NCBI RefSeq assembly: GCF_900130035.1
Contig: NZ_FQXQ01000001.1
Location: 310,001 to 374,000, forward strand
Source: Wenyingzhuangia marina
GTDB taxonomy: Bacteria; Bacteroidota; Bacteroidia; Flavobacteriales; Flavobacteriaceae
Length of the DNA: 64,000 bases
Reading direction: 5' to 3'
Positions 1-64,000 of the stretch are shown one piece after another (within the stretch, counting starts at the first letter, position 1; the number at the start of each line of letters is the position of its first letter). Below the pieces are notes generated by a model. That model ran no database searches, was not told the origin of the DNA, and saw only the letters and a list, made by a program, of their open reading frames with translations. The translations under genes were made by a program, and so were the position numbers.

Positions 1-497
1 ATACCAAAAGAAGACGGCATGGCTACTTGTAAATGTGTATATCCTGGTAACAAGTGATTTTTATACTTTTCGGCCAATTCAATTAACAAATCAAATAATT
101 TTTTAGCCCAATCTTTTAATTCTAAAATAGCATCTTTAGAATACAAATGCACATCTAACAAAACTTGATCGTTACGAGAACGTGCCGTATGAATTTTCTT
201 TCCCGCATCTCCTAACTTTTCAGTTAACAACCACTCGACTTTAGAATGTACATCTTCAAAAGAATCTTCAATAGTAAAAGTTCCATCTTCAACCGTTTTT
301 AAAATGTTATTTAACTCGGTAACCAAAGCTTCTAATTCTTCATCAGAAATAGTCCCAATAGCATTTAACATTCTCGTCTGAGCAATATTTCCAAGCACAT
401 CGTATTTAGCCAATTGCAAGTCTAATTCTCTGTCGTTCCCTACGGTAAAAATGTCAATTTTTTTGTCGGTTGCATAACCTTTGTCCCAAAGTTTCAT
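1..497 (-). CDS. argH: Argininosuccinate lyase, N-terminal part (cut by window edge)
   Basis: The enzyme splits argininosuccinate into arginine and fumarate, the last step of arginine synthesis, in the cytoplasm. The visible N-terminal ~165 residues begin MKLWDKGYATDKKID and contain the family motif HTARSRNDQ at about residues 103-111; the motif binds substrate and is typical of ArgH. The C-terminal two thirds lie beyond position 1. The start is the ATG at 497. A -7 promoter element lies 24 nt upstream, so the gene appears to have its own promoter. This fits its separation from argE (4093-5154), beside which argH commonly sits in this group. Identification is secure; only the extent is unknown. 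Confidence 0.93.
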   Translation of the reverse strand, partial: MKLWDKGYATDKKIDIFTVGNDRELDLQLAKYDVLGNIAQTRMLNAIGTISDEELEALVTELNNILKTVEDGTFTIEDSFEDVHSKVEWLLTEKLGDAGKKIHTARSRNDQVLLDVHLYSKDAILELKDWAKKLFDLLIELAEKYKNHLLPGYTHLQVAMPSSFG

Positions 498-520
498 ACG
501 GTTGTTTTTTAATCTGCAGG

Positions 521-528
521 CAAAGATA
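521..528 (-). promoter_or_regulatory. -7 promoter element for argH
   Basis: The minus strand reads TATCTTTG, an exact match to the Bacteroidota -7 consensus TAnnTTTG, with transcription predicted to start about 20 nt before the argH ATG. No clear -33 TTG was found at the usual 19-20 nt spacing. The rest of the 498-619 spacer holds the divergent upstream region of the gene at 620; the best plus-strand match there is CAACTTTG (590-597), one base off consensus. Confidence 0.5.
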
Positions 529-619
529 CTCTTTTTTTAACGTTTCTTATTTCTTACCAAACGTCAATGCAAGCATTTTTTTTATACCTCAACTTTGCAA
601 TATCTAAAATTAAAACATC

Positions 620-1267
620 ATGAAAAACCAAAAAATTATTGGACTTCTTTATCTCTCTATTGCTATTATTGGAGGATTTAGTATGGGTTATGCTCCTATT
701 GAACTAATTGATATTCATAACTTATCACTAACCTTTCATAACATTCAGGAAAACCTATTACTATTTAAACTTAGTATTCTTGGAGATGGAATTGTGATTG
801 TTCTTGAATTATTCATCACAATTTTATTGTATCATTTTTTTAAACAAACCGATACTTTATGGAGTGAAATCGCAAAATATTCAAGATTAGCTATGGCCTT
901 AATTATGGCAATCAATATTCTTTATTATATTATTCCATTGCATAACATGCGCATAACAAATACTTCTGTTGAATTCTTTAACTTTTGTATACAAGCGCAT
1001 TTTTACACCGTGTATATTTGGCAGGTTTTCTTTGGAATTCACATGATTGCTTTATCGGTTTTAACTTGTAAACATCCTCAATTTTCTAAAATCTTATCCT
1101 TTTTATTATTGCTTGGAGGAATTGGTTATTTGTTAGATTGTATTGTTTATTTTGTTGGAATTGAAAACACTATTTTCACTACATCTGCCAATATTTTATT
1201 AGGAGTTGCAGCCGTTTCTGAATTGAGTTTTGCTGTGCTGTTATTGATTAAAAAAAGTAAAATCTAA
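620..1267 (+). CDS. DUF4386-type multipass membrane protein
   Basis: This 215-residue protein is predicted to sit in the inner membrane with about six hydrophobic segments (roughly residues 6-26, 48-70, 85-105, 127-150, 156-178 and 183-207). Length, the opening KxxGxLYLxIAxxGGF pattern and the GGIGYLLD segment resemble DUF4386 proteins, which have no established function. It is the first of four + strand genes: its TAA stop shares one base with the ATG of the next gene (TAATG), which implies translational coupling. The block lies between argH and argE and is probably an insertion in the arginine locus. Family assignment is from pattern memory. Confidence 0.75.
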   Translation: MKNQKIIGLLYLSIAIIGGFSMGYAPIELIDIHNLSLTFHNIQENLLLFKLSILGDGIVIVLELFITILLYHFFKQTDTLWSEIAKYSRLAMALIMAINILYYIIPLHNMRITNTSVEFFNFCIQAHFYTVYIWQVFFGIHMIALSVLTCKHPQFSKILSFLLLLGGIGYLLDCIVYFVGIENTIFTTSANILLGVAAVSELSFAVLLLIKKSKI

Positions 1268-1692
1268 TGAATACACTCTTTTTCAGCAAACAGCAAAAGT
1301 TACTAAGTACACTTTGGATTTTTGTTACCTTTAATTACTTGTATTGTGATGTAATAGGCATTATGGATGCTGATTTTTTAAAACAATACTTAACCGGAAA
1401 TGTAGATGGCTTAGAAATTACAAATAACTTTTTGTTAATGGCGGGTATTTTAATGGAACTACCAATAACTATGATTTTATTGTCAAAAATATTATCACCT
1501 TTATACAACTGTTGGACAAACATTGGAGTAGCTAGTATTAAAACTTTAGCGATGGTTACTACCTTATTTATTGGAACTCCCACAAATTATTATCTCTTTT
1601 TTGCAACTATAGAAATTTCAACAACCCTTTTTATCATAGGCTATTCATGGTATTGGATACAAAAACTAAAACAACAATATGTCTCTATATAA
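1267..1692 (+). CDS. DUF6326-like small membrane protein
   Basis: This is a 141-residue protein with about four hydrophobic segments. It carries LWIFVTFNYLYCDVIG followed by a MDADFLKQYLTG loop, a pattern I associate with the DUF6326 family; the function is unknown. It overlaps the preceding gene by one base and the following hydrolase gene by 14 bases, so the three are almost certainly one transcript. The pairing with a DUF4386 protein suggests that the two membrane proteins act together, but this is inference. A minus-strand frame inside it (1335-1583) is a shadow. Confidence 0.72.
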   Translation: MNTLFFSKQQKLLSTLWIFVTFNYLYCDVIGIMDADFLKQYLTGNVDGLEITNNFLLMAGILMELPITMILLSKILSPLYNCWTNIGVASIKTLAMVTTLFIGTPTNYYLFFATIEISTTLFIIGYSWYWIQKLKQQYVSI

Positions 1693-2545
1693 CACTAAAA
1701 AATCCAAAGAAGAAATTTTAAATTTGTATGATCAAAAACTAAACTGTCTTCAAATTAATTATCAATACCTAACAGTTTCTACAAATTTTGGAAATACCAA
1801 CATTATTACCTGTGGAGAAGACACAAATTCTCCTATAATTCTTCTGCATGGTTCTAATGCTTGTGCTCCTCTTGCTCTTGAAACTTATTATGAGTTAATT
1901 CCTCATTTTAAAATATATGCTATAGACATACTTGCCCAACCTAATAAAAGTGACGAAACAAGATTGAATATTAAAGATGATTCTTATGGAAAATGGATAC
2001 ATGAAATTATAAATTATCTACAAATTGAAAATGTGACCTTAGCTGGATTTTCATTTGGAGGATTGGTGATATTAAAAACGTTAGAGGTTGATGAAAATAA
2101 GATCAACAAAGTTTATCTATCAGCACCTGCATACATTGTTAATGGAAACCCATTTAAAGCTATATTTAAAGTTTTCATCCCCATGAAAAAATATATAAAA
2201 ACTAAAAAGATTCAGTATCTAGAAAAGTTTTTAAAAGGAGTCTTTAGTGAAAAAGATCCGTTTGCATTAACGTTTTTATCTAAGGTATTACCAAATTTTA
2301 AGATGGACTTTACACCAGTACCTACCATAAATAAACAGAAAGCAGATTCCATAAAAACACCTATAGTATTATTTGCTGCTGAGAACGATATTATGTTTCC
2401 AGGTAAAAAAATGATACAAAAAGCTAAAAAAATATTCCCCAGTTTAAAAAGTTATCAATTATTTAAAAACTCTAATCACGTTTTCAATAAAATAAACAAC
2501 AATATTGTTTGTGATATTATTATAAAAGACAAAACAAATCACTAA
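1679..2545 (+). CDS. Alpha/beta-fold hydrolase
   Basis: This 288-residue protein has the alpha/beta-hydrolase core: an oxyanion-side motif LLHGSN at about residues 55-60, the nucleophile elbow GFSFGG with Ser125, a likely acid Asp in FAAENDIMFPG, and a late catalytic His in NSNHVF. There is no signal peptide, so it should be cytoplasmic. The substrate cannot be read from sequence. The start overlaps the upstream membrane-protein gene by 14 bases and the stop lies 4 bases before the lipoprotein gene, so it is an inner gene of the four-gene block. Confidence 0.85.
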   Translation: MSLYNTKKSKEEILNLYDQKLNCLQINYQYLTVSTNFGNTNIITCGEDTNSPIILLHGSNACAPLALETYYELIPHFKIYAIDILAQPNKSDETRLNIKDDSYGKWIHEIINYLQIENVTLAGFSFGGLVILKTLEVDENKINKVYLSAPAYIVNGNPFKAIFKVFIPMKKYIKTKKIQYLEKFLKGVFSEKDPFALTFLSKVLPNFKMDFTPVPTINKQKADSIKTPIVLFAAENDIMFPGKKMIQKAKKIFPSLKSYQLFKNSNHVFNKINNNIVCDIIIKDKTNH

Positions 2546-2549
2546 TTCG

Positions 2550-3464
2550 ATGAAAAGAAAATTACTACAAAAAAACACTCTTTACTTTATACTAACAACA
2601 CTATCACTCCTATCTTGTTCTAATGACATAGATAACCCCGATAACTTAGACAGCAAATATGTTTTTATACCTGACAATTCTTTTGAGGAAATTTTAATTG
2701 AACAAAATATAGATTCTGATAATACTGTTGATGGAAAAATTTTGAGAAGTGATGCTGAAAAAGTCTACACACTAGACTTAAACAAAGAGCAACATTTTGG
2801 AAATATTAAAAATCTAACAGGTATAGAAGGTTTTAAAAACATAACAAAACTAACTGCCGTAAGTCATGAAATAACATCTATTGATTTAAGTCACAATCAA
2901 CTTTTAGACACCTTATATTTAATAGGTAATTATCTTAAAGAAATCAACTTTACCCAAAACCCAAACTTGATATATATAGATATCCAATCAAACGAATTAG
3001 AAATTATAAAAGGGCTTTCTTCTGCTACAAAACTCAAAAAACTAAATGCTTCGTGGAACAATTTAGAAACTTTTAACATTCAGAACCCCTCTTTAGAAGT
3101 ACTGCATATTAGTCAAAATTTTTTAACAGAACTAAATATTAATGAAGCTACAAACCTTAAAAACCTACTATTAACCAGCAATAAATTAGCCTCTTTAAAT
3201 ATAAGTTCTAACCATAAATTAGAAACTTTGTTAACCTCAGACAATCGTATCGAAAGTATCAATTTAGAAAACAATCGTAACTTAACACATCTTTACATTA
3301 CTAGTAACAACCTAAATAGATTAGATGTAAGTAATAACTTAAAATTGATTGAGTTAAAAGTTGATAGAAATCCAAATCTAACATGTATTAAAAAACTATC
3401 TAATCAAAATATTCCAAGTATATCACTCTCTACTTATCAAACAATTAGCAGTAACTGTAATTAA
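2550..3464 (+). CDS. Leucine-rich-repeat lipoprotein
   Basis: The 304-residue product begins with a lipoprotein signal whose lipobox LSLLSC ends at about Cys23, followed by an acidic N/D-rich stretch. Residues ~95-285 form about eight leucine-rich repeats of roughly 20 residues (xLxxLxLxxNxL pattern). They close with NPNLTCI, a motif common at the end of Bacteroidota LRR surface proteins. It is therefore probably a surface or periplasmic binding protein. It is the last gene of the four-gene block and converges on the Crp-type gene with 7 bases between stop codons. No terminator hairpin fits in that gap. The ligand is unknown. Confidence 0.85.
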   Translation: MKRKLLQKNTLYFILTTLSLLSCSNDIDNPDNLDSKYVFIPDNSFEEILIEQNIDSDNTVDGKILRSDAEKVYTLDLNKEQHFGNIKNLTGIEGFKNITKLTAVSHEITSIDLSHNQLLDTLYLIGNYLKEINFTQNPNLIYIDIQSNELEIIKGLSSATKLKKLNASWNNLETFNIQNPSLEVLHISQNFLTELNINEATNLKNLLLTSNKLASLNISSNHKLETLLTSDNRIESINLENNRNLTHLYITSNNLNRLDVSNNLKLIELKVDRNPNLTCIKKLSNQNIPSISLSTYQTISSNCN

Positions 3465-3471
3465 CTTGCTG

Positions 3472-4062
3472 CTAATTTTGTTCTTTTATTTTTTCAAAAA
3501 CTCGTCTTTTAATTCTACTGTAAGATTCTGGAGTCACCCCAATATAACTAGCAATCAATACTTGGGGCACTCTATGAATTAAATTAGGTTGTGTATTTAT
3601 TAAGGTGATAAAACGTTCTTCGGGAGTAGAAATCATGAAATTTGACATTCTATCTTGCATTTTTCCTGCTTCTTTCTCTACTTCTCTTCGGATAAGTTTT
3701 TCCAATCTAGGAACGCGTTCAATCATTTCATCTATTAAAGAATCATTCCCCACAGTTACAATAGAATCTTCTAAGCATTCAAAATATGATTTTGATGGAC
3801 AACCGGTAACCTCACTAGAAAAAGAATTTACTGGATCACCTTCTACAAAAAAAGAGATTGTTTTTTCTACACCATCTTTTATTATAAATTCACGAATACA
3901 ACCTTGAACAACTGCATAGCATTCTTTAGAAACCTCTCCTTCTCTTAACAAGTACTCTCCTTTCTTTGATTTTTTTAACACTGTATTATCTACAATGATA
4001 TCAACTTCTTCAGGAGTAAGAAACTGAAAATTTTCAATAAATTGTTTTAGTGCTTCTTTCAT
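3472..4062 (-). CDS. Crp/Fnr-family transcriptional regulator
   Basis: The 196-residue protein has an N-terminal cyclic-nucleotide-binding-type beta-barrel (residues ~25-115, with the KKGEYLLREGEVSKECYAVVQG pattern in its two halves) and a C-terminal winged helix-turn-helix (~155-190, including LIASYIGVTPESYSRIKRR). No Fnr-type cysteine cluster is present, so it probably senses a small ligand or none. It lies directly downstream of argE on the same strand, 30 bases away, with a T-tailed inverted repeat in between. It belongs to the accessory block separating argE and argH and could regulate its neighbours; targets are unknown. Confidence 0.88.
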   Translation of the reverse strand: MKEALKQFIENFQFLTPEEVDIIVDNTVLKKSKKGEYLLREGEVSKECYAVVQGCIREFIIKDGVEKTISFFVEGDPVNSFSSEVTGCPSKSYFECLEDSIVTVGNDSLIDEMIERVPRLEKLIRREVEKEAGKMQDRMSNFMISTPEERFITLINTQPNLIHRVPQVLIASYIGVTPESYSRIKRRVFEKIKEQN

Positions 4063-4067
4063 AAAAA

Positions 4068-4086
4068 AATTGTGCTGTTCACAATT
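4068..4086 (-). terminator. Hairpin between argE and the Crp-type gene
   Basis: AATTGTG and CACAATT form a 7-bp inverted repeat around a 5-nt loop. On the minus strand it is followed by seven T, so it could terminate argE transcripts. The T-run ends at the start codon of the Crp-type gene and the halves resemble a TGTG/CACA Crp half-site pair, so an autoregulatory operator is the alternative. Confidence 0.5.
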
Positions 4087-4092
4087 CTAAAT

Positions 4093-5154
4093 TTAAACAA
4101 TTCCTTTTAATAGCTCTACGTAAAAAGCAACTCCATCATAAACCTCTTGCACATAAATAAATTCATCTGCTGAATGAGAACGTAAAGAATCTCCAGGACC
4201 TATTTTTACAGACTGACAAGTCAACCTACATTGATCAGATAACGTTGGAGAACCGTATGTCTTTTTTCCTAAAGCAACTCCAGACTTTACAATATCATGA
4301 TTTGGATCTATAGAAGATGAATTCAATCTTAAAGAACGAGGAATTACGTCACATTCTGTATTTTCAGCAATAATTTCTGCAATCTCTGCATTGGTGTATT
4401 GATCTGTAACCCTACAATCTACCACAAAAGTTAATTCTGAGGGCACTACATTGTGTTGATTTCCTGCATTAATTTGAGAAACCGTCATTTTTACCTCTCC
4501 TAAAAAAGGAGATACTTTTGGAAACTTATAAGAATTAATCCACTCTAAATCTTTTAAAGCTTTAAAAATTGGATTTTGATGATTTGGAATATGCGCTGCA
4601 TGACCAGGAGTTCCGGTTACTTTTCCATCAAACACCACCAAACCTTTTTCTGCAATAGCCAAATCTAACAAAGTAGGTTCTCCCACAATAGCTACATCTA
4701 TTCTAGGCATAATGTCTTGCATATAAGCAATTCCATTTTCACCCGAAATTTCTTCTTCGGCAGTAGCTGCCAAGACAAAATTGTATTTTAAATCTTTTTG
4801 AGGATAGAAATATACAAAAGCAGACATTAAACCTACCAAACAACCTCCAGCATCGTTAGACCCTAAACCATACAATTTATCTCCTTCTATTTTTGCTTCA
4901 AAAGGATCACGAGTATAGGCTTGATTTGGCTTTACGGTATCATGATGAGAATTTAATAAAATGGTCGGCTTGCTTTCATCAAAATATTGATTGGTTGCCC
5001 AAACATTATTCAAATCACGTTTTACCTCAACACCTCTATCAGTTAACCAATTTGCTAAAATTTCTGCAGTCGGTTCTTCTTCTTTAGAAAAGGATTGGGT
5101 TTGAATTAAAGATTGAAGTAATTCTAAAGCTTGTTTTTGTAGTTTTTCTATCAT
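4093..5154 (-). CDS. argE: M20-family N-acyl-citrulline/ornithine deacylase (ArgE-like)
   Basis: This metallo-deacylase of the M20 family, ~353 residues, removes the acyl group in arginine synthesis. Zinc-site motifs are visible: LLNSHHDTVKP, the GLGSNDAGG segment with the bridging Asp, ATAEEEISG with the catalytic Glu pair, and VGEPT. Because the neighbouring transcarbamylase is the N-succinylornithine type, the natural substrate is probably N-succinylcitrulline rather than N-acetylornithine; this is inference from pathway context. The ATG at 5154 (MIEKLQKQALELL) is preferred over one 42 bases upstream, which would lie inside the inverted repeat of the spacer. The gene follows argB in the leftward arg operon. 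Confidence 0.88.
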   Translation of the reverse strand: MIEKLQKQALELLQSLIQTQSFSKEEEPTAEILANWLTDRGVEVKRDLNNVWATNQYFDESKPTILLNSHHDTVKPNQAYTRDPFEAKIEGDKLYGLGSNDAGGCLVGLMSAFVYFYPQKDLKYNFVLAATAEEEISGENGIAYMQDIMPRIDVAIVGEPTLLDLAIAEKGLVVFDGKVTGTPGHAAHIPNHQNPIFKALKDLEWINSYKFPKVSPFLGEVKMTVSQINAGNQHNVVPSELTFVVDCRVTDQYTNAEIAEIIAENTECDVIPRSLRLNSSSIDPNHDIVKSGVALGKKTYGSPTLSDQCRLTCQSVKIGPGDSLRSHSADEFIYVQEVYDGVAFYVELLKGIV

Positions 5155-5159
5155 ATCTC

Positions 5160-5213
5160 TTAGTTTGTAAAGTCCAAAAGTTTGTAAAGTTATCAAGTCA
5201 CTTTAAAAACTAA
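5160..5213. repeat. Intergenic inverted repeat of 7-nt units (argB/argE spacer)
   Basis: The spacer starts with TTAGTTTGTAAAGT and ends with ACTTTAAAAACTAA, whose reverse complement matches the first arm at 13 of 14 positions. Between them are further AAAGTTT-like units (GTTTGTAAAGT occurs twice). The arms reach from near the argE start to the base before the argB stop codon, so the whole spacer is built from the repeat. It would be transcribed within the arg operon and could fold as an imperfect hairpin. Confidence 0.7.
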
Positions 5214-5993
5214 TTACAACGTTAATGTTGTAAACAATTGTTCTTTATTTTTTATCACCGTTGGATTTCCTATAATTACCTCAGAAACTCCTTGTTGCAA
5301 AGCATTAAAGCAGTTTTCCATTTTTGGTAACATTCCATCAGCAATAATTCCATCAGCTTTTAACTGACTATATTTTTCAGAATTGATATCTGTAATCACT
5401 GAATTGTCATCATCTACAGAAGTCAAAACTCCATTTTTTTCAAAAGTATACACCAAAGAAACATCATATAAATCTGACATTCCTACAGCAATCGTACTCG
5501 CAATGGTATCAGCATTGGTATTTAACAACTGTCCTTTTCCATCGTGCGTAATGGCACAAAAAACAGGCGTCATACCTCCTTTAATAAACGTAGCAATATT
5601 GGTTGCATTAATTCCATCTACATCACCTGCAAAACCATAATCCACATCTACCACTTTACGTTTGTGAGCTTGAATAGAATTTCCATCAGCACCAGACAAA
5701 CCTAAAGCATTGCAGTTTTTACTTTGTAACGTAGCCACTATATTTTTGTTTAACAAACCAGCATATACCATGGTTACAATTTCAATCGTCGCTTCATCAG
5801 TAACTCTACGACCATTAATCATGGTTGCTTCAATTCCTAAATCGGCTGCCAATTGTGTAGCACGTTTTCCACCTCCGTGAACCAATATTTTATTCCCTTC
5901 TAAAACTGCAAAATCGGATAAAAAACTTTCCAATGCTCCTGCATTGTTGATTACATTTCCTCCTACTTTTACAATGGTTAGTTTTTGTTTCAT
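5214..5993 (-). CDS. argB: N-acylglutamate kinase
   Basis: This amino-acid kinase-fold enzyme of 259 residues phosphorylates N-acyl-glutamate with ATP, the second step of arginine synthesis. The N-terminal KVGGNVI and LVHGGGKRAT glycine loops bind nucleotide and substrate; NGRRVTDE and LLNTNADTIA are conserved family segments. In this pathway the acyl group is probably succinyl. It has no arginine-inhibition helix at the N-terminus, so it looks like the short form. It lies between argF' and argE in the operon, and both flanking spacers hold heptameric inverted repeats. Confidence 0.93.
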   Translation of the reverse strand: MKQKLTIVKVGGNVINNAGALESFLSDFAVLEGNKILVHGGGKRATQLAADLGIEATMINGRRVTDEATIEIVTMVYAGLLNKNIVATLQSKNCNALGLSGADGNSIQAHKRKVVDVDYGFAGDVDGINATNIATFIKGGMTPVFCAITHDGKGQLLNTNADTIASTIAVGMSDLYDVSLVYTFEKNGVLTSVDDDNSVITDINSEKYSQLKADGIIADGMLPKMENCFNALQQGVSEVIIGNPTVIKNKEQLFTTLTL

Positions 5994-5998
5994 TTTAT

Positions 5999-6095
5999 AA
6001 GTACTAAGTAAAAAGTAAAAAGTAAAAAGTATGTGTTCTAAATGTAAATAATCGCATTCCTAAACTCAGTACTTTGTACTCTATACTAGATACTA
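5999..6095. repeat. Heptamer inverted-repeat arms (argF'/argB spacer)
   Basis: The left arm (5999-6034) is five in-phase 7-nt units of the form AGTANNN: AGTACTA, three AGTAAAA, AGTATGT. The right arm (6065-6095) reads on the opposite strand as AGTATCT, AGTATAG, AGTACAA, AGTACTG. The two arms point toward each other around a ~30-nt centre. The argF' stop codon (6093-6095) is inside the right arm. Confidence 0.75.
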
Positions 6096-7052
6096 TTTTA
6101 AATTCTCTAATATTTTCTTTAACACAATCTGCGCTGAATAAGTTCTGTTATTTGCTTGTTTGATAACGATAGAATTTTCAGAATCTATCACTTCATCCGC
6201 TACAATTACATTTCTACGAACAGGTAAACAGTGCATAAATTTTGCATTGTCTGTTACCGCCATTTTATCTGCTGTAATCATCCAAGAACTATCTGTATTT
6301 GCTACTTTTCCGTAGTCTTTATACGATGACCAGTTTTTAGTGTAAATAAAATCTGCTCCTTCAAAGGCTTTCTTTTGATCATATTCAATTGTCGCACCTT
6401 TAGTTCTTTCAGGACTTAATTCATATCCTTCTGGATGCGTAATAACTACTTCAAAATCATCTTCATGAGCCAAAGCCATCTCTGCAAAAGAATTTCCTAC
6501 TGCGTGTGGCAAAGCACGTGGATGTGGTGCCCAAGACAAGACTAATTTTAATTTCTTTTTTGCTGGTTTGTGTTCCTCAATGGTAATGGCATCTGCCAAA
6601 GCTTGTAAAGGATGTCCTACCGATGATTCCATGTTTAAAATAGGCACAGTGGCATATTTTACAAAAGCAGATAAGACTTCTTCTGCCTCATCTTTTTCTT
6701 TGTCTTCTAATCCTGCAAAAGCACGAATAGCAATGATATCACAATATTGAGAAATCACCTCGGCAGCTTCTTTTACATGTTCAGACTTTCCTTGATCCAT
6801 AATGGTTCCATCTTCAAATTCCAACTGCCATCCTTCTGCACCAAAATTCATTACAATAGGCTCCATTCCTAAGTTCAACGCTGCTTTTTGAGTACTTAAA
6901 CGCGTACGCAAACTATTGTTAAAAAATAACAAACCAATGATTTTGTTTTTTCCTAAAGCTTGGTCTTTTAATGGATTCTTTTTTAGCTCAATCGCTTCTT
7001 TTACCGTGTCTTTAATACTTGGTAAATCGTGAATGGATAAGTAGTGTTTCAT
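6093..7052 (-). CDS. argF': N-succinylornithine carbamoyltransferase
   Basis: This transcarbamylase of 319 residues moves the carbamoyl group from carbamoyl phosphate to N-succinylornithine. Carbamoyl-phosphate motifs SLRTR (47-51) and HPLQALAD and the C-terminal HCLPVRRN are visible. It aligns without gaps over its first ~90 residues to the Bacteroides fragilis enzyme as I remember it. At the position that distinguishes the two substrates (Pro90 in B. fragilis SOTCase, Glu92 in Xanthomonas N-acetylornithine transcarbamylase) this protein has Ser90. Mutational work on the Xanthomonas enzyme showed that Ser there gives succinylornithine activity, so the succinyl pathway is supported. The gene lies between the OMP gene terminator and argB. 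Confidence 0.92.
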   Translation of the reverse strand: MKHYLSIHDLPSIKDTVKEAIELKKNPLKDQALGKNKIIGLLFFNNSLRTRLSTQKAALNLGMEPIVMNFGAEGWQLEFEDGTIMDQGKSEHVKEAAEVISQYCDIIAIRAFAGLEDKEKDEAEEVLSAFVKYATVPILNMESSVGHPLQALADAITIEEHKPAKKKLKLVLSWAPHPRALPHAVGNSFAEMALAHEDDFEVVITHPEGYELSPERTKGATIEYDQKKAFEGADFIYTKNWSSYKDYGKVANTDSSWMITADKMAVTDNAKFMHCLPVRRNVIVADEVIDSENSIVIKQANNRTYSAQIVLKKILENLK

Positions 7053-7107
7053 ATAAATATGGATTCTTTGAATCTTGTTCTAATTTATTTCTTCTTTTTA
7101 CAAAAAA

Positions 7108-7133
7108 AGAGTTCTTGATTACTCAAGAACTCT
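7108..7133 (-). terminator. Terminator downstream of the OMP gene
   Basis: An 11-bp perfect stem (AGAGTTCTTGA with TCAAGAACTCT, loop TTAC) is followed on the minus strand by seven T. It ends transcription of the outer-membrane gene at 7196-7804 and so separates argD and argF' transcription units. Confidence 0.88.
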
Positions 7134-7195
7134 GTAAAATTACTAATAATATTGTAGTTGTAATAACTTTTAAAAAGATGGTTTATTTTAATTAA

Positions 7196-7804
7196 CTATA
7201 AAAAAAACGAAAAACCTATACTCGACACAAAACCATCTGTTATTGTTTCTGCATCATACCCTTGATTGTCTATTTTATTTTTAGTTGAACTATATCCTAA
7301 GAATAAATCAGTTGAAAAATACTTCGTTAAAAAAAATGAAAAACCACCTCCTAATTGATAAGACACTACGTTATAGACTTGTTCATTATTCTGTTCATTT
7401 AGAAAAGATAATTCATATTTTGTTTTTCCAAACCCAACGTCTCCCTCTAAGAACACACCCATATGGTTATTTGAATAAGCGTATATTCTTGTAAATGGTT
7501 TTATTTGAAAAGTTGTGTTTTTCTGATAAACCTCTGGAGAATCCTGATCACTTAACTGATTGCTATATGGAATGTTTACCCCTAAAGCTATATTATTAAG
7601 AAGAAAATAGGCGACTTTTACAGAAATATTAAAGTTTTTTGTTTCTACCTCTGTCTCTGAATTATTCATACTTACTGACGAATTCAATGAACTAAACCCC
7701 AAACTAGAACTGCTTGCTCCAATTAAAAACTTTCCTTTTTCTGTTTGTGCATTTATTTTTAATGTTGCAAATCCTATTAAAACAACTAACAAAACCTTTT
7801 TCAT
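7196..7804 (-). CDS. Outer-membrane beta-barrel protein
   Basis: The ~202-residue product has a signal peptide (MKKVLLVVLIGFATLKINAQ) and then alternating hydrophobic/polar strands with many S, G, N and aromatic residues. It ends FSFFL, as expected of an eight-stranded outer-membrane barrel. The ATG at 7804 is chosen: an upstream in-frame ATG at 7849 lies inside the argD terminator hairpin. It has no known arginine role, and terminators lie on both sides, so it looks like a self-contained gene placed between argD and argF'. The function is unknown; a general porin-like OmpA-barrel fold is the best guess. Confidence 0.8.
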   Translation of the reverse strand: MKKVLLVVLIGFATLKINAQTEKGKFLIGASSSSLGFSSLNSSVSMNNSETEVETKNFNISVKVAYFLLNNIALGVNIPYSNQLSDQDSPEVYQKNTTFQIKPFTRIYAYSNNHMGVFLEGDVGFGKTKYELSFLNEQNNEQVYNVVSYQLGGGFSFFLTKYFSTDLFLGYSSTKNKIDNQGYDAETITDGFVSSIGFSFFL

Positions 7805-7841
7805 ATATTTTTTTGGGACAAACTTAATATTAATCCACAAA

Positions 7842-7868
7842 AAAACCACCTTCTATAAAGGTGGTTTT
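7842..7868 (-). terminator. Terminator of argD
   Basis: An 11-bp stem (AAAACCACCTT with AAGGTGGTTTT, loop CTATA) is followed on the minus strand by a T-run. It lies just beyond the argD stop codon. Confidence 0.85.
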
Positions 7869-7893
7869 AATTTTTTAAAATTCTATTTATAAA

Positions 7894-9021
7894 TTATAGT
7901 AATTCTTTTAATGCTTTTATAAACACATCAATATCTGCTTTTGTAATATTTAAAGGCGGTAAAATACGCAACAAGTTTTTGTTGTTTGCTCCTCCTGTAA
8001 AAATCTTATAGTCATAGATTAATTTCTTGCGTAGCTCTCCTACTTCGTAGTTAAATTCCAACCCAAGCATCAATCCTTCTCCTTTTATTTGTTTTACTCC
8101 AGGTAAGTCTTTTACTTGCTCCTTAAAGTATGCATTTACCTCAGCAACATTTTGCATAATGTTTTCTTGCTTCATCACATCTAATACAGCTATTCCTGCA
8201 GCACATGCTAAATGAGAACCTCCAAAAGTAGTTCCTAACATTCCGTACCAAGGCTCAATATGATTTGCAATTAAAACTCCACCAATTGGAAAACCATTCC
8301 CCATTCCTTTTGCCATCGGAATGATATCTGCTTTTACTCCGTGATGTTGGTGTGCAAAGAACATTCCAGATCTTCCGTAACCAGATTGTACCTCATCGAA
8401 AATTAAGCACACGTTATTTTCTTGAGTAATTTTTCTTACTTCTTGTAAAAATTCTGTGGTTGGTTGATCTAATCCTCCAACTCCCTGAATAGGTTCTACA
8501 ATTACAGAAGAAACATCTCCTTTAGCAATCTCTGTTTTCACCAATTCAATATCATTCAATGGTAAAATAGTTACAGGATTATGTGCGTTGATTGGAGCAA
8601 TAATTTTTGGATTGTCTGTAATAGAAACGGCTCCAGAAGTACGTCCGTGGAATCCGTTTTTAAAAGCAATCACTCTAGATTTTTGATTGTAGAACGAGGC
8701 TACTTTAATAGCGTTTTCGTTTGCCTCAGCTCCTGATGAGCATAAAAACAAAGCATAGTCTTCTCCACATCCAGACAAGTCTCCTAATTTATCAGCCAAT
8801 TCTTGCTGCAAAGGATTCTGAATCGCATTAGAATAAAATCCAACTTTACTCAATTGATTTTCTAATGCTGCTTTGTAATATGGATGTGTGTGACCAATAG
8901 AAATCACTCCGTGACCTCCATATAAGTCTAAATATTTCTCTCCTTTATCGTCCCAAACATAAACTCCTTCTGCTTTTACAGGAGTTACGTTGTATAATGG
9001 GTATACGTCAAATAATTTCAT
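7894..9021 (-). CDS. argD: N-acylornithine aminotransferase (class III PLP)
   Basis: This PLP enzyme of 375 residues interconverts N-acylglutamate semialdehyde and N-acylornithine using glutamate. It shows the class III layout: GGHGVISIGHTHP near the N-terminus, CSSGAEANENAIK for phosphate binding, FHGRTSGAVS, the cofactor-Asp motif IFDEVQSGYGRSG, and the Schiff-base lysine in AKGMGNGFPIGG. By pathway context its substrate is probably the succinyl derivative. It follows argC and is closed by its own terminator at 7842-7868. Confidence 0.93.
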   Translation of the reverse strand: MKLFDVYPLYNVTPVKAEGVYVWDDKGEKYLDLYGGHGVISIGHTHPYYKAALENQLSKVGFYSNAIQNPLQQELADKLGDLSGCGEDYALFLCSSGAEANENAIKVASFYNQKSRVIAFKNGFHGRTSGAVSITDNPKIIAPINAHNPVTILPLNDIELVKTEIAKGDVSSVIVEPIQGVGGLDQPTTEFLQEVRKITQENNVCLIFDEVQSGYGRSGMFFAHQHHGVKADIIPMAKGMGNGFPIGGVLIANHIEPWYGMLGTTFGGSHLACAAGIAVLDVMKQENIMQNVAEVNAYFKEQVKDLPGVKQIKGEGLMLGLEFNYEVGELRKKLIYDYKIFTGGANNKNLLRILPPLNITKADIDVFIKALKELL

Positions 9022-9029
9022 TTTAATTT

Positions 9030-9094
9030 AGTATTAAGTACTGAGTATTGAGTACAGAGTATTCTTACTACTTTGTACTTTATACTTTGTACTA
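9030..9094. repeat. Heptamer inverted-repeat arms (argC/argD spacer)
   Basis: The left arm (9030-9064) is AGTATTA, AGTACTG, AGTATTG, AGTACAG, AGTATTC, exactly in 7-nt phase. The right arm (9065-9094) reads on the minus strand as AGTACAA, AGTATAA, AGTACAA, AGTAGTA. The arms abut and fill nearly the entire spacer between the argC stop and the argD start. This is the cleanest copy in the window. Confidence 0.82.
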
Positions 9095-10072
9095 TTAAAA
9101 AGCACTTCCTTTTAAGTGCAATCCTTCAGTTTCCTCAAAGCCAAACATTAGGTTCATGTTCTGAACTGCCTGCCCTGAAGCCCCTTTTAACAGGTTGTCA
9201 ATAGCTGAATAAATCAACAAATTGTCTCCGTGTTTAATTAAAGAAATAGCACACTTGTTTGTGTTCACCACTTGTTTCATATTCACAGGGGCATCCGTAA
9301 CGTGAACAAACGGTGCCTCTGCATAAAACCGTGTAAAAATTTCTTTAGCTTCTTCTAAAGTTCCATCAAACTTGGTATAAATAGAAGCAAAAATTCCACG
9401 ACTAAAGTTTCCTCTGTTAGGAATAAAAAACAACTCCCCTGTTTTACTTTCTTGTAAACCTTCTAACGTTTCTCCTATTTCTCCTAAATGTTGATGTGTA
9501 AAGGGTTTGTAAACAGAAAAATTATTATCTCTCCAAGGAAAATGAGACGTTGATGTTGGTGAAACACCCGCTCCAGTTGCTCCTGTAGTTGCGTTGATAT
9601 GAATGTCGTTTCCTAATTTTTTAGCTTTTGCTAAAGGCAATAAGGCAAACTGAATACAAGTAGCAAAACATCCTGGATTGGCAATGTAATTTGCTTTTTT
9701 AATTTCTTCTCTTCTAACTTCAGGCAATCCGTAAATAAATTCCTTTCCTTCAAAAACCATATCAGCATTTAAACGGAAATCATTACTTAAATCTATAATT
9801 TTTGTACTGTCTGAAAACGTATTATTTTGCAAAAATGAAGTCGAATTTCCATGTCCTAAACACAAAAACAATACATCAACATTTTTATTAATAGTATCTG
9901 TAAAATCTTGCTCGGTATCTCCTAACAAATCAGCATGTACAGCGTATAGTTTATTTCCAGCATTAGAAGTACTGTACACAAAATCTAATTCCACCTGAGA
10001 ATGATTTAATATAATTCTAATCAACTCTCCAGCAGTATACCCTGCTCCTCCTACTATTCCTGCTTTTATCAT
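9095..10072 (-). CDS. argC: N-acyl-gamma-glutamyl-phosphate reductase
   Basis: This NADP-dependent reductase of 325 residues converts N-acylglutamyl phosphate to the semialdehyde. It starts with the nucleotide-binding GIVGGAGYTAGELIRI, and the catalytic cysteine is in NYIANPGCFATCIQ. ATTGATGAGVSPT and HQHLGEIGE are conserved substrate-site segments. It sits between argG and argD in the operon and is separated from both by heptamer-repeat spacers. Confidence 0.94.
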   Translation of the reverse strand: MIKAGIVGGAGYTAGELIRIILNHSQVELDFVYSTSNAGNKLYAVHADLLGDTEQDFTDTINKNVDVLFLCLGHGNSTSFLQNNTFSDSTKIIDLSNDFRLNADMVFEGKEFIYGLPEVRREEIKKANYIANPGCFATCIQFALLPLAKAKKLGNDIHINATTGATGAGVSPTSTSHFPWRDNNFSVYKPFTHQHLGEIGETLEGLQESKTGELFFIPNRGNFSRGIFASIYTKFDGTLEEAKEIFTRFYAEAPFVHVTDAPVNMKQVVNTNKCAISLIKHGDNLLIYSAIDNLLKGASGQAVQNMNLMFGFEETEGLHLKGSAF

Positions 10073-10077
10073 TTTTA

Positions 10078-10173
10078 TTTAGTTTATAAAGTTGTAAAGT
10101 TACAGGCTGAAAAGTTGTTTATCTTTATTTAGATAACTTTTAAACTTTAAGAACTTGCAACTTGACAAACTAA
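10078..10173. repeat. Heptamer inverted-repeat arms (argG/argC spacer)
   Basis: The left arm (10078-10124) begins TTTAGTTTATAAAGTTG and the right arm (10131-10173) ends CTTGACAAACTAA. Read inward from either end, both start TTAGTTTRT and continue as AAGTTNN-type units of about 7 nt. At the centre GTTTATCT pairs with AGATAAC around TTATTT, so the whole spacer can fold into one long imperfect hairpin. Confidence 0.75.
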
Positions 10174-10176
10174 TTT

Positions 10177-11373
10177 TTATGCATCTAACAAATCTTTATT
10201 TACGTGGTAAAAGATTTTGTTTTGCATTCCGTATATTTTTATAAATCCTTTGGCATCTTGACTAGACCATGCATTATTTTCCTCTCCATAATCTGCAAAC
10301 CCTGAAGCCATTAAATCATATTTAGAATCAATTCCTGTTACAATAAAGTGATAAGGTCTTAACGTTACATACACATCTCCTGATACTGTTTTTTGAGAAT
10401 CTTCTAAAAACTTTTCTATGTTACGCATCAAAGGCTCTAAGTACTGACCATCATGGAAAAATGTTCCATAAGTAGTAGCCAAACCTTCTTTGGTAATTTG
10501 TTGTGCTTTAGACAATGTATGCTTTTCTAACAAGTGATGCGCTTTAATCGTTACCGTTGCAGCAGCAGCTTCAAATCCAACACGTCCTTTAATTCCAACA
10601 ATCGTATCTCCTACGTGAATATCTCTACCAATAGCAAAAGCAGAAGCCACTTCTTCTAATTTTAAAATATTGTTTACTGGAGAATCTTGTACACCATTAA
10701 AAGCTACAAACTGACCTTTATCAAAAGTCAAAGTTACTTGCTCTTCATCTTCTCTTTTTAATTGACTTGGATATGCTTCACTTGGTAATGCTTTTTGAGA
10801 TTTTAAGGTCTCTACTCCTCCTACAGAAGTTCCCCAAATTCCTTTATTCACAGAATACTTAGATTTTTCCCAGTTCATGTCTACTCCATGAGATTTTAAA
10901 TAATCAATTTCTGTTTGACGAGATAATTTTAAATCACGAATTGGTGTAATGATTTCAATTTCTGGTGCTATGGTTTGGAATATCATATCAAAACGAACCT
11001 GATCGTTACCAGCTCCTGTAGAACCATGTGCAATATATTTAGCCCCAATAGATTTTGCATATTTAACTACTTCTATAGATTGGAATACACGTTCTGCAGA
11101 TACAGATAACGGATAAGTATTGTTTTTTAACACATTTCCATACACCATGTATTTGATGGCTTTTTCGTAATAATGTTCTAAAATATCTTTGTTTTCATGA
11201 GAAGTCACGCCCATTTCGTAAGCTTTTTTCTCAACAACAGCTAATTCCTCTTTGGTAAAACCACCTGTGTTTACCAAAACAGAATGTACTTCTAATTTTA
11301 ATTCGTTGATTAAATATTTTACACAATACGAAGTATCTAAACCTCCACTATATGCCAATACTACTTTATCCAT
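10177..11373 (-). CDS. argG: Argininosuccinate synthase
   Basis: This ATP-dependent enzyme of 398 residues joins citrulline and aspartate. The N-type PP-loop is VLAYSGGLDTSYC at the N-terminus; HGSTGAGNDQVRFD is the conserved substrate-binding segment and DLKLSRQTEIDYL follows. It is the first enzyme gene after the GNAT gene in the leftward operon. A candidate -7 element in the 267-bp upstream spacer suggests that it may also be transcribed on its own. Confidence 0.95.
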   Translation of the reverse strand: MDKVVLAYSGGLDTSYCVKYLINELKLEVHSVLVNTGGFTKEELAVVEKKAYEMGVTSHENKDILEHYYEKAIKYMVYGNVLKNNTYPLSVSAERVFQSIEVVKYAKSIGAKYIAHGSTGAGNDQVRFDMIFQTIAPEIEIITPIRDLKLSRQTEIDYLKSHGVDMNWEKSKYSVNKGIWGTSVGGVETLKSQKALPSEAYPSQLKREDEEQVTLTFDKGQFVAFNGVQDSPVNNILKLEEVASAFAIGRDIHVGDTIVGIKGRVGFEAAAATVTIKAHHLLEKHTLSKAQQITKEGLATTYGTFFHDGQYLEPLMRNIEKFLEDSQKTVSGDVYVTLRPYHFIVTGIDSKYDLMASGFADYGEENNAWSSQDAKGFIKIYGMQNKIFYHVNKDLLDA

Positions 11374-11382
11374 GATATTATT

Positions 11383-11542
11383 TTAGTTTGTAAAGTTTTA
11401 AAGTTAAAAGTTCGTAAAGTTTTACTTCTCTTTTTAAACTTTTTTAAAACTTAATTTCCTTATTTCTATTTACTTGCTTCATTCTAAAGTTGATTTTTTT
11501 GATTAAAATTTTTACTTTTTAACCTTCAACTTTATAAACTAA
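11383..11542. repeat. Heptamer repeat arms upstream of argG
   Basis: The left arm (11383-11421) starts TTAGTTTGTAAAGTTTT and continues with AAAGTTN units. The right arm (11521-11542) read on the minus strand is TTAGTTTATAAAGTTGAAGG. The arms are the same word family as the repeats at 5160 and 10078, but here they are about 100 nt apart, with degenerate T-rich AAACTTTT-like units in between. Confidence 0.65.
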
Positions 11543-11555
11543 CAATTACAGTCCG

Positions 11556-11563
11556 CAAAAATA
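11556..11563 (-). promoter_or_regulatory. Candidate -7 element upstream of argG
   Basis: The minus strand reads TATTTTTG, matching TAnnTTTG, just outside the repeat arms in the GNAT/argG spacer. TCCG and CGGA flank it as a short inverted repeat. No -33 TTG is seen at 19-20 nt, so this is only a candidate internal promoter. Confidence 0.35.
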
Positions 11564-11640
11564 CGGAATGTGAATGAAACATTAAAAATTAACCCATGAA
11601 AACACTAATCCTGAACAGAATTAGGTTTTTACACAAAAAA

Positions 11641-12255
11641 TTAGTCTTTTTTATGAAAGAATTTATCCTTCAACTTTGCCAACTTTGCTTTAAACTCCCA
11701 ACTAGGTTCTTTGGCTGCTTTTTTGCGCTCCACCTCTTTAGGATCGTGTAACATACCTGTACACAAGCACATTTTACGTTCGTTGCGTTCTAAAATATCA
11801 AAGTTTTTACAAGACTTACATCCATTCCAAAAAGCTTCATCTCTAGTAAGCTCTGAAAAAGTAACAGGCTTATATCCTAGCTCATAATTTATTTTCATGA
11901 CAGCCAAACCGGTTGTGATTCCAAATATTTTAGCATCAGGATACTTTTCTTTAGAGTGATTAAATACTTTTGTTTTGATTTGTTTTGCCAATCCTTGATT
12001 TCTATAATCAGGATGTACAATTAAACCAGAATGCACTACATAAGATTTATTTTCCCAAGTTTCTATATAACAGAAACCCGCAAATTTTACACCGTCTAAA
12101 GCGATGACTGCATCTCCACTTTCTAATTTTTTCTTAATATACTCCGGGGTTCTCTTAGCAATACCTGTTCCTCTTACTCTTGCAGAAGTTTCAATGGTAT
12201 CGCAGATGACATCGGCGTATTTAAAGTGTGATTTGTTTGCAGTTACAATTTTCAT
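11641..12255 (-). CDS. GNAT acyltransferase, candidate N-acylglutamate synthase
   Basis: The 204-residue protein has a GNAT core: a beta-strand with VVHSGLIVHPDYRNQGLAKQI, where the Q/R-x-x-G-x-A acyl-CoA loop is visible, at about residues 80-105. The C-terminal part carries a Cys pattern CxxC-x13-CxC (about residues 148-168) that could bind a metal, and ends in a Lys-rich tail. It is the first gene of the arg operon. No classical argA or argJ is seen, so it is a plausible N-succinyl- or N-acetylglutamate synthase; a GNAT encoded next to argG has been proposed for this role in Bacteroides. The activity is inferred from context. Confidence 0.75.
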   Translation of the reverse strand: MKIVTANKSHFKYADVICDTIETSARVRGTGIAKRTPEYIKKKLESGDAVIALDGVKFAGFCYIETWENKSYVVHSGLIVHPDYRNQGLAKQIKTKVFNHSKEKYPDAKIFGITTGLAVMKINYELGYKPVTFSELTRDEAFWNGCKSCKNFDILERNERKMCLCTGMLHDPKEVERKKAAKEPSWEFKAKLAKLKDKFFHKKD

Positions 12256-12375
12256 TGTTGATGATATATTTTATAAGTTGTTTTCATATTTTCTGATGTT
12301 GTCTATAATTGTGAATAGCACTTTTTAAAGTAACTACTCCCTACATCGTCGCCTACGAAAACATACAACAACAGT

Positions 12376-12399
12376 TTTGTAGATATACATATCTACAAA
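12376..12399. promoter_or_regulatory. Inverted repeat in the arg operon leader
   Basis: TTTGTAGATA and TATCTACAAA form a perfect 10-bp inverted repeat around TACA. It lies downstream of the candidate -7 element and about 120 nt before the GNAT start, so it would be in the 5' leader as a hairpin, or act as a protein-binding operator. There is no T-run, so it is not a simple terminator. Confidence 0.55.
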
Positions 12400-12459
12400 G
12401 TAAGAAGAAAATAATAATTCACCTGCTAACTGCATGATTTAAAATAAAAAAATAGGTGG

Positions 12460-12467
12460 CAAAAGTA
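12460..12467 (-). promoter_or_regulatory. -7 promoter element of the arg operon
   Basis: The minus strand reads TACTTTTG, an exact TAnnTTTG match, about 205 nt upstream of the GNAT start. A TTTG lies only 12 nt upstream of it, so the -33 match is poor. Confidence 0.4.
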
Positions 12468-12606
12468 CAATTATAAAATCAAATAAAAGAAAAATATTTT
12501 CATTGATTCTGGAGAAACACAATTTCCTTTAACAAGAAATTATTAAGTATTTTATAATGAAGTCATCTGAATAAAACTCTTTATGCTTAAAGACGTAAAC
12601 AAAAAA

Positions 12607-12633
12607 CGCTGTCAAGTAACCAGCTTGACAGCG
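12607..12633 (-). terminator. Terminator of the mscS-like gene
   Basis: A 10-bp stem (CGCTGTCAAG with CTTGACAGCG, loop TAACCAG) is followed on the minus strand by six T. It lies about 145 nt beyond the stop codon of the gene at 12777. Confidence 0.8.
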
Positions 12634-12776
12634 AAGAAATAATCAACATGAATATAATTAAATCAATTAATTATGAAACAATAAGTTCAACAAAACATTA
12701 TTTATATTTATTTCAATATTCTCAAATATAAATATATTTTTTGTTAAAAATTAAAAAATAACAAACAATTTAAACA

Positions 12777-14387
12777 CTACTTGAAATTTTTATCAATATT
12801 CTTTATGATATCGTTAATTTTATCTACCTCGGTATTGTAGGTCATATTCATATTTTTTTTCTCTGGAAACTCTTCAATCATCACTGTTTGAGAAGGGAAA
12901 GCAAAGTCTACTCCTAATGCTGCTGCCAAATTTAGAATGGCCATGTGCAATCTATGTTTTGAAGATTGTTCTACTCCCCATTCTAAAGACAAAAAATAGG
13001 TGTTTACTAAAATCTCTAAAGACGAATCTCCAAAACCTGTAAATTCTACATTATAAGACTTTGTTAAAGTTTCTGGATGAATTTCTATAATTCGTCTAAC
13101 CCCCATCACAAAAGCCTCAATTAACTCTGGTGGAGTATCGTACCTAATTCCTAGTTTGGTTTGGTATCTTCTATATTGTCTTAATCCTTTATTATTAATG
13201 ACTATTTCTGACAACTTACTGTTTGGGATTGAATAAATAGAAGTATCAACTGCTCTAATTCTTGTAGATCTAAACCCGACTTCTTCAACAGTTCCTTCAA
13301 CTCCACCACCTTCAATCCAATCTCCAATTTGGAAAGGCTTGTCTAAAAAAATCATAAAAGTACCAATCAGATTCTTTACCGTGTCCTGTGATGCCAAGGC
13401 AACGGCCAAACCTCCAATAGATGCTCCGGCTATTACCGTTGTAGTATTCACTCCAAAAACCGTTAACATTTTTAAGATTCCTGCCAACACAACCAAAACT
13501 TTTAATAATCTACTTAAAATAGGAGCCAACTGGTCATCTAACTTACTTTCAGTTCTAGAAGTATAAGACACAAAAACTTCAATAAGCACACTTACAATTT
13601 CTAGAAACACATAAATCCATAAAACAATCTGACCAATTTCTAAACCTTTGATTAAAAAAGAATTGATATCAATTTGAAACTGTAACGTAGGAATATAAAT
13701 TTCTACCAAATAAAACACAATTAATAATGCTGAAGGTCTTGATAACTTATCTAACGTTTTACTTAAAGAATTATGAGAAAACCTCATAAATGAAGATTCC
13801 AAGAGTTTTAATACATAGAAAATAATTTTATTGATAACCCATGTTAAAAACACTCCTATTAAAACAAAAATAATGATTCCTAAATATTGCCATAACTCAA
13901 TACCAAACAATTCTATATGCCCAAAACCAGGTACCATACTTTTGATAAAATCCGTTCCTACAGGAAAAACATTATGGTATAATGCATAAATTTTTTCATT
14001 TGTTTCCTCACTATAATACCACTTCCCATTAATTTTTTCTAAATAAATTTCTGGCACCTTAGAAAACAACACATATTGATTTTTAATCTCCACCCCTGAA
14101 ATAGAATCTTTATAGTTCGCTTCTAAAGGCACATTTTTAAAATCAACCCTTAAACCTTTTCCATCTAAAACTTGTTTTATTTTTAAAGCAATGTCTATAG
14201 ATTTCTCAGCAGTTTCACCATAAATAGTTTTGGCAGCTTTTTCTTCATTATAGGTCTCTGGTTGCAAAAAGTGTAAATGCGTATAAATAGTTTTATACGG
14301 ACTGGACAAATCTATCTTGGTCTCATCGGGGGTTTGAGCAAAAAGGCTTACAGAAATTAAACAGAGTAAAATGTATATTTTTTTCAT
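12777..14387 (-). CDS. MscS-family mechanosensitive channel
   Basis: This ~536-residue membrane protein begins with a signal peptide (MKKIYILLCLISVSLFAQ) and has an extracytoplasmic N-terminal domain up to about residue 160. Several membrane helices follow, then the MscS pore and beta domains: ALASQDTVKNLIGTFMIFLD, then PFQIGDWIEGGGVEGTVEEVGFRSTRIR, and IPNSKL. Such channels open under membrane tension and release solutes in osmotic down-shock. The start at 14387 is preferred to the ATG at 14402 because it directly precedes the signal peptide; a -7 element lies 25 nt upstream. It is a single-gene unit. Confidence 0.9.
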   Translation of the reverse strand: MKKIYILLCLISVSLFAQTPDETKIDLSSPYKTIYTHLHFLQPETYNEEKAAKTIYGETAEKSIDIALKIKQVLDGKGLRVDFKNVPLEANYKDSISGVEIKNQYVLFSKVPEIYLEKINGKWYYSEETNEKIYALYHNVFPVGTDFIKSMVPGFGHIELFGIELWQYLGIIIFVLIGVFLTWVINKIIFYVLKLLESSFMRFSHNSLSKTLDKLSRPSALLIVFYLVEIYIPTLQFQIDINSFLIKGLEIGQIVLWIYVFLEIVSVLIEVFVSYTSRTESKLDDQLAPILSRLLKVLVVLAGILKMLTVFGVNTTTVIAGASIGGLAVALASQDTVKNLIGTFMIFLDKPFQIGDWIEGGGVEGTVEEVGFRSTRIRAVDTSIYSIPNSKLSEIVINNKGLRQYRRYQTKLGIRYDTPPELIEAFVMGVRRIIEIHPETLTKSYNVEFTGFGDSSLEILVNTYFLSLEWGVEQSSKHRLHMAILNLAAALGVDFAFPSQTVMIEEFPEKKNMNMTYNTEVDKINDIIKNIDKNFK

Positions 14388-14411
14388 GATGGATACTTTC
14401 ATTTTTCACAT

Positions 14412-14419
14412 CAAAAATA
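14412..14419 (-). promoter_or_regulatory. -7 element of the mscS-like gene
   Basis: The minus strand reads TATTTTTG (TAnnTTTG). Transcription would start near 14406, giving a leader of about 20 nt to the ATG at 14387. No clear -33 was found. Confidence 0.4.
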
Positions 14420-14471
14420 ATGATTTATAACTCCTTTAAGTAAAAAGATGATGATGTTATTAAATAAAAAA

Positions 14472-14496
14472 AACTCCTAACACAAGGCTAGGAGTT
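14472..14496 (-). terminator. Second hairpin downstream of ygiQ
   Basis: AACTCCTA pairs with TAGGAGTT around a 9-nt loop, followed on the minus strand by eight T. It lies between ygiQ and the mscS-like gene and would act as a back-up terminator for ygiQ. Confidence 0.65.
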
Positions 14497-14617
14497 CTTA
14501 AACTAACTTAAATACTAACTACGTAATATTACATAAACTAAAAAAATGTCTTTTTACTACTTGTAATCTATAGTATGACATTCTTCTTTTTAAAAGGTTT
14601 AATTTACAAAACAAAAA

Positions 14618-14642
14618 AGCCTTACATTTTTAATGCAAGGCT
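14618..14642 (-). terminator. Terminator of ygiQ
   Basis: AGCCTTACAT pairs with ATGCAAGGCT (one mismatch, loop TTTTA), followed on the minus strand by six T. It begins eight bases after the ygiQ stop codon. Confidence 0.8.
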
Positions 14643-14649
14643 CTCTTTT

Positions 14650-16692
14650 TTATCTCTTTCTTCTTTTCGGCTTTCTTTTTCTTTCCGAAAATTTATCTTC
14701 TCTAGTTGCTCTATCTTTATCTAAAACGCTCACAAATCCATCTTGATTTCTTTTCCCTCTAGTAGGTTTAGATTTTTGATTGATGATTCCCTTAGGCACA
14801 TCAACTGTATCATCAAAAGTGTTTTTAGCTTTAAAATCTTTTTTATAACCATTTCCTCCTTTAGGCAATAATTTATTTAACAAATCTTGTCTACCTATTT
14901 TGGTTAATGATTTACGAATCCAAGCTTGATTCTCTTTTTTATACCAAAAAAAGAATCGGTGTTGCTCTTCTTTTTCTTGAGCCGTTTTTGGCGTGTCCAT
15001 TTTTTCTAAAGTATAAGGATGATATCCACTATAGTAAATAACAGTTGCCACGGTCATTGGCGTAGGTGTAAATCCTTGAACTTGCTCTAACTGGAATCCC
15101 ATATCTTTGGTCTCTGCCGCCATGTTTGCCATGTCTTCTATATCAGACTGTGGGTGACTAGAAATAAAATAAGGAATCAACTGTAAGTTTAACTTCTTTC
15201 TTAAATTGATTTTATCAAAAATCTTTTTAAAATCGTGAAAATTAGAAAACGATGGTTTACGCATCAACCTTAATACTTTGTCTGAAGTATGTTCTGGAGC
15301 TACTTTTAAACGTCCAGAAACGTGATTGGTAATCACCTCTTCTGTATAAGCCTCTAACTCTTTTGGATCAGCATTTTTATTAAAATCTGGCACCAACATA
15401 TCGTATCGAATTCCAGACCCAATAAATGATTTTTTGATTTTTGGATGCTTATCTACCGCTTGATACAAGTCCGTCATAGGAGCGTGAGAAGTATCTAAAT
15501 TTGAACAAATTACAGGGTTGATACAAGAAGGAGCCACACATTTGTCACAAATTTCCTGCACCTTACCTTTCATTTGATACATGTTTGCCGATGGCCCTCC
15601 AATATCAGACAAATAGCCTTTAAAATCTGGCATATTTGCTACTTGATCTACTTCTTTTAAAATAGATTCTTTACTTCTACTCGCAATAAACTTTCCTTGA
15701 TGTGCCGAAATAGTACAAAAACTACATCCTCCAAAACATCCACGATGTGTGTTGATAGAAAATTTAATCATTTCAAAAGCAGGAATAGGTCCTCTTTTGT
15801 TGTATTTAGGATGTGGTAAACGAGTATAAGGCAAATCAAAAGAAGCATCAATTTCTTTTTCCAACATGGTTGGATAAGGTGGATTGATGACCAAAACCTC
15901 ATCACCAATATCTTGTAAAATTCTACCTCCGTATGTTTTATTAGATTCTTGCTCTACAATTTTAAAATTGGCTGCAAATGTCTTTTTATCCGCTAAACAA
16001 TCTTCATGAGAACTTAATCTTTTATCAACCCAATTTTTATTTTTTTGAATTGCTTCGCTTTTCGGCTGTAAATAAGCTGTTTGCTTAATGGTTCTTAATG
16101 ATGAAAATGGAACTCCTTTTTGCATTAAAGTCACAATCTCTTTAAGAGGTTGTTCTCCCATTCCATACACCAAAATATCAGCTCCAGATTCTGCCAAAAT
16201 ACTTGGTTTTAACTCATCAGACCAATAATCGTAATGAGTTACACGTCTTAATGAAGCTTCAATTCCCCCAATTAATATAGGCGTATCAGGAAATTTTTCT
16301 TTTAGTATTTTACTATAAACCGTAGTTGCATAATCTGGACGTAAACCTTTATCACCATTAGGCGTATAAGCATCTTTATCACGTTTACGCTTGCTAGCAG
16401 TGTAATTACTTACCATAGAATCCATCACTCCAGAAGTTACTCCAAAGAACAATCTTGGTTTCCCAAGTTTTTCAAAATCCTGTAAATTATCAGTCACACT
16501 AGGTTGTGGAACAATAGCAACTCTTAATCCGTAACTCTCTAACAAACGACCAATTACTGCAGGTCCAAATGATGGATGATCCACATAGGCATCTCCACTA
16601 AATAGAATTACATCTAATTCATCCCAACCTCTAATCTTACATTCTTTCTTAGTGGTTGGCAACCAGCTTGATAGTCTTAACTCTTGTTCCAT
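14650..16692 (-). CDS. YgiQ-family radical SAM protein
   Basis: This ~680-residue protein of the YgiQ family has the N-terminal GDAYVDHPSFG segment (a B12-binding-like domain in the family). The radical SAM cluster motif CxxxCxxC is in HRGCFGGCSFCTISAHQG, near residue 330. The last ~80 residues are very basic (KPTRGKRN, ERKRKPKRRKR), suggesting nucleic-acid contact. The biochemical role is not established. The ATG at 16692 is chosen because a full TTG-N19-TATCTTTG promoter ends four bases upstream and the next possible start is far inside conserved sequence; the mRNA is therefore probably leaderless. Confidence 0.92.
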   Translation of the reverse strand: MEQELRLSSWLPTTKKECKIRGWDELDVILFSGDAYVDHPSFGPAVIGRLLESYGLRVAIVPQPSVTDNLQDFEKLGKPRLFFGVTSGVMDSMVSNYTASKRKRDKDAYTPNGDKGLRPDYATTVYSKILKEKFPDTPILIGGIEASLRRVTHYDYWSDELKPSILAESGADILVYGMGEQPLKEIVTLMQKGVPFSSLRTIKQTAYLQPKSEAIQKNKNWVDKRLSSHEDCLADKKTFAANFKIVEQESNKTYGGRILQDIGDEVLVINPPYPTMLEKEIDASFDLPYTRLPHPKYNKRGPIPAFEMIKFSINTHRGCFGGCSFCTISAHQGKFIASRSKESILKEVDQVANMPDFKGYLSDIGGPSANMYQMKGKVQEICDKCVAPSCINPVICSNLDTSHAPMTDLYQAVDKHPKIKKSFIGSGIRYDMLVPDFNKNADPKELEAYTEEVITNHVSGRLKVAPEHTSDKVLRLMRKPSFSNFHDFKKIFDKINLRKKLNLQLIPYFISSHPQSDIEDMANMAAETKDMGFQLEQVQGFTPTPMTVATVIYYSGYHPYTLEKMDTPKTAQEKEEQHRFFFWYKKENQAWIRKSLTKIGRQDLLNKLLPKGGNGYKKDFKAKNTFDDTVDVPKGIINQKSKPTRGKRNQDGFVSVLDKDRATREDKFSERKRKPKRRKR

Positions 16693-16696
16693 TTTG

Positions 16697-16726
16697 CAAA
16701 GATACATGGAATAACACGAATAACAA
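16697..16726 (-). promoter_or_regulatory. Promoter of ygiQ (near-zero leader)
   Basis: The minus strand has TTG (16724-16726), a 19-nt spacer and TATCTTTG (16697-16704), a full match to the Bacteroidota consensus. Only CAAA separates the -7 box from the ATG, so transcription should begin at or next to the start codon. Confidence 0.75.
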
Positions 16727-16896
16727 TATCTACTAATTAAAGATTCTTAACTTATAAGACTTACTAAAAAATTAAAGTCGATTAAATTCTCTATTTGGTA
16801 GTGATATTATGGGTATTCGTCTAGTTTTCATATTTCATCTTAAACCTTTTTGGAATTCCCCTGTCTTAACTACATAACCCCCTAAAATATAATATC

Positions 16897-17403
16897 ATGA
16901 AAAAAATAAGTTTAGTAGTTGCATTATTTGTAGCAATCGGTGCTTTTGCACAAAAACAACATCCCCAAAAAGAAACCTTTACTGCTGAGCAAAAAACACA
17001 GTTAATGGTGAAAAAAATGAGTCTTGAATTAGATTTAAGTAAAAAACAAATTTCAAAAATCACTCCCATTGTAGCCGAAAAAGTAAACAAAATGGAAGCT
17101 AAAATAGCTGAATTTAAAGTAAAAAGAGAAGCTAAAACAAAACGAAAAGCCCTTACTAGCGATGAAAAATACAACATGGCTATTGCACAGTTAGACGAAA
17201 AAATTGCTTTACAAAACCAAATGAAAAGCATTTTAAACAAAGAGCAATACGCTACTTGGAAACAAATGCACAAAAAACATGAACAAAGAGGAAAAATGAT
17301 GGCTCATCATAAAACGAAAGAGCGTTTTAAAAAAGACATAAAAAAACGCCATCATAAAGATGGTAGAAAACAAAAATTTGATAAAGCTACCCCTGAAGCA
17401 TAA
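16897..17403 (+). CDS. Spy/CpxP-like periplasmic helical protein
   Basis: The 168-residue product has a clear signal peptide (MKKISLVVALFVAIGAFAQ, cleavage after AFA). The mature part is strongly charged and helical, with LELDLSKKQISKI and LNKEQYATWKQM repeats resembling the LTxxQ motifs of Spy/CpxP-type proteins. The tail is rich in Lys and His (KKRHHKDGRKQK). A periplasmic chaperone or stress role is possible but not shown. A 135-codon frame on the opposite strand (16866-17273) is a shadow. The gene is alone, about 200 bp from the divergent ygiQ, with a strong terminator after it. Confidence 0.78.
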   Translation: MKKISLVVALFVAIGAFAQKQHPQKETFTAEQKTQLMVKKMSLELDLSKKQISKITPIVAEKVNKMEAKIAEFKVKREAKTKRKALTSDEKYNMAIAQLDEKIALQNQMKSILNKEQYATWKQMHKKHEQRGKMMAHHKTKERFKKDIKKRHHKDGRKQKFDKATPEA

Positions 17404-17408
17404 TCAAT

Positions 17409-17442
17409 AAAAAAGCGATTCTAAGTTTAGAATCGCTTTTTT
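17409..17442. terminator. Bidirectional terminator between convergent genes
   Basis: A 16-bp perfect inverted repeat (A-run, GCGATTCTAA, then TTAGAATCGC, T-run) lies between the Spy-like gene and the AztD-like gene. Both strands end in T-runs, so it serves both. Confidence 0.92.
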
Positions 17443-17451
17443 TATATACAA

Positions 17452-18669
17452 CTAATGATCAAACTCAACTCCTAAAACCTTAAACTGATAAGGAGTAATA
17501 TCTAAAAGAAACTCTTTTATTACTGATAAATTTTCTAACTCTATTTGTACTATTTTCTTTTGAGAGGGAATTGATACATAAACAAAATTTTCACTAACAT
17601 CAATATTACTTGTTACCGCACTATGTCCATCAGAAGCTGTATCCATTGTTACATTCAATTGCCCTTCATAAATCACTTGCTTACTATTAACATTTGTAAC
17701 ATTTATTTTTCCTGATTTTGTTACACACATTATATCATCACCATTATTAACAACCATACATTTAAACAAATCAGAAGTCTCATAAATTGGAGTGACTTCA
17801 TCATTATTTATATTGATAAAATACACCCCTTTACTAGCGGTATACCCAACAAATAAATGATCAACACTAGTTCCTAATAAAGCCCCAAACCAAACATCAT
17901 CTTCAAAATCTGAAGGATACTCAATAATTCTTTGCTCTCCTGTATTTTGAACTACTAAAATCCCTGTATTAGAACCAAAAATTGCTGTGTTATCATTACC
18001 TGCACTCCCATGAATTCCAGAAGTGACAATCTTATTTTCATGATTAGAAATAACCTCTCCTAACTGATTAATTAAATAAACTTCTTCTGGCAAAGAACTA
18101 CCATTACCTAAATTGGTAACTGCAATGGTTCCATTTTTAAAAATCACCATAGCTCCATGATGAGCCGTTGTTCCTGTAGCTATTGTTCTTACCGGAGAAG
18201 ATGCATTATGAATACTATTTTCATTAAACAAACTTAATGTTGCATCACCATCATTATAAACAGCTACAAAATTATGCTCTGATTTAAAATGAGTAGGTTT
18301 TTGACCATCAAAACTTATAGCCGCGAGTCCTGTTTCTCCTAAGTCATGACTATGATTTCCGTGGGCAATCTCTCCTCCTACATTAAAAGTTTCTGTAAAA
18401 TTATCATCTCTATGGGTAATCACTCCATACCTCCCTGACTCTGTTGCATATACTGCTCCTTTACTATAACTAGCTTGATATTTTTCTATCACACCACTAA
18501 AAGGTTTCAAAAAATTTAAAGTAGTTGAATTTACGTCAGAAATTAATAACGACGTATGCTCATCTTCCTTCATAAATTGATTGTCATCTCCAATTTCATC
18601 ACTAGTATCTGAACATGATACAAAAAATGAAAAAGCGAATACATAAGGTAAAAACTTAATGTTTTTCAT
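17452..18669 (-). CDS. AztD-like beta-propeller lipoprotein (candidate zinc chaperone)
   Basis: The 405-residue product begins with a lipoprotein signal (lipobox FFVSC, Cys at about residue 19). The rest looks like a beta-propeller of repeated short strands. Histidine-rich segments AHGNHSHD, KPTHFKSEHNFVAVY, TTAHHGAMVIFKNG and SGIHGSAG occur in the order that I remember for AztD, the periplasmic zinc metallochaperone of AztABCD uptake systems. Here there is a lipid anchor and no ABC transporter nearby. A palindrome overlaps the promoter and could be a Zur site. The match is from memory of motifs, so zinc binding is a hypothesis; a general propeller lipoprotein is the alternative. Confidence 0.55.
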   Translation of the reverse strand: MKNIKFLPYVFAFSFFVSCSDTSDEIGDDNQFMKEDEHTSLLISDVNSTTLNFLKPFSGVIEKYQASYSKGAVYATESGRYGVITHRDDNFTETFNVGGEIAHGNHSHDLGETGLAAISFDGQKPTHFKSEHNFVAVYNDGDATLSLFNENSIHNASSPVRTIATGTTAHHGAMVIFKNGTIAVTNLGNGSSLPEEVYLINQLGEVISNHENKIVTSGIHGSAGNDNTAIFGSNTGILVVQNTGEQRIIEYPSDFEDDVWFGALLGTSVDHLFVGYTASKGVYFININNDEVTPIYETSDLFKCMVVNNGDDIMCVTKSGKINVTNVNSKQVIYEGQLNVTMDTASDGHSAVTSNIDVSENFVYVSIPSQKKIVQIELENLSVIKEFLLDITPYQFKVLGVEFDH

Positions 18670-18701
18670 AATCTATTTTTTATTTGTTTTTAAATATTAC
18701 G

Positions 18702-18731
18702 CAAATATATAATAAAAACAATCAAACGCAA
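18702..18731 (-). promoter_or_regulatory. Promoter of the AztD-like gene
   Basis: The minus strand has TTG (18729-18731), a 19-nt spacer and TATATTTG (18702-18709), a full consensus match. The leader is about 27 nt to the ATG at 18669. Confidence 0.75.
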
Positions 18732-18740
18732 CAATGTTGC
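18728..18740. promoter_or_regulatory. Palindromic operator overlapping the -33 element
   Basis: GCAACAATGTTGC is a 6-1-6 palindrome (near 7-1-7 if the flanks are included). It covers the -33 TTG of the AztD-like promoter, a placement typical of repression. The 7-1-7 architecture is that of Fur-family boxes, so Zur is a candidate binder. Confidence 0.6.
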
Positions 18741-18761
18741 ATTTAAAAAATAAATAAAATA

Positions 18762-18798
18762 AAAACCACTTATTTTATTTGTAAAAAAAAGTGGTTTT
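18762..18798 (-). terminator. Terminator of the glucosaminidase gene
   Basis: AAAACCACTT pairs with AAGTGGTTTT around a 17-nt A/T loop, followed by T-rich sequence on the minus strand. It lies 21 bases beyond the stop at 18819. Confidence 0.7.
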
Positions 18799-18818
18799 AA
18801 TAAAACTATTAGAATGTC

Positions 18819-19859
18819 TTAATCAACCTTTAATTCTTGACCAATAGACAAATCATTGCTCCTTAAATGATTCATTTTTTTTAACTCATCAACCGTTAAA
18901 TCATATTTTTTAGCAATAGAATACAAGGTTTCTTTTTTCTCTACAATATGATAATCTTTACGTTCTGAATCACTTCTTAATTTTAATTCCTCTCCTTCGT
19001 GAATGATATTATCATGCAAGCCATTTAAAACTTTGATTTCATCAACTGGAATTCCGTATTTTTTAGAAATTGAATACAAGGTATCATCATCTTTTACAAC
19101 ATGAATTCCTTTTCTATTGATATTTCTTCTTCTTTTAGATTCTTCTTTATAATTTTTAATGGTCGATTTAATTTCTTCCTCACTAACAGATACATAATCA
19201 AGGCTTTTACCCTTTAAAACCATTTCATCATACTTGTACAACTCGTACTTTTCAATGTAATTTATTAGTTTATCTGGATATTTTGGATCGGTAGCATAAC
19301 CCGCTTTTTTTAGGCCTTTTGCCCATCGTTTATAATCATCTTTATCTAAACCAAACAAACTCGCATATCTAAAACGAGTGGTTAAAAACAAGGAATGATC
19401 TTGATAAGAAGTTGCCGGATATTGATATTTTCTAAAACATTCTCCTTTTTCATCATCATCATGATACACTTTATCTCCTTTCCAACCTGTGTGACATTTG
19501 ATTCCAAAATGGTTGTTAGATTTTAAAGCCAAATTACTTCTTCCACTTCCCGATTCTAAAATTCCTTGAGCCAAAGTAATACTTGCCGGAATTTTAAATT
19601 TTCGCATTTCTTCCATGGCAATCGGTGCATATTGCTCAATGTATGCCAACGTATAATCACTTAAATAAGCTTTAGCATCTTTCTTGGTTTCCTCTACAAC
19701 TTTCTCTACTTCTTTTAAAGCCTCTTTACTTGCTACCACTTTTACCTCTTGATCGGTAGCTACATTTACAGCTTTGGTTCTTTTTCTGCTTGTTGTTTTT
19801 TTGCTAGAACTACAAGAAACAATGATGAATACTGAAAGAAAAACTAAAAATTTATTCAT
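18819..19859 (-). CDS. LysM glucosaminidase lipoprotein (peptidoglycan hydrolase)
   Basis: The 346-residue product has a lipoprotein signal (FIIVSCSSSKK). A glucosaminidase domain spans about residues 65-215, with ITLAQGILESGSGRSNLA containing the catalytic Glu and HFGIKCHTGWKGD following. Two LysM peptidoglycan-binding repeats occupy the C-terminus (~245-290 and ~300-345, each with a DTLYSI or ETLYSI core). It should cleave GlcNAc linkages in peptidoglycan from the periplasmic face of the outer membrane. Its start overlaps the end of the PLP-enzyme gene by 8 bases, so the two are co-transcribed. Confidence 0.92.
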   Translation of the reverse strand: MNKFLVFLSVFIIVSCSSSKKTTSRKRTKAVNVATDQEVKVVASKEALKEVEKVVEETKKDAKAYLSDYTLAYIEQYAPIAMEEMRKFKIPASITLAQGILESGSGRSNLALKSNNHFGIKCHTGWKGDKVYHDDDEKGECFRKYQYPATSYQDHSLFLTTRFRYASLFGLDKDDYKRWAKGLKKAGYATDPKYPDKLINYIEKYELYKYDEMVLKGKSLDYVSVSEEEIKSTIKNYKEESKRRRNINRKGIHVVKDDDTLYSISKKYGIPVDEIKVLNGLHDNIIHEGEELKLRSDSERKDYHIVEKKETLYSIAKKYDLTVDELKKMNHLRSNDLSIGQELKVD

Positions 19860-20772
19860 TGATAATTGTTTTATTTTTTTGCTTTAAAAGAAGGTTCATT
19901 CCTGCTATTCCTTGCAATCCGCCTGTGTGAATCGCTAAAATTTTACTTCCTTTTTTAAAGTGATTGTTTTTGATTAACTCTAAAATACCAAACAGCATTT
20001 TTCCTGTATAAATAGGATCTAATAAAATATTTGTCTGATTTTTAAATTGATTGATAAAAGTAATTAAATCTTCTGATACTTTTCCATAACCTCCAAAGTG
20101 ATAATCAGCAATTACTTGCCAATTTTGTTTGTTTGGTTTTAGGCTATTAATTTCATCTACAATCCAATTTCCTTTTAACGATGGAAACACTAAAATATTC
20201 TGTTTAGCAGCACTACTATTAATAATTCCGGTAACCGTTCCACCAGTTCCCATGGCACAGCAAACATGTGTAAATTCTGTATCTTTTTCTGATAAAATTT
20301 CTTCACAGCCTTTGATGGCTAAACTATTAGTTCCTCCTTCTGGAAGGATATAAGTATTAGGATATTTTGTTAAAAGTAAAGTTAAAAAAGTAACATCATT
20401 TTTTTGTTGATATGCTGCACGAGAGACAAACAAAAACTCCATACCAAATTGATGAGCTTGTTTTAAAGTCGGATTTTGACTGAATGTTTTTTGCAAGTCG
20501 ATCCCCAATTCTTCTCCACGAATCACTCCAACAGTTTTAAAACCATATTCTTTTCCAGCAGCAGCAGTTGCCAAAATGTGATTGGAATACGCTCCACCAA
20601 AAGTTAACAAACATTCCTTATTTTGACTTTTGGCTTCTTGTAAGTTGTATTTTAATTTTCTGAATTTATTTCCCGAAATAAAAGGATGTAACAAATCTTC
20701 TCTTTTTATATAAAGCGACACTTCTTTCTCTTTTAAAATAGGAAGGCTGATTTGTATGTTTTGGGAAATCAT
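19852..20772 (-). CDS. ACC deaminase/D-cysteine desulfhydrase-type PLP enzyme
   Basis: This fold-type II PLP enzyme of ~306 residues has the Schiff-base lysine in SGNKFRKLKYNL, the substrate loop FGGAYSNHILATAAAG and the phosphate-binding AMGTGGTVTGI. The family includes ACC deaminase and D-cysteine desulfhydrase, and sequence alone does not separate them. The start is the ATG at 20772; the codon before it is TTG. It leads a two-gene unit with the glucosaminidase. Confidence 0.87.
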   Translation of the reverse strand: MISQNIQISLPILKEKEVSLYIKREDLLHPFISGNKFRKLKYNLQEAKSQNKECLLTFGGAYSNHILATAAAGKEYGFKTVGVIRGEELGIDLQKTFSQNPTLKQAHQFGMEFLFVSRAAYQQKNDVTFLTLLLTKYPNTYILPEGGTNSLAIKGCEEILSEKDTEFTHVCCAMGTGGTVTGIINSSAAKQNILVFPSLKGNWIVDEINSLKPNKQNWQVIADYHFGGYGKVSEDLITFINQFKNQTNILLDPIYTGKMLFGILELIKNNHFKKGSKILAIHTGGLQGIAGMNLLLKQKNKTIINE

Positions 20773-20780
20773 CAAAAGTT

Positions 20781-20815
20781 AATTACGAATTATAAGTGTA
20801 GAATTACGAATTGTA
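20781..20815. repeat. Single-arm heptamer repeat (AATTACG family)
   Basis: Five units are in exact 7-nt phase: AATTACG, AATTATA, AGTGTAG, AATTACG, AATTGTA. They lie directly upstream of the PLP-enzyme start. No inverted second arm is visible in the remaining spacer (to 20925), which otherwise shows no structure. The period is the same as in the arg-locus repeats but the word differs. Confidence 0.6.
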
Positions 20816-20925
20816 TTTCCATCAATTTTATTTTAAACCCTAACAAAGTGATCAATACTTTTACCTCATTACAATCAATATTTGTTCAAATAGACAATTA
20901 AACAAATCAACGAATAAACATAGAA

Positions 20926-22845
20926 TTATGCTTCTCTAGATGAAATCTCATCATCTAACTCAAAAAGTTCTTCGGTTAACATATCCAATTCATCCTTTTT
21001 AGCCTGATATTTCTCAAAGAAAGTTCCGTCAGCAGCATGTTTTTCATAATCTTCTGCCAACTGATCATCCATTTTTTTGATATCTTTTTCTAAGTCAGCA
21101 ATGGTTCTTTCTATTTTACTAAACTTATTTTTCAACTTTTTAAGTTCTTTTTCTTCTTCTCTGCTTAATTTTCCACTTTTTGGTTCATTAGATTTTTCTG
21201 AAGCCACCACCGTTTTCATTTCCGCTTCACGCATATCTTCTAGTTTATGCTCAGCCAAGAAATAATCTAAATCTCCTAAATATTCTTTAATCTCTTTGTC
21301 CTTAAAATAAAATACTTTTTCTGTTAAACCTTGTAAAAAATCTCTATCGTGAGACACTAAAATCAATGTTCCTTCAAAATTTTCTAAGGCTTGTTTTAGC
21401 ACGTTTTTAGAAGCAATATCTAAATGGTTCGTTGGCTCATCCATTACCAACACATTAAACGGATCTAACAACATTTTACACAATGCCAATCGGTTACGTT
21501 CTCCTCCAGATAGTACTTTTACTTTTTTCTCAACATCATCTCCACTAAACAAGAAAGAACCTAGCATCGTTCTTACTTTTGCTCGGTTACCATCATTGGC
21601 AGCATTCTCCATGGTTTCTAACAATGTAATTTCTCCATTTAAATGTTCTGCTTGGTTTTGAGCAAAATATCCTATTTCTACATTGTGTCCTAGTTTTAAT
21701 CCTCCTTGATAATCAGTTTCTCCAACCATCATTTTTGCTAAGGTTGATTTTCCTTGTCCGTTTTGACCTACAAACGCAATTTTAGAACCACGTTCTATCA
21801 TCATATTTACATTGGCCAATACGTGTTTGTCTCCGTAACTTTTAGAAACATTTTCTGCTTCTACCACAATTTTCCCAGGTTCTTTTGATATCGGAAAACG
21901 AACATTCATCACCGCATTGTCTTCTCCATCAACCTCAATACGCTGCACTTTATCTAATTGTTTGATTAACGACTGTGCTAAAGATGCTTTGGTTGCTTTG
22001 TATCGGAATCTTTCTATCAATTCCTCTTTGGCTTTGATTTCTTTTTCTTGATTTTTTTGAGCTTGGATTTGTTTTTCACGAATTTCATCACGCAACAACA
22101 TAAACTGAGAATAGGACTTTTTATAATCATAAATCTGACCTAAAGAAATCTCAATAGTTCTGTTGGTTACATTGTCTAAAAACATTTTATCGTGAGATAC
22201 CAAAACCACAGCTCCTGCATAATTTCTCAAGAAATTTTCTAACCAAATAATAGATTCAATATCTAAGTGGTTGGTAGGCTCATCTAATAATAAAATATCA
22301 TTTTGTTGTAAAAGCAATTTTGCCAATTCAATACGCATTCTCCAACCACCGGAAAAAGTATCCGTTAGTTTGTTAAAATCTGCTCGTTGAAATCCTAATC
22401 CTTGAAGTATTTTTTCTGTTTCCCCTTGGTAATTGTATCCTCCTAAAAGTTCGTAACGAGTGGTATTTTCTTCTAAACTGTGCATCAAGTTCACGTAGTA
22501 ATCACTTTCGTAATCTGTTCTTTCTGCCAATTCGTTGTTGATTTTTTCTAACTCAACTTCTATTTTTTTGATTTCTTCAAAAGCTTGATAAGCTTCTTCT
22601 AAAATAGTTCTACCCGGAATAAAATCAATATCCTGACGTAAAAAACCAATTTGAATGTCTTTATCAAAAGCCATGGTTCCGCCATCGCTTGGTAAATCTT
22701 TAGAAAGCACTTTTAATAAGGTAGATTTTCCCGCTCCGTTTTTCCCTACCAATCCTACTCTATCTCCTTTTTCTAACTTAAATGTAATCCCCGAAAAAAG
22801 ATCTGTACCATTAAATGTAACTGTTAAATTATGTACGTTAACCAT
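20926..22845 (-). CDS. ABC-F family ATPase (Uup/YheS type)
   Basis: The 639-residue cytoplasmic protein has two ABC cassettes and no membrane segments. Walker A motifs are GKNGAGKST and GQNGQGKST; signature motifs are FSGGWRMRIELAK and LSGGERNRLAL; Walker B motifs are LLLDEPTNHLD and LVMDEPTNHLD. A charged linker with RFRYKATKASLAQS separates the cassettes, and the last ~80 residues form a coiled coil as in Uup. ABC-F proteins act on the ribosome and modulate translation. The gene is alone, divergent from the DUF983 gene. The specific function is not assignable. Confidence 0.94.
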   Translation of the reverse strand: MVNVHNLTVTFNGTDLFSGITFKLEKGDRVGLVGKNGAGKSTLLKVLSKDLPSDGGTMAFDKDIQIGFLRQDIDFIPGRTILEEAYQAFEEIKKIEVELEKINNELAERTDYESDYYVNLMHSLEENTTRYELLGGYNYQGETEKILQGLGFQRADFNKLTDTFSGGWRMRIELAKLLLQQNDILLLDEPTNHLDIESIIWLENFLRNYAGAVVLVSHDKMFLDNVTNRTIEISLGQIYDYKKSYSQFMLLRDEIREKQIQAQKNQEKEIKAKEELIERFRYKATKASLAQSLIKQLDKVQRIEVDGEDNAVMNVRFPISKEPGKIVVEAENVSKSYGDKHVLANVNMMIERGSKIAFVGQNGQGKSTLAKMMVGETDYQGGLKLGHNVEIGYFAQNQAEHLNGEITLLETMENAANDGNRAKVRTMLGSFLFSGDDVEKKVKVLSGGERNRLALCKMLLDPFNVLVMDEPTNHLDIASKNVLKQALENFEGTLILVSHDRDFLQGLTEKVFYFKDKEIKEYLGDLDYFLAEHKLEDMREAEMKTVVASEKSNEPKSGKLSREEEKELKKLKNKFSKIERTIADLEKDIKKMDDQLAEDYEKHAADGTFFEKYQAKKDELDMLTEELFELDDEISSREA

Positions 22846-22938
22846 ATGTAACTTTTGTTGCTTTTATCAAAAAAATAGGAACTATATTTGATGAATATTA
22901 AGAACCTCCTACTTTGTATTATGTCTTTTTGAACAATA

Positions 22939-22946
22939 CAAAAGTA
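22939..22946 (-). promoter_or_regulatory. -7 element of the ABC-F gene
   Basis: The minus strand reads TACTTTTG (TAnnTTTG), giving a leader of about 90 nt. No -33 TTG was found at 19-20 nt. Confidence 0.4.
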
Positions 22947-22963
22947 CCATAATTATACAGACC

Positions 22964-23353
22964 ATGTTTACAAAAGAAAGCAAACTCTACAGCATCTTTA
23001 AATCTAAATGCCCACAGTGTCATGAAGGTGATTTTTTTGAGAACAAATTTTCTTTTAACGTGCTAAAAACCACCGAAACAAAAACAAACTGTCCTAACTG
23101 TAATTTAAAGTACATGAGAGAACCTTCATTTTTTTACGGAGCCATGTATGTAGGTTATGGACTAAGCGTTGCCATGGCCATTGCCTTATACATTATAAGC
23201 GCTGTTTTTTTTGGATTGAGCATGAGACAAAGCTTATTTGTAATAGCTGGGGGACTTGTTTTATTGGCTCCGTGGAGTTTAAGAATTTCTAGAGTTATTT
23301 GGATTCACTTATTTATTAAGTATCAAAAAGACCCGGAAAAAAGAGTAAAATAA
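22964..23353 (+). CDS. DUF983 small membrane protein
   Basis: The 129-residue protein has an N-terminal zinc-ribbon-like pair, KCPQCHEG at about residue 15 and NCPNCNLKY at about residue 43, followed by two transmembrane helices (~55-80 and ~85-108). The layout and the PSFFYGAMYVGYGLS segment fit DUF983, common in Bacteroidota and alphaproteobacteria and of unknown function. It converges on the SPOR-domain gene with only 3 bases between stops. Confidence 0.85.
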   Translation: MFTKESKLYSIFKSKCPQCHEGDFFENKFSFNVLKTTETKTNCPNCNLKYMREPSFFYGAMYVGYGLSVAMAIALYIISAVFFGLSMRQSLFVIAGGLVLLAPWSLRISRVIWIHLFIKYQKDPEKRVK

Positions 23354-23356
23354 AAA

Positions 23357-23743
23357 TTACTCTTTTATAATTTTTCCATCTTTCATTTTTACAACAAAAG
23401 CATCTTTTATTCCTAAATCAATCATGATTTTAAGGAGTTCCTTTGCTTCTTTTTCATTCGTAAAACTCCCCAATACATAATGACTTAAACCGTCTTTTTT
23501 AATATTTTTTATATCCGATGTAAATTCAACATCAAACATTTTGTAAGCTCCAATTTGCACTCCGTAAGAAATTACATTTACCGGCTTTACTATTTCTTGT
23601 TTCACTTCTTCCTTTTTTACAGGAGTAACTACTTCTTGTTTTACAGGAGCCTCTTCTTTTTTACCAGAACAAGCAACAAAAACAAACAAACCACAAATAA
23701 TTAATGCTAGGTTAAATAAAACTTTTTTTCTTTCTAATTTCAT
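23357..23743 (-). CDS. Small SPOR-like lipoprotein
   Basis: The 128-residue product has a lipoprotein signal (LFVFVACSGKK). A Lys/Glu/Val-rich linker made of VKxEEVxxPVKK-like repeats follows. The C-terminal ~70-residue domain starts YGVQIGAYK, the usual entry into a SPOR fold that binds denuded peptidoglycan. It is separated by 21 bases from the FAD oxidoreductase gene upstream and probably shares its transcript. Confidence 0.78.
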   Translation of the reverse strand: MKLERKKVLFNLALIICGLFVFVACSGKKEEAPVKQEVVTPVKKEEVKQEIVKPVNVISYGVQIGAYKMFDVEFTSDIKNIKKDGLSHYVLGSFTNEKEAKELLKIMIDLGIKDAFVVKMKDGKIIKE

Positions 23744-23764
23744 ATCATTACTTTTTAAAAATTC

Positions 23765-24811
23765 TTATTTATTTTCAAATCTTTCTATACTGATGTCTTT
23801 AGGCAAAGGTTGATTATTTTCTAAATAATCATATAATTGTTTAGAAACCGTTGGAGCAATCATTACCCCACGTGTTCCCATACCATTAAACACAATTAAA
23901 TTTTGATGCTTTGGGTGTTTTCCAACCAAAGGTCTTCTATCTTTTACCGTTGGTCTTATTCCTCCAAACTGATTTACAATTTCATAAGGAACCTCAATCA
24001 TAGTGTCTAATTTTTCTAACAATTCTTTCCTCCCTTTTTCTGTAGGATCTAAAGTTTTGTCCGTCCAATTAAATGTAGCACCAACCCAATACACATGACC
24101 GCCAGCAGGTAACACAAACAAACTAGATTTTATTTGTTCGGTTAATTGTAAGTCTGGAGCCTTAATAAACAGCATTTCTCCCTTAGTTCCTGTTAAAGGT
24201 AAGTAATTAAAAAATGGATTTTCTTTTAGACCATATCCCTCTGCAAAAATAATTCTACTTGCTTTTATGTCTTTATAAGTAACACTATCTTCTTGAATTT
24301 CCAATTCGTTATATACAAAAGGAATTTCCAAAAATTGTTCTTTCTCTTTTAAATATTCAATATAATCATCTAACACATTTGTTACCAACACACGTCCTGT
24401 TCCATTTACTTTTCCAAAACCTTCATAATGTGTAATTCCGCTCTTTTCTGTTTTGATGATTTTAGGATCCATGTATTTTTCTAACAAGGGATTGTCACAA
24501 GCCATAAACCAATTGTTTTGATCTTCTACCGATTTAAAAACTTTTAGTGTATCAAAAAAAGTAAGATAATCTCCTCCTAACCTTTTACTGATGTCTTTAT
24601 AAAAAGGAAATAAATGCTCCAGTTGTTCATCTGCATTCCACACCGGAGTAAAACGTTTTAAAATAACAGGATTAAAAACGCCAGCCGCCACCCTAGAGGA
24701 AACTTGAGATGCATTATCTAACACTACAAAAGAGTGACCATGATCTTCTAACTCTTTGGAAATAGCCATCCCAGCCAACCCAAAACCAACTATTATATAT
24801 TCTACTTGCAT
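23765..24811 (-). CDS. FAD-dependent oxidoreductase (DAO family)
   Basis: The 348-residue cytoplasmic flavoenzyme has the dinucleotide motif IIVGFGLAGMAISKEL at residues ~5-20. SRVAAGVFNPVIL follows, and the late FAD-binding NGMGTRGVMIAP with GGIRPTVKDRRPLVG is typical of the glycine/D-amino-acid oxidase fold. The substrate is unknown; ThiO-like or D-amino-acid oxidase-like enzymes are the closest classes. It is divergent from the LacI-type regulator, with 117 bases between start codons. Confidence 0.85.
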   Translation of the reverse strand: MQVEYIIVGFGLAGMAISKELEDHGHSFVVLDNASQVSSRVAAGVFNPVILKRFTPVWNADEQLEHLFPFYKDISKRLGGDYLTFFDTLKVFKSVEDQNNWFMACDNPLLEKYMDPKIIKTEKSGITHYEGFGKVNGTGRVLVTNVLDDYIEYLKEKEQFLEIPFVYNELEIQEDSVTYKDIKASRIIFAEGYGLKENPFFNYLPLTGTKGEMLFIKAPDLQLTEQIKSSLFVLPAGGHVYWVGATFNWTDKTLDPTEKGRKELLEKLDTMIEVPYEIVNQFGGIRPTVKDRRPLVGKHPKHQNLIVFNGMGTRGVMIAPTVSKQLYDYLENNQPLPKDISIERFENK

Positions 24812-24872
24812 ACAGCTAATTTACAATTTTAAGAAATCGTTGTATATTAATTTACAACTTATTAATTATGAG

Positions 24873-24880
24873 TATATTTG
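24873..24880 (+). promoter_or_regulatory. -7 element of the lacI-type gene
   Basis: TATATTTG is an exact TAnnTTTG match about 49 nt before the ATG at 24929. Only a weak TTTA is seen at the -33 position. Confidence 0.5.
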
Positions 24881-24928
24881 ACATTGGAACGGAATAGATT
24901 GATTATTTTTTTTCACCAAACATGTAAT

Positions 24929-25978
24929 ATGAAAAAAAAGTTAACCATTAAAGACATTGCCAAGGAACTAAACGTTTCTATTTCAACTGTTTCTAAAGCT
25001 TTAAACGATAGCCATGAAATTGCTGAAGTAACCAAAAAACGTATCCAGGCTTATGCCAAAGAGTTTAAATACAAACCAAATTTTAATGCCCTTAGTTTAA
25101 AGAACAAAAAAACTAAGACCATAGCCGTGTTAATTCCTAACATGCTAAAATATATTTACGCCCAAGTTTTTAATGGCATAGAACAAGTTGCCAACGAAGC
25201 TGGTTATAAAATTATTACCTGTGTTTCTAACGAAAAAACAACCAAAGAAATTGAAATCTTAGAAATGCTATCCAATGGTAGTATTGATGGTTTTATTATT
25301 TCTCCTGCCTTAGAAACCAGTATTAACAAAGATTATATTCATTTTCAAAACGTCATTGATGAAGGTTTTCCTATTGTGATGTTTGATAGAGTTCCTAAAG
25401 AGTTAGAGTGTGACAAAGTGATGATTAAAGATCATAAAGCAACTTTTAATGCGGTGGAACATTTAAAAAACACCGGATGTAAAAACATTGCTTTTATTTC
25501 TACTCACCGAAAACTTGGCAGTACTAAAAAAAGAAAAAAAGGATATTTACAAGCTTTAGAAGAATACAAATTTCCTGTAAACGAAGAACTTATTATAGAT
25601 TTATCTGAGTATAATTACAAAGAATACGAAAAATTACTAACGCCTATTTTAGAAAAAAACAAAATAGATGGAGTCATTACTACCAACGAAGCCACAGCTA
25701 TTGCTGCTCAAAAAGTAGCTTTAAAATTAGGATATAATATTCCTGGTAATTTTTCTGTCATCGCTTTTTCAAATGGAATTTTAGCAAGACATGCTAGCCC
25801 ACAAATGACGACTATTAGTCAACATGGAGAGAAAATGGGAGCAAAAGCTGCTAAATTATTAATTGACAGAATTGAATCCGAAGTTGATAACCTTCCTTAT
25901 GTTACCAAAATCATTAAGACGGATTTGGTCATGAGAAGCTCTACCAAAAACTTTTTAAAGCTTAATTACAATTCATAG
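24929..25978 (+). CDS. LacI-family transcriptional regulator
   Basis: The 349-residue protein has an N-terminal LacI helix-turn-helix with hinge (TIKDIAKELNVSISTVSKAL, residues ~4-23, then KKRIQAYAKEFKYKPN). A periplasmic-binding-protein-like ligand domain follows, starting KTIAVLIPN and including the FDRVP and FISTHRKLGS segments. It probably senses a sugar, but no sugar genes flank it. The ATG at 24929 is used; a TTG start at 24878 would lie inside the promoter -7 box. It is transcribed alone. Confidence 0.92.
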   Translation: MKKKLTIKDIAKELNVSISTVSKALNDSHEIAEVTKKRIQAYAKEFKYKPNFNALSLKNKKTKTIAVLIPNMLKYIYAQVFNGIEQVANEAGYKIITCVSNEKTTKEIEILEMLSNGSIDGFIISPALETSINKDYIHFQNVIDEGFPIVMFDRVPKELECDKVMIKDHKATFNAVEHLKNTGCKNIAFISTHRKLGSTKKRKKGYLQALEEYKFPVNEELIIDLSEYNYKEYEKLLTPILEKNKIDGVITTNEATAIAAQKVALKLGYNIPGNFSVIAFSNGILARHASPQMTTISQHGEKMGAKAAKLLIDRIESEVDNLPYVTKIIKTDLVMRSSTKNFLKLNYNS

Positions 25979-26019
25979 TTATTCATTATAACCTTATCAA
26001 TTTTATCTAACCTACAAAA

Positions 26020-26050
26020 TTGTTATTTCATATTGTGAAATGTACCTTTA
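26020..26050 (+). promoter_or_regulatory. Promoter of the thioesterase gene
   Basis: TTG (26020-26022), a 20-nt spacer and TACCTTTA (26043-26050, one base off TAnnTTTG) lie 18 nt before the start codon. Between the elements TTTCA and TGAAA form a short inverted repeat (26026-26040). Confidence 0.5.
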
Positions 26051-26068
26051 CACAAACATTTAAAACAC

Positions 26069-26464
26069 ATGAGATTTCACACAAGAAAATGGGTAAAACC
26101 CGAAGACTTAAACGCTAATGGAACTTTATTTGGAGGGAAATTATTAGCATGGATAGATGAAGAAGCTGCTTTGTATTCTATTATACAACTTGAAAATAGT
26201 AAAGTGGTAACTAAATACATGTCTGAAATTAACTTTTTAAGCTCTGCAAGACAAGGAGATATTGTTGAAATAGGAATGGAAGTAGAAAAATTTGGTAAAT
26301 CTTCTTTAACTTTAAATTGTGAAGTTAGAAACAAAATGACGAGAGAAACTATTATCAAAGTAGACAACATCATTATGGTCAATTTAGGAGATGATGGAAA
26401 ACCAAAACCACATGGTAAAACAGAAGTGGAATTTGTAAAAGACCGATTAAACAACGATAAATAA
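26069..26464 (+). CDS. Hotdog-fold acyl-CoA thioesterase
   Basis: The 131-residue cytoplasmic protein has the YciA/BFIT-type hotdog core: NANGTLFGGKLLAWIDEEAA at about residues 15-35, carrying the substrate Asn/Gly and catalytic Asp region, then a VEIGMEVEKFGKSSL strand. It hydrolyses acyl-CoA thioesters; chain length cannot be predicted. It is a single gene with its own promoter and a strong terminator. A long minus-strand frame across it is a shadow. Confidence 0.9.
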   Translation: MRFHTRKWVKPEDLNANGTLFGGKLLAWIDEEAALYSIIQLENSKVVTKYMSEINFLSSARQGDIVEIGMEVEKFGKSSLTLNCEVRNKMTRETIIKVDNIIMVNLGDDGKPKPHGKTEVEFVKDRLNNDK

Positions 26465-26470
26465 TCTCAT

Positions 26471-26502
26471 AAAAAAAGCGACTCACCTGAGTCGCTTTTT
26501 TT
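26471..26502. terminator. Bidirectional terminator
   Basis: A 15-bp perfect inverted repeat (A-run, GCGACTCA with TGAGTCGC, T-run) lies between the convergent thioesterase and yqeY genes. T-runs on both strands allow use in both directions. Confidence 0.92.
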
Positions 26503-26518
26503 ATCTTCTTAAATCTTT

Positions 26519-26968
26519 TTAAGACAATAACTGTTTAATTACTACAGAAATCGCTTTTCCATCAGCTTTTCCAGCAAATTGTTGAGAAGCAATCCCCATT
26601 AATTTTCCCATATCTTTGATTGATGAAGCTCCTGTTTCAGAAATTAATTTGGTCAATGCTGCTTTTAACTCCTCTTCACTCATTTGTTCTGGTAAAAACT
26701 GAGATATAATTTCCGCTTGTGCTATTTCTGGTTCAGCCAAATCAGTTCTTCCTTGTTCAGTATATAAAGTAGCGGAATCTTTACGCTGTTTTACCAATTT
26801 TTGCAACAATTTAATCTCAGCATCTTCAGTTAATTCTTCCTTAGCTCCATTTTCTGTTTGTGCTAGTAAAATTGCTGATTTTACAGCTCTTAATGCTTCT
26901 AATGCTACGGTATCTTTTGCTCTCATAGCATCTTTCATTTTTGCCATGACTTCTGTTGATAAACTCAT
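26519..26968 (-). CDS. GatB/YqeY-domain protein
   Basis: The 149-residue cytoplasmic protein is a free-standing YqeY-type domain related to the tail of the GatB amidotransferase subunit. KMKDAMRAKDTVALEALRAVKSA is at the N-terminus, IISQFLPEQMSEEEL in the middle and DMGKLMG near the end. The specific role is unknown. The ATG at 26968 (MSLSTEVMAKMK) is chosen; an in-frame ATG at 27016 falls within the ftsZ terminator. A -7 element at 26995-27002 indicates separate transcription from ftsZ. Confidence 0.88.
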   Translation of the reverse strand: MSLSTEVMAKMKDAMRAKDTVALEALRAVKSAILLAQTENGAKEELTEDAEIKLLQKLVKQRKDSATLYTEQGRTDLAEPEIAQAEIISQFLPEQMSEEELKAALTKLISETGASSIKDMGKLMGIASQQFAGKADGKAISVVIKQLLS

Positions 26969-26994
26969 TTTATTTGGATTTGATGATTGGATTA

Positions 26995-27002
26995 CAAAAG
27001 TA
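26995..27002 (-). promoter_or_regulatory. -7 element of the yqeY-type gene
   Basis: The minus strand reads TACTTTTG (TAnnTTTG), located between the ftsZ terminator and the ATG at 26968. The leader would be about 20 nt. Confidence 0.5.
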
Positions 27003-27007
27003 TTAAA

Positions 27008-27032
27008 AAAACCCAACCAATGGTCGGGTTTT
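27008..27032 (-). terminator. Terminator of the dcw cluster (after ftsZ)
   Basis: A 10-bp stem with one internal mismatch (AAAACCC-A-ACC with GGT-C-GGGTTTT, loop AAT) is followed on the minus strand by a run of T. It lies 29 bases beyond the ftsZ stop codon. Confidence 0.82.
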
Positions 27033-27061
27033 AAAGCACTTGTTTTTATATATAACTAAGA

Positions 27062-29197
27062 CTAATCTACATTGTCATGTAAAAAAGAATTATTTTTTCT
27101 AATCGTTACCTCATTGTCTTTGTCAACATCAATAGAAGTTCTTGATTTATTGTTTACATCTTGTTTACTGTGTAACTCCAAACCTAATCTTTTATAGGCC
27201 GGTTCTTTTTCAATATCATCAATTACATCTTCATTAAACGCAGAAGTTTTAAATCTGTGATTGTATTTTTTAAAGGTGTTCTTACGCTTTTCAGCGCTAC
27301 GCTGTACTTCAGATATAGTTAAATTTAACGGAGAAACTTCTTCATGATCAATCACCTCCATTTGTTTTGGCTCTCTAACCTGAAATCTAATTTCCTCCAC
27401 ATCGTTCACCTCTATTTCTTCAATTTTCTTCTTCATTTCTAAAGAAGATGAATTCTTTATAGTTGGCTGTACATCAAACTGATCTAAAGTATATCTTTTA
27501 ATTCCTGATAAACTTTCTTCTTGCTTTGCAATTGGTTTTGCAGATATTTCTTTGGCTTCTACAACTTCTATTTCATTTACATCCTCTTCCTCATCTTCTA
27601 AAACATAAACTGTTTTTTTAGGAGTTGCTATTTCTTTTCTTTCAAAAACAACTTCCTCAGCATCAATTACTGGTAAATCAAATACATTAAACACTTCTTC
27701 TTTGGCTTCGTATTTAATTTCCTCAGCATCTATAACAGGAATATCAAAAATGTTGATAGGCTCCTCTTTTTTAACCTCAACGACTGAATTTACCGGTAAA
27801 TCAAAAACATTTACTTTGGCAACAGGTTCTTCGTCTAATTCTGAAAATAAATTTGGCGTGATGTCATTAATTACAAAATCATCTTCACTAACAAAATCAT
27901 AGGATTCTTCTTCTTCAACTATCTCCTCTACTTCCTTTTTAACTTCATCAAAAACAACCTCTATATTTTCAACAGCAGATGTTGTTTCAATCAACTCATT
28001 CTCTATTTGTTTTTTGGGTGTAAAAACCACTTCTTCTGGTTCTTCTTCCAATAACTGATGCACAACCTTTTTCTCTTCAATAGGCTCTTCTATAATACGA
28101 GTGGTTCTTGGTCTTACTATCGTTTGTTCATCCTCAAAATTATAATGAGCTGTTTGTTCGTTGTTTAAAGTATGATATACTTTTTTAACTTCAGTGTTGG
28201 TAATATCTCTTTGTTGATCTATCGCAAAACCAGTAGCAACAACCGTTACTGCAATAGCATCACCTAAAGATTCATCTTCTCCAACCCCCATAATAATGTT
28301 GGCTTCGTAACCAGCTTCTTCTTGAATAAAATCGTTAATCTCTCCAATCTCATCCAAAGTAACTTCATCAGCTCCAGAAACAATTAGCAACAATACGTTT
28401 TTTGCTCCTCTAATTTTGTTATCATTTAACAATGGAGAATCTAAAGCTTTTTTAATTGCATTCTGAGCTCTGTTCTCTCCTGCTTCTTTTGATGACCCCA
28501 TGATGGCTGTACCACTATTAGAAAGTACTGTTTTAGCATCATGTAAATCTATGTTTTGTTTGTAGTGATGTGTAATTACTTCTGCAATTCCTCTTGATGC
28601 AGTAGACAATACCTCATCTGCTTTTGAGAAACCTGCTTTGAATCCTAAATTACCATACACCTCTCTTAATTTGTTATTGTTAATAACAATTAAAGAATCT
28701 ACATTTTCTCTAAGCTCGTCAATCCCTTTTTGAGCTTGTTTGGCACGCATTCTACCCTCAAACTGAAACGGCATGGTAACAATCCCAACTGTTAAAATGT
28801 CCATTTTTTTAGCAATACCCGCAATAATTGGTGCAGCACCTGTACCTGTACCACCTCCCATACCAGCAGTAATAAATACCATTTTAGTTTGCGAAGTCAA
28901 CATTTTCTGAATCTCTTCAATGCTTTCTTGCGCTGCTTTTTCACCAACCTCAGGATTTGCACCTGCTCCTAATCCAGAAGTTAAACTAACTCCTAACTGA
29001 ATTTTATTAGGTACAGGACTATTTTGTAAAGCTTGTGCATCTGTATTACAGATCACAAAATCTACTCCTTTTATGTCTTGGGTAAACATGTGGTTCACGG
29101 CATTGCTACCTCCACCACCAACTCCTATAACTTTTATAGAACTTGATTGTGATTTTGGCATATCGAATGCAACGTTGTTAAATGGTGTATCGCTCAT
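27062..29197 (-). CDS. ftsZ: Cell-division GTPase FtsZ with very long C-terminal linker
   Basis: FtsZ polymerises into the division ring at mid-cell. The GTPase core fills about residues 20-330, with [10 protein letters not shown], the tubulin signature [22 protein letters not shown] and [10 protein letters not shown] visible. The protein is 711 residues, against about 380 in E. coli, because a roughly 340-residue acidic disordered linker follows. Within it a FDxPV unit occurs three times (about residues 460-512). The end carries a short conserved peptide ([11 protein letters not shown]) and a polar tail. It is the last gene of the dcw cluster, after ftsA with a 25-base gap. Confidence 0.96.
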
Positions 29198-29222
29198 AAT
29201 AAATGGGATTTATGGGTGAATG

Positions 29223-30590
29223 TTATTCTGCTTCGTTTAAAAAATCTTTTAATCCAGAGGTAAACTTATCTAACCAAGATTTTTTATTTACTTTTTGCTT
29301 TGGTTGTTTTACAGTTTTAGGCTCTTCCATTATTTCTGGTTCTTCCTGATGCGCTGCAATTGTTTCTTCTTTTTTCTGTTCTATTTTTTCAAAAACGGGT
29401 TCTTCTGGAGCTGCTGGTTGTTGCTTTGGCATTTTTTCCAATCCTTCCATTAACAAACCTACAGCTGTTGCAAACACAGGACTTGATAATGATTCATCTG
29501 AACCACCAGCCAAATGCTCGTTAGGATATCCTATTCTGGTATCCATTCCTGTAATATACTCTACCAATTGCTTTAAATGTTTTACTTGTGCACCTCCACC
29601 AGTTAATACAATTCCAGCAATTAATTTTCCGTTCTGAGTATCGTGTCCATAGTTTTTAATCTCTAAATACACTTGCTCAATAATTTCTGTAATACGAGCA
29701 TGGATTACTTGAGACAAACTTTTTAAAGTAATTTCTTTTGGTTCTCTTCCTCTTAATCCTGGAATAGAAACAATTTCATTGTCTTTATTTTCCCCAGGCC
29801 AAGCCGATCCAAATTTTACTTTTAGCAACTCTGCTTGTTTTTCTATAATTGAAAAACCTTCTTTAATATCTTCTGTGATGACATTTCCTCCAAAAGGAAT
29901 GACTGCTGTATGGCGAATAATTCCATCTTTAAAAATAGCCAAATCTGTCGTTCCACCTCCTATATCAATCAATGCAACTCCAGCTTCTTTTTCCTCGTGA
30001 CTCAATACAGCCTCTGCAGAAGCCAATGGTTCTAAGGTGATGGCTGACAATCCTAAACCTGAATTGGTCACACATCTCCCAATATTTTTTATTTGAGAAA
30101 CCTGACCTACTACTACGTGAAAATTAGCTTCTAATCTCCCTCCATACATTCCGATAGGCTCAGAAACATCTGCTTGACTATCTACCTTAAATTCTTGAGG
30201 TAACACATGTATAATTTCTTCACCCGGCAACATCACCAACTTGTGAACTTGATTGATTAAGTTCTCTATATCTTTTTCATCAATTACCTCCTCGGCATCT
30301 TGTCTTGTAATATAATCACTATGGTGAATACTTCTGATATGATGTCCAGCAATCCCCACAGTAACCGTATCAATTTTTAATCCTGATACATTTTCCGCTT
30401 CTTCAACAGCTTGTTGAATAGATTGTATGGTTTGTGTAATATTATTTACAACCCCTCTTTTTACTCCTAGGCTTTTTGCTTTTCCTATCCCTAAAACTTC
30501 AATTTTACCATACTCGTTTTCACGACCAATCATGGCAACAATTTTAGTTGTTCCAATATCTAATCCAATAGCAATGCGGTTATTTTCCAT
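29223..30590 (-). CDS. ftsA: Cell-division protein FtsA
   Basis: FtsA is an actin-like ATPase that tethers FtsZ to the membrane; this copy has ~455 residues. Phosphate motif IGLDIGTTKIVAMIG is near the N-terminus, the second phosphate motif ALIDIGGGTTDLAIF at about residue 205, and the adenosine motif VLTGGGAQVKHL near 330. The last ~16 residues (WLDKFTSGLKDFLNEA) form the amphipathic membrane-binding helix. The ATG at 30590 is preferred because AAGGTAAGG, a good ribosome site, precedes it; an ATG at 30614 would overlap ftsQ. Confidence 0.95.
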   Translation of the reverse strand: MENNRIAIGLDIGTTKIVAMIGRENEYGKIEVLGIGKAKSLGVKRGVVNNITQTIQSIQQAVEEAENVSGLKIDTVTVGIAGHHIRSIHHSDYITRQDAEEVIDEKDIENLINQVHKLVMLPGEEIIHVLPQEFKVDSQADVSEPIGMYGGRLEANFHVVVGQVSQIKNIGRCVTNSGLGLSAITLEPLASAEAVLSHEEKEAGVALIDIGGGTTDLAIFKDGIIRHTAVIPFGGNVITEDIKEGFSIIEKQAELLKVKFGSAWPGENKDNEIVSIPGLRGREPKEITLKSLSQVIHARITEIIEQVYLEIKNYGHDTQNGKLIAGIVLTGGGAQVKHLKQLVEYITGMDTRIGYPNEHLAGGSDESLSSPVFATAVGLLMEGLEKMPKQQPAAPEEPVFEKIEQKKEETIAAHQEEPEIMEEPKTVKQPKQKVNKKSWLDKFTSGLKDFLNEAE

Positions 30591-30597
30591 CCTTACC

Positions 30598-31314
30598 TTA
30601 TTTTGAGCACACAACTTGATTGTTGTACTGTAAATCTATTTTTTTGAAAGTGGCAGACAAACTATCTTTTTCCATATAGTTGTAAAACACTTTTAATTTC
30701 TTTAATTTATCAGAAGTATTATTCAATCCTCCTAACAATACTTGTTGATGATTGAATCTGGTTTGTAACCAATATCCTTCTTTATCTTTTTTAATAGCCA
30801 CCACTAACTTGGTAAAAAACTCATCTTGATGAATTTTTTGAATTAATGGAAATACTTCTTCTGACTTTATAAAGCCATTTTTGTTGTTGATTATTGGAAC
30901 TCTTGCCGAATAACTCTTAGACAAAGGCATTTTTAATCCCTTTGAGTCTATATAAAAAACACCGTTTTGACTGTACTCTCTAGCAAGTGGTTTACGTTGT
31001 ATTACACTCACTTTCAAATCACCAACTACCCCTACAGATACCTGAGCGGTTTCCACCATAGGGTGTGATTGCACCATCTGTTCCAACTCTTGTAAATTTA
31101 TCAAGGATTTTGCTTGGTTTCGTACTCCCTTCTTATTTTGTATTAACAAGTTATCAACCATTTGATGTGTTAAAAATAAATTGTCTTCATTGGCAAAAAC
31201 AATATCTATATTTTCTATTTTACGCATCGAATTTCTTTTGGATGTGAATCCAAAAATAAATCCTATAAACAATAGAAAGAGTACTGTTTTTATGTAGACA
31301 AAATATTTTTTCAT
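30598..31314 (-). CDS. ftsQ: Cell-division protein FtsQ
   Basis: This 238-residue bitopic protein has one transmembrane helix at residues ~5-25, then a POTRA-like domain and a beta domain in the periplasm (VEIxxRKPLAREY core). FtsQ links early and late division proteins with FtsL. Sequence similarity in this family is low, so identification rests on topology plus position between murC and ftsA, where ftsQ is found throughout the phylum. The stop lies 7 bases before the ftsA start. Confidence 0.9.
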   Translation of the reverse strand: MKKYFVYIKTVLFLLFIGFIFGFTSKRNSMRKIENIDIVFANEDNLFLTHQMVDNLLIQNKKGVRNQAKSLINLQELEQMVQSHPMVETAQVSVGVVGDLKVSVIQRKPLAREYSQNGVFYIDSKGLKMPLSKSYSARVPIINNKNGFIKSEEVFPLIQKIHQDEFFTKLVVAIKKDKEGYWLQTRFNHQQVLLGGLNNTSDKLKKLKVFYNYMEKDSLSATFKKIDLQYNNQVVCSK

Positions 31315-31331
31315 CTGTTAATATTCGTTAC

Positions 31332-32672
31332 TTAATTATTTAATACCGTTGTTACTTCTTCTACCAAAACACCGATATCTCCGGCACCAATCATCACTAC
31401 AACGGTAGCATCGGTATTTTTAATACTAATAATTGCGTTTTCTTTTGTTTGCAATGATTTATTTTGATTGTCAATTTTACCCAACAACCAACTTGATGTA
31501 ACCCCTTCCATTGGTAACTCTCTAGCAGGGTAAATATCTAATAAAATTACTTCGTCAAATTTCGATAAACTTTTGGCAAAATCATCAATAAAATCTCTAG
31601 TTCTGCTAAATAAATGTGGCTGAAAAACCGCTAATATTTTTTGATTTGGATACATTTCTCTTACCGCATTTTCAACCGCCTCAATTTCAGTAGGATGATG
31701 TGCATAATCATCAATCAGCACAAAATCATCTTGCTTTATTTTATACGAAAATCTTCTTTTTACTCCTCTGTAAGAATTCAATGCTTCTTTTATGCCTTCT
31801 AAACTCAATCCATGTTTTTCTGCCATGGCTATAGACACCAAAGCATTGGAAACATTGTGTCTTCCTGGTAAATGAAAAATCACATCTTTCACAAATCCGT
31901 TCGGTGTTTTTACATCAAACACAAAAGAACCTTGTTCTATCTTTATATTCTGAGCAATATAATCTGCCTCTTCTTCCACTCCGTAAGTCAAACCCTCAAC
32001 AGGCAATCCTTTTTTTACAATTAAAGTATCCGACACTTTGTTAGCAAACTCTCTAAACGAAGTTTCTAAAGCTTCTTTCTCTCCATAAATGTCTAGGTGA
32101 TCTGCATCCATGTTAGTAATGCAAGCCACGTTTGGAGATAGTTGTAAAAACGAACGATCAAACTCATCTGCTTCTACTACTGATATTTTATCTTCTCCTA
32201 ATATCAAATTAGAATTATAATTCTCTGTAATCCCTCCTAAAAACGAGGTTGCTCCAGTACCACAAACATGCATAATATGTCCTAAAATAGACGAGGTAGT
32301 CGTTTTTCCATGGGTTCCTGCCACTGCATAACAAATGGTGTTTTTGGTAATCAACCCTAAAAGTGCTGATCTTTTTAACACCTCAAAACCGTTCTGCTGA
32401 AAGTAGTTTAATATTTTACCATCCTTAGGAATGGCAGGCGTATAGACCACCAATGTTTTTTCTGGATTTAAAAATGATTCCTCAATCGTAGTAACTTCAT
32501 CCACAAAAGAGATTTTAACTCCTTGTTCATTCAATGCTTTGGTCACTACCGATGGGGTTTTATCATAACCAGACACCAATTTTCCATTCGCCACAAAATA
32601 GCTAGCAATGGCACTCATTCCAATACCACCAATTCCTACAAAGTAGATGTTATGTATGTTGTTTAATTCCAC
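31332..32672 (-). CDS. murC: UDP-N-acetylmuramate--L-alanine ligase
   Basis: MurC adds L-alanine to UDP-MurNAc in the cytoplasm; this copy has 446 residues. The N-terminal Rossmann motif is [13 protein letters not shown], the ATP loop [14 protein letters not shown] is near residue 120, and [10 protein letters not shown] marks the Mur ligase C-terminal region. Its start overlaps the murG end by 10 bases, which implies coupled translation. Confidence 0.96.
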
Positions 32673-33760
32673 TTGGCTATTTTTTCGATTTCTTCAACAA
32701 TTCTTTTGGTTGCCTCTGGTCTTGCCAAAGCTTTCATATTATGACACATTTGATTTACATTGTCTTCATTTTGCAACAAATACTGCACTTTGGTCATCAA
32801 ATATTCTTTCTCTGTTTCTTTTAACATAATGGCTGCATTTTTATTCACAATGGCCATTGCATTTTTAGTTTGATGGTCTTCTGCCACATTAGGTGATGGC
32901 ATAAATATCACTGGTTTTCCTACAATACATAATTCAGACACAGAACTAGCTCCTGCTCTGGACACAATAATATCTGCAGCCGCATAAGCCAAATCCATTT
33001 TTGACAAATAAGCATGTGTTTGTACCCCCTCCAATTCACCAAACTTTTTATATTCTTTGATATAAAACTTACCCGTTTGCCATATGATTTGAATTTGTTG
33101 AGCAAGCAAACCTTTAACATTATTTTCAATCATTTGATTGATGGCTCTAGCTCCTAAACTTCCTCCTAAAACCAACAATGTTTTTTTATTAGGATCTAAC
33201 TTAAAAAAAACTTGTGCTTCAGCTCTTTTTGAACTCACATTTAACAAATCTTGTCTTACAGGATTTCCGGTAAAGACAATTTTATCACTTGGAAAATAAC
33301 GTTGCATGTTTTCATAAGCCACACAAACCTTATTTACTTTTTTTGATAATATTTTATTGGTAATTCCTGCATGAGAATTTTGTTCCTGAATTAAACACGG
33401 AACTCCTTTTTTACTAGCCACATGCAATACAGGCCCACTAGCAAAACCACCAGTTCCTATCACTACATCTGGTTTAAACTGACGTACAATTTTTTTAGAT
33501 CTCCAAATACTGTTGATTAACTTTATAGGAAATAGCATGTTTTTAAATGTTAAACTGCGCTGTAAACCCGCAATCCACAATCCTTTAATTGGATAACCTG
33601 CATGAGGCACTTTTTCCATTTCCATTTTATCCTGAGCACCTACAAATAAAAACTCAGCATCGGCATAACGAAGTTTTAATTCGTTCGCAATGGCAATGGC
33701 AGGATAAATATGTCCTCCTGTACCTCCTCCGCTAATCAATATTTTTTTAATCTTGCTCAT
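32663..33760 (-). CDS. murG: Undecaprenyl-PP-MurNAc-pentapeptide GlcNAc transferase
   Basis: MurG makes lipid II from lipid I on the inner face of the membrane; this copy has 365 residues. The GT28 N-terminal loop [30 protein letters not shown] and the C-terminal [12 protein letters not shown] with EDHQTKNA are visible. It is spaced 2 bases from ftsW and overlaps murC. Confidence 0.96.
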
Positions 33761-33762
33761 AA

Positions 33763-34983
33763 TTATGCCTCCTCAATTTCTTCTGTGTGATATAATTTTT
33801 CTAACGGATCTTCACTCTCTGTGGCCAATTGTTCTTCGGTAACATTTGCACTTGCTGTAACACTCAACACCATTCCAACAGCCAAACAAGTCATCCAAAT
33901 AGACGTTCCACCACTACTTATTAATGGTAAAGTTTGTCCCGTTACAGGTCCTAAATTGGTTGCCACCATCATATTAATTACTGCCTGAAAAACAATGGGG
34001 AACCCCACCCCAACAATCAATAATTTTCCAAATACAGTTCCTGCTTTTTTAGCTGCTACGTATAACCTAAAAGTCAATACAAAATAAACCAACAACACCA
34101 ATCCTGCTCCAAACAATCCATATTCCTCCACAATAATGGCAAAAATAAAATCCGAAGAAGACTGTGGCAAAAAGTTTTTCTGTACACTTTTCCCAGGTCC
34201 TTTTCCTGTTAATCCTCCTGTAGCAATGGCTATTTTTGCATTTTCTACTTGATATCCTTCCTTAGAGTCGTCATCAGAAAAAGACTCTATTCTACTCATC
34301 CAAGTATCAACACGGTTAGGCATTAATCCCGGAAAAGCTTTTGCAGTTAACACAAATAATAATAAAATCACAATTCCTGCCCCAATAATTCCCGCTAAAT
34401 ATTTTATCGGATATCCTCCTACAAAACACAACATCAACACCATCATGAACACAATTGCTGTGGTAGAAAAATTGGCTGGTAAAATAAACATCAACACCAA
34501 TGCTATGGGTGTCCAAAGTCTTAATAAGCTTTCTTTAAAATCGATGATATCATCTTTTCTTTTTGCCAAATATCTAGCTGTGTATACCATAATGACCAAT
34601 CCAGCTAAAGTAGACGTTTGAAATCCTACTCCAATAATTGGAATACGAATCCAACGAGCTGCATTGGCACCACCAATAGTAGTTCCTTGGGCTAGTGTAA
34701 CGATTAACAAGACAATTACAATTGGGATCATCACCACCGAAACCCCACTAAAATATCGGTACGGTGTTCTATGAATAAAAAACATAATGGTAAACCCCAT
34801 TAAGAGTAACACCGCATGTTTGATTAAAATTCCAATAGTAGTTCCATTCCCTGCCACATATACCAAATTAGTACTAGCGCTATATACTGGCATAAAAGAA
34901 AACAATGCCAATAACGCGACCAGTGCCCAAATAAATAGGTCACCTTTGATGTATGATTTGATATTTTGTAACAGTGAACTCAT
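33763..34983 (-). CDS. ftsW: Septal peptidoglycan polymerase FtsW
   Basis: This SEDS-family glycosyltransferase of 406 residues has about ten membrane helices; it polymerises lipid II at the septum with Fts[20 protein letters not shown] and the late [19 protein letters not shown] are SEDS hallmarks. It lies between murD and murG. Position in the dcw cluster makes FtsW rather than RodA the assignment. Confidence 0.94.
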
Positions 34984-34984
34984 G

Positions 34985-36319
34985 TTATAAATTTCTTACT
35001 GCATCTTTAAATTTTCTTCCTCTATCCTCGTAGTTTTCAAACAAATCAAAACTTGCACAAGCTGGAGATAACAAAACTGTTTCCCCTTTGTCTGCTAACT
35101 TATAAGCAATCTTTACTGCCTCATCAGCACTTGTGGTTTCTTCAATAAAATCAACAATACCACCAAAAGCATTTTTAATTTTAGCATTGTCTAATCCTAA
35201 ACAAATAATTGCTTTTACTTTTTCTCTTACCAAAGGATATAATTCTGAATAATCATTTCCTTTATCAACTCCACCAACAATCCAAACGGTTTGGTGAGTC
35301 ATACATTCCAAAGCGTAAAAAGTTGCATTTACATTGGTTGCTTTAGAATCATTAATATATTCTACTCCATTTACTTTTAACACATGTTCTAGCCTGTGTT
35401 CTGCTCCTTCAAAGTTTTCTAAAGACTCTAAAATGGTTTGTTTTCTTGCTTTAAGCAATTGTGCCGCTAATGATGCAGCCATGGCATTCTTGGTATTGTG
35501 TTTACCTTGTAACGATAATTTTGAAATGCTCATTCTAATTTCTTCTTTGTTAATGTTAATCACTATATCTTTTTGGTCAACATAGGCACCGTATTCCAAA
35601 TTTTTTTCAATTGAAAAGGGTACTAATTGAGCCTTTGGGTTGTATTTTTTTACGCCCTCTACAACGGTGGCATCATCTGCATCATAAATCAAATAATCTG
35701 ATGCTTTCTGATTTTTTGTGATACGAAATTTTGAAGCGATGTATTTGTCAAAATCGTAATCATATCTATCTAAATGATCTGGGGTAATATTGGTGATGAT
35801 TGCAATATGTGGTGCAAACATTTCAATACCATCCAACTGAAAACTACTTAACTCTAAAACGTAATTCTCAAAATCATGATTCGCAACTTGTGCTGCATAA
35901 CTTTCTCCTATATTCCCAGCAATCCCAACATTAAACCCACATTCTTTTAACAAATGATGCGTTAACATTGTAGTCGTGGTTTTACCATTAGAACCCGTAA
36001 TTCCTATAATTCTTGCAGGGCTGTGATTGGCCGCAAATTCTATTTCAGAAATGACTGGAATCCCATGTTTTACTATATTCTTTATGAACGGAATATGATC
36101 TGGAATTCCTGGACTTTTCACTACTATATCTGCATTTAAAATCAATGCTTCGGTATGTTGTCCAGATTCAAAATCAATATTTTCTTCTTTTAATTGTTGT
36201 AAATATTTTTCTTGGATAACCGATTTATCAGACACAAAAACATCCATTCCTAGCTTTTTTGCTAAAATGGCTGCTCCTACTCCGCTTTCGCCTGCTCCTA
36301 AAACAACAATTCTTTTCAT
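34985..36319 (-). CDS. murD: UDP-MurNAc-L-alanine--D-glutamate ligase
   Basis: MurD adds D-glutamate to UDP-MurNAc-L-Ala; this copy has 444 residues. N-terminal VLGAGESGVGAAILA, the ATP loop ITGSNGKTTTTMLTHH at about residue 108, and NDSKATNVNATFYAL in the C-terminal half are Mur-ligase motifs. The 87-bp gap to mraY is the only sizeable spacer in the cluster and holds a heptamer inverted repeat. Confidence 0.96.
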   Translation of the reverse strand: MKRIVVLGAGESGVGAAILAKKLGMDVFVSDKSVIQEKYLQQLKEENIDFESGQHTEALILNADIVVKSPGIPDHIPFIKNIVKHGIPVISEIEFAANHSPARIIGITGSNGKTTTTMLTHHLLKECGFNVGIAGNIGESYAAQVANHDFENYVLELSSFQLDGIEMFAPHIAIITNITPDHLDRYDYDFDKYIASKFRITKNQKASDYLIYDADDATVVEGVKKYNPKAQLVPFSIEKNLEYGAYVDQKDIVININKEEIRMSISKLSLQGKHNTKNAMAASLAAQLLKARKQTILESLENFEGAEHRLEHVLKVNGVEYINDSKATNVNATFYALECMTHQTVWIVGGVDKGNDYSELYPLVREKVKAIICLGLDNAKIKNAFGGIVDFIEETTSADEAVKIAYKLADKGETVLLSPACASFDLFENYEDRGRKFKDAVRNL

Positions 36320-36326
36320 ATTTTTT

Positions 36327-36405
36327 TAGTATCTGGTATCATGTATCAGGTAGTTAGTATTTTTAGCACAATGTCTTGATACTAACTACTACATACTTGA
36401 TATTT
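36327..36405. repeat. Heptamer inverted-repeat arms (mraY/murD spacer)
   Basis: The left arm (36327-36362) reads AGTATCT, GGTATCA, TGTATCA, GGTAGTT, AGTATTT in 7-nt phase. The right arm (36374-36405) on the minus strand gives AGTATGT, AGTAGTT, AGTATCA units. The arms face each other around about 11 nt and fill the spacer. The word family is that of the repeats at 5999 and 9030, outside the arg locus. Confidence 0.72.
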
Positions 36406-36406
36406 T

Positions 36407-37621
36407 TTATCTCATCTTTAAAGTCACAATAGACAATACTGCTAACAGGATACCTACAATTAAAAATCTTGCAACAATTTTACTTTCGTGATATCCTTTC
36501 TTTTGATAATGGTGATGTAAAGGAGCCATTAAAAAAACACGCTTTCCTTCACCAAATTTTATTCTTGTGTACTTAAACCAAAAAACCTGAATAACTACCG
36601 ATAAATTTTCTACCAAGAAAATCCCGGCCAATACTGGAATCAACAATTCTTTACGAACAGCAATGGCAATTACCGCAATGATTCCTCCAATGGTTAAACT
36701 CCCTGTATCTCCCATAAATACCTGTGCAGGAAAAGTGTTATACCATAAAAACCCAATCAATCCACCAGCAAAAGCACTGATATAAATGGTCATTTCTCCT
36801 GAATTTGGAATGTACATCACGTTTAGGTAATCCGAGAAAACAATGTTCCCTGACACCCAAGCAAAAACTCCTAAAACCGCCACAATAATAGTGGAAGTTC
36901 CCGCTGCCAAACCATCAATACCATCTGTTAAATTAGCTCCGTTAGAAACTCCCGTTACAATAAATATGACTACAGGGATAAAAATAAGCCAAGCATAATT
37001 CGCAGCATTTTCTCCCATCCAACTAATGACAGATGCATAATCAAACTCATTATTTTTTAAGAATGGAATGGTGGTTTTTACTGATTTTATTTCCTCGCCA
37101 AACAAATGTGTATTGGCTATTTTTTGAGAAAAAGGCAATTCTTTTTTCATAGTCACAGCAGGATGAAAATAAAACATGACTCCAACAAACAATCCTAAAC
37201 CTACTTGACCTAAAACCTTGAATTTTCCTTTTAATCCTTCTTTGTCTTTTTTAAACACTTTGATATAATCATCTAAAAAACCGATGGCTCCCATCCACAA
37301 AGTAGTGATGATTAAAATGATTACATAAATATTATCTAATCTTGCGAATAAGAATACTGGAATTAGAGTCGCTAAAATGATAATCAACCCTCCCATAGTA
37401 GGAGTTCCTGCTTTTTGCACCTGACCATCCAGTCCTAAATCTCTAACTGTTTCTCCAATTTGTTGTTTACGTAAATAGTCTATCAACCTTTTTCCGTAAA
37501 TGGTAGACAATAACAATGAAACCATAAATGCCAAAGCCGAACGGAACGTAATAAACTGAAACAAACTCGCTCCAATCAGTTGATATTCTTTTTCTAAAAA
37601 ATCAAATAAGTAGTATAACAT
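36407..37621 (-). CDS. mraY: Phospho-MurNAc-pentapeptide transferase MraY
   Basis: This polytopic enzyme of 404 residues, with about ten helices, transfers phospho-MurNAc-pentapeptide to undecaprenyl phosphate, making lipid [33 protein letters not shown] with the catalytic Asp pair, [15 protein letters not shown] and [11 protein letters not shown] are diagnostic. It is longer than the E. coli enzyme (360) because of an insert around residues 155-200. The gene is separated by 2 bases from murE. Confidence 0.97.
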
Positions 37622-37623
37622 TA

Positions 37624-39087
37624 TTATTTATTTAGTGTTTCAAAAGTTTCTATTAATATCTCTTTATCATCAAAATGAGTTCTTTGCCCATTTACTTCTT
37701 GATAGGTTTCGTGTCCTTTACCAGCCACCAAAACTACATCATCTTTTTTAGCCAATTTACAAGCTGTCTTAATCGCTTGTTTTCTATCAGAAATCGTTAA
37801 TACTTTATGTGCTTTTTCCACTGTAATTCCCGCTTCCATATCTTCTAAAATCGAAGTTGGATCTTCAGTTCGTGGATTGTCAGAAGTTAAAATCACCTGA
37901 GTACTCAACTCAGCCGAAATAGCTGCCATTTTAGGTCTTTTGGTTTTATCTCTATCACCTCCGCAACCCACCACAGTAATGATGTTTACTGAAGTACTCA
38001 CCATTTCTTTAATAGTACTCAATATATTTTTTAAGGCATCTGGCGTGTGTGCATAATCTACCACACTAACAATTCCCGTTTTGGAAACTTGGTATTGAAA
38101 ACGACCATCTACACTTTTTAACTGACTCAAAGCAGTTAACAATTCCATTTCATCAACCCCTAATTCACAAGCCACTCCGTAAATAGCTCCTAAATTTGAG
38201 GCATTAAATCCTCCTACCAATTGCACCCAAACTTCGTGTTGATTGATTTGCAGTAACATTCCAGAAAAACTCTTTTCTAAAATCCTCACCTTATAATCGG
38301 CCAATGTTTTTTGAGAATAGCTCTTTTTGGTTGCCTTTGTATTTTGCAACATCACCATTCCGTTTTTATCATCCGTATTGGTTAATGCAAAAGCGGATTT
38401 TGATAGATTGTCAAAAAATGATTTTTTAACATCTCTATATTCACTAAAGGTTTTGTGATAATCTAGATGATCGTGGGTAATATTGGTAAACACTCCGCCG
38501 TTAAAATCTAACCCAAAAGTTCTTTCTTGATGAATTCCATGAGAACTCACCTCCATAAAACAATAATCAACCCCAGCTTTTACCATTGCTGACATATACA
38601 TATTAATAGCCAAAGAATCTGGAGTAGTATGTGTCGCTGTAAATTCCTGTTTATCTACCACAACTTTTACGGTAGATAACAATCCTGTTTTATATCCTAA
38701 CAACTGAAATAATTGATACAACAAACTAGCAACCGTCGTTTTTCCATTGGTACCAGTAACCCCAACTAATTTTAGTTTTTCTGATGGGTGATCATAAAAA
38801 TTAGCAGCCAACATTGCCAAAGCCTCATTAGCATTTTTAACTTGTAAGTAAACCACTTCATCAACAATACTAGGAGGCATTTCTTCACAAACAATTACGT
38901 TCGTTCCTAAATCAATGGCTTTAGAAATGTATTGATGCCCATCTACATGTACCCCTTTTTGAGCTACAAATAAAGTTCCTTGTGTAACTTTTCTAGAATC
39001 AAAAGCAATAGCAGTCACCTCAACCTTTTCATTAAAGTTGATTTGATTTAAAACCGCTACTTTTTTTAATAAATCTTTTAATTCCAT
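37624..39087 (-). CDS. murE: UDP-MurNAc-tripeptide synthetase, meso-DAP type
   Basis: MurE adds the third stem-peptide residue; this copy has 487 residues. ATP loop [18 protein letters not shown] is near residue 108. The specificity motif DNPRTEDP reads DNPR, the form that selects meso-diaminopimelate rather than lysine. [10 protein letters not shown] is also present. It lies one base from ftsI and two from mraY. Confidence 0.96.
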
Positions 39088-39088
39088 A

Positions 39089-41080
39089 TTAATACAATAC
39101 TACTTGTTGACCTCTTTTGATATCTACTCCTTTGGTGATGGATTGTTTTTTTACATACTCCAATCCACCTTGAACATCTACCAATAATCCTTTATTTTCT
39201 AAAACAGAAACCGCATCCATTAAAGCCATACCTCTTACATCGGGCATTTTACTTTTTAGATCTAAGTTTTCTTTTTGATATTCTTGATAATCACTTTCTA
39301 AGGATGCTAATTTTGGCAAATCCAATGTCACTTCTTTTTCTTGTAAAGAACTAGCATATATTTTTTGAGCAATAGCTTTAAACACAGGAGCTGCAACAGT
39401 TGCTCCATAATAACCTTTATGTTTGTTAGGTTTATTTACGACCACAACACAAGTATATTTAGGATTTTCTGCCGGAAAAAAACCAGTAAAAGAAGACACA
39501 TACTGTGTGTTCCCTGTCCAATATTCTGTTTGACAAGTACCTGTTTTACCCGCCATAGAAAAACTAGGGGAATACAATTTTTCCCCAGTACCTCTTATGA
39601 CCACATTTTTTAAAATTTCCTGAAGTTTATTGATGGTCTCTTCTGAAGCAATTTTATCATTTAACACTTCTGATTCAAATACTTTTTCCACCTCTCCTTG
39701 GTTACGTAATTCTTTGATGAATCTTGGTTTCACCATCACTCCATCATTCGCAATAGCATTGTAAAAAGTCAACAACTGTAATGGTGTTACCTTTACTCCA
39801 TACCCCCATGCCATCCATGCCAAGGACAAACCATTCCAACTATTTGGATCTCCTCTTTTTACATATTTTGGATTTGGAATAAACGGTTGACCTTCTCCTT
39901 TAATAGGTACTCCAATTTTTTCACCAAAACCTAGCTTGTTAATTCCATCAACAAATTGCTGTGGATTGGACTTGTATGATTCCATCACCATTTTAGCAAT
40001 TCCAACATTAGAAGAAACTTCAATGGCCCTGGCCAAAGATATTTTTCCATATCCACCTCTATGAGAATCTATGATGCTTCTTCCGTAGACTTTCATCACT
40101 CCTTTTTCAGTATCTACTACATCACCTGTATCTACTTTTTTATCTTCTAAGCCAACTAATAAGCTAGCCAATTTAAAAGTCGAACCCGGTTCTTGTGCTT
40201 CGTAAATAGCATAGTTCCTTTTTTCAAAATAATTACCATTAGGGTATTTCCCTAAATTCACAATCGCTCTTATTTCTCCCGTCTTGGTTTCCATGACCAT
40301 GGCACAACCATGATCCGCTTCAAAAGTTTCTAACTGTTCTAACAAAGCAGCATGTACTACATCTTGAATATTAACATCAATGGTGGTTATGACATCACTC
40401 CCATCTTGAGGTTCTTTTTCGTTTTTATCATTAATAGGCTTCCATTGACCTTTTGCAATTCTTTGCTTTTGTCTCCAACCGTGATGTTCTTTTAAATAGT
40501 TGATATAAGCTCCTTCTACCCCAACATTACCTCTATAATCTGAATAACCAACAGTTCTCACTGCCAAATTACCTAAAGGCCTTGCTCTTACATTTCTTTG
40601 TTCCGTAATTAAACCACCTCTGTATTGACCTAATTTTAAAATTGGAAAAGTTTTTAACCTAGCATAGTCTATATACCCTAAATCCCTCGCTAGAAATAAG
40701 TATCTATTTCTACGTCTTTTTCCTGTTCTTAAGTAATTCCTATAATAAGAAGATGGCTTTTTAAATAAGACCGACAAAGAATCTGACAAAGCATTGATAT
40801 TTTCTTCAAAAACCTTATTCTCTATCGTAACCATATCTAATCTAACCGTGTATTTAGACATGGTGGTAGCTAAAAGATTTCCTCCTGTAGCATATATATT
40901 CCCCCTGTTAGCAAAAATGGTGTCTGTTTTTATAGTTCTTTGAACGGATATCTTTCTATAATACTCTCCTTCAACAGATTGTATAAATCCCACTCGCACA
41001 ATTAAAACAACAAAAAGCACAGCTAGCACTAACACTAACCAACCTAATTTGTCTACTATGCTTTTTTCCGTGGTACTCAA
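39089..41080 (-). CDS. ftsI: Septal transpeptidase FtsI (PBP3)
   Basis: This class B penicillin-binding protein of 663 residues has one N-terminal membrane helix (~12-32), a pedestal domain, then the transpeptidase domain with the active-site serine in EPGSTFKLASL, SSNVG as SxN and AGKTGTCQ as KTG. A single C-terminal PASTA domain (about residues 600-663, beginning MPDVRGMALMDAV) is present, as in many Bacteroidota and Gram-positive FtsI/PBP2x proteins and unlike E. coli. It cross-links septal peptidoglycan with FtsW. Confidence 0.95.
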   Translation of the reverse strand: MSTTEKSIVDKLGWLVLVLAVLFVVLIVRVGFIQSVEGEYYRKISVQRTIKTDTIFANRGNIYATGGNLLATTMSKYTVRLDMVTIENKVFEENINALSDSLSVLFKKPSSYYRNYLRTGKRRRNRYLFLARDLGYIDYARLKTFPILKLGQYRGGLITEQRNVRARPLGNLAVRTVGYSDYRGNVGVEGAYINYLKEHHGWRQKQRIAKGQWKPINDKNEKEPQDGSDVITTIDVNIQDVVHAALLEQLETFEADHGCAMVMETKTGEIRAIVNLGKYPNGNYFEKRNYAIYEAQEPGSTFKLASLLVGLEDKKVDTGDVVDTEKGVMKVYGRSIIDSHRGGYGKISLARAIEVSSNVGIAKMVMESYKSNPQQFVDGINKLGFGEKIGVPIKGEGQPFIPNPKYVKRGDPNSWNGLSLAWMAWGYGVKVTPLQLLTFYNAIANDGVMVKPRFIKELRNQGEVEKVFESEVLNDKIASEETINKLQEILKNVVIRGTGEKLYSPSFSMAGKTGTCQTEYWTGNTQYVSSFTGFFPAENPKYTCVVVVNKPNKHKGYYGATVAAPVFKAIAQKIYASSLQEKEVTLDLPKLASLESDYQEYQKENLDLKSKMPDVRGMALMDAVSVLENKGLLVDVQGGLEYVKKQSITKGVDIKRGQQVVLY

Positions 41081-41086
41081 CTTTTT

Positions 41087-41413
41087 CTATTTTGGTGTTT
41101 TAACTACTATTTTTATTGGGGGTTCAACAGATGATTTTAACCCTTCTTGTGCTACTTGATCTTTTACTGTGGATTCTAATTTTAAATGAACCACTTTGGT
41201 TGCGCTATCTATATATTCAGCTTTTAGCGCTCTTATTTCTTTATTAAGCACCGATATCTTAATATTTTTTTCATCGGTTTGGTGTGCACAAGTAATCATG
41301 ATGATTGACATTCCTAAAACCACAAAAATGACTTTCCAGTTTTTTACAGAATCACTCTTTATTAAAAAGTCTCCTTTTAAAACTCCAGAAATAAATTCAC
41401 CAACTCCTACCAT
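41087..41413 (-). CDS. ftsL: FtsL-like division protein
   Basis: The 108-residue bitopic protein has one transmembrane helix (~27-44) and then a helical heptad-like stretch (KISVLNKEIRALKAEY) as in FtsL. Primary sequence is poorly conserved, so the call rests on topology and its place between rsmH and ftsI. The start shares one base with the rsmH stop (TAATG), so translation is coupled. Confidence 0.82.
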   Translation of the reverse strand: MVGVGEFISGVLKGDFLIKSDSVKNWKVIFVVLGMSIIMITCAHQTDEKNIKISVLNKEIRALKAEYIDSATKVVHLKLESTVKDQVAQEGLKSSVEPPIKIVVKTPK

Positions 41414-42312
41414 TAGCTTTTTAATTTTGCAATTCTCAACTTGGCACTTCTCGCTCTATTGTTTATTTTGATTTCTTCTTTGCTTGGCAATATCAATCCT
41501 CCAACTTTTTGCATTGGTACACTAAAGTTTCCATAAAAGTCTTTTTCAGGCTCTCCTTCAAACATCCCTTTCTGAATGAATCTTTTTACCAATCTATCTT
41601 CTAACGAATGATAAGAAATCACACTCAACCTTCCTTCCTCATTTAATATATTTGGAATCTGAGTTAAGAATTCTTTTAAAACCTCTAACTCTTGATTCAC
41701 CTCAATTCTTAACGCCTGAAAAATTTGTGCTAATATTTTATGCTCTTTTGCTTTTGGTAAAAAGGGAGCCAAGACTTCTTTTAACTGAAAACTAGTTTCT
41801 ATTTTATTTTCTTCACGAGCTGCTACGATTACTTTCGCCATGGCTCTACCATTTCTCAACTCTCCGTATTGAAATAATATATTTGCGATATCATCTTGAG
41901 CATAATAATTGATAATATGTGCAGCACTAACTTCTGCTTTTTGATCCATACGCATATCTAACTGCGCATCAAAACGAGTAGAAAAACCTCTTTCTGCCTG
42001 ATCAAACTGATGTGAAGAAACGCCAAAATCTCCTAAAACCCCATCTACTTTTCTCGCTCCATAAAACCTTAAAAATCTTTCTATATATCTAAAGTTTTGT
42101 GGAATCAAAGTAAAACGTTCATCATCTAAAGCATTTTCATGCGCATCAGGATCTTGGTCAAAAGCAAACAGCTTACCTTCTTCACCCAATCTTGATAGAA
42201 TTTCTTTTGAATGACCTCCACCACCAAAAGTTACATCCACATAAACACCATCTGGTCTTATGTTTAATGCATCTACACTTTCTTTTAACAACACTGGATT
42301 ATGATAACTCAT
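41413..42312 (-). CDS. rsmH: 16S rRNA m4C1402 methyltransferase RsmH
   Basis: The 299-residue SAM-dependent enzyme methylates N4 of C1402 in 16S rRNA. HNPVLLKESVDAL opens the protein, the SAM-binding VDVTFGGGGHSKEIL is at about residue 30, and GDFGVSSHQFD and VISYHSLEDRLVK are family hallmarks. It overlaps mraZ by 14 bases and ftsL by one. Confidence 0.96.
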   Translation of the reverse strand: MSYHNPVLLKESVDALNIRPDGVYVDVTFGGGGHSKEILSRLGEEGKLFAFDQDPDAHENALDDERFTLIPQNFRYIERFLRFYGARKVDGVLGDFGVSSHQFDQAERGFSTRFDAQLDMRMDQKAEVSAAHIINYYAQDDIANILFQYGELRNGRAMAKVIVAAREENKIETSFQLKEVLAPFLPKAKEHKILAQIFQALRIEVNQELEVLKEFLTQIPNILNEEGRLSVISYHSLEDRLVKRFIQKGMFEGEPEKDFYGNFSVPMQKVGGLILPSKEEIKINNRARSAKLRIAKLKS

Positions 42313-42772
42313 CTTCTTCTGTATTTAAACCTCCCATTACTTGTTCTGCCAATTCAGCAAAATCATCCATTGCACCGTCAATTGCTTTTTCATACAATTC
42401 TTTATCCCATATTTCTATAATCGACACCGCTGATGACAACACTACTTCTTTTGATATTTTAGAATAAGCCAACAAATCTTTTGGCAACAATAATCTTCCA
42501 GAAGCATCTAATTCTATGTTTTTAACGCCAGCTGTGAACAATCTGATGAAATCATTGTTCTTTTTTACAAAGCGATTCAGCTTTCCGACTTGTTCCATTA
42601 CCTTGTTCCACTCTGCCATTGGATACAATTCTAAACAAGGCTGAAACACAGAACGCTTTAACACAAACCCCTCATGCAGAACACCTTCCAACTGTTTTTT
42701 TAATCCAGATGAAAGCATCACACGACCTTTGGTGTCTGTTTTACATTCGTATGTTCCTATTAATGAATCCAC
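42299..42772 (-). CDS. mraZ: Transcriptional regulator MraZ
   Basis: The 157-residue DNA-binding protein contains two AbrB-like SpoVT units: GTYECKTDTKGRVMLSSGLK at the N-terminus and VKNIELDASGRLLLPKDLL at about residues 85-105. MraZ forms rings that bind repeated boxes in front of its own operon. The start codon is GTG (42770-42772); no in-frame ATG fits. The gene leads the dcw cluster, and three 10-bp-spaced boxes at 42809-42836 are its likely targets. Confidence 0.94.
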   Translation of the reverse strand: MDSLIGTYECKTDTKGRVMLSSGLKKQLEGVLHEGFVLKRSVFQPCLELYPMAEWNKVMEQVGKLNRFVKKNNDFIRLFTAGVKNIELDASGRLLLPKDLLAYSKISKEVVLSSAVSIIEIWDKELYEKAIDGAMDDFAELAEQVMGGLNTEEDELS

Positions 42773-42789
42773 TTTATGAGTTTACTTTT

Positions 42790-42797
42790 CAAAAATA
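42790..42797 (-). promoter_or_regulatory. -7 promoter element of the dcw cluster
   Basis: The minus strand reads TATTTTTG (TAnnTTTG), 17 nt upstream of the GTG start. No -33 TTG is present at 19-20 nt; MraZ boxes occupy that position instead. Confidence 0.55.
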
Positions 42798-42808
42798 TAA
42801 AATATTTT

Positions 42809-42836
42809 ACCACTTTCTACCACTTTACCCCACATT
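42809..42836 (-). promoter_or_regulatory. MraZ box array (three direct repeats)
   Basis: On the minus strand AAAGTGGT occurs twice exactly 10 bases apart, preceded by a weaker copy (GTGGGG region) at the same phase. Spacing of one helical turn and the AAAGTGK core match published MraZ operators in Mollicutes; E. coli uses TGGGN repeats with the same period. A further AAAGTGG overlaps the GTG start codon (42769-42775). The array covers about -20 to -47 relative to the -7 box. Confidence 0.8.
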
Positions 42837-42957
42837 GTTGATAAGTTTTACCACAACACCACAAATTGCTTATATTTTAAATATCAATCAGTTAAGAAGT
42901 TAGCGTTCAAGCAATAGGCTATATTTATGAATAAGTGGTTTTTTATCAAAAAAAGTT

Positions 42958-42965
42958 TACATTTG
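42958..42965 (+). promoter_or_regulatory. -7 element of the hydrolase-engB unit
   Basis: TACATTTG is an exact TAnnTTTG match 28 nt before the ATG at 42994. A GTG at the -33 position (20-nt spacing) is a 2 of 3 match to TTG. The remaining 221-bp divergent region contains the dcw promoter. Confidence 0.6.
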
Positions 42966-42993
42966 CAGCTAAACCTAAGCCTAGATAATAAGC

Positions 42994-43761
42994 ATGGAAT
43001 ATAACGTTAAAACGGAAGGAGAGTTTAAATACATTGAAGCAGGAGAAGGTAAAACTATTATTGTTTTACATGGTTTGATGGGAACTCTTGATGATTTTTC
43101 TGGTGTTGTAGAGCACTTTTCTAAGATTGGATACAAGGTTTTAGTACCTGAGTTACCTATTTACACCCTACCAATAATTAAAACAAACGTTAAGAATTTA
43201 GCAAAATTTGTTAAAAAGTTCATGGAATTTAAAAATGTTCCACATGCCACTTTATTAGGGAACTCACTTGGAGGTCACGTATCATTATACATTACCAAAG
43301 CATTTCCTTACTTGGTAGATTCTTTAGTTTTAACTGGAAGTTCTGGATTGTACGAAAAAGCCATGGGGGATACTTACCCAAAACGTGGTGATTACGAATA
43401 CATAAAAACAAAAGCAGAAGCGGTATTTTATGACCCTGCAACGGCTACTAAAAAAATGGTTGACGACTTATTTAAAGTTGTAAACGATCGTAATTGTGCT
43501 ATTAGAATTTTAGCTTTGGCTAAAAGTGCTATTAGACACAACATGGCTAACGATTTACCCGACATGAAAATTCCTACTTGTTTGGTTTGGGGAAAACAAG
43601 ATGATGTAACACCTCCTGAAGTTGCTGATGAATTCAACAAACTAATGCCTAACTCTGAATTATTTTGGATTGACAAGTGTGGACATGCTCCTATGATGGA
43701 ACATCCAAATGAATTTAACGAAGTAGTTGGTGCTTGGTTTGACAAAAACAGTATAAAGTAA
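42994..43761 (+). CDS. Alpha/beta-fold hydrolase
   Basis: The 255-residue cytoplasmic protein has the oxyanion motif LHGLMG near residue 25, nucleophile elbow GNSLGGH at about residue 90, acid in WGKQDDVTPP and catalytic His in KCGHAPMMEHP. The lid region carries YDPATATKKMVDDLF. The substrate is unknown. The gene begins a coupled unit: its TAA overlaps the ATG of engB by one base. Confidence 0.88.
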   Translation: MEYNVKTEGEFKYIEAGEGKTIIVLHGLMGTLDDFSGVVEHFSKIGYKVLVPELPIYTLPIIKTNVKNLAKFVKKFMEFKNVPHATLLGNSLGGHVSLYITKAFPYLVDSLVLTGSSGLYEKAMGDTYPKRGDYEYIKTKAEAVFYDPATATKKMVDDLFKVVNDRNCAIRILALAKSAIRHNMANDLPDMKIPTCLVWGKQDDVTPPEVADEFNKLMPNSELFWIDKCGHAPMMEHPNEFNEVVGAWFDKNSIK

Positions 43762-44375
43762 TGCAGATTAAATCTGCGGAGTTCATCGTAAGTAATTCAG
43801 AAGTTTCTAAATGTCCTTCTGAACATATTCCTGAATACGCTTTTATTGGAAGATCTAACGTAGGTAAATCTTCTTTAATCAATATGATTACAGGAAGAAA
43901 TAAACTTGCAAAAACATCGGGAACTCCTGGAAAAACACAACTAATCAATCACTTTAAAATCAACAAAAATTGGTTTTTGGTTGATTTACCTGGTTATGGA
44001 TACGCTAGAGTTTCTAAAAGCACCAAAAAGGAATTTCAAAGTTTTATCACCGATTATTTTAAGCAACGTAAAGCATTGGTTTGTACTTTTGTGTTGGTAG
44101 ACTCTCGTCATACCCCACAAAAAATAGACGTTGAATTCATGGAGTTTTTAGCAGAAAACGAAATACCATTTGTTATTATTTTTACCAAAACAGACAAGCT
44201 AAAACCCAAAGCAATTACTCAAAATATTGCCAAGTATGAAGCTGAGATGTTAAAAGAGAAATTTGAATATTTCCCTACTTATTTTACTTCATCATCTGCC
44301 AATAAAAATGGGAAAGACGATATTTTAAATTTTATAGACAGCATTAACAAAGATTTTAATTCCCAAAATCTGTAA
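43761..44375 (+). CDS. engB: Ribosome-biogenesis GTPase EngB (YihA/YsxC)
   Basis: The 204-residue TrmE-Era-EngA-type GTPase needed for large ribosomal subunit maturation shows G1 GRSNVGKSS, G2 region KTSGTPGKTQ, G3 DLPGYG and G4 TKTDKLK. It is translationally coupled to the hydrolase gene (TAATG) and followed by the pseudouridine synthase 12 bases later; a shared ribosome or RNA theme is plausible. Confidence 0.95.
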   Translation: MQIKSAEFIVSNSEVSKCPSEHIPEYAFIGRSNVGKSSLINMITGRNKLAKTSGTPGKTQLINHFKINKNWFLVDLPGYGYARVSKSTKKEFQSFITDYFKQRKALVCTFVLVDSRHTPQKIDVEFMEFLAENEIPFVIIFTKTDKLKPKAITQNIAKYEAEMLKEKFEYFPTYFTSSSANKNGKDDILNFIDSINKDFNSQNL

Positions 44376-44387
44376 ACTAAGTTTGCA

Positions 44388-45080
44388 ATGCATTCTAACA
44401 AAAATAACTTACAAATTCTTTTTGAAGACAATCACATTATTGTGATTAACAAACGTTCTGGAGATATTACCCAAGGAGATAAAACTGGAGATAAACCTCT
44501 AAGCGATGTTGTTAAAGAATACATTAAGGATAAAGAGAACAAACCCGGTAATGTTTATTTAGGAGTTGTACACAGATTAGACAGACCTACTTCCGGAATC
44601 GTTATTTTTGCTAAAACATCAAAAGCTTTAGAGCGATTAAACAAAGCCTTAAGAGATAAAAAAATTCACAAAACCTATTGGGCCGTTGTGAATAAACAAG
44701 ATATTCCTAAAAAACAAACATTATCTCATCACTTAGTTAAAAATCCTAAAAATAACAAATCTAACGTTTGCCAACCTACTACTCAAGGAGCAAAACATGC
44801 AATACTTCATTATGAATTAATAAAGGTATTAGATAATTTTCAGTTGTTAGAAATTGAACTAGAAACAGGGAGACATCACCAAATTAGGGTTCAACTTTCT
44901 ACACTAGGCTGTATTATTAAAGGTGATTTAAAATACGGAGCAAAAAGAAGTAATAAAGATGGTAGCATTCATTTACACGCTCGTAAAATAACATTTATCC
45001 ACCCTGTAAAAAAAGAACCTATTACATTAACAGCTCCGGTTCCTAATGATGTAATTTGGCAGGCTTGTGAAAACATGTAA
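44388..45080 (+). CDS. RluA-family pseudouridine synthase
   Basis: The 230-residue enzyme isomerises uridine in RNA. The catalytic motif VHRLDRPTSGIVIFAKT contains the active-site Asp, and LLEIELETGRHHQIRVQL is the second family motif. There is no S4 domain. Which RNA it modifies is not predictable from sequence. It ends directly against the stop codon of the convergent gene at 45081. Confidence 0.92.
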   Translation: MHSNKNNLQILFEDNHIIVINKRSGDITQGDKTGDKPLSDVVKEYIKDKENKPGNVYLGVVHRLDRPTSGIVIFAKTSKALERLNKALRDKKIHKTYWAVVNKQDIPKKQTLSHHLVKNPKNNKSNVCQPTTQGAKHAILHYELIKVLDNFQLLEIELETGRHHQIRVQLSTLGCIIKGDLKYGAKRSNKDGSIHLHARKITFIHPVKKEPITLTAPVPNDVIWQACENM

Positions 45081-45482
45081 TTAAGGAATTCTCATCATGT
45101 TTTGCTGAGCTCTTTGTATCTGTTGTTGCATCACCTGATTTTGATGACTTTGTTGCTGATCAAACATATTTTTTTGAAATTGGCTCTGAAACCAAGAATT
45201 ATCTTTCTTACTCTTCTTTTTTTTCTTTTTAGATGCTAAATAATCTGTACTCTTTTTTGATTCGGAATACTTTTTCAATTGTGCCGTAATACTATCAATT
45301 TTAAACTTTTCTGGTTCTAAAAACTCAATTTTTGAGAAAGCAGAATTTTTAACCACTAAAGAATCCTTTACTAAACTAGCGTTTAATACTGTTTTTTGAG
45401 TTCTGTTTTTTTTATGCTTTTTAGACTGACTATAGCCTGATAAGGATAATAAAACAAAAAGTAAGTAAATTATTTCTTTCAT
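45081..45482 (-). CDS. Small secreted Lys- and Gln-rich protein of unknown function
   Basis: I do not recognise this 133-residue protein. It has a signal peptide (MKEIIYLLFVLLSLSGYSQ), a strongly basic middle with a run of Lys (SKKKKKKSKKD), and a Gln/Met-rich C-terminus (QQQSHQNQVMQQQIQ). It is low-complexity and probably disordered in the periplasm. It converges on the pseudouridine synthase with no intergenic base, and lies downstream of the bacilliredoxin gene but beyond that gene's terminator. Confidence 0.65.
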   Translation of the reverse strand: MKEIIYLLFVLLSLSGYSQSKKHKKNRTQKTVLNASLVKDSLVVKNSAFSKIEFLEPEKFKIDSITAQLKKYSESKKSTDYLASKKKKKKSKKDNSWFQSQFQKNMFDQQQSHQNQVMQQQIQRAQQNMMRIP

Positions 45483-45503
45483 ATTCTTTTTTCAACAAAA
45501 ATA

Positions 45504-45530
45504 AAAAAGCCTGATCAAATCAGGCTTTTT
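45504..45530 (-). terminator. Terminator of the bacilliredoxin gene
   Basis: AAAAAGCCTGAT pairs with ATCAGGCTTTTT (12 bp, loop CAA), with T-runs on both strands. It lies 24 bases past the stop at 45554. Confidence 0.88.
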
Positions 45531-45553
45531 ATAAATTCTATTTTAAAAACTTA

Positions 45554-45967
45554 TTAAGAACAATACTCATCATAAGCACCAGACAAGTTTGCTGCAATTG
45601 CTTCAGCAGAATGTCCTTCAATATGATGACGCTCTAACATGTGTACCAATTGTCCATCTTTAAACAACGCAACCGCTGGTGATGATGGAGGAAAAGGAAT
45701 CATAAATTCACGTGCTTTTTGCACCGCTGGTCCATCAACTCCTGCAAACACAGTCCCTAAGCTAGTTGGTAATTTTGCATTTTGTAAAGAAGCAATCACT
45801 CCTGGTCTTGCTGTTCCTGCAGCACATCCACAAACTGAATTTACTACTACTAAAGCAGTTCCTTCTTTTGCAATGAATGATTCTACATCAGCTGGAGATT
45901 TTAATGCTGCTACTCCTGCCTGTACTAATTGTGCCTCCATTGGAGCCGTTAATTCTTGTGGATACAT
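45554..45967 (-). CDS. BrxA/BrxB-type bacilliredoxin
   Basis: The 137-residue thioredoxin-fold protein carries the CGC motif in [14 protein letters not shown] at about residues 44-57, with [14 protein letters not shown] and the LERHHIEG segment typical of the YphP/YqiW family. In Bacillus these remove bacillithiol from proteins. Bacillithiol synthesis occurs in some Bacteroidota, so the same role is possible here. It is a single gene with its own -7 element. Confidence 0.9.
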
Positions 45968-46022
45968 ATGTATATACTTTTAAATTCAATAAATAATAAT
46001 TCAAATCCTTTGAATCGTTATG

Positions 46023-46030
46023 CAAATTTA
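46023..46030 (-). promoter_or_regulatory. -7 element of the bacilliredoxin gene
   Basis: The minus strand reads TAAATTTG (TAnnTTTG), about 55 nt before the ATG. No -33 at standard spacing. The rest of the 240-bp spacer (45968-46207) is AT-rich without a gene. Confidence 0.45.
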
Positions 46031-46172
46031 GACAATAAATATTCCAAAACCTTACAAGGTGACATTTTATCGGTATACAAACAAATACATATTATTTCAT
46101 GAAAATTATACTGACAATTCTTCCGAATCCAATTAAGGCAAGATTCTTGTTTTTATTCTAAACCTAGAATTT

Positions 46173-46189
46173 GTTGATATCACATCAAC
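46173..46189. promoter_or_regulatory. Short inverted repeat upstream of the TerB/J-domain gene
   Basis: GTTGAT and ATCAAC form a 6-bp inverted repeat with a 5-nt centre, 18 nt before the start codon at 46208. It could be an operator or a leader hairpin; no T-run follows. Confidence 0.35.
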
Positions 46190-46207
46190 CTAAAAGATAA
46201 ATACATA

Positions 46208-46951
46208 ATGAAGAAATTTGCAAATTGGATTGGAGCCGGAATAGGATGGGCTGCAGGTGGACCTATTGGAGCTGCTTTAGGATATTTAATAGGTTCTGCC
46301 CTTAAAGGAGCTACTTCTGATTATTCAGAATTCCAAACAGACAACAGCAGTTACACCAGTAAAACCACACAAGCAGGAGATTTTGAAATTAGTTTGCTGT
46401 TTTTATCTGCTGTTGTAATTAAAGCTGATGGTAAAATATTACAAAAAGAACTAGACTACGTTCGCAATTATTTTGTGCAGATGTACGGAAAAGATAGAGC
46501 CAATAATGCTTTTAAATTGTTTAAAGGAATTATTAATGATACCTCTTTATCTACCCAAGAAGTTTGTACACAAATTAGAAGTCATATGTCTGCCGAATCT
46601 CGTGCTCAACTAATTCATTTCTTGTTTGCCATTGCAAAATCTGACGGGCATGTAGCTGATATTGAAGTACAAACCATTCAGTCTATTTCCAATTATTTAT
46701 ACATCAATCAAGCTAGTTTTGATTCTATCAAAGCGATGTTTTATGACAATAGTGAATCCGCTTATCAAATTTTAGAAGTCTCAAAATCTGATGACAACGA
46801 CACGATTAAAAAGGCATACAGAAGATTGGTAAAAGAACATCACCCAGACAAATTAGCCCACTTAGGTGAAGAACATTTAAAAGGAGCTCAAGAAAAATTC
46901 CAAAAAATTCAGGAAGCATACGAAACGATTAAAAAAGAAAGAGGATTGTAA
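46208..46951 (+). CDS. TerB/J-domain co-chaperone (DjlA-like)
   Basis: The 247-residue protein starts with a glycine-rich hydrophobic segment (WIGAGIGWAAGGPIGAALGYLIG) that is probably membrane-associated. A TerB-like helical domain (~55-165) follows, and a C-terminal J domain (~183-245) has the HPD motif in KEHHPDKLAHLG. DjlA-type proteins stimulate DnaK ATPase at the membrane. Its last six codons form the left arm of the terminator shared with the convergent DUF2167 gene. Confidence 0.9.
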   Translation: MKKFANWIGAGIGWAAGGPIGAALGYLIGSALKGATSDYSEFQTDNSSYTSKTTQAGDFEISLLFLSAVVIKADGKILQKELDYVRNYFVQMYGKDRANNAFKLFKGIINDTSLSTQEVCTQIRSHMSAESRAQLIHFLFAIAKSDGHVADIEVQTIQSISNYLYINQASFDSIKAMFYDNSESAYQILEVSKSDDNDTIKKAYRRLVKEHHPDKLAHLGEEHLKGAQEKFQKIQEAYETIKKERGL

Positions 46952-46971
46952 GACAATCCTCTTTCTTTTTT
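46931..46971. terminator. Bidirectional terminator inside two gene ends
   Basis: An 18-bp perfect stem (46931-46948 with 46954-46971, loop TAAGA) spans the last codons and stop of the TerB/J gene and reaches the stop codon of the DUF2167 gene. T-rich arms serve both directions. Confidence 0.88.
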
Positions 46972-47851
46972 AATCTTCATTTTTATGACCGAACAACTTT
47001 TTTTTAAAAACGCCAAAAGCTCCAACAGCTCCAACGGCAATAATTTTCCAAAATTTAAGCAACAAAGCAAACAGACCTGCTTTAGCCAATATTTTACCTG
47101 CTATTAAACCACCAATTCCATAAGCTGCAACTTCATCAATATCGGGGTTAAATTCTTTATATGTGTATCCTTTAGAAAAATGAACGCTGTTTAATATTTT
47201 GCTTATATCCTTATTAACAGTTTCTAACTGATCAATATCCCCAATTACATTTAGATTTAGATAACCTTTTCTTCCTAAAACTCTAACATTGTAATTCAAC
47301 GTATGAATATCACTTCCATCAAATTTTAATTCCTTTGCCCAATGTAATTTTTTATGAACATCATCATAATACGGAGATGTTGCCCATCCTATCAATTCAA
47401 TACTTGGATAACCATTTTTCAATCTATCCTTGTTCTCCAAATCTGCATCTGACTTCATTTGCTCTAACAAATCATCATAATCAATCTCCTTAGCATCCTC
47501 ATCACTTACAAACCCATCTTCCGTATAAGTTATTTCAACTGCATATGAAAAAGTATCACTTGTTGCAGAAACACCATTTGGAAACATTAACCCAATAATA
47601 TCTGAATGAGGATTTCCCCATAATTTTTCTAACACAAACTCTCCTTCTTTTTTATTTAAAAAAGTAAAACCTTCAGGCAAGTTTAAAACAGCTAAATCAG
47701 AATTTAACTTAAGTGAGCCTGTTTGATATTTAAAATGAGCCTGAACACTATCTAACATCTTTAAGTACTCTAGCTCTTCAGATGTTAAATCATCGTTTGC
47801 AAGGCAAACAATTGTACAGATCATTAACAATAATGTCGTAATTTTTCTCAT
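46970..47851 (-). CDS. DUF2167 membrane protein
   Basis: The 293-residue protein has a signal peptide (MRKITTLLLMICTIVCLA) and a large extracytoplasmic domain with the DUF2167 features GFTFL, LWGNPHSDIIGLMFP, LNYNVRVLGRKGYLNLNVIGD and AAYGIGGLIAGKIL. It has one or two C-terminal membrane helices (~240-282) and a basic end. The function of DUF2167 is unknown; the topology suggests membrane anchoring with the domain outside the cytoplasm. Confidence 0.88.
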   Translation of the reverse strand: MRKITTLLLMICTIVCLANDDLTSEELEYLKMLDSVQAHFKYQTGSLKLNSDLAVLNLPEGFTFLNKKEGEFVLEKLWGNPHSDIIGLMFPNGVSATSDTFSYAVEITYTEDGFVSDEDAKEIDYDDLLEQMKSDADLENKDRLKNGYPSIELIGWATSPYYDDVHKKLHWAKELKFDGSDIHTLNYNVRVLGRKGYLNLNVIGDIDQLETVNKDISKILNSVHFSKGYTYKEFNPDIDEVAAYGIGGLIAGKILAKAGLFALLLKFWKIIAVGAVGAFGVFKKKLFGHKNED

Positions 47852-47918
47852 AGTTTTTTAGTTTTTTGGTGCACAATATATGAATATTCATCAAACATTT
47901 CTAAAAACTGCCACTCTA

Positions 47919-47949
47919 TTGTGATTCATCAATTAAAACCGTAATTTCG
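47919..47949 (+). promoter_or_regulatory. Promoter of the ileS unit
   Basis: TTG (47919-47921), a 20-nt spacer and TAATTTCG (47942-47949, one base off TAnnTTTG) precede the ATG at 47975 by 25 nt. A 12-bp palindrome ATGAATATTCAT (47880-47891) lies further upstream, between this promoter and the divergent DUF2167 gene. Confidence 0.6.
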
Positions 47950-47974
47950 CAGACCAAATTGAATACCCAATAAA

Positions 47975-50900
47975 ATGAGTGCAAATTTCAAAGAACATAA
48001 AGGATTAAGTTTAACCAACATTGCATCAGAAACGCTTAAGTTTTGGCAAGAAAACAACATCTTTCAAAAAAGTATTGATGCTAGAGAAGGAAAGGAGCCA
48101 TACGTGTTTTTTGAAGGACCACCTTCTGCAAACGGATTGCCAGGAATTCATCACGTTTTAGGAAGAACCATCAAAGATGTTTATCCTCGTTTTAAAACCA
48201 TGAAAGGTTTTAAAGTTCAGCGTAAAGCAGGATGGGATACGCATGGTTTACCTGTAGAATTGGGTGTTGAAAAAGAATTGGGAATTACCAAAGAAGATAT
48301 TGGTACTAAAATTTCTATTGAAGAGTACAACATTGCTTGTAAAAAAGCAGTGATGAAATATACAGATATCTGGAACGATTTAACAGAACGTATTGGATAT
48401 TGGGTAGATATGGAAGATCCATATATTACTTACAAACCAAAATACATGGAAACAGTTTGGTGGTTGTTAGGTCAGATTTACAAAAAGAATTTGATTTACA
48501 AAGGATACACCATTCAACCATATTCTCCAAAAGCAGGTACAGGATTAAGTTCTCACGAAATAAATCAACCTGGAGCCTACCAAGATGTAACTGACACAAC
48601 TATTGTTGCTCAATTCAAAACCATTAAAGAAACACTTCCTGTTAATTTACAAAACTTAGCTGAAGTACATTTATTAGCATGGACTACTACTCCATGGACA
48701 TTACCAAGTAACACCGCTTTAACCGTAGGTCCAAAAATTGAATATGTAGTTGTAAAATCATACAATCAATATACGTTTGAACCTATCAACGTTATTTTGG
48801 CTAAAAACTTAGTTGGAAAACAATTTGGAAAAAAGTTTGTTTCAGTTAACACACAAGACGAATTAGAAGCTTATACACAAGCTGATAAAAAGATTCCTTT
48901 CTTAGTTGGAGACACTTTTATTGGAAAAGATTTAGTCGGAATTAAATACGAGCAATTATTACCTTGGGCATTACCTTTTGAAAATGCAGAAAATGCATTT
49001 AGAGTAATTGCTGGTGATTTTGTGACTACAGAAGATGGTACTGGTATTGTACACACCGCTCCTACTTTTGGTGCAGATGATGCTTTTGTAGCTAAAAATG
49101 CAAGTCCAGAAGTACCACCAATGTTGGTGTTGGATGATAACGAAAATCCAGTTCCTTTGGTAGATTTACAAGGGAAATTCAGAGCACAAGTAGGTCCTCA
49201 TGCGGGGAAATATGTGAAAAATGAATATTATAACGATGGTGAAGCTCCAGAAAAATCTGTAGATGTAGAAATTGCCATTCAGTTAAAAGAAGAGAACAAA
49301 GCCTTTAATGTAGAAAAGTACAAGCACAGTTACCCACATTGTTGGAGAACAGATAAGCCTATTTTGTATTATCCATTAGATTCTTGGTTTATAAAAGTTA
49401 CGGAAGTAAAAGACCGTATGCACGAACTAAACGAAACCATTAACTGGAAGCCAGAATCTACTGGAACAGGACGTTTTGGAAACTGGTTAAAAAATGCGAA
49501 CGATTGGAACTTATCTCGTTCTCGTTACTGGGGAATTCCTTTACCTATTTGGAGAACCGAAGACGGAACAGAGGAAATATTGATTAGTTCTGTAGCAGAA
49601 TTAAAAGTTGAAATTGAAAAAGCTCGTACTGCTGGAATTGAAAACCCTACTAGTTTTGATGCTTTTGAAGTTGGAAACATGTCTGAGGAAAACTATGACA
49701 CCATCGATTTACATAAAAATGTAGTGGATGCTATTACATTAATTTCTCCAAAAGGACAACCAATGAAACGTGAAGCAGACCTTATTGATGTTTGGTTTGA
49801 TTCTGGTTCTATGCCATACGCACAACAGCACTATCCTTTTGAAAACAAAGAATTAATTGACAATCGTGAGTTCTATCCTGCTGATTTTATTGCAGAAGGA
49901 GTAGATCAAACTCGTGGATGGTTTTATACTTTACATGCGATTAGTACTATGGTTTTTGACAATGTTGCTTATAAGAATGTAGTATCAAACGGATTGGTTT
50001 TAGACAAACACGGTAAAAAAATGTCTAAACGTTTAGGAAATGGAATTGATCCTTTTGCAACCATGGATCAATATGGACCAGATGCTACTCGTTGGTACAT
50101 GATTTCTAATGCAAATCCTTGGGACAACTTAAAGTTTGATTTAGAAGGAGTTGATGAAGTAAGACGTAAATTCTTCGGAACTTTATACAACACTTATTCT
50201 TTCTTTACTTTATACGCTAATATTGATGGATTTAAATATGCTGAAGCAGACATTAAATTTGAAGATAGACCAGAAATTGACCGTTGGATTTTATCAGAAT
50301 TGAATAGCTTAATTCTAAAAACTGATAAATTTTATAACGAATACGAAGCAACCAAAGCAACTCGTGAAATTCAGAATTTTGTAACCGAAAACTTATCAAA
50401 CTGGTTTGTACGTTTAAGTAGAAGAAGATTCTGGAAAGGCGATTATGGAACTGATAAAATATCAGCATACCAAACTCTTTATACCTGTATGTTAACAGTG
50501 GCTAAATTAGGAGCTCCTGTTGCTCCATTCTTTATGGATAATCTTTACAAAGATTTAACCTCAGCAACACATACAGAAGCTTATGAATCAGTACATTTGG
50601 CCGAGTTTCCAAAAGCAGATGTTTCTACGATTGACGAAAGCTTAGAACGTAAAATGCAAAAGGCTCAACAAATATCATCTATGGTATTGTCTTTACGTAA
50701 AAAGGAAATGATTAAAGTACGTCAACCGTTACAAAAAATCATGATTCCTGTACTAGACAACCAACAAAGAGAGGATATTTTAGCGGTGCAAGATTTAATA
50801 TTATCAGAAGTAAACGTTAAAGAAATTGATTTATTAGACGATGCTTCAGGAGTGTTGGTAAAGAACATCAAACCTAATTTTAAAGTTTTAGGACCTCGTT

Positions 50901-51379
50901 TTGGTAAAGACATGAAGTTGGTAGGTGCTGAAATTCAAAAATTTACGCAAGATGACATTGCAAAATTAGAGCGAGAAGGTAAAATTTCTGTTAACATTGG
51001 AGAAAATTTAGTAGATTTAACGCAGGAAGAAGTTGAGATTAGCTCACAAGATATTGAAGGTTGGTTAGTAGTAAACCAAGGAGGATTAACAGTTGCTTTA
51101 GACGTTACCATTTCTGATGAATTGAAAAACGAAGGAGTCGCTAGAGAATTGGTTAACAGGGTACAAAACTTGAGAAAAGATTCAGGTTTAGAAGTTACAG
51201 ATAAAATTAAATTATCTATTCTTGTAAACGAAGTTCTAGAGCAAGCAGTAAATACAAACCAGGCATATATCAAGAGCGAAACCTTGACCAATCAATTAGA
51301 ATTTGTAAACGAACTAAGTGATGGTTTGGATATTGAATTCGACGAAATAAAAAGTAAAATATTCATTCATAAAATCTAA
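47975..51379 (+). CDS. ileS: Isoleucyl-tRNA synthetase, IleRS2 type with GxHH signature
   Basis: This class I synthetase of 1134 residues charges tRNA-Ile. Editing-domain segments are visible (WTTTPWTLPSNTAL, GTGIVHTAPTFGADD), and the tRNA-binding C-terminal region lacks a zinc finger. The second signature is KMSKR (682-686), the eukaryotic-like IleRS2 form. The first signature, usually HxGH, is G57-I58-H59-H60 within GLPGIHHVLGRTIKD: first and third positions are exchanged. From memory, this swapped GxHH form was described in a subset of IleRS2 enzymes with very high mupirocin resistance. The gene is followed 5 bases later by the dksA-like gene. Confidence 0.96.
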   Translation: MSANFKEHKGLSLTNIASETLKFWQENNIFQKSIDAREGKEPYVFFEGPPSANGLPGIHHVLGRTIKDVYPRFKTMKGFKVQRKAGWDTHGLPVELGVEKELGITKEDIGTKISIEEYNIACKKAVMKYTDIWNDLTERIGYWVDMEDPYITYKPKYMETVWWLLGQIYKKNLIYKGYTIQPYSPKAGTGLSSHEINQPGAYQDVTDTTIVAQFKTIKETLPVNLQNLAEVHLLAWTTTPWTLPSNTALTVGPKIEYVVVKSYNQYTFEPINVILAKNLVGKQFGKKFVSVNTQDELEAYTQADKKIPFLVGDTFIGKDLVGIKYEQLLPWALPFENAENAFRVIAGDFVTTEDGTGIVHTAPTFGADDAFVAKNASPEVPPMLVLDDNENPVPLVDLQGKFRAQVGPHAGKYVKNEYYNDGEAPEKSVDVEIAIQLKEENKAFNVEKYKHSYPHCWRTDKPILYYPLDSWFIKVTEVKDRMHELNETINWKPESTGTGRFGNWLKNANDWNLSRSRYWGIPLPIWRTEDGTEEILISSVAELKVEIEKARTAGIENPTSFDAFEVGNMSEENYDTIDLHKNVVDAITLISPKGQPMKREADLIDVWFDSGSMPYAQQHYPFENKELIDNREFYPADFIAEGVDQTRGWFYTLHAISTMVFDNVAYKNVVSNGLVLDKHGKKMSKRLGNGIDPFATMDQYGPDATRWYMISNANPWDNLKFDLEGVDEVRRKFFGTLYNTYSFFTLYANIDGFKYAEADIKFEDRPEIDRWILSELNSLILKTDKFYNEYEATKATREIQNFVTENLSNWFVRLSRRRFWKGDYGTDKISAYQTLYTCMLTVAKLGAPVAPFFMDNLYKDLTSATHTEAYESVHLAEFPKADVSTIDESLERKMQKAQQISSMVLSLRKKEMIKVRQPLQKIMIPVLDNQQREDILAVQDLILSEVNVKEIDLLDDASGVLVKNIKPNFKVLGPRFGKDMKLVGAEIQKFTQDDIAKLEREGKISVNIGENLVDLTQEEVEISSQDIEGWLVVNQGGLTVALDVTISDELKNEGVARELVNRVQNLRKDSGLEVTDKIKLSILVNEVLEQAVNTNQAYIKSETLTNQLEFVNELSDGLDIEFDEIKSKIFIHKI

Positions 51380-51384
51380 AGATT

Positions 51385-51774
51385 ATGGCAACGGCAGATG
51401 AAAAAGTAGTATACAGCGATAAAGATTTAGCTGAATTTAAAGAAATCATCTTAAAGAAGATGGAAAGAGCTAAAGTTGATTTAGAAATCTTACAAAGCTC
51501 ATATAAAAACGGAAGCTCTAACAATACAGACGACACATCTCCACAGTTTAAAGCTTTTGAAGAAGGTTCTGAAACCATGTCTAAAGAAGCAAACGTACAA
51601 TTGGCTATTCGTCAAGAAAAGTTTATTCGCGATTTAAAAAACGCTTTGTTACGTATAGAGAATAAAACTTACGGAATTTGTCGTGCAACTGGTAAGTTAA
51701 TCAGAAAAGAACGTTTAAGATTGGTGCCACATGCTACTTTAAGCATTGATGCTAAAAATGCAGAAAACAAATAA
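51385..51774 (+). CDS. DksA/TraR-family protein with lost zinc site
   Basis: The 129-residue protein has a DksA-like coiled coil and a C-terminal globule. Where DksA has a four-cysteine zinc finger, this protein shows YGICRATGKLI and LVPHATLS, with only one Cys left. The same loss is common in Bacteroidota homologues as I remember them. DksA-type proteins enter the RNA polymerase secondary channel and act with ppGpp. It sits between ileS and lspA and is followed by two hairpins. Confidence 0.86.
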   Translation: MATADEKVVYSDKDLAEFKEIILKKMERAKVDLEILQSSYKNGSSNNTDDTSPQFKAFEEGSETMSKEANVQLAIRQEKFIRDLKNALLRIENKTYGICRATGKLIRKERLRLVPHATLSIDAKNAENK

Positions 51775-51776
51775 TA

Positions 51777-51794
51777 AAAAGGAATTTTCCTTTT
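51777..51794 (+). terminator. Hairpin directly after the dksA-like gene
   Basis: AAAAGGAA pairs with TTCCTTTT around TT, starting three bases after the stop codon and ending in T-rich sequence. Stem energy is modest. Confidence 0.5.
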
Positions 51795-51808
51795 AAATTT
51801 GCCATATA

Positions 51809-51838
51809 AAAAGTTTGTGATTTCGGTTACAAACTTTT
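51809..51838 (+). terminator. Terminator between the dksA-like gene and lspA
   Basis: AAAAGTTTGT pairs with ACAAACTTTT and the stem extends by G-T and A-T pairs to a TTTCGG loop, followed by CTTTTT. It ends the ileS-dksA transcript 15 bases before lspA. Confidence 0.7.
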
Positions 51839-51853
51839 CTTTTTACTATTGAT

Positions 51854-52450
51854 ATGAATACTAAAAAATCTATTCTACTTATTATTGTTATTTTATTGAT
51901 TGACCAAATCAGTAAAATATACATCAAAACAAATTTTCAATTACAAGAAGAAATCTATGTTTTTGATTGGTTTAGAATTCACTTTATAGAAAACAACGGA
52001 GCTGCTTGGGGAACCGAAATTGGCGGTAAAACAGGAAAGCTAATTTTAACCTTATTCCGTTTATGTGCTATTGTAGGGATTGGTTATTGGTTACGAAAAA
52101 GCATTAAAGAGAACGCACATAACTTATTAATTATTTCTATTTCTTTAATTTTTTGTGGAGCATTAGGAAATATTATAGACTCTGTTTTCTATGGAGTTTT
52201 ATTTACAGACTCCTATGGTCAATTAGCTACTTTTAACCCTTCAGAAGCCACTGGAGCTATTTTTCACGGAAAAGTTGTTGACATGCTTTATTTCCCTATT
52301 TGGCAAGGAACACTTCCTGAATGGATTCCAAGTGTAGGAGGAAATTACTTTACTTTTTTCAATGCCATTTTTAATGTTGCCGATAGTGCCATTACTATTG
52401 GTGTGATGATTTTATTATTTTTTAATAAAGTAATTTTTCCAAAGAACTAG
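51854..52450 (+). CDS. lspA: Lipoprotein signal peptidase
   Basis: This inner-membrane aspartyl protease of 198 residues, with four helices, cleaves prolipoproteins. ENNGAAWG, GALGNIIDSV and FNVADSAITIG carry the conserved Asn and the two catalytic Asp. It is longer than the E. coli enzyme (164) because of a loop around residues 125-160, as is usual in Bacteroidota. It serves the many lipoproteins seen in this window. Confidence 0.95.
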   Translation: MNTKKSILLIIVILLIDQISKIYIKTNFQLQEEIYVFDWFRIHFIENNGAAWGTEIGGKTGKLILTLFRLCAIVGIGYWLRKSIKENAHNLLIISISLIFCGALGNIIDSVFYGVLFTDSYGQLATFNPSEATGAIFHGKVVDMLYFPIWQGTLPEWIPSVGGNYFTFFNAIFNVADSAITIGVMILLFFNKVIFPKN

Positions 52451-52506
52451 CCTATATAATTACACTTTTACTTTAAAAAACTCAACTCTATAGTTGTTGA
52501 CTTAAT

Positions 52507-52530
52507 TATTAATCGTAATATTGCAATATA
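52507..52530. promoter_or_regulatory. Candidate ArsR operator 1 with -7 element
   Basis: The core ATCGTAATATTGCAATATA includes the perfect 12-bp palindrome ATATTGCAATAT (52518-52529) and overlaps a -7-like TAATATTG (52516-52523). It lies 15 nt before the arsR start. A nearly identical copy at 52889-52912 differs at only two of 24 positions. Confidence 0.8.
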
Positions 52531-52545
52531 AAAATATAAGAGATT

Positions 52546-52875
52546 ATGGGATTGGTGAAAACAGAAATATTTACAGATGATCAAAATGAAATTGCTGTAT
52601 TAGCAAAAGCATTGGGTCATCCTGCTAGAGTAGCCATTTTACAACATTTATTTAAAATTAACTCATGTGTTTGTGGTGACCTAGTCCATGAAATAGGATT
52701 GGCACAAGCTACCATTTCTCAACATCTTAAAGAATTAAAAAACTTAGGTTTGATTAAAGGAAATATAGAAGGAACTAGTGTTTGCTATTGTATAGACAAT
52801 ACAAATTGGTCTAAAATGAAAGAAGTTCTATTCTTATTCTTAAATCAAGATCTTTCTAAAGAAAATTGTTGTTAA
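52546..52875 (+). CDS. arsR: ArsR-type arsenic-responsive repressor
   Basis: The 109-residue winged-helix repressor of the ArsR/SmtB family has the metalloid-binding CVCGDL (Cys41, Cys43) at the start of the recognition helix region and the helix-turn-helix GLAQATISQHLKELKNLGLI. The protein ends in Cys108-Cys109, an extra vicinal pair. Arsenite binding is expected to release it from its operators. It opens the ars operon; operator 1 lies across its promoter. Confidence 0.93.
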   Translation: MGLVKTEIFTDDQNEIAVLAKALGHPARVAILQHLFKINSCVCGDLVHEIGLAQATISQHLKELKNLGLIKGNIEGTSVCYCIDNTNWSKMKEVLFLFLNQDLSKENCC

Positions 52876-52888
52876 AAAAATTTGAATC

Positions 52889-52912
52889 TATTAATCGTAA
52901 AATCGCAATATA
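52889..52912. promoter_or_regulatory. Candidate ArsR operator 2 (second promoter)
   Basis: The core ATCGTAAAATCGCAATATA matches operator 1 at 22 of 24 aligned positions and keeps the same distance class to a start codon (9 nt to the ATG at 52921). TAAAATCG at the -7 position suggests a second, internal promoter under the same control. Confidence 0.78.
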
Positions 52913-52920
52913 TAAATCAT

Positions 52921-53367
52921 ATGAAATTATCACAAATTAAATCAGAATTAGAAAAATTGGAAACTATTGCTTTTCAATTGCCAAATGGAGAATTAGTTCC
53001 TAATCATTTTCACGTAACAGAAGTAGGTAAAGTAAGCAAACACTTTATTGATTGTGGTGGAACCGTAAGAAAAGAAGAAGTCGTCAACTTTCAACTTTGG
53101 AATGCTAATGATTACGACCACAGATTACATCCTGAAAAATTATTGAACATTATTGAATTATCCGAAAAAGTATTAGGGATTGAGGACTTAGAAATTGAAG
53201 TAGAATACCAAGCAGACACCATTGGTAAATTTGGATTGGATTTTAATGGAAAAAACTTTTTATTAACCACAAAAAAAACAGATTGTTTGGCTAAAGATAA
53301 TTGTGGAATTCCTGAACCAAAAATTGAAACCCCAAACGCTTGTGCACCAGGAAGCGGTTGTTGTTAA
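52921..53367 (+). CDS. DUF6428 arsenic-operon protein
   Basis: The 148-residue cytoplasmic protein fits the DUF6428 family, which I know from Bacteroidota arsenic operons (PNGELVPNHFHVTEVG, FIDCGGTVR, NFQLWNANDYDHRLHP). The function is unknown. The C-terminus is cysteine-rich (TDCLAKDNCGIPE, then NACAPGSGCC), ending in a Cys-Cys pair like ArsR, which suggests metalloid handling. The ATG at 52921 is chosen; an upstream TTG at 52882 would put the start before operator 2. Confidence 0.85.
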   Translation: MKLSQIKSELEKLETIAFQLPNGELVPNHFHVTEVGKVSKHFIDCGGTVRKEEVVNFQLWNANDYDHRLHPEKLLNIIELSEKVLGIEDLEIEVEYQADTIGKFGLDFNGKNFLLTTKKTDCLAKDNCGIPEPKIETPNACAPGSGCC

Positions 53368-53384
53368 TGAAAAAAATATAGAAA

Positions 53385-54032
53385 ATGATAGCTATAAAAT
53401 CTAACATATTTACTAAAATAAAAGAAACCATTAAAGGTTTACAGCCCGAAAACATTACCAATGAACGTAAAGAAACACTACAACCATTGATTGATTTTAT
53501 TCAATATAAAGTAGAACAAAACCAAGAAATTAGTATCAACTTTATTTGTACTCATAACTCAAGAAGAAGTCACTTATCACAAGTTTGGGCTCAAGCTACC
53601 GCCGCTTATTTTAACATTAAAAATGTATTTTGTTACTCTGGAGGAACAGAGAATACGGCCTTATTTCCTAAAGTAGCAGAAACTTTAGAAAACAATGGTT
53701 TTCAAATTAAAAAAATATCAGAAACAGACAATCCTATCTATAGTATTAAGTATGCTGCCAATCAGCATCCTATTATTGGGTTTTCAAAAAAGTTAGATGA
53801 TACTTTTAATCCAGAAGGAGCATTTGCTGCTGTAATGACTTGTTCTCAGGCAGATGGTGGTTGTCCTCTTATTGCTGGAGCAGAAAAACGTATTCCAATT
53901 ACTTTTGAAGATCCTAAAGCTTTTGATAATACCCCACAGCAAGCAGAAAAGTACAACGAAAGAAGTTTACAAATAGCAACGGAAATGCTTTATGTATTCT
54001 CTCAAATAAAATCATCACATGGCACAAAATAA
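53385..54032 (+). CDS. arsC: Thioredoxin-coupled arsenate reductase (LMW phosphatase fold)
   Basis: The 215-residue protein has the phosphatase-type anion loop C55-THNSRR-S, a variant of CX5R. It also has a second cysteine pair C153-SQADGG-C160 followed by FEDP. The C-x6-C spacing and SxADxxCP pattern match the redox pair Cys82/Cys89 of the Staphylococcus pI258 enzyme, so it should reduce arsenate with thioredoxin. A ~50-residue N-terminal extension precedes the loop. It overlaps acr3 by 14 bases. Many databases would label it a protein-tyrosine phosphatase. Confidence 0.86.
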
Positions 54033-55068
54033 AAAACTAAGCTTTCTAGACAAAAACTTAACAATTTGGATCTTTATTGCCATGGCTATAGGTGTTGGTA
54101 TTGGAAATTTATTTCCTAGTTTTCCAAACTTTATCAATTCAATGAGTAGCGGAACCACAAACATTCCCATTGCGATTGGTTTAATTTTAATGATGTATCC
54201 TCCTTTAGCAAAGGTTGACTATTCACTATTACCTAAAGTCTTTAGAAACACTAAAATACTTTCTATTTCCTTAATTCTAAACTGGATTATTGGACCTGTA
54301 TTAATGTTTGTACTAGCTATTACTTTTTTACGTGATTATCCCGAATACATGGTAGGATTGATTTTAATAGGATTAGCTAGATGTATTGCCATGGTTTTGG
54401 TGTGGAATGATTTGGCTGATGGAAGTAGTGAATATGGAGCTGGATTGGTAGCTCTAAATAGTGTTTTCCAAGTATTTGCTTACAGTTTTTATGCCTGGTT
54501 GTTTATTACAGTACTTCCTCCTTATTTTGGTTTTGAGGGAGCTATTGTAGATATTTCTGTAGGAACCATTGCAGAAAGTGTAGCCATCTATTTAGGACTT
54601 CCTTTTCTTTTAGGAATTGCTAGTAGATATATTGGTGTAAAGTTAAAAGGAGAAGAGTGGTACACTACTAAATTTATTCCTACTGTTTCTCCACTGACAT
54701 TAATTGCTTTGTTATTTACCATTATAGTGATGTTTTCTTTAAAAGGAGAGTTAATTGTTGAAATACCTATGGATGTTTTAATTATTGCGGTTCCATTACT
54801 AATTTACTTCACTTTAATGTTCATCATTGGTTTCTTTTTTACCAAAGCAACTGGTGCAGAATATGACAAAACAACTTCTGTTGCTTTTACTGCAGCAGGA
54901 AACAATTTTGAGTTAGCTATTGCTGTAGCCATTGCTGTATTTGGATTGAATTCAGGACAGGCTTTTGCAGGAGTGATAGGTCCTTTGGTAGAAGTACCTG
55001 CATTGATATTATTAGTGAAAGTGTCTTTTTGGTTAAGAAAAAAGTATTATCCAAAAATCACAGACTAA
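54019..55068 (+). CDS. acr3: ACR3-family arsenite efflux permease
   Basis: This inner-membrane arsenite exporter of 349 residues has ten predicted helices. The essential cysteine is C122 in [26 protein letters not shown] near residue 61 and the late [13 protein letters not shown] are also family features. It exports the arsenite made by the overlapping arsC. It is the last gene of the ars operon, closed by a strong terminator. Confidence 0.95.
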
Positions 55069-55093
55069 ATAAATATGAGAAAGAAGAGAAAAT

Positions 55094-55124
55094 AAAAAAG
55101 GTGAGCAAAATGCTCACCTTTTTT
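55094..55124. terminator. Bidirectional terminator (acr3/glyS)
   Basis: A 14-bp perfect stem (A-run, GGTGAGCA with TGCTCACC, T-run; loop AAA) lies between the convergent acr3 and glyS genes and serves both. Confidence 0.93.
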
Positions 55125-55147
55125 GTTAAATATAGTTTTATCTAAAC

Positions 55148-56692
55148 CTATTTTGCTTTGTTTAACCAAATTCCCATGTTTACCTCTGCATCAATAATCG
55201 ATTTTAAATCAGCAATAGCAACACGTTTTTGTTCCATAGTATCTCTGTGACGAATGGTGACCATATTGTCATCTTTTGTTTCGTAATCTACAGCAATACA
55301 GAATGGTGTTCCGTTTGCATCTTGACGACGGTAACGACGACCAATAGCATCTTTTTCATCGTAAGCAACGTTGAAATCAAATTTTAATTGATCAAAAATA
55401 TCTTTGGCAATTTCTGGCAATCCATCTTTTTTAACCAATGGTAAAATAGCTGCTTTAAACGGTGCTACAACTGCTGGTAATTTTAATACAGTTCTTGTAC
55501 TTCCATCCTCCAGTGTTTCTTCTTGTAAAGAATTAGAGAATACTGCTAAAAACAATCTATCTAATCCAACAGAAGTTTCTACCACATAAGGAACGTAGCT
55601 TTCGTTAATTTCATTATCAAAATACTGTAGCTTTTTACCAGAATATTCTTCGTGCGCTTTTAAATCGAAATCTGTTCTTGAGTGAATTCCTTCTAATTCT
55701 TTAAATCCGAATGGGAATTTAAATTCAATATCTGCAGCTGCATCCGCATAGTGAGCTAATTTATCATGATCGTGGAAACGGTAATTATCCATTCCTAATC
55801 CTAATGACAAATGCCACTTTAAACGAGATTCTTTCCATGTATCGTACCACTCTTTTTGAGTACCAGGACGCACAAAAAATTGCATTTCCATTTGTTCAAA
55901 CTCACGTTGACGGAAAATAAACTGACGAGCTACAATCTCATTACGGAAAGCTTTACCTGTTTGTGCAATTCCAAAAGGAATTTTCATTCTTCCTGTTTTT
56001 TGCACATTTAAAAAGTTTACAAAAATACCTTGAGCCGTTTCTGGACGTAAGTATAAATCTGTAGAGTGTTCTGCAGAAGCCCCTATCTTGGTTCCAAACA
56101 TCAAGTTAAATTGCTTTACTTCTGTCCAGTTTTTAGATCCAGACAAAGGACAAGCTATTTCCAATTCTTCTATCAAAGCTTTTACATCAGCCAAATCTTC
56201 ATTTTCTAAAGATTTACCCATTCTAGCTAAAACAGCGACACCTTTTGCTTTGTAATCTAAAACTCTAGGATTGGTTTCTAGAAATTGAGCTTTATCAAAA
56301 GAATCACCAAAACGCTTTGCAGCCTTTTTAACTTCTTTTTCTATTTTATCATCGTACTTAGCAACGTAATCTTCTATTAAAACGTCCGCTCTGTATCTTT
56401 TCTTAGAATCTTTGTTATCTATTAAAGGATCATTAAAAGCATCTACATGGCCAGAAGCTTTCCAAGTGGTAGGATGCATAAATATTGCAGCATCTAATCC
56501 TACAATATTATCGTGCATTTGTACCATGGCTTTCCACCAGTACTCACGTAAATTTTTCTTTAACTCTACTCCGTTTTGTGCATAGTCATATACTGCACTC
56601 AACCCATCATAAATCTCACTAGATTGAAACACGTATCCGTATTCTTTGGCGTGAGAAATTACATTTTTAAATTGATCTTCTTGTTTTGCCAT
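55148..56692 (-). CDS. glyS: Glycyl-tRNA synthetase (dimeric class II)
   Basis: This homodimeric alpha2-type enzyme of 514 residues charges tRNA-Gly. LRPETAQGIFVNF (motif 2 region), FRNEIVARQFIFRQREFEQMEMQFF and the class II motif 3 SVGLDRLFLAVF are present, and the C-terminal anticodon domain starts near KAAILPLVKKD. The gene name is used loosely: it is the single-chain type, not GlyQ/GlyS. A -7 box ends four bases before the ATG, so the mRNA may be leaderless. Confidence 0.94.
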   Translation of the reverse strand: MAKQEDQFKNVISHAKEYGYVFQSSEIYDGLSAVYDYAQNGVELKKNLREYWWKAMVQMHDNIVGLDAAIFMHPTTWKASGHVDAFNDPLIDNKDSKKRYRADVLIEDYVAKYDDKIEKEVKKAAKRFGDSFDKAQFLETNPRVLDYKAKGVAVLARMGKSLENEDLADVKALIEELEIACPLSGSKNWTEVKQFNLMFGTKIGASAEHSTDLYLRPETAQGIFVNFLNVQKTGRMKIPFGIAQTGKAFRNEIVARQFIFRQREFEQMEMQFFVRPGTQKEWYDTWKESRLKWHLSLGLGMDNYRFHDHDKLAHYADAAADIEFKFPFGFKELEGIHSRTDFDLKAHEEYSGKKLQYFDNEINESYVPYVVETSVGLDRLFLAVFSNSLQEETLEDGSTRTVLKLPAVVAPFKAAILPLVKKDGLPEIAKDIFDQLKFDFNVAYDEKDAIGRRYRRQDANGTPFCIAVDYETKDDNMVTIRHRDTMEQKRVAIADLKSIIDAEVNMGIWLNKAK

Positions 56693-56696
56693 TGCG

Positions 56697-56704
56697 CAAA
56701 AATA
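56697..56704 (-). promoter_or_regulatory. -7 element of glyS (near-zero leader)
   Basis: The minus strand reads TATTTTTG (TAnnTTTG), separated from the ATG by only CGCA. No -33 TTG was found at 19-20 nt, so support is weaker than for ygiQ. Confidence 0.5.
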
Positions 56705-56755
56705 TAAAAGCTTTTGATATTATAATTATTCTATTCTAAAAACTGTTTGTTTTAT

Positions 56756-57667
56756 TTAAAAAACACCTAAAAAACTGTTTTTTAAGACAAATGATTCACT
56801 TGCTAACAAACCGTCTAGACTGTAAAACTCTATGGTGTAAGTTCCTTTAGACAATTCTACATCTTGCAAAGAAATAATATCACTTACAGGCATGGTTTCT
56901 CCATTTAAAATCAAACGAGTACCATCTGTAAATTTTTTAAGCGCTCCTTTGTGTAAAAATTCTCCATTTGATGCCACTATTAAATCATCTGAATTTTTTA
57001 ACACATAAAAAATATCACACTCTGTATTGGTTAATGCCTTGTTGTTTAAAACATTGTATTTAACCTGAATTCCGTTTACGTTTTTGTAACGATTGGTTTC
57101 TTTAATTTCTCCTGATTTTTTTTCTTCAATAGCAAAAACCTCCACTTTTGAAATTTGAACTTTCGTTGCCTCAGACAATTTTAAAGACAATTCTTCACTT
57201 TGTAGCTTTTCTGCATTTAATTCCGATTTGGTCACTGCAATGGTCACCATTAAACTATCATTTAAGGTTTTGATAGAATCTAAACTTTTAAATAAAAATT
57301 GATTATTGATTTTTACCCCTTCTAAAGATGCTCTTAAAGTTTGCAAAGCTTTAAAACTATTTTCTTCCGAGTTACTTAATTTGGTTTTTAACTTCTCTAT
57401 TTCTTCTTTAGATTTATTTAGTTGATTTCTAATGCCTTTTAATTTCTCGTTGGCATTGTTAAAATCTTTTGTAATGGCAATGTTTTGTTCTTGATTGACA
57501 TTTAAATCTTTTAAAGTGATGTCTAACTCTTTTGCCAAAGCCTCTTTTTCTTCTAGAATTGATTGTTTGTAGGCACTGTTTTCATTGGTGATTTTATAAT
57601 TATAAACTATAAAACCAATGATAATGATTGCCAATATTGCAATTAATATATTTTTAGTATTTTTCAT
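56756..57667 (-). CDS. Membrane-anchored coiled-coil protein of unknown function
   Basis: The 303-residue protein has one N-terminal membrane helix (residues ~7-23), a long coiled coil (~30-170, heptads rich in Lys/Glu/Leu such as LNKSKEEIEKLKTKL) and a C-terminal beta-rich domain (~195-300) with YTIEFYSLDGLLASESFVL near its end. I do not recognise a named family. Topology suggests the coiled coil and globular part are periplasmic. It is divergent from comF, with 65 bases between start codons, and downstream of no gene on its strand. Confidence 0.75.
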   Translation of the reverse strand: MKNTKNILIAILAIIIIGFIVYNYKITNENSAYKQSILEEKEALAKELDITLKDLNVNQEQNIAITKDFNNANEKLKGIRNQLNKSKEEIEKLKTKLSNSEENSFKALQTLRASLEGVKINNQFLFKSLDSIKTLNDSLMVTIAVTKSELNAEKLQSEELSLKLSEATKVQISKVEVFAIEEKKSGEIKETNRYKNVNGIQVKYNVLNNKALTNTECDIFYVLKNSDDLIVASNGEFLHKGALKKFTDGTRLILNGETMPVSDIISLQDVELSKGTYTIEFYSLDGLLASESFVLKNSFLGVF

Positions 57668-57732
57668 TTGATATAAATTTTAGTCAATAAGAAAGTAGTC
57701 TAAAAATATTGTTTATTTTTAACATAAAAGCT

Positions 57733-58419
57733 ATGAATCTTCTGAAAGATTTAAGAGACTTATTTGTTCCTAACAGATGTTTACATTGTAAAACCATCAT
57801 TCCGAAAAACACCTCTTTTTTATGTGTGGATTGTCATCATCAGTTAGAATTCACAGACTTCATCAACTACCAAAACAATCCATTAGAAAAACTATTTCTT
57901 GGAAAAGTTGAAATTATCGATGCTGGTGCTTTGTATTTTTATCAAAAAGACAGTCCCATACAAACGCTTTTAAAAGCATTAAAATATCATGGATTACAAG
58001 ATTTTGGAAAACATTCTGCAGAAGCTATCGTTGATGAATTAAAAACAAGTTCACGATTTAAAAACATCGACATTGTAATTCCAGTTCCTTTACATCCCAA
58101 GAAACAAAAAAAGAGAGGTTACAATCAAGTAGATTTATTTGCTAAAAATATTGCAAAAAATATACAAGCCAAATATGTAAAAGATGGCTTGATTAAAACA
58201 GAAAACAACAAATCTCAAACCAAACAAAACAAGGAAGAACGTCACAAAAGTGTTCAAAATTTGTTTAAAGCAAATCCTAAATATCATTTTAATCAACAAA
58301 ATATTTTATTAATTGATGATGTACTAACCACCGGAGCTACCTTAATTTCTTGTGTCAAAGCACTTAAAGAGTTAAACAATGTTAAAATATCAATTATTAC
58401 CATTGCATGTGTGGTTTAG
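57733..58419 (+). CDS. ComF-family phosphoribosyltransferase-like protein
   Basis: The ~228-residue cytoplasmic protein has an N-terminal zinc-ribbon-like double CxxC (RCLHCKT and LCVDCHH) and a type I phosphoribosyltransferase domain with the PRPP loop NILLIDDVLTTGATL near the C-terminus. ComF proteins take part in DNA uptake in competent bacteria; the exact reaction is unknown. The ATG at 57733 is used; the TTG at 57709 is less likely. The following lipoprotein gene starts 37 bases later. Confidence 0.9.
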   Translation: MNLLKDLRDLFVPNRCLHCKTIIPKNTSFLCVDCHHQLEFTDFINYQNNPLEKLFLGKVEIIDAGALYFYQKDSPIQTLLKALKYHGLQDFGKHSAEAIVDELKTSSRFKNIDIVIPVPLHPKKQKKRGYNQVDLFAKNIAKNIQAKYVKDGLIKTENNKSQTKQNKEERHKSVQNLFKANPKYHFNQQNILLIDDVLTTGATLISCVKALKELNNVKISIITIACVV

Positions 58420-58456
58420 TTATCACAAAAATTCAGTTTCTTTGTAACATAATTTT

Positions 58457-60037
58457 ATGAAGAATACACTCGCAATTTTAATAGTTATCCTTACTCTTTT
58501 TCAAGTAAGTTGTGCCAGAATGGGTAGCCCCACGGGAGGCCCTAAGGACAGTATTCCCCCTGTAATGGCTATTGCTAAGCCTGCAAACAAAACAACCTCT
58601 TTTAAAGCAGAAAAAATAGTGATTGTTTTTGATGAATATATCAAGTTTGAAAAGCTAAACTCTCAGCTAATCATTTCTCCTCCTATGGAGAAAAAACCGA
58701 TTATAAAACCCGAAGTTGGTGTTTCTAAAAAAATTAGTATTGAATTTTTAGAGCCGTTAACGCCCAACACCACCTATACCATCAATTTTGGAAATGGTAT
58801 TGTTGATAATAATGAAGGAAACAAACTAGGTAAATTTTCTTACGTCTTTAGTACAGGACCTCTTTTAGATTCTCTTAGTATTACAGGAAATGTTATAGAT
58901 CCTTTAACCGATAAAAAGATTGAGAACATTAGTGTGATGGCTTATAAAAATGCCAATGATACTTTGGTTGGATATTATACTCCAAATTATTTATCAAACA
59001 CCTTAGACAGCACAAACTATAGTTTAGAAAATTTATCTGAAGCCAATTATAAATTAATTGCTCTTGAAGACAAGAACAACAATTACAAATACGATAAAGG
59101 GTTAGAAAAAATAGCTTTTCTAAATCATGACATCGATTTAAAAGCAGCAGATACTATTGATGATTTTATTTTGTTTAAAGAACCAAGAGACAATAAAATT
59201 ATGAGACCAACCCAAACAAACGGTCACGTAATTATTCTTGGTTATCAAGGAAAAGATATCCCTGAGGTTTCAGCTACAGGAATTGGACAAAATGATTATT
59301 TTATAAGTAAACCCTCTAGTAAAGATTCGCTTTATTTTTGGTTTAAAGAGATTCCTAAAGACACGCTTTACTTAAATATTAAACAAGACACCTTAGAACA
59401 AAACTTTTCTCTGACTCCTAGAGATTTAAAAATCGATTCTTTAATTGTTAAAAGTACTATTAAGGGAACTTTACACCCTAATGACTCTTTACTACTATCT
59501 AGTAATTTTCCAATAGATTTTATTAATAGAGATAGTATTCAGGTGTTAGAACAAGATTCAATTCCTATTGAATATAGTATTATTAACAATCCTTGGAAAC
59601 AGAATATGTTGGTTGATTTTAAAAGACAACCTAACAAATACTATTCTTTGGTATTAAAAGAATTGGCTTTTACTGATATTTTAAGTCAATACACCGGAAA
59701 ACAAATTATAAAGCTAAAAACAGTTGACCCGGAAGAATATGGTGAAATTATTTTAGACATTAAAAACCCAAATAGCACAAGATTACTGATAGAAATATCT
59801 AGTGATAGTTTTAAAACCAAAACAGTCCAAATTATTGATACCTCTCAAGAAGTCTCATTTAAACAATTACCTCCAGGAGAATATCAAATTAGAATTATAC
59901 AAGATCTTAACAAAAACAACAAGTTTGACAACGGTAATTTTAAATTGAGAATTCAACCAGAACCCGTTTATAATTTCAATAAAAAAATCACGCTTAGAGC
60001 CAATTCTGAAGTCAATGAAATCATCACAATTAAATAA
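58457..60037 (+). CDS. Ig-like domain lipoprotein
   Basis: The 526-residue product has a lipoprotein signal (LTLFQVSCARMG) followed by SPTGGPKDSIPP, the usual start of a Bacteroidota family with an N-terminal bacterial Ig-like (Big_5) domain (~30-135, ending KFSYVFSTGP). The rest has repeated beta-sandwich-like segments with DKNNNYKYDKG and DLNKNNKFDNG loops that resemble calcium-binding turns. It is probably on the outer membrane. The function is unknown. Confidence 0.82.
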   Translation: MKNTLAILIVILTLFQVSCARMGSPTGGPKDSIPPVMAIAKPANKTTSFKAEKIVIVFDEYIKFEKLNSQLIISPPMEKKPIIKPEVGVSKKISIEFLEPLTPNTTYTINFGNGIVDNNEGNKLGKFSYVFSTGPLLDSLSITGNVIDPLTDKKIENISVMAYKNANDTLVGYYTPNYLSNTLDSTNYSLENLSEANYKLIALEDKNNNYKYDKGLEKIAFLNHDIDLKAADTIDDFILFKEPRDNKIMRPTQTNGHVIILGYQGKDIPEVSATGIGQNDYFISKPSSKDSLYFWFKEIPKDTLYLNIKQDTLEQNFSLTPRDLKIDSLIVKSTIKGTLHPNDSLLLSSNFPIDFINRDSIQVLEQDSIPIEYSIINNPWKQNMLVDFKRQPNKYYSLVLKELAFTDILSQYTGKQIIKLKTVDPEEYGEIILDIKNPNSTRLLIEISSDSFKTKTVQIIDTSQEVSFKQLPPGEYQIRIIQDLNKNNKFDNGNFKLRIQPEPVYNFNKKITLRANSEVNEIITIK

Positions 60038-60057
60038 CAAATGTTAGGTTTTTTTCA

Positions 60058-60065
60058 TACTTTTG
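60058..60065 (+). promoter_or_regulatory. -7 element of the barrel gene at 60092
   Basis: TACTTTTG is an exact TAnnTTTG match 26 nt before the ATG at 60092. It supports that start over the in-frame ATG at 60041. No -33 TTG at standard spacing. Confidence 0.45.
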
Positions 60066-60091
60066 AAGCTAAACTTTTTAATAAAATCAAC

Positions 60092-60952
60092 ATGATAAAA
60101 AAGTTACTTTTATTTATACTATTCACCTTGTTACTTACAACCAAAAGTAATGCACAAAGGCGATTTATTTATCAACATGAATTTGGTGCTGAAGGTGGTA
60201 TTTCAAACTTCCAGTCTGATTTTGTAGCCAAAGGACCTGCCGATGGAAAAGCAACTATTAACGGATTTTCTTTAAGTGGAACTCACTATTTACACATTCT
60301 TCCTAGAAGATATGGAGCAAGTAAAATATATAGACACACCATTTTAAAAACAAGCTTAGGAATTAACGCCACAACTTTTGATAACACTTCTTATGGGACA
60401 GGGACTAAACCTCTTAGCGACCCACCTAAGTACACTTACCAAAGCACTCCTAGTAAAATATTACTTGCAAGATTGAATTCAAAGACAACTATTATTAGTT
60501 TGGACAATGAGCTACAATTTTATTTCAAAGATATTATTAGATTTTTACACAAATACAATAGATACCGAAATAAAAGCAAAGTAAACCCATATGTTTCTGT
60601 TGGTTTAGGTATACATTACTTTAATGCTACCCCTAGCTATGATCAAGAAGCTATAGACAACCAAGCTGGTTGGAACCAAACACCAGGAGCAAGCAATGGA
60701 ACAGGAGACCCAGGATATCCTGACAATTACAAAGCTAGTTATATAGCAAAAACAAATACCGTAACGGTTTCAGGAAACCTTGCTTTTGGAGCTAGATACA
60801 AAGCAAGTCCATATTACGATCTTGTAGCACAGATAAACGTCAAATACTATTTATCTGACTGGATGGATGGTGTTAACCCAGAATTATCATCAAACATGGC
60901 TAATGACTTTAACTCAGTAATTAGCGTAGGTTTTATATACCATGCGTTTTAA
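60092..60952 (+). CDS. Outer-membrane beta-barrel protein
   Basis: The ~286-residue product has a signal peptide (MIKKLLLFILFTLLLTTKSNA, then Q). The mature protein opens FIYQHEFGAEGGISNFQSDF, as in Bacteroidota outer-membrane barrels of the DUF6089-like kind, and ends with a strand closing in an aromatic residue (YHAF). Alternating strands include VNPYVSVGLGIHYF and VSGNLAFGARYKA. The precise role is unknown. It converges on the DinB gene, and a hairpin covers both stop codons. Confidence 0.8.
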   Translation: MIKKLLLFILFTLLLTTKSNAQRRFIYQHEFGAEGGISNFQSDFVAKGPADGKATINGFSLSGTHYLHILPRRYGASKIYRHTILKTSLGINATTFDNTSYGTGTKPLSDPPKYTYQSTPSKILLARLNSKTTIISLDNELQFYFKDIIRFLHKYNRYRNKSKVNPYVSVGLGIHYFNATPSYDQEAIDNQAGWNQTPGASNGTGDPGYPDNYKASYIAKTNTVTVSGNLAFGARYKASPYYDLVAQINVKYYLSDWMDGVNPELSSNMANDFNSVISVGFIYHAF

Positions 60953-60980
60953 GAAAGTTGATTTACACCAACTTTCTTAA
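60949..60980. terminator. Hairpin over two convergent stop codons
   Basis: TTAAGAAAGTTG pairs with CAACTTTCTTAA (12 bp, loop ATTTACAC). It includes the stop codons of both the barrel gene and the DinB gene. The T-runs are interrupted, so terminator strength is uncertain. Confidence 0.6.
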
Positions 60981-61430
60981 TGCCAAAACTACTCCTAAAT
61001 GTATTCCTTCATGATAGTTGTTAAAATCAATCGCTTTTTCAACACTATCCAAAGTAACATTTACACTTGTAGTATATTCGCTATACGATTTAAATAAATT
61101 ATTATTATAATCTGTTAACAATTTTTCTGGTAACTCTGTAAAAAGTTTTAAAATTAAATCCCACTCTTGTTGGTTAATTACACAACCATTTGGAGCCGTT
61201 CCTTTTACATATCTACCTATCATTTCATCAGACAAAGCGGTTTTTAATCCTGAAAACTTATAGCACAATAATTGTTGAGTCACCACCAAATGCGCTACAT
61301 TCCATCCTATATTATTATTAAAACCTTCTGGCGTTTTATTGATTTGCTCTAAAGAATAATCCCCGATTAATTTTAACATCAAGGCTCTTCCTTTAATTAA
61401 AACATCTACTTGTTTTGTAATATCCATCAT
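60963..61430 (-). CDS. DinB-family metalloprotein
   Basis: The 155-residue four-helix-bundle protein of the DinB/YfiT type has metal-ligand histidines in GWNVAHLVVTQQ and NYHEGIHLG, three in all, as in the family. DinB-like proteins often act as thiol-dependent S-transferases; the substrate is unknown. The gene overlaps no other and is divergent from the ArsC/Spx-like gene. Confidence 0.87.
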   Translation of the reverse strand: MMDITKQVDVLIKGRALMLKLIGDYSLEQINKTPEGFNNNIGWNVAHLVVTQQLLCYKFSGLKTALSDEMIGRYVKGTAPNGCVINQQEWDLILKLFTELPEKLLTDYNNNLFKSYSEYTTSVNVTLDSVEKAIDFNNYHEGIHLGVVLALRKLV

Positions 61431-61441
61431 TTATATTTTTA

Positions 61442-61449
61442 TACTTTTG
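61442..61449 (+). promoter_or_regulatory. -7 element of the ArsC/Spx-like gene
   Basis: TACTTTTG is an exact TAnnTTTG match 32 nt before the ATG at 61482. A TTTTG lies 25 nt upstream, longer than the usual spacing. Confidence 0.45.
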
Positions 61450-61481
61450 ATGGTTGTAAAGATAGAAGAGACTTAAGACTT

Positions 61482-61829
61482 ATGAAAAAAATATACCATT
61501 TAAAAACTTGCGATACTTGTAAAAGAATTCTAAATCAATTAAACCTAACTGGTTTTGAGGTTCAGGAAATAAAAAGCAATCCTGTAAATGCTGAACAACT
61601 ACAAAAAATGTATGCCTTAACAAATTCTTACGAAGAATTATTTAACAAAAGAGCAAGACTTTATAAAGAGCAAGGTTTAAAAGATAAAAACCTAACTGAA
61701 GAAGATTACAAAAATTATATTTTAAGCGAATACACTTTTTTAAAAAGACCGGTAGCTATTATAGACAATGAGATTTTTGTAGGAAATAGCAAAAAAACTG
61801 TGGAAGCTTTGATTGCCAAAACACAATAA
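61482..61829 (+). CDS. ArsC/Spx-family thioredoxin-fold protein
   Basis: The 115-residue protein begins KKIYHLKTCDTCKRIL, a Spx/ArsC-type CxxC, and continues with the family's FLKRPVAIIDNEIFVG strand with the RP motif. It may be a Spx-like regulator or a glutaredoxin-coupled reductase; the ArsC arginine triad is not clear. It is distinct from the phosphatase-fold arsC in the ars operon. The ATG at 61482 is used because a 72-base upstream extension would enter the DinB gene. Confidence 0.86.
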   Translation: MKKIYHLKTCDTCKRILNQLNLTGFEVQEIKSNPVNAEQLQKMYALTNSYEELFNKRARLYKEQGLKDKNLTEEDYKNYILSEYTFLKRPVAIIDNEIFVGNSKKTVEALIAKTQ

Positions 61830-61859
61830 AAAAACCGAGACAATTGTCTCGGTTTTTTT
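61828..61859. terminator. Bidirectional terminator
   Basis: A perfect 32-bp palindrome: A7, CCGAGACAA, its complement, T7. It lies between the ArsC/Spx-like gene and the convergent DUF4254 gene and overlaps the stop of the former. Confidence 0.93.
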
Positions 61860-61864
61860 ATGCT

Positions 61865-62473
61865 TTATTTTTGTTTGTATAACATCGGATTTAATTCATC
61901 GTCATTATACATTTTCATTTGTTTGTATACTTTCATGTATTTGTCACCGCTTTCAATATCGGCAATCAAATCATTAATTGCTGTAGACAAATCAACTCTT
62001 TGCTCTAGTAAAATATCTAACTTTTTTTGACAAGCTTCTTTATGACTAGCTGAAGCAGATTCACGAGTAACCTCTTCATTCATATGATAAATCTTCAAAG
62101 CCAAAATAGACAATCTATCAATAGCCCAAGCTGGACTTTCTGAATTTATTTTTGCAGAAGGCTTGGTTTGTACATCCGCATATTTTTGTAGAAAATAACT
62201 ATCCACATATTCTACCATATCTGTTCTATCTTGGTTAGATGCATCAATTCTTCTTTTTAAAGCCAAAGCCTCAATAGGATCAATATCTGGTAAACGAATA
62301 ATATCTTCGTAGTGCCATTGCACGGTATCAATCCAACATTTTCTATATAACAAATGCTCTAAAGTACTAGCATCATATACATTCTCAAAAGGTTGATCTA
62401 CATCATCAATCACGTGATATTTTGCTATCACAGCATCAAATATTTTGTTAAAATCTTCTACTTTTAAACTCAT
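61865..62473 (-). CDS. DUF4254 protein
   Basis: The 202-residue predicted cytoplasmic helical protein matches DUF4254 in length and in LLYRKCWIDTVQWHYEDIIR, IDASNQDRTDMVEYVD and SPAWAIDRLSILALKIYHM. The function is unknown; the family is common in Bacteroidota and often lies near cell-envelope genes. It starts 3 bases after the upstream acidic protein ends, so the two are one operon. Confidence 0.87.
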   Translation of the reverse strand: MSLKVEDFNKIFDAVIAKYHVIDDVDQPFENVYDASTLEHLLYRKCWIDTVQWHYEDIIRLPDIDPIEALALKRRIDASNQDRTDMVEYVDSYFLQKYADVQTKPSAKINSESPAWAIDRLSILALKIYHMNEEVTRESASASHKEACQKKLDILLEQRVDLSTAINDLIADIESGDKYMKVYKQMKMYNDDELNPMLYKQK

Positions 62474-62475
62474 CT

Positions 62476-63267
62476 TTAATTAAATTTTCTTTCTATTAAC
62501 AAAATCAACCTATCTTCATAGATTTCTTTTCCAGCCCAATTATACTCCTTTTTTACCATTTTTAAGAATGATAATGCTTCTTTTTCTGATGACATAGTAT
62601 TTAGTTGAGAGACAACTCTGTTAAAATCTTCCTGACTATCATCAAACAAATGTTTTACAAAAGCAATTCTATCATTTAAATCAATTTGTAAATTCTTTTG
62701 TCCCATAGCCACATCATTCAAAGATTTTTTGGGAGCTACACGCGTTGCATTTTCAAACAAATCAGTAGCCACATCTAAGGAAACAGTACTTCCAAATTCT
62801 TTTGCCAAAGACGATTGTAAATTAGTTGATTTATCTTCCTTATTCTCTTCTGCCTTGGTAAACAAATCTAATGATGGTTCTTCTTTTGGTTCCTCAACAT
62901 TCACAACAACCTCTTCTTTATCTTCTACCACTTCTAAAGTCTCTTCAACCAACTCAACATTTACAACTTTTGTTGGCTCTTCTGTTTCTTCAGTGAATTC
63001 TTCAACTTTTTCAACATCTACTTTTGGCGTTTCTTTAATTTCTTCCACTTCTTTTCTAGATTCCGAAAAAGTCTCTTCCACCAATTCTTCAACCGTTTTG
63101 GTGTTTTGAGGAGTTTCTTTAACAAAGTCTTCTATATAAGATAGCACTGCAATTTTCTCATATGTTTCATAAGCTTTTTGTTTCAAAGCTTTTAAATCAT
63201 CTCTATTTTTCATTTGCAAAATGCTGTGAGCAATGCCCATCAATTCTGCCTCTAATTTTTTCTGCAT
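62476..63267 (-). CDS. Conserved protein with acidic linker
   Basis: The 263-residue protein has an N-terminal helical segment (~1-50), a ~120-residue Glu/Val/Lys-rich low-complexity linker, and a C-terminal ~75-residue helical domain (LNDRIAFVKHLFDDSQEDFNRVVSQL through YEDRLILLIERKF). I know similar proteins next to tdk in Flavobacteriia but not a function. The linker composition resembles that of the FtsZ here. It is transcribed with the DUF4254 gene and divergently from tdk. A serine-rich frame on the other strand is a shadow of the linker. Confidence 0.8.
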   Translation of the reverse strand: MQKKLEAELMGIAHSILQMKNRDDLKALKQKAYETYEKIAVLSYIEDFVKETPQNTKTVEELVEETFSESRKEVEEIKETPKVDVEKVEEFTEETEEPTKVVNVELVEETLEVVEDKEEVVVNVEEPKEEPSLDLFTKAEENKEDKSTNLQSSLAKEFGSTVSLDVATDLFENATRVAPKKSLNDVAMGQKNLQIDLNDRIAFVKHLFDDSQEDFNRVVSQLNTMSSEKEALSFLKMVKKEYNWAGKEIYEDRLILLIERKFN

Positions 63268-63311
63268 AAATACTTTGATAAATTTAGGTTAGAGCGTAAG
63301 ACTTTATTTGA

Positions 63312-63319
63312 TAAATTTG
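63312..63319 (+). promoter_or_regulatory. -7 element of tdk
   Basis: TAAATTTG is an exact TAnnTTTG match about 63 nt before the ATG at 63383. No -33 TTG at the standard position. Confidence 0.45.
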
Positions 63320-63382
63320 TACACTTATCTTTTGCTATAATTAGCAATTTTAGATACATACTAACATCGATAAAAATACAAA

Positions 63383-63967
63383 ATGTTTCTTGAAAACACC
63401 GTAAACCATAAAGAACAATTTGGATGGATTGAAGTCATCTGTGGATCTATGTTCTCCGGAAAAACCGAAGAATTGATTCGTAGATTAAGACGTGCCCAAA
63501 TTGCCAAACAGCGTATCGAGATTTTTAAACCTTCGGTTGATACTCGCTACGATGAAGAAAATGTAGTTTCTCATGATGAAAGATACATTCGCTCTACTCC
63601 CGTTCCCGCAGCTGCAAATATTAGATTGTTAGCCAACGACGTAGATGTGGTTGGAATTGATGAAGCTCAGTTTTTTGATGATGAAATTGTAAGTGTTTGT
63701 AACGATTTGGCCAACAAAGGAATTAGAGTAATTGTGGCTGGATTGGATATGGATTTTAAAGGAAAACCTTTTGGACCCATGCCTAATTTAATGGCTACAG
63801 CAGAATACGTAACCAAAGTACACGCCATTTGTACCAAAACAGGAAATTTAGCACATTACAGTCACAGAAAAAATGACAATGAAAAATTAGTGATGTTAGG
63901 CGAAAATGAAAATTACGAACCTCTAAGTAGAGCGGCTTTTTACAAAGCCAATACCAAAAAAAATTAG
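63383..63967 (+). CDS. tdk: Thymidine kinase (zinc-site-depleted type II)
   Basis: This type II thymidine kinase of 194 residues phosphorylates thymidine. Walker [19 protein letters not shown] is near residue 20, DEAQFF the second motif, and the lasso region contains [14 protein letters not shown]. In most type II enzymes four Cys hold a zinc in the lasso; here only one remains (AICTKTG), while [11 protein letters not shown] follows as expected. From memory, Bacteroidota enzymes share this loss. The gene is followed after one base by a further start. Confidence 0.94.
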
Positions 63968-63968
63968 C

Positions 63969-64000
63969 ATGGAAAACCATCATGTTACAAAGTTAGAAAT
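63969..64000 (+). CDS. Start of a further gene, possibly alanine racemase
   Basis: An ATG one base after the tdk stop opens a frame with ten complete codons (MENHHVTKLE) before the window ends. A polar start leading into T-x-L-E resembles the beginning of alanine racemase, which follows tdk in some Flavobacteriia. With so few residues this is only a guess; the tight spacing does support co-transcription with tdk. Confidence 0.35.
   Translation, partial: MENHHVTKLE

Follow-up and report, generated by a model that had tools for sequence, protein, structure and literature searches.

The window, a 64,000-nucleotide stretch of the Wenyingzhuangia marina genome, carries on its minus strand a run of genes which we take to be argG (10177..11373), argC (9095..10072), argD (7894..9021), an argF-like carbamoyltransferase gene (6093..7052), argB (5214..5993) and an argE-like gene (4093..5154). 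The name argG was taken from sequence and context and the other names are presumed; relatives of argC were recovered by tblastn, and the start of the argE-like gene was placed at the ATG following the spacer. A first-pass annotation had described five spacers of this arg operon as degenerate heptamers arranged in two facing arms. Inverted arms are present in all five, the AAGTT spacers included, and four of the spacers do lie between arg genes; the fifth is upstream of argG (Table 1).

Table 1. Inverted repeat elements of the window (z, folding z value)
Feature	Position	Strand	Details
argF-argB spacer, AGTANNN element	5994..6092	-	5' arm 6070-6094; 3' arm 6000-6031; z -3.1
argC-argD spacer, AGTANNN element	9022..9094	-	mRNA 5' arm 9069-9093; 7-nt loop; 3' arm 9030-9061; MFE -19.5, z -4.7
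Further element beyond the arg region	36320..36406	-	between Glycos_transf_4 (MraY-like) and MurD-like Mur ligase genes; z -4.1
argB-argE spacer, AAGTT-type inverted element	5155..5213	-	spacing mostly 8-9 nt; weak fold, z -1.0
argG-argC spacer, AAGTT-type inverted element	10073..10176	-	spacing mostly 8-9 nt; folds well, z -4.1
Spacer upstream of argG, AAGTT-type facing arms	11374..11560	-	ends at 11383 and 11542

The heptamer description holds strictly in the two AGTANNN spacers of the operon (5999 and 9030), whose units drift while the 7-nt phase is kept. Self-match at lag 7 is 0.55 in the argF-argB spacer and 0.67 in the argC-argD spacer, with 0.18-0.35 at the remaining lags from 3 to 13. 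As had been claimed, the arms run from stop to start: both spacers are wholly occupied by facing in-phase arms, and the argF stop codon TAG (at 6093) lies inside the first unit, where the 5' arm overlaps it. The argC-argD fold consists of helix segments of 4-6 bp with internal loops between them. Judged by eye in four orthologous argC-argD elements, the AGTA/TACT cores are kept except in one unit of genome G303, and changes in the NNN positions are mostly non-compensatory. In G228, the ortholog of the spacer at 36320..36406 carries a related element twice in tandem.

An intrinsic terminator, defined by a G+C-containing stem and a T tract, was considered and rejected for both arg AGTA elements; no terminator-like site was found within either of them on the transcribed minus strand. 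One such site lies on the plus strand at 9050-9080, and another on the minus strand at 9119-9102, in the end of argC just ahead of the element. An Rfam scan of the window at the gathering threshold returned no matches, leaving a known RNA family unsupported.

In the three AAGTTNN spacers (5160, 10078 and 11383) the proposed 7-nt phase was rejected, since the lag analysis peaks off 7: the core spacing is 7-9 nt and the top self-match lags are 17, 8 and 15. The expectation that the transcribed RNA folds as a hairpin was borne out for the spacers starting at 9022, 5994 and 10073 and failed for the argB-argE spacer. G228 and Ochrovirga pacifica carry almost the same argG-argC element, and G302 has a GGCT/GCTA heptad element in its place.

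Repeat behaviour beyond the operon was assessed by scanning for four successive AGTANNN units, which gave 80 matches in the genome itself (reversed control 14), 50 in G228 (0) and 21 in G302 (0); no 4-unit period-7 run occurred in one dinucleotide shuffle of 400 kb. By manual count, five perfect arrays (AGTAGTG, AGTAGTC) account for 32 of the 80 matches, and 25 degenerate sites supply the remaining 48. With genes at the fetched sites defined as ORFs of at least 70 aa starting with ATG, GTG or TTG, all 24 fetched degenerate sites were co-directional (the 25th, on contig C11, lay outside the sample) and the three perfect arrays fetched, of five, were convergent. Perfect heptamer arrays extend to 14 units for AGTAGTG and six for ACATTAG, and the reversed control pattern also yields arrays in some genomes of the family, for example 80 matches in G156. 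Spacers of the genus set with AGTA runs of three units were co-directional in 44 cases, convergent in two and divergent in one, perfect runs being excluded from this count and from the tally of unit variants. On the sense strand, NNN is mostly CAA in the 5' arm and CAG or TAA in the 3' arm, and the central base, over both arms, is A in 153 and T in 85. Heptad elements sit in his, trp, arg, cys, ilv, thr and hem operons and after rpoB, and phased inverted units recur within this genome as well as in other Bacteroidota. The stretches L031-L050 and L196-L215 were picked mostly for AGTA or TTAGTTT matches; L051-L070 and L229-L248 are evenly spaced and do not overlap the match-picked stretches, and neither set represents an unbiased genome rate. 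The evenly spaced stretches of the genome itself, together with the window, showed lag 7 in 6 of 120 co-directional spacers (other lags 0-2), and those of G228 in 2 of 75, one G-first and one C-first. The signal away from AGTA sites is thin.

Apart from the fetched sites, genes were taken throughout as ATG ORFs of at least 80-90 aa and spacers as 45-300 nt (or 15-400 nt), dropping those containing N; spacers up to 220 nt were folded and those up to 160 nt entered the G-first test. In a named set of 80 Bacteroidota arg neighbourhoods, lag 7 was found in 40 of 476 co-directional spacers, lags 14, 8 and 16 in 18, 11 and 8, and other lags in 0-4. Period 7 occurred in only 1 of 95 convergent and divergent spacers (p 0.008), in agreement with the predicted co-directional enrichment, and an E. 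coli control gave no match in its small sample of 15 co-directional spacers. An enrichment specific to arg was not supported, as rates in 2-kb bins across named loci of at least 20 kb lay between 0 and 14%, without a distinct maximum at argC.

The elements are anchored at both ends. In two-armed genus spacers, orthologs included, the first AGTA follows the upstream stop at a median of 3 nt (10 nt or less in 36 of 37) and the last TACT precedes the next start by a median of 8 nt (15 nt or less in 31 of 37). They are also polar: the G-rich arm leads in 31 of the 33 heptad spacers of the named set; the corresponding ratio of G-first to C-first is 125:108 among the other spacers of that set and 57:52 among hairpins lacking heptads. 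The better-phased arm is the start-side one in 25 named spacers against 3 (4 ties) and in 23 genus spacers against 8 (5 ties). Phasing extends to both arms in 18 of 32 spacers of the named set and 26 of 36 of the genus set. Complementarity of the arms is greater within than between elements in 56 of 68. Helix segments clearly follow one another at a 7-nt step in AGTA elements alone; in named heptad spacers this step is hardly commoner (0.11) than in controls (0.09). Some elements have a start-side arm alone or arms from different families (stretch L048, 15738).

Length-matched ortholog pairs, non-independent and drawn from stretches picked for AGTA matches, were occupied in both members in 30 cases, in one member in 6 and 8, and in neither in 27 (p 3e-7); by site, occupancy was 0.90 at 19 sites and 0.15 at 22 sites. 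Unit families differ between orthologous sites even though the flanking proteins are mostly 86-99% identical, and the fold was retained (z < -2) in 19 of 23 diverged orthologous spacers. Overall z < -2 was reached by 65% of 72 heptad and 42% of 421 non-heptad spacers; the hairpin excess of replaced over non-heptad sites was not significant (p 0.09). That a hairpin is kept while its letters are swapped suggests that shape and spacing count above sequence. RNA-strand-specific folding was unsupported, with a sense-antisense difference of 0.33 +/- 0.64 kcal/mol over the 72 spacers and a less stable sense fold in 20 of 36 AGTA spacers; because sense and antisense fold equally well, selection on the fold at the RNA level is unproven.

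The spacers combine a 7-nt phase, a fixed polarity, anchoring at stop and start codons, a co-directional preference and retention of the site despite family swaps. We tentatively favour, at somewhat short of an even chance, the reading that they are intercistronic hairpin modules which would act on translation of the downstream cistron. On this reading the hairpin is kept by selection and its probable target is translation of the next gene. Each module would comprise some four phased units forming the G-type arm, from the upstream stop codon onward, then a variable loop and a largely complementary C-type arm ending about 8 nt ahead of the next start. The available portion of one study indicates that Bacteroidetes seem to use Shine-Dalgarno (SD) sequences neither at new starts nor in reinitiation (PMC6728339); in a host group lacking such signals the module might act on translation of the next cistron. 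A ribosome terminating at the upstream stop would cover and open the first units, freeing a G-poor tract at the next start; alternatively, the fold might bring stop and start together. Consecutive pathway enzymes would then be made together and, provided that nothing beyond shape, phase and position counts, the units would be free to drift, to spread by slippage or recombination, or to switch family. That the start-side arm is the better phased one and stops some 8 nt short of the start codon points to the downstream gene. A hairpin function alone does not entail the 7-nt phase, which counts against the coupling reading.

A possible, though rather unlikely, alternative is that the repeats are neutral or nearly so, with slippage expanding heptamers, template switching at the hairpin maintaining the opposite arm, survival only where they are harmless, in the gaps of operons, and families shifting by drift and re-expansion. 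Slippage had been among the origins suggested at first, and the phase and the perfect arrays (AGTAGTG, ACATTAG) fit it, as do the reversed-control arrays of family genomes, the occurrence of mixed elements and the over-representation of heptamer repeats in many bacterial genomes, as described in the accessible part of PMC4692102. Slippage by itself leaves the stop and start anchoring, the site occupancy with family replacement and the polarity unexplained, and the neutral account predicts neither occupancy by different families nor G-first order nor start-side phasing. The arms carry different unit variants, consistent by sense strand, and are therefore not exact mutual copies; moreover, the fetched perfect arrays were convergent whereas the degenerate sites were co-directional.

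Mobility had also been proposed; as an account of the spacers, a short non-autonomous mobile element, or a family of them, of about 60-150 nt, with ends often like TTAG...CTAA and inserting beside stop codons, is quite unlikely. Mobility has partial support in that one element with the loop AGCRTWGCTA and similar arms recurs at five sites in the genus (trpC-trpF, trpF-trpB, trpE-trpG, hisG-hisD and purU-FAH), in sense orientation in 13 of 13 rows among those listed, some of which repeat a site, and G228 shows tandem duplication of a whole element. An orientation that is always sense (5 of 5 sites, chance 0.06) would nevertheless be odd for DNA transposition, a non-systematic look at inspected ortholog pairs revealed no target-site duplication or empty site, and relatives, too, mostly carry an element at the heptad sites. 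Spread by a reverse transcriptase was rejected because RVT_1 (PF00078) had no match in any of the three genomes searched. The Y1 transposase PF01797 matched once in the genome itself, once in G302 and not at all in G228, so that RAYT spread is unsupported in G228 despite its 50 AGTA matches.

A REP-like element for mRNA stability or processing, shielding upstream segments or marking intercistronic cleavage sites, had been named as a further possibility and is plausible in kind but improbable here. The AGTA hairpins, mostly 4-6 bp segments with regular internal loops, could stop exonucleases and avoid a long perfect duplex, and their intercistronic position is suitable; the start-side phasing and the distance of about 8 nt to the start instead indicate the downstream gene, and the sense strand has no folding advantage. 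A three-frame stop ladder, in which a unit length that is not a multiple of 3 places stops in every frame, is very improbable: many units contain stop codons, and on the antisense strand closure of every frame reaches 43%, compared with 31% after shuffling, but the sense strand gives 33% of heptad spacers against 29% shuffled and some units have no stops.

The coupling reading can be set beside several known systems. Cyanobacterial STRR repeats are heptamers, and REP/BIME and REPIN elements are dispersed intergenic palindromes in inverted pairs, REPs being linked to Y1 (RAYT) transposases. The elements described here are likewise dispersed intergenic palindromes in inverted pairs, but G228 has no Y1 match, and we know of no 7-nt phase in REP/BIME or REPIN. 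The closest precedents are the Nostoc heptamer stem and the TAACTGA repeats. In the P6b stem of the Nostoc tRNA-Leu(UAA) group I intron, according to the accessible part of PMC4476775, degenerate heptamers of the family TDNGATT or NNTGAGT form the stem, and one family has repeatedly displaced the other at the same locus. AGTA and other families, the AAGTT spacers failing in this respect, similarly place degenerate 7-nt units in both arms and show family replacement at the same locus between orthologous operon spacers; they do so, however, in many protein-operon spacers with many families and beside stop and start codons, to which the single cyanobacterial intron locus with its two families bears no relation. 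TAACTGA direct repeats occur in Beggiatoaceae, cyanobacteria and five Bacteroidetes, are intergenic and mostly just 5' of a start codon, and have been proposed to act in translation; BOGUAY has 169 sets plus a single indirect repeat, and some Bacteroidetes intergenic regions carry other heptamer repeats (PMC4679880, as far as accessible). Our elements share this position just 5' of the start; unlike that single exact direct unit, they are degenerate, of many families and mostly in facing pairs, with no exact TAACTGA. The GGGAATC and GGGGATT repeats of Xanthomonas and Nostoc are 7-nt units in intergenic excess, with an inverted pair in Xanthomonas; they are G-quadruplex-type tandem arrays, and the accessible part of the source does not describe stop-to-start operon filling with family switching (PMC4692102). 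Intercistronic folds that control initiation of the next gene are described, in the parts available, for UTNI, where upstream translation opens the fold (PMC6728339), and for the Salmonella mgtCB stem-loops (PMC8092293); those structures are gene-specific, whereas here the module is generic and interchangeable and its coupling role conjectural. Apart from PMC4679880, with its mention of other heptamer repeats in some Bacteroidetes, no paper listed in searches of the open-access PMC literature appeared to report heptamer hairpins in Bacteroidota operon spacers.

A broader and unlikely extension is that the shared grammar, a phase of about 7 nt with a G-arm at the stop and a C-arm at the start, defines interchangeable translation-coupling zippers in biosynthetic operons of SD-less Bacteroidota. 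The heptamers of cyanobacteria and Beggiatoaceae, in stems or close to a start codon, would be other applications of it, with a common reader such as the ribosome, S1, or a cold-shock or RRM protein.

Should the coupling reading hold, the scattered earlier reports of heptamer repeats would gain a common frame, and the spacers would provide an example of sequence exchanged under kept position, phase and polarity. For the start of translation at internal cistrons of Bacteroidota without Shine-Dalgarno signals, a generic stop-to-start hairpin would be a direct candidate.

The arg genes of the window (G000:C1:310001-374000, in a genome of 3.24 Mb) lie on the minus strand, and among the named loci fetched, which are 80 Bacteroidota argC neighbourhoods, the closest are Ochrovirga pacifica and Wenyingzhuangia heitensis, with ArgC 90% identical in each, which places the genome in their group of the Flavobacteriaceae. 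The first-pass annotation had described five arg spacers as heptamer units in inverted pairs. Facing arms are present in both the AGTANNN and the AAGTT-type spacers; the heptamer description holds for the two AGTANNN spacers, judged by self-match after a 7-nt shift (lag 7), but fails for the three AAGTT-type spacers because their cores do not keep a strict 7-nt phase. An ORF lies between argD and argF at 7196-7849; in three relatives (G302, G300 and G299) the argD-argF spacer is just 104-108 nt, with a conserved hairpin resembling the T-tailed hairpin at window 7108-7133. The ortholog of the spacer between the MraY-like and MurD-like genes in another relative, G228 (stretch L196), carries a whole related element twice in tandem.

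Repeat elements in spacers of the window
Element	Position	Genes	Structure
AGTANNN element	5994-6092	arg genes on minus strand	facing in-phase arms, lag-7 self-match 0.55
AGTANNN element	9022-9094	arg genes on minus strand	facing in-phase arms, lag-7 self-match 0.67
AAGTT-type inverted arms	5155-5213		spacing 7-9 nt
AAGTT-type inverted arms	10073-10176		spacing 7-9 nt
AAGTT-type inverted arms	11374-11560		spacing 7-9 nt
Additional element	36320-36406	MraY-like gene one side, MurD-like gene other side	

Runs of four AGTANNN units recur in the genome and its relatives, with 80 matches in the own genome (reversed control pattern, 14), 50 in G228 and 21 in G302 (control 0 in both); across the family they occur in 129 of 299 genomes, the control pattern also matching in some. 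One dinucleotide shuffle of 400 kb yielded no four-unit run at period 7. The own-genome matches comprise 48 in degenerate arms at 25 sites, all 24 of those fetched being co-directional spacers, and 32 in five perfect arrays, of which the three fetched are convergent spacers. Those three (L036 10010-10104, L043 10237-10289 and L048 9503-9541 of the fetched stretches) repeat AGTAGTG perfectly in tandem, 6-14 times, and are of another kind than the facing degenerate arms. Of the spacers with shorter runs of three AGTA units in the genus set, stretches mostly chosen for AGTA or TTAGTTT matches, 44 are co-directional, 2 convergent and 1 divergent.

The 80 named loci were fetched for argC, repeats playing no part in the choice, and here too co-directional spacers were enriched: a lag-7 signal in 40/476, vs 1/57 convergent and 0/38 divergent spacers (Fisher p 0.008). 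Lags 8, 14 and 16 gave 11, 18 and 8 of the 476, the remaining lags from 4 to 15 gave 0-4, and random 120-nt pieces gave 11/2000 at lag 7 and 9/2000 at lag 6. Unit sequence varies strongly by locus (AGTANNN, AAGGTTT, GTTACGA, AACGATT, CAATACT, GGTCTTC and others).

Anatomy was measured in 37 genus spacers having AGTA and TACT arms, orthologs counted in. The first AGTA follows the stop codon at a median of 3 nt (≤10 nt in 36/37), the stop codon overlapping the first unit in six; from the end of the last TACT to the start codon the median distance is 8 nt (≤15 nt in 31/37). The AGTA arm precedes the TACT arm in 25/25 co-directional spacers with at least three units in each arm. With all heptad families taken together, the leading arm is the G-rich one in 31/33 named spacers, and in 31 vs 4 (one tie) of the own and relatives' spacers; the corresponding ratio is 125:108 for the other named spacers and 57:52 for non-heptad hairpins. 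The better-phased arm adjoins the start codon in 25 vs 3 named and 23 vs 8 genus spacers. On the sense strand the middle variable base of both AGTA arms favours A over T (153 vs 85; p 4e-5, units not independent), and the arms are therefore not exact complements. Folded AGTA elements form ladders with segments mostly of 4-6 bp, most commonly stepped by 7 nt; in non-AGTA families this step is barely above controls. At L048 15738-15812 an AGTA-family first arm is followed by a second arm of (AACCAAC)n, with polarity retained and complementarity lost.

Orthologous spacers were compared between the own genome and seven relatives, whose flanking proteins are mostly 86-99% identical. Between argC and argD, the own genome, G299, G300 and G303 have AGTA units, O. 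pacifica has another AGTA variant, and G302, G228 and W. heitensis have GCTA units along with TCGAG palindrome parts. Between argB and argE, AAGTT units occur in the own genome, G228 and O. pacifica; G300 has GTTG units there, and G299 has TAGTT units. The trpE-trpG spacer holds TTAGC units in the own genome and AGTA units in G228. Occupancy is shared: among length-matched ortholog pairs, both members are occupied in 30, one alone in 6 and 8, and neither in 27 (p 3e-7; stretches picked for AGTA matches, pairs not independent). Alignment exceeds 70% in 14/32 both-occupied pairs vs 37/61 pairs without heptads. Diverged spacers at heptad sites keep a fold, with z below -2 in 19/23 (below -1 in 23/23), as against 16/27 spacers at non-heptad sites (p 0.09). 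A near-perfect palindrome around TCGAGCGNAGTCGAGA replaces or lies inside heptad elements in the same arg spacers of relatives (L193, L112, L191 and others), and a similar insertion of ~2.8 kb occupies argF-argB in G302 and G299 (L191, L194).

Five distinct genus sites share an element whose loop is AGCRTWGCTA: trpC-trpF, trpF-trpB, trpE-trpG, hisG-hisD and purU-FAH. The sites were named from own-genome orthologs or otherwise by gene order and length (trpB by length alone). The element is sense with both neighbours in all 13 rows printed (5/5 sites, chance 0.06). Its longer 23-nt pattern matched in five of seven genomes scanned, the own genome and G302 giving no match, and the own-genome hisG-hisD element carries the 10-nt core. 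Neither a reverse transcriptase (three of three genomes) nor a Y1 transposase (G228) was matched; recombination, slippage and strain-to-strain transfer remain candidate routes of spread. L059 (G000:C3:220001-240000) has ~11 spacers with one common repeated, partly palindromic sequence, like an integron cassette array.

Forty flanking proteins, a subset of those beside heptad spacers, were scanned. Best matches were HisG, HisD, HisC, HisB, HisH, HisA and HisF; TrpE, TrpG, TrpC and TrpF; a CysH-like protein, CysD, CysN, a sulfite/nitrite-reductase-like protein and CobA; IlvD, acetolactate synthase, bifunctional aspartate kinase/homoserine dehydrogenase and ThrB; and HemL, HemB, RpoB, FtsY, RimO, PurU, FolD, SRP54 and others, several (TrpE, TrpF, CysH-like, reductase-like) below curated cut-offs and rpoC, downstream of rpoB, assigned from length. 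At the thresholds used, four of the 40 matched nothing. Enrichment in amino-acid pathways is an impression gained from these scanned proteins.

The closest precedent is the Nostoc trnL P6b stem, built of TDNGATT or NNTGAGT heptamers, a locus where one class has taken the place of the other several times over (PMC4476775); on our own reading of the motif, not the paper's, its first arm is also G-type. TAACTGA repeats lie mostly directly upstream of start codons, with a translational action proposed (PMC4679880), and heptamers have been called over-represented yet little studied (PMC4692102). As those repeats are described, the present elements differ from them in having two facing arms anchored to the stop and the next start codon, across many operons and with many unit families. 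Leader-peptide attenuation has been suggested upstream of amino-acid operons in Flavobacterium psychrophilum (PMC9723704), but this concerns leaders, whereas the heptad elements lie in spacers within operons.

Against a role in translation, sense and antisense fold equally well, some elements have a single arm or arms of different families, and many heptad-less spacers fold too; a hairpin role does not account for the 7-nt step, which may be mutational in origin. Because of their stop-to-start position, start-side phasing and exchangeable sequence, the heptad elements nonetheless point, as far as sequence can indicate, to translation of the downstream gene. Bacteroidetes seem to use Shine-Dalgarno sequences neither at new starts nor at reinitiation (PMC6728339), and another start signal would therefore be needed. 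In the inferred mechanism, the first units would be covered by the ribosome that terminates at the upstream stop, and the ladder would open to expose a G-poor tract beside the next start.
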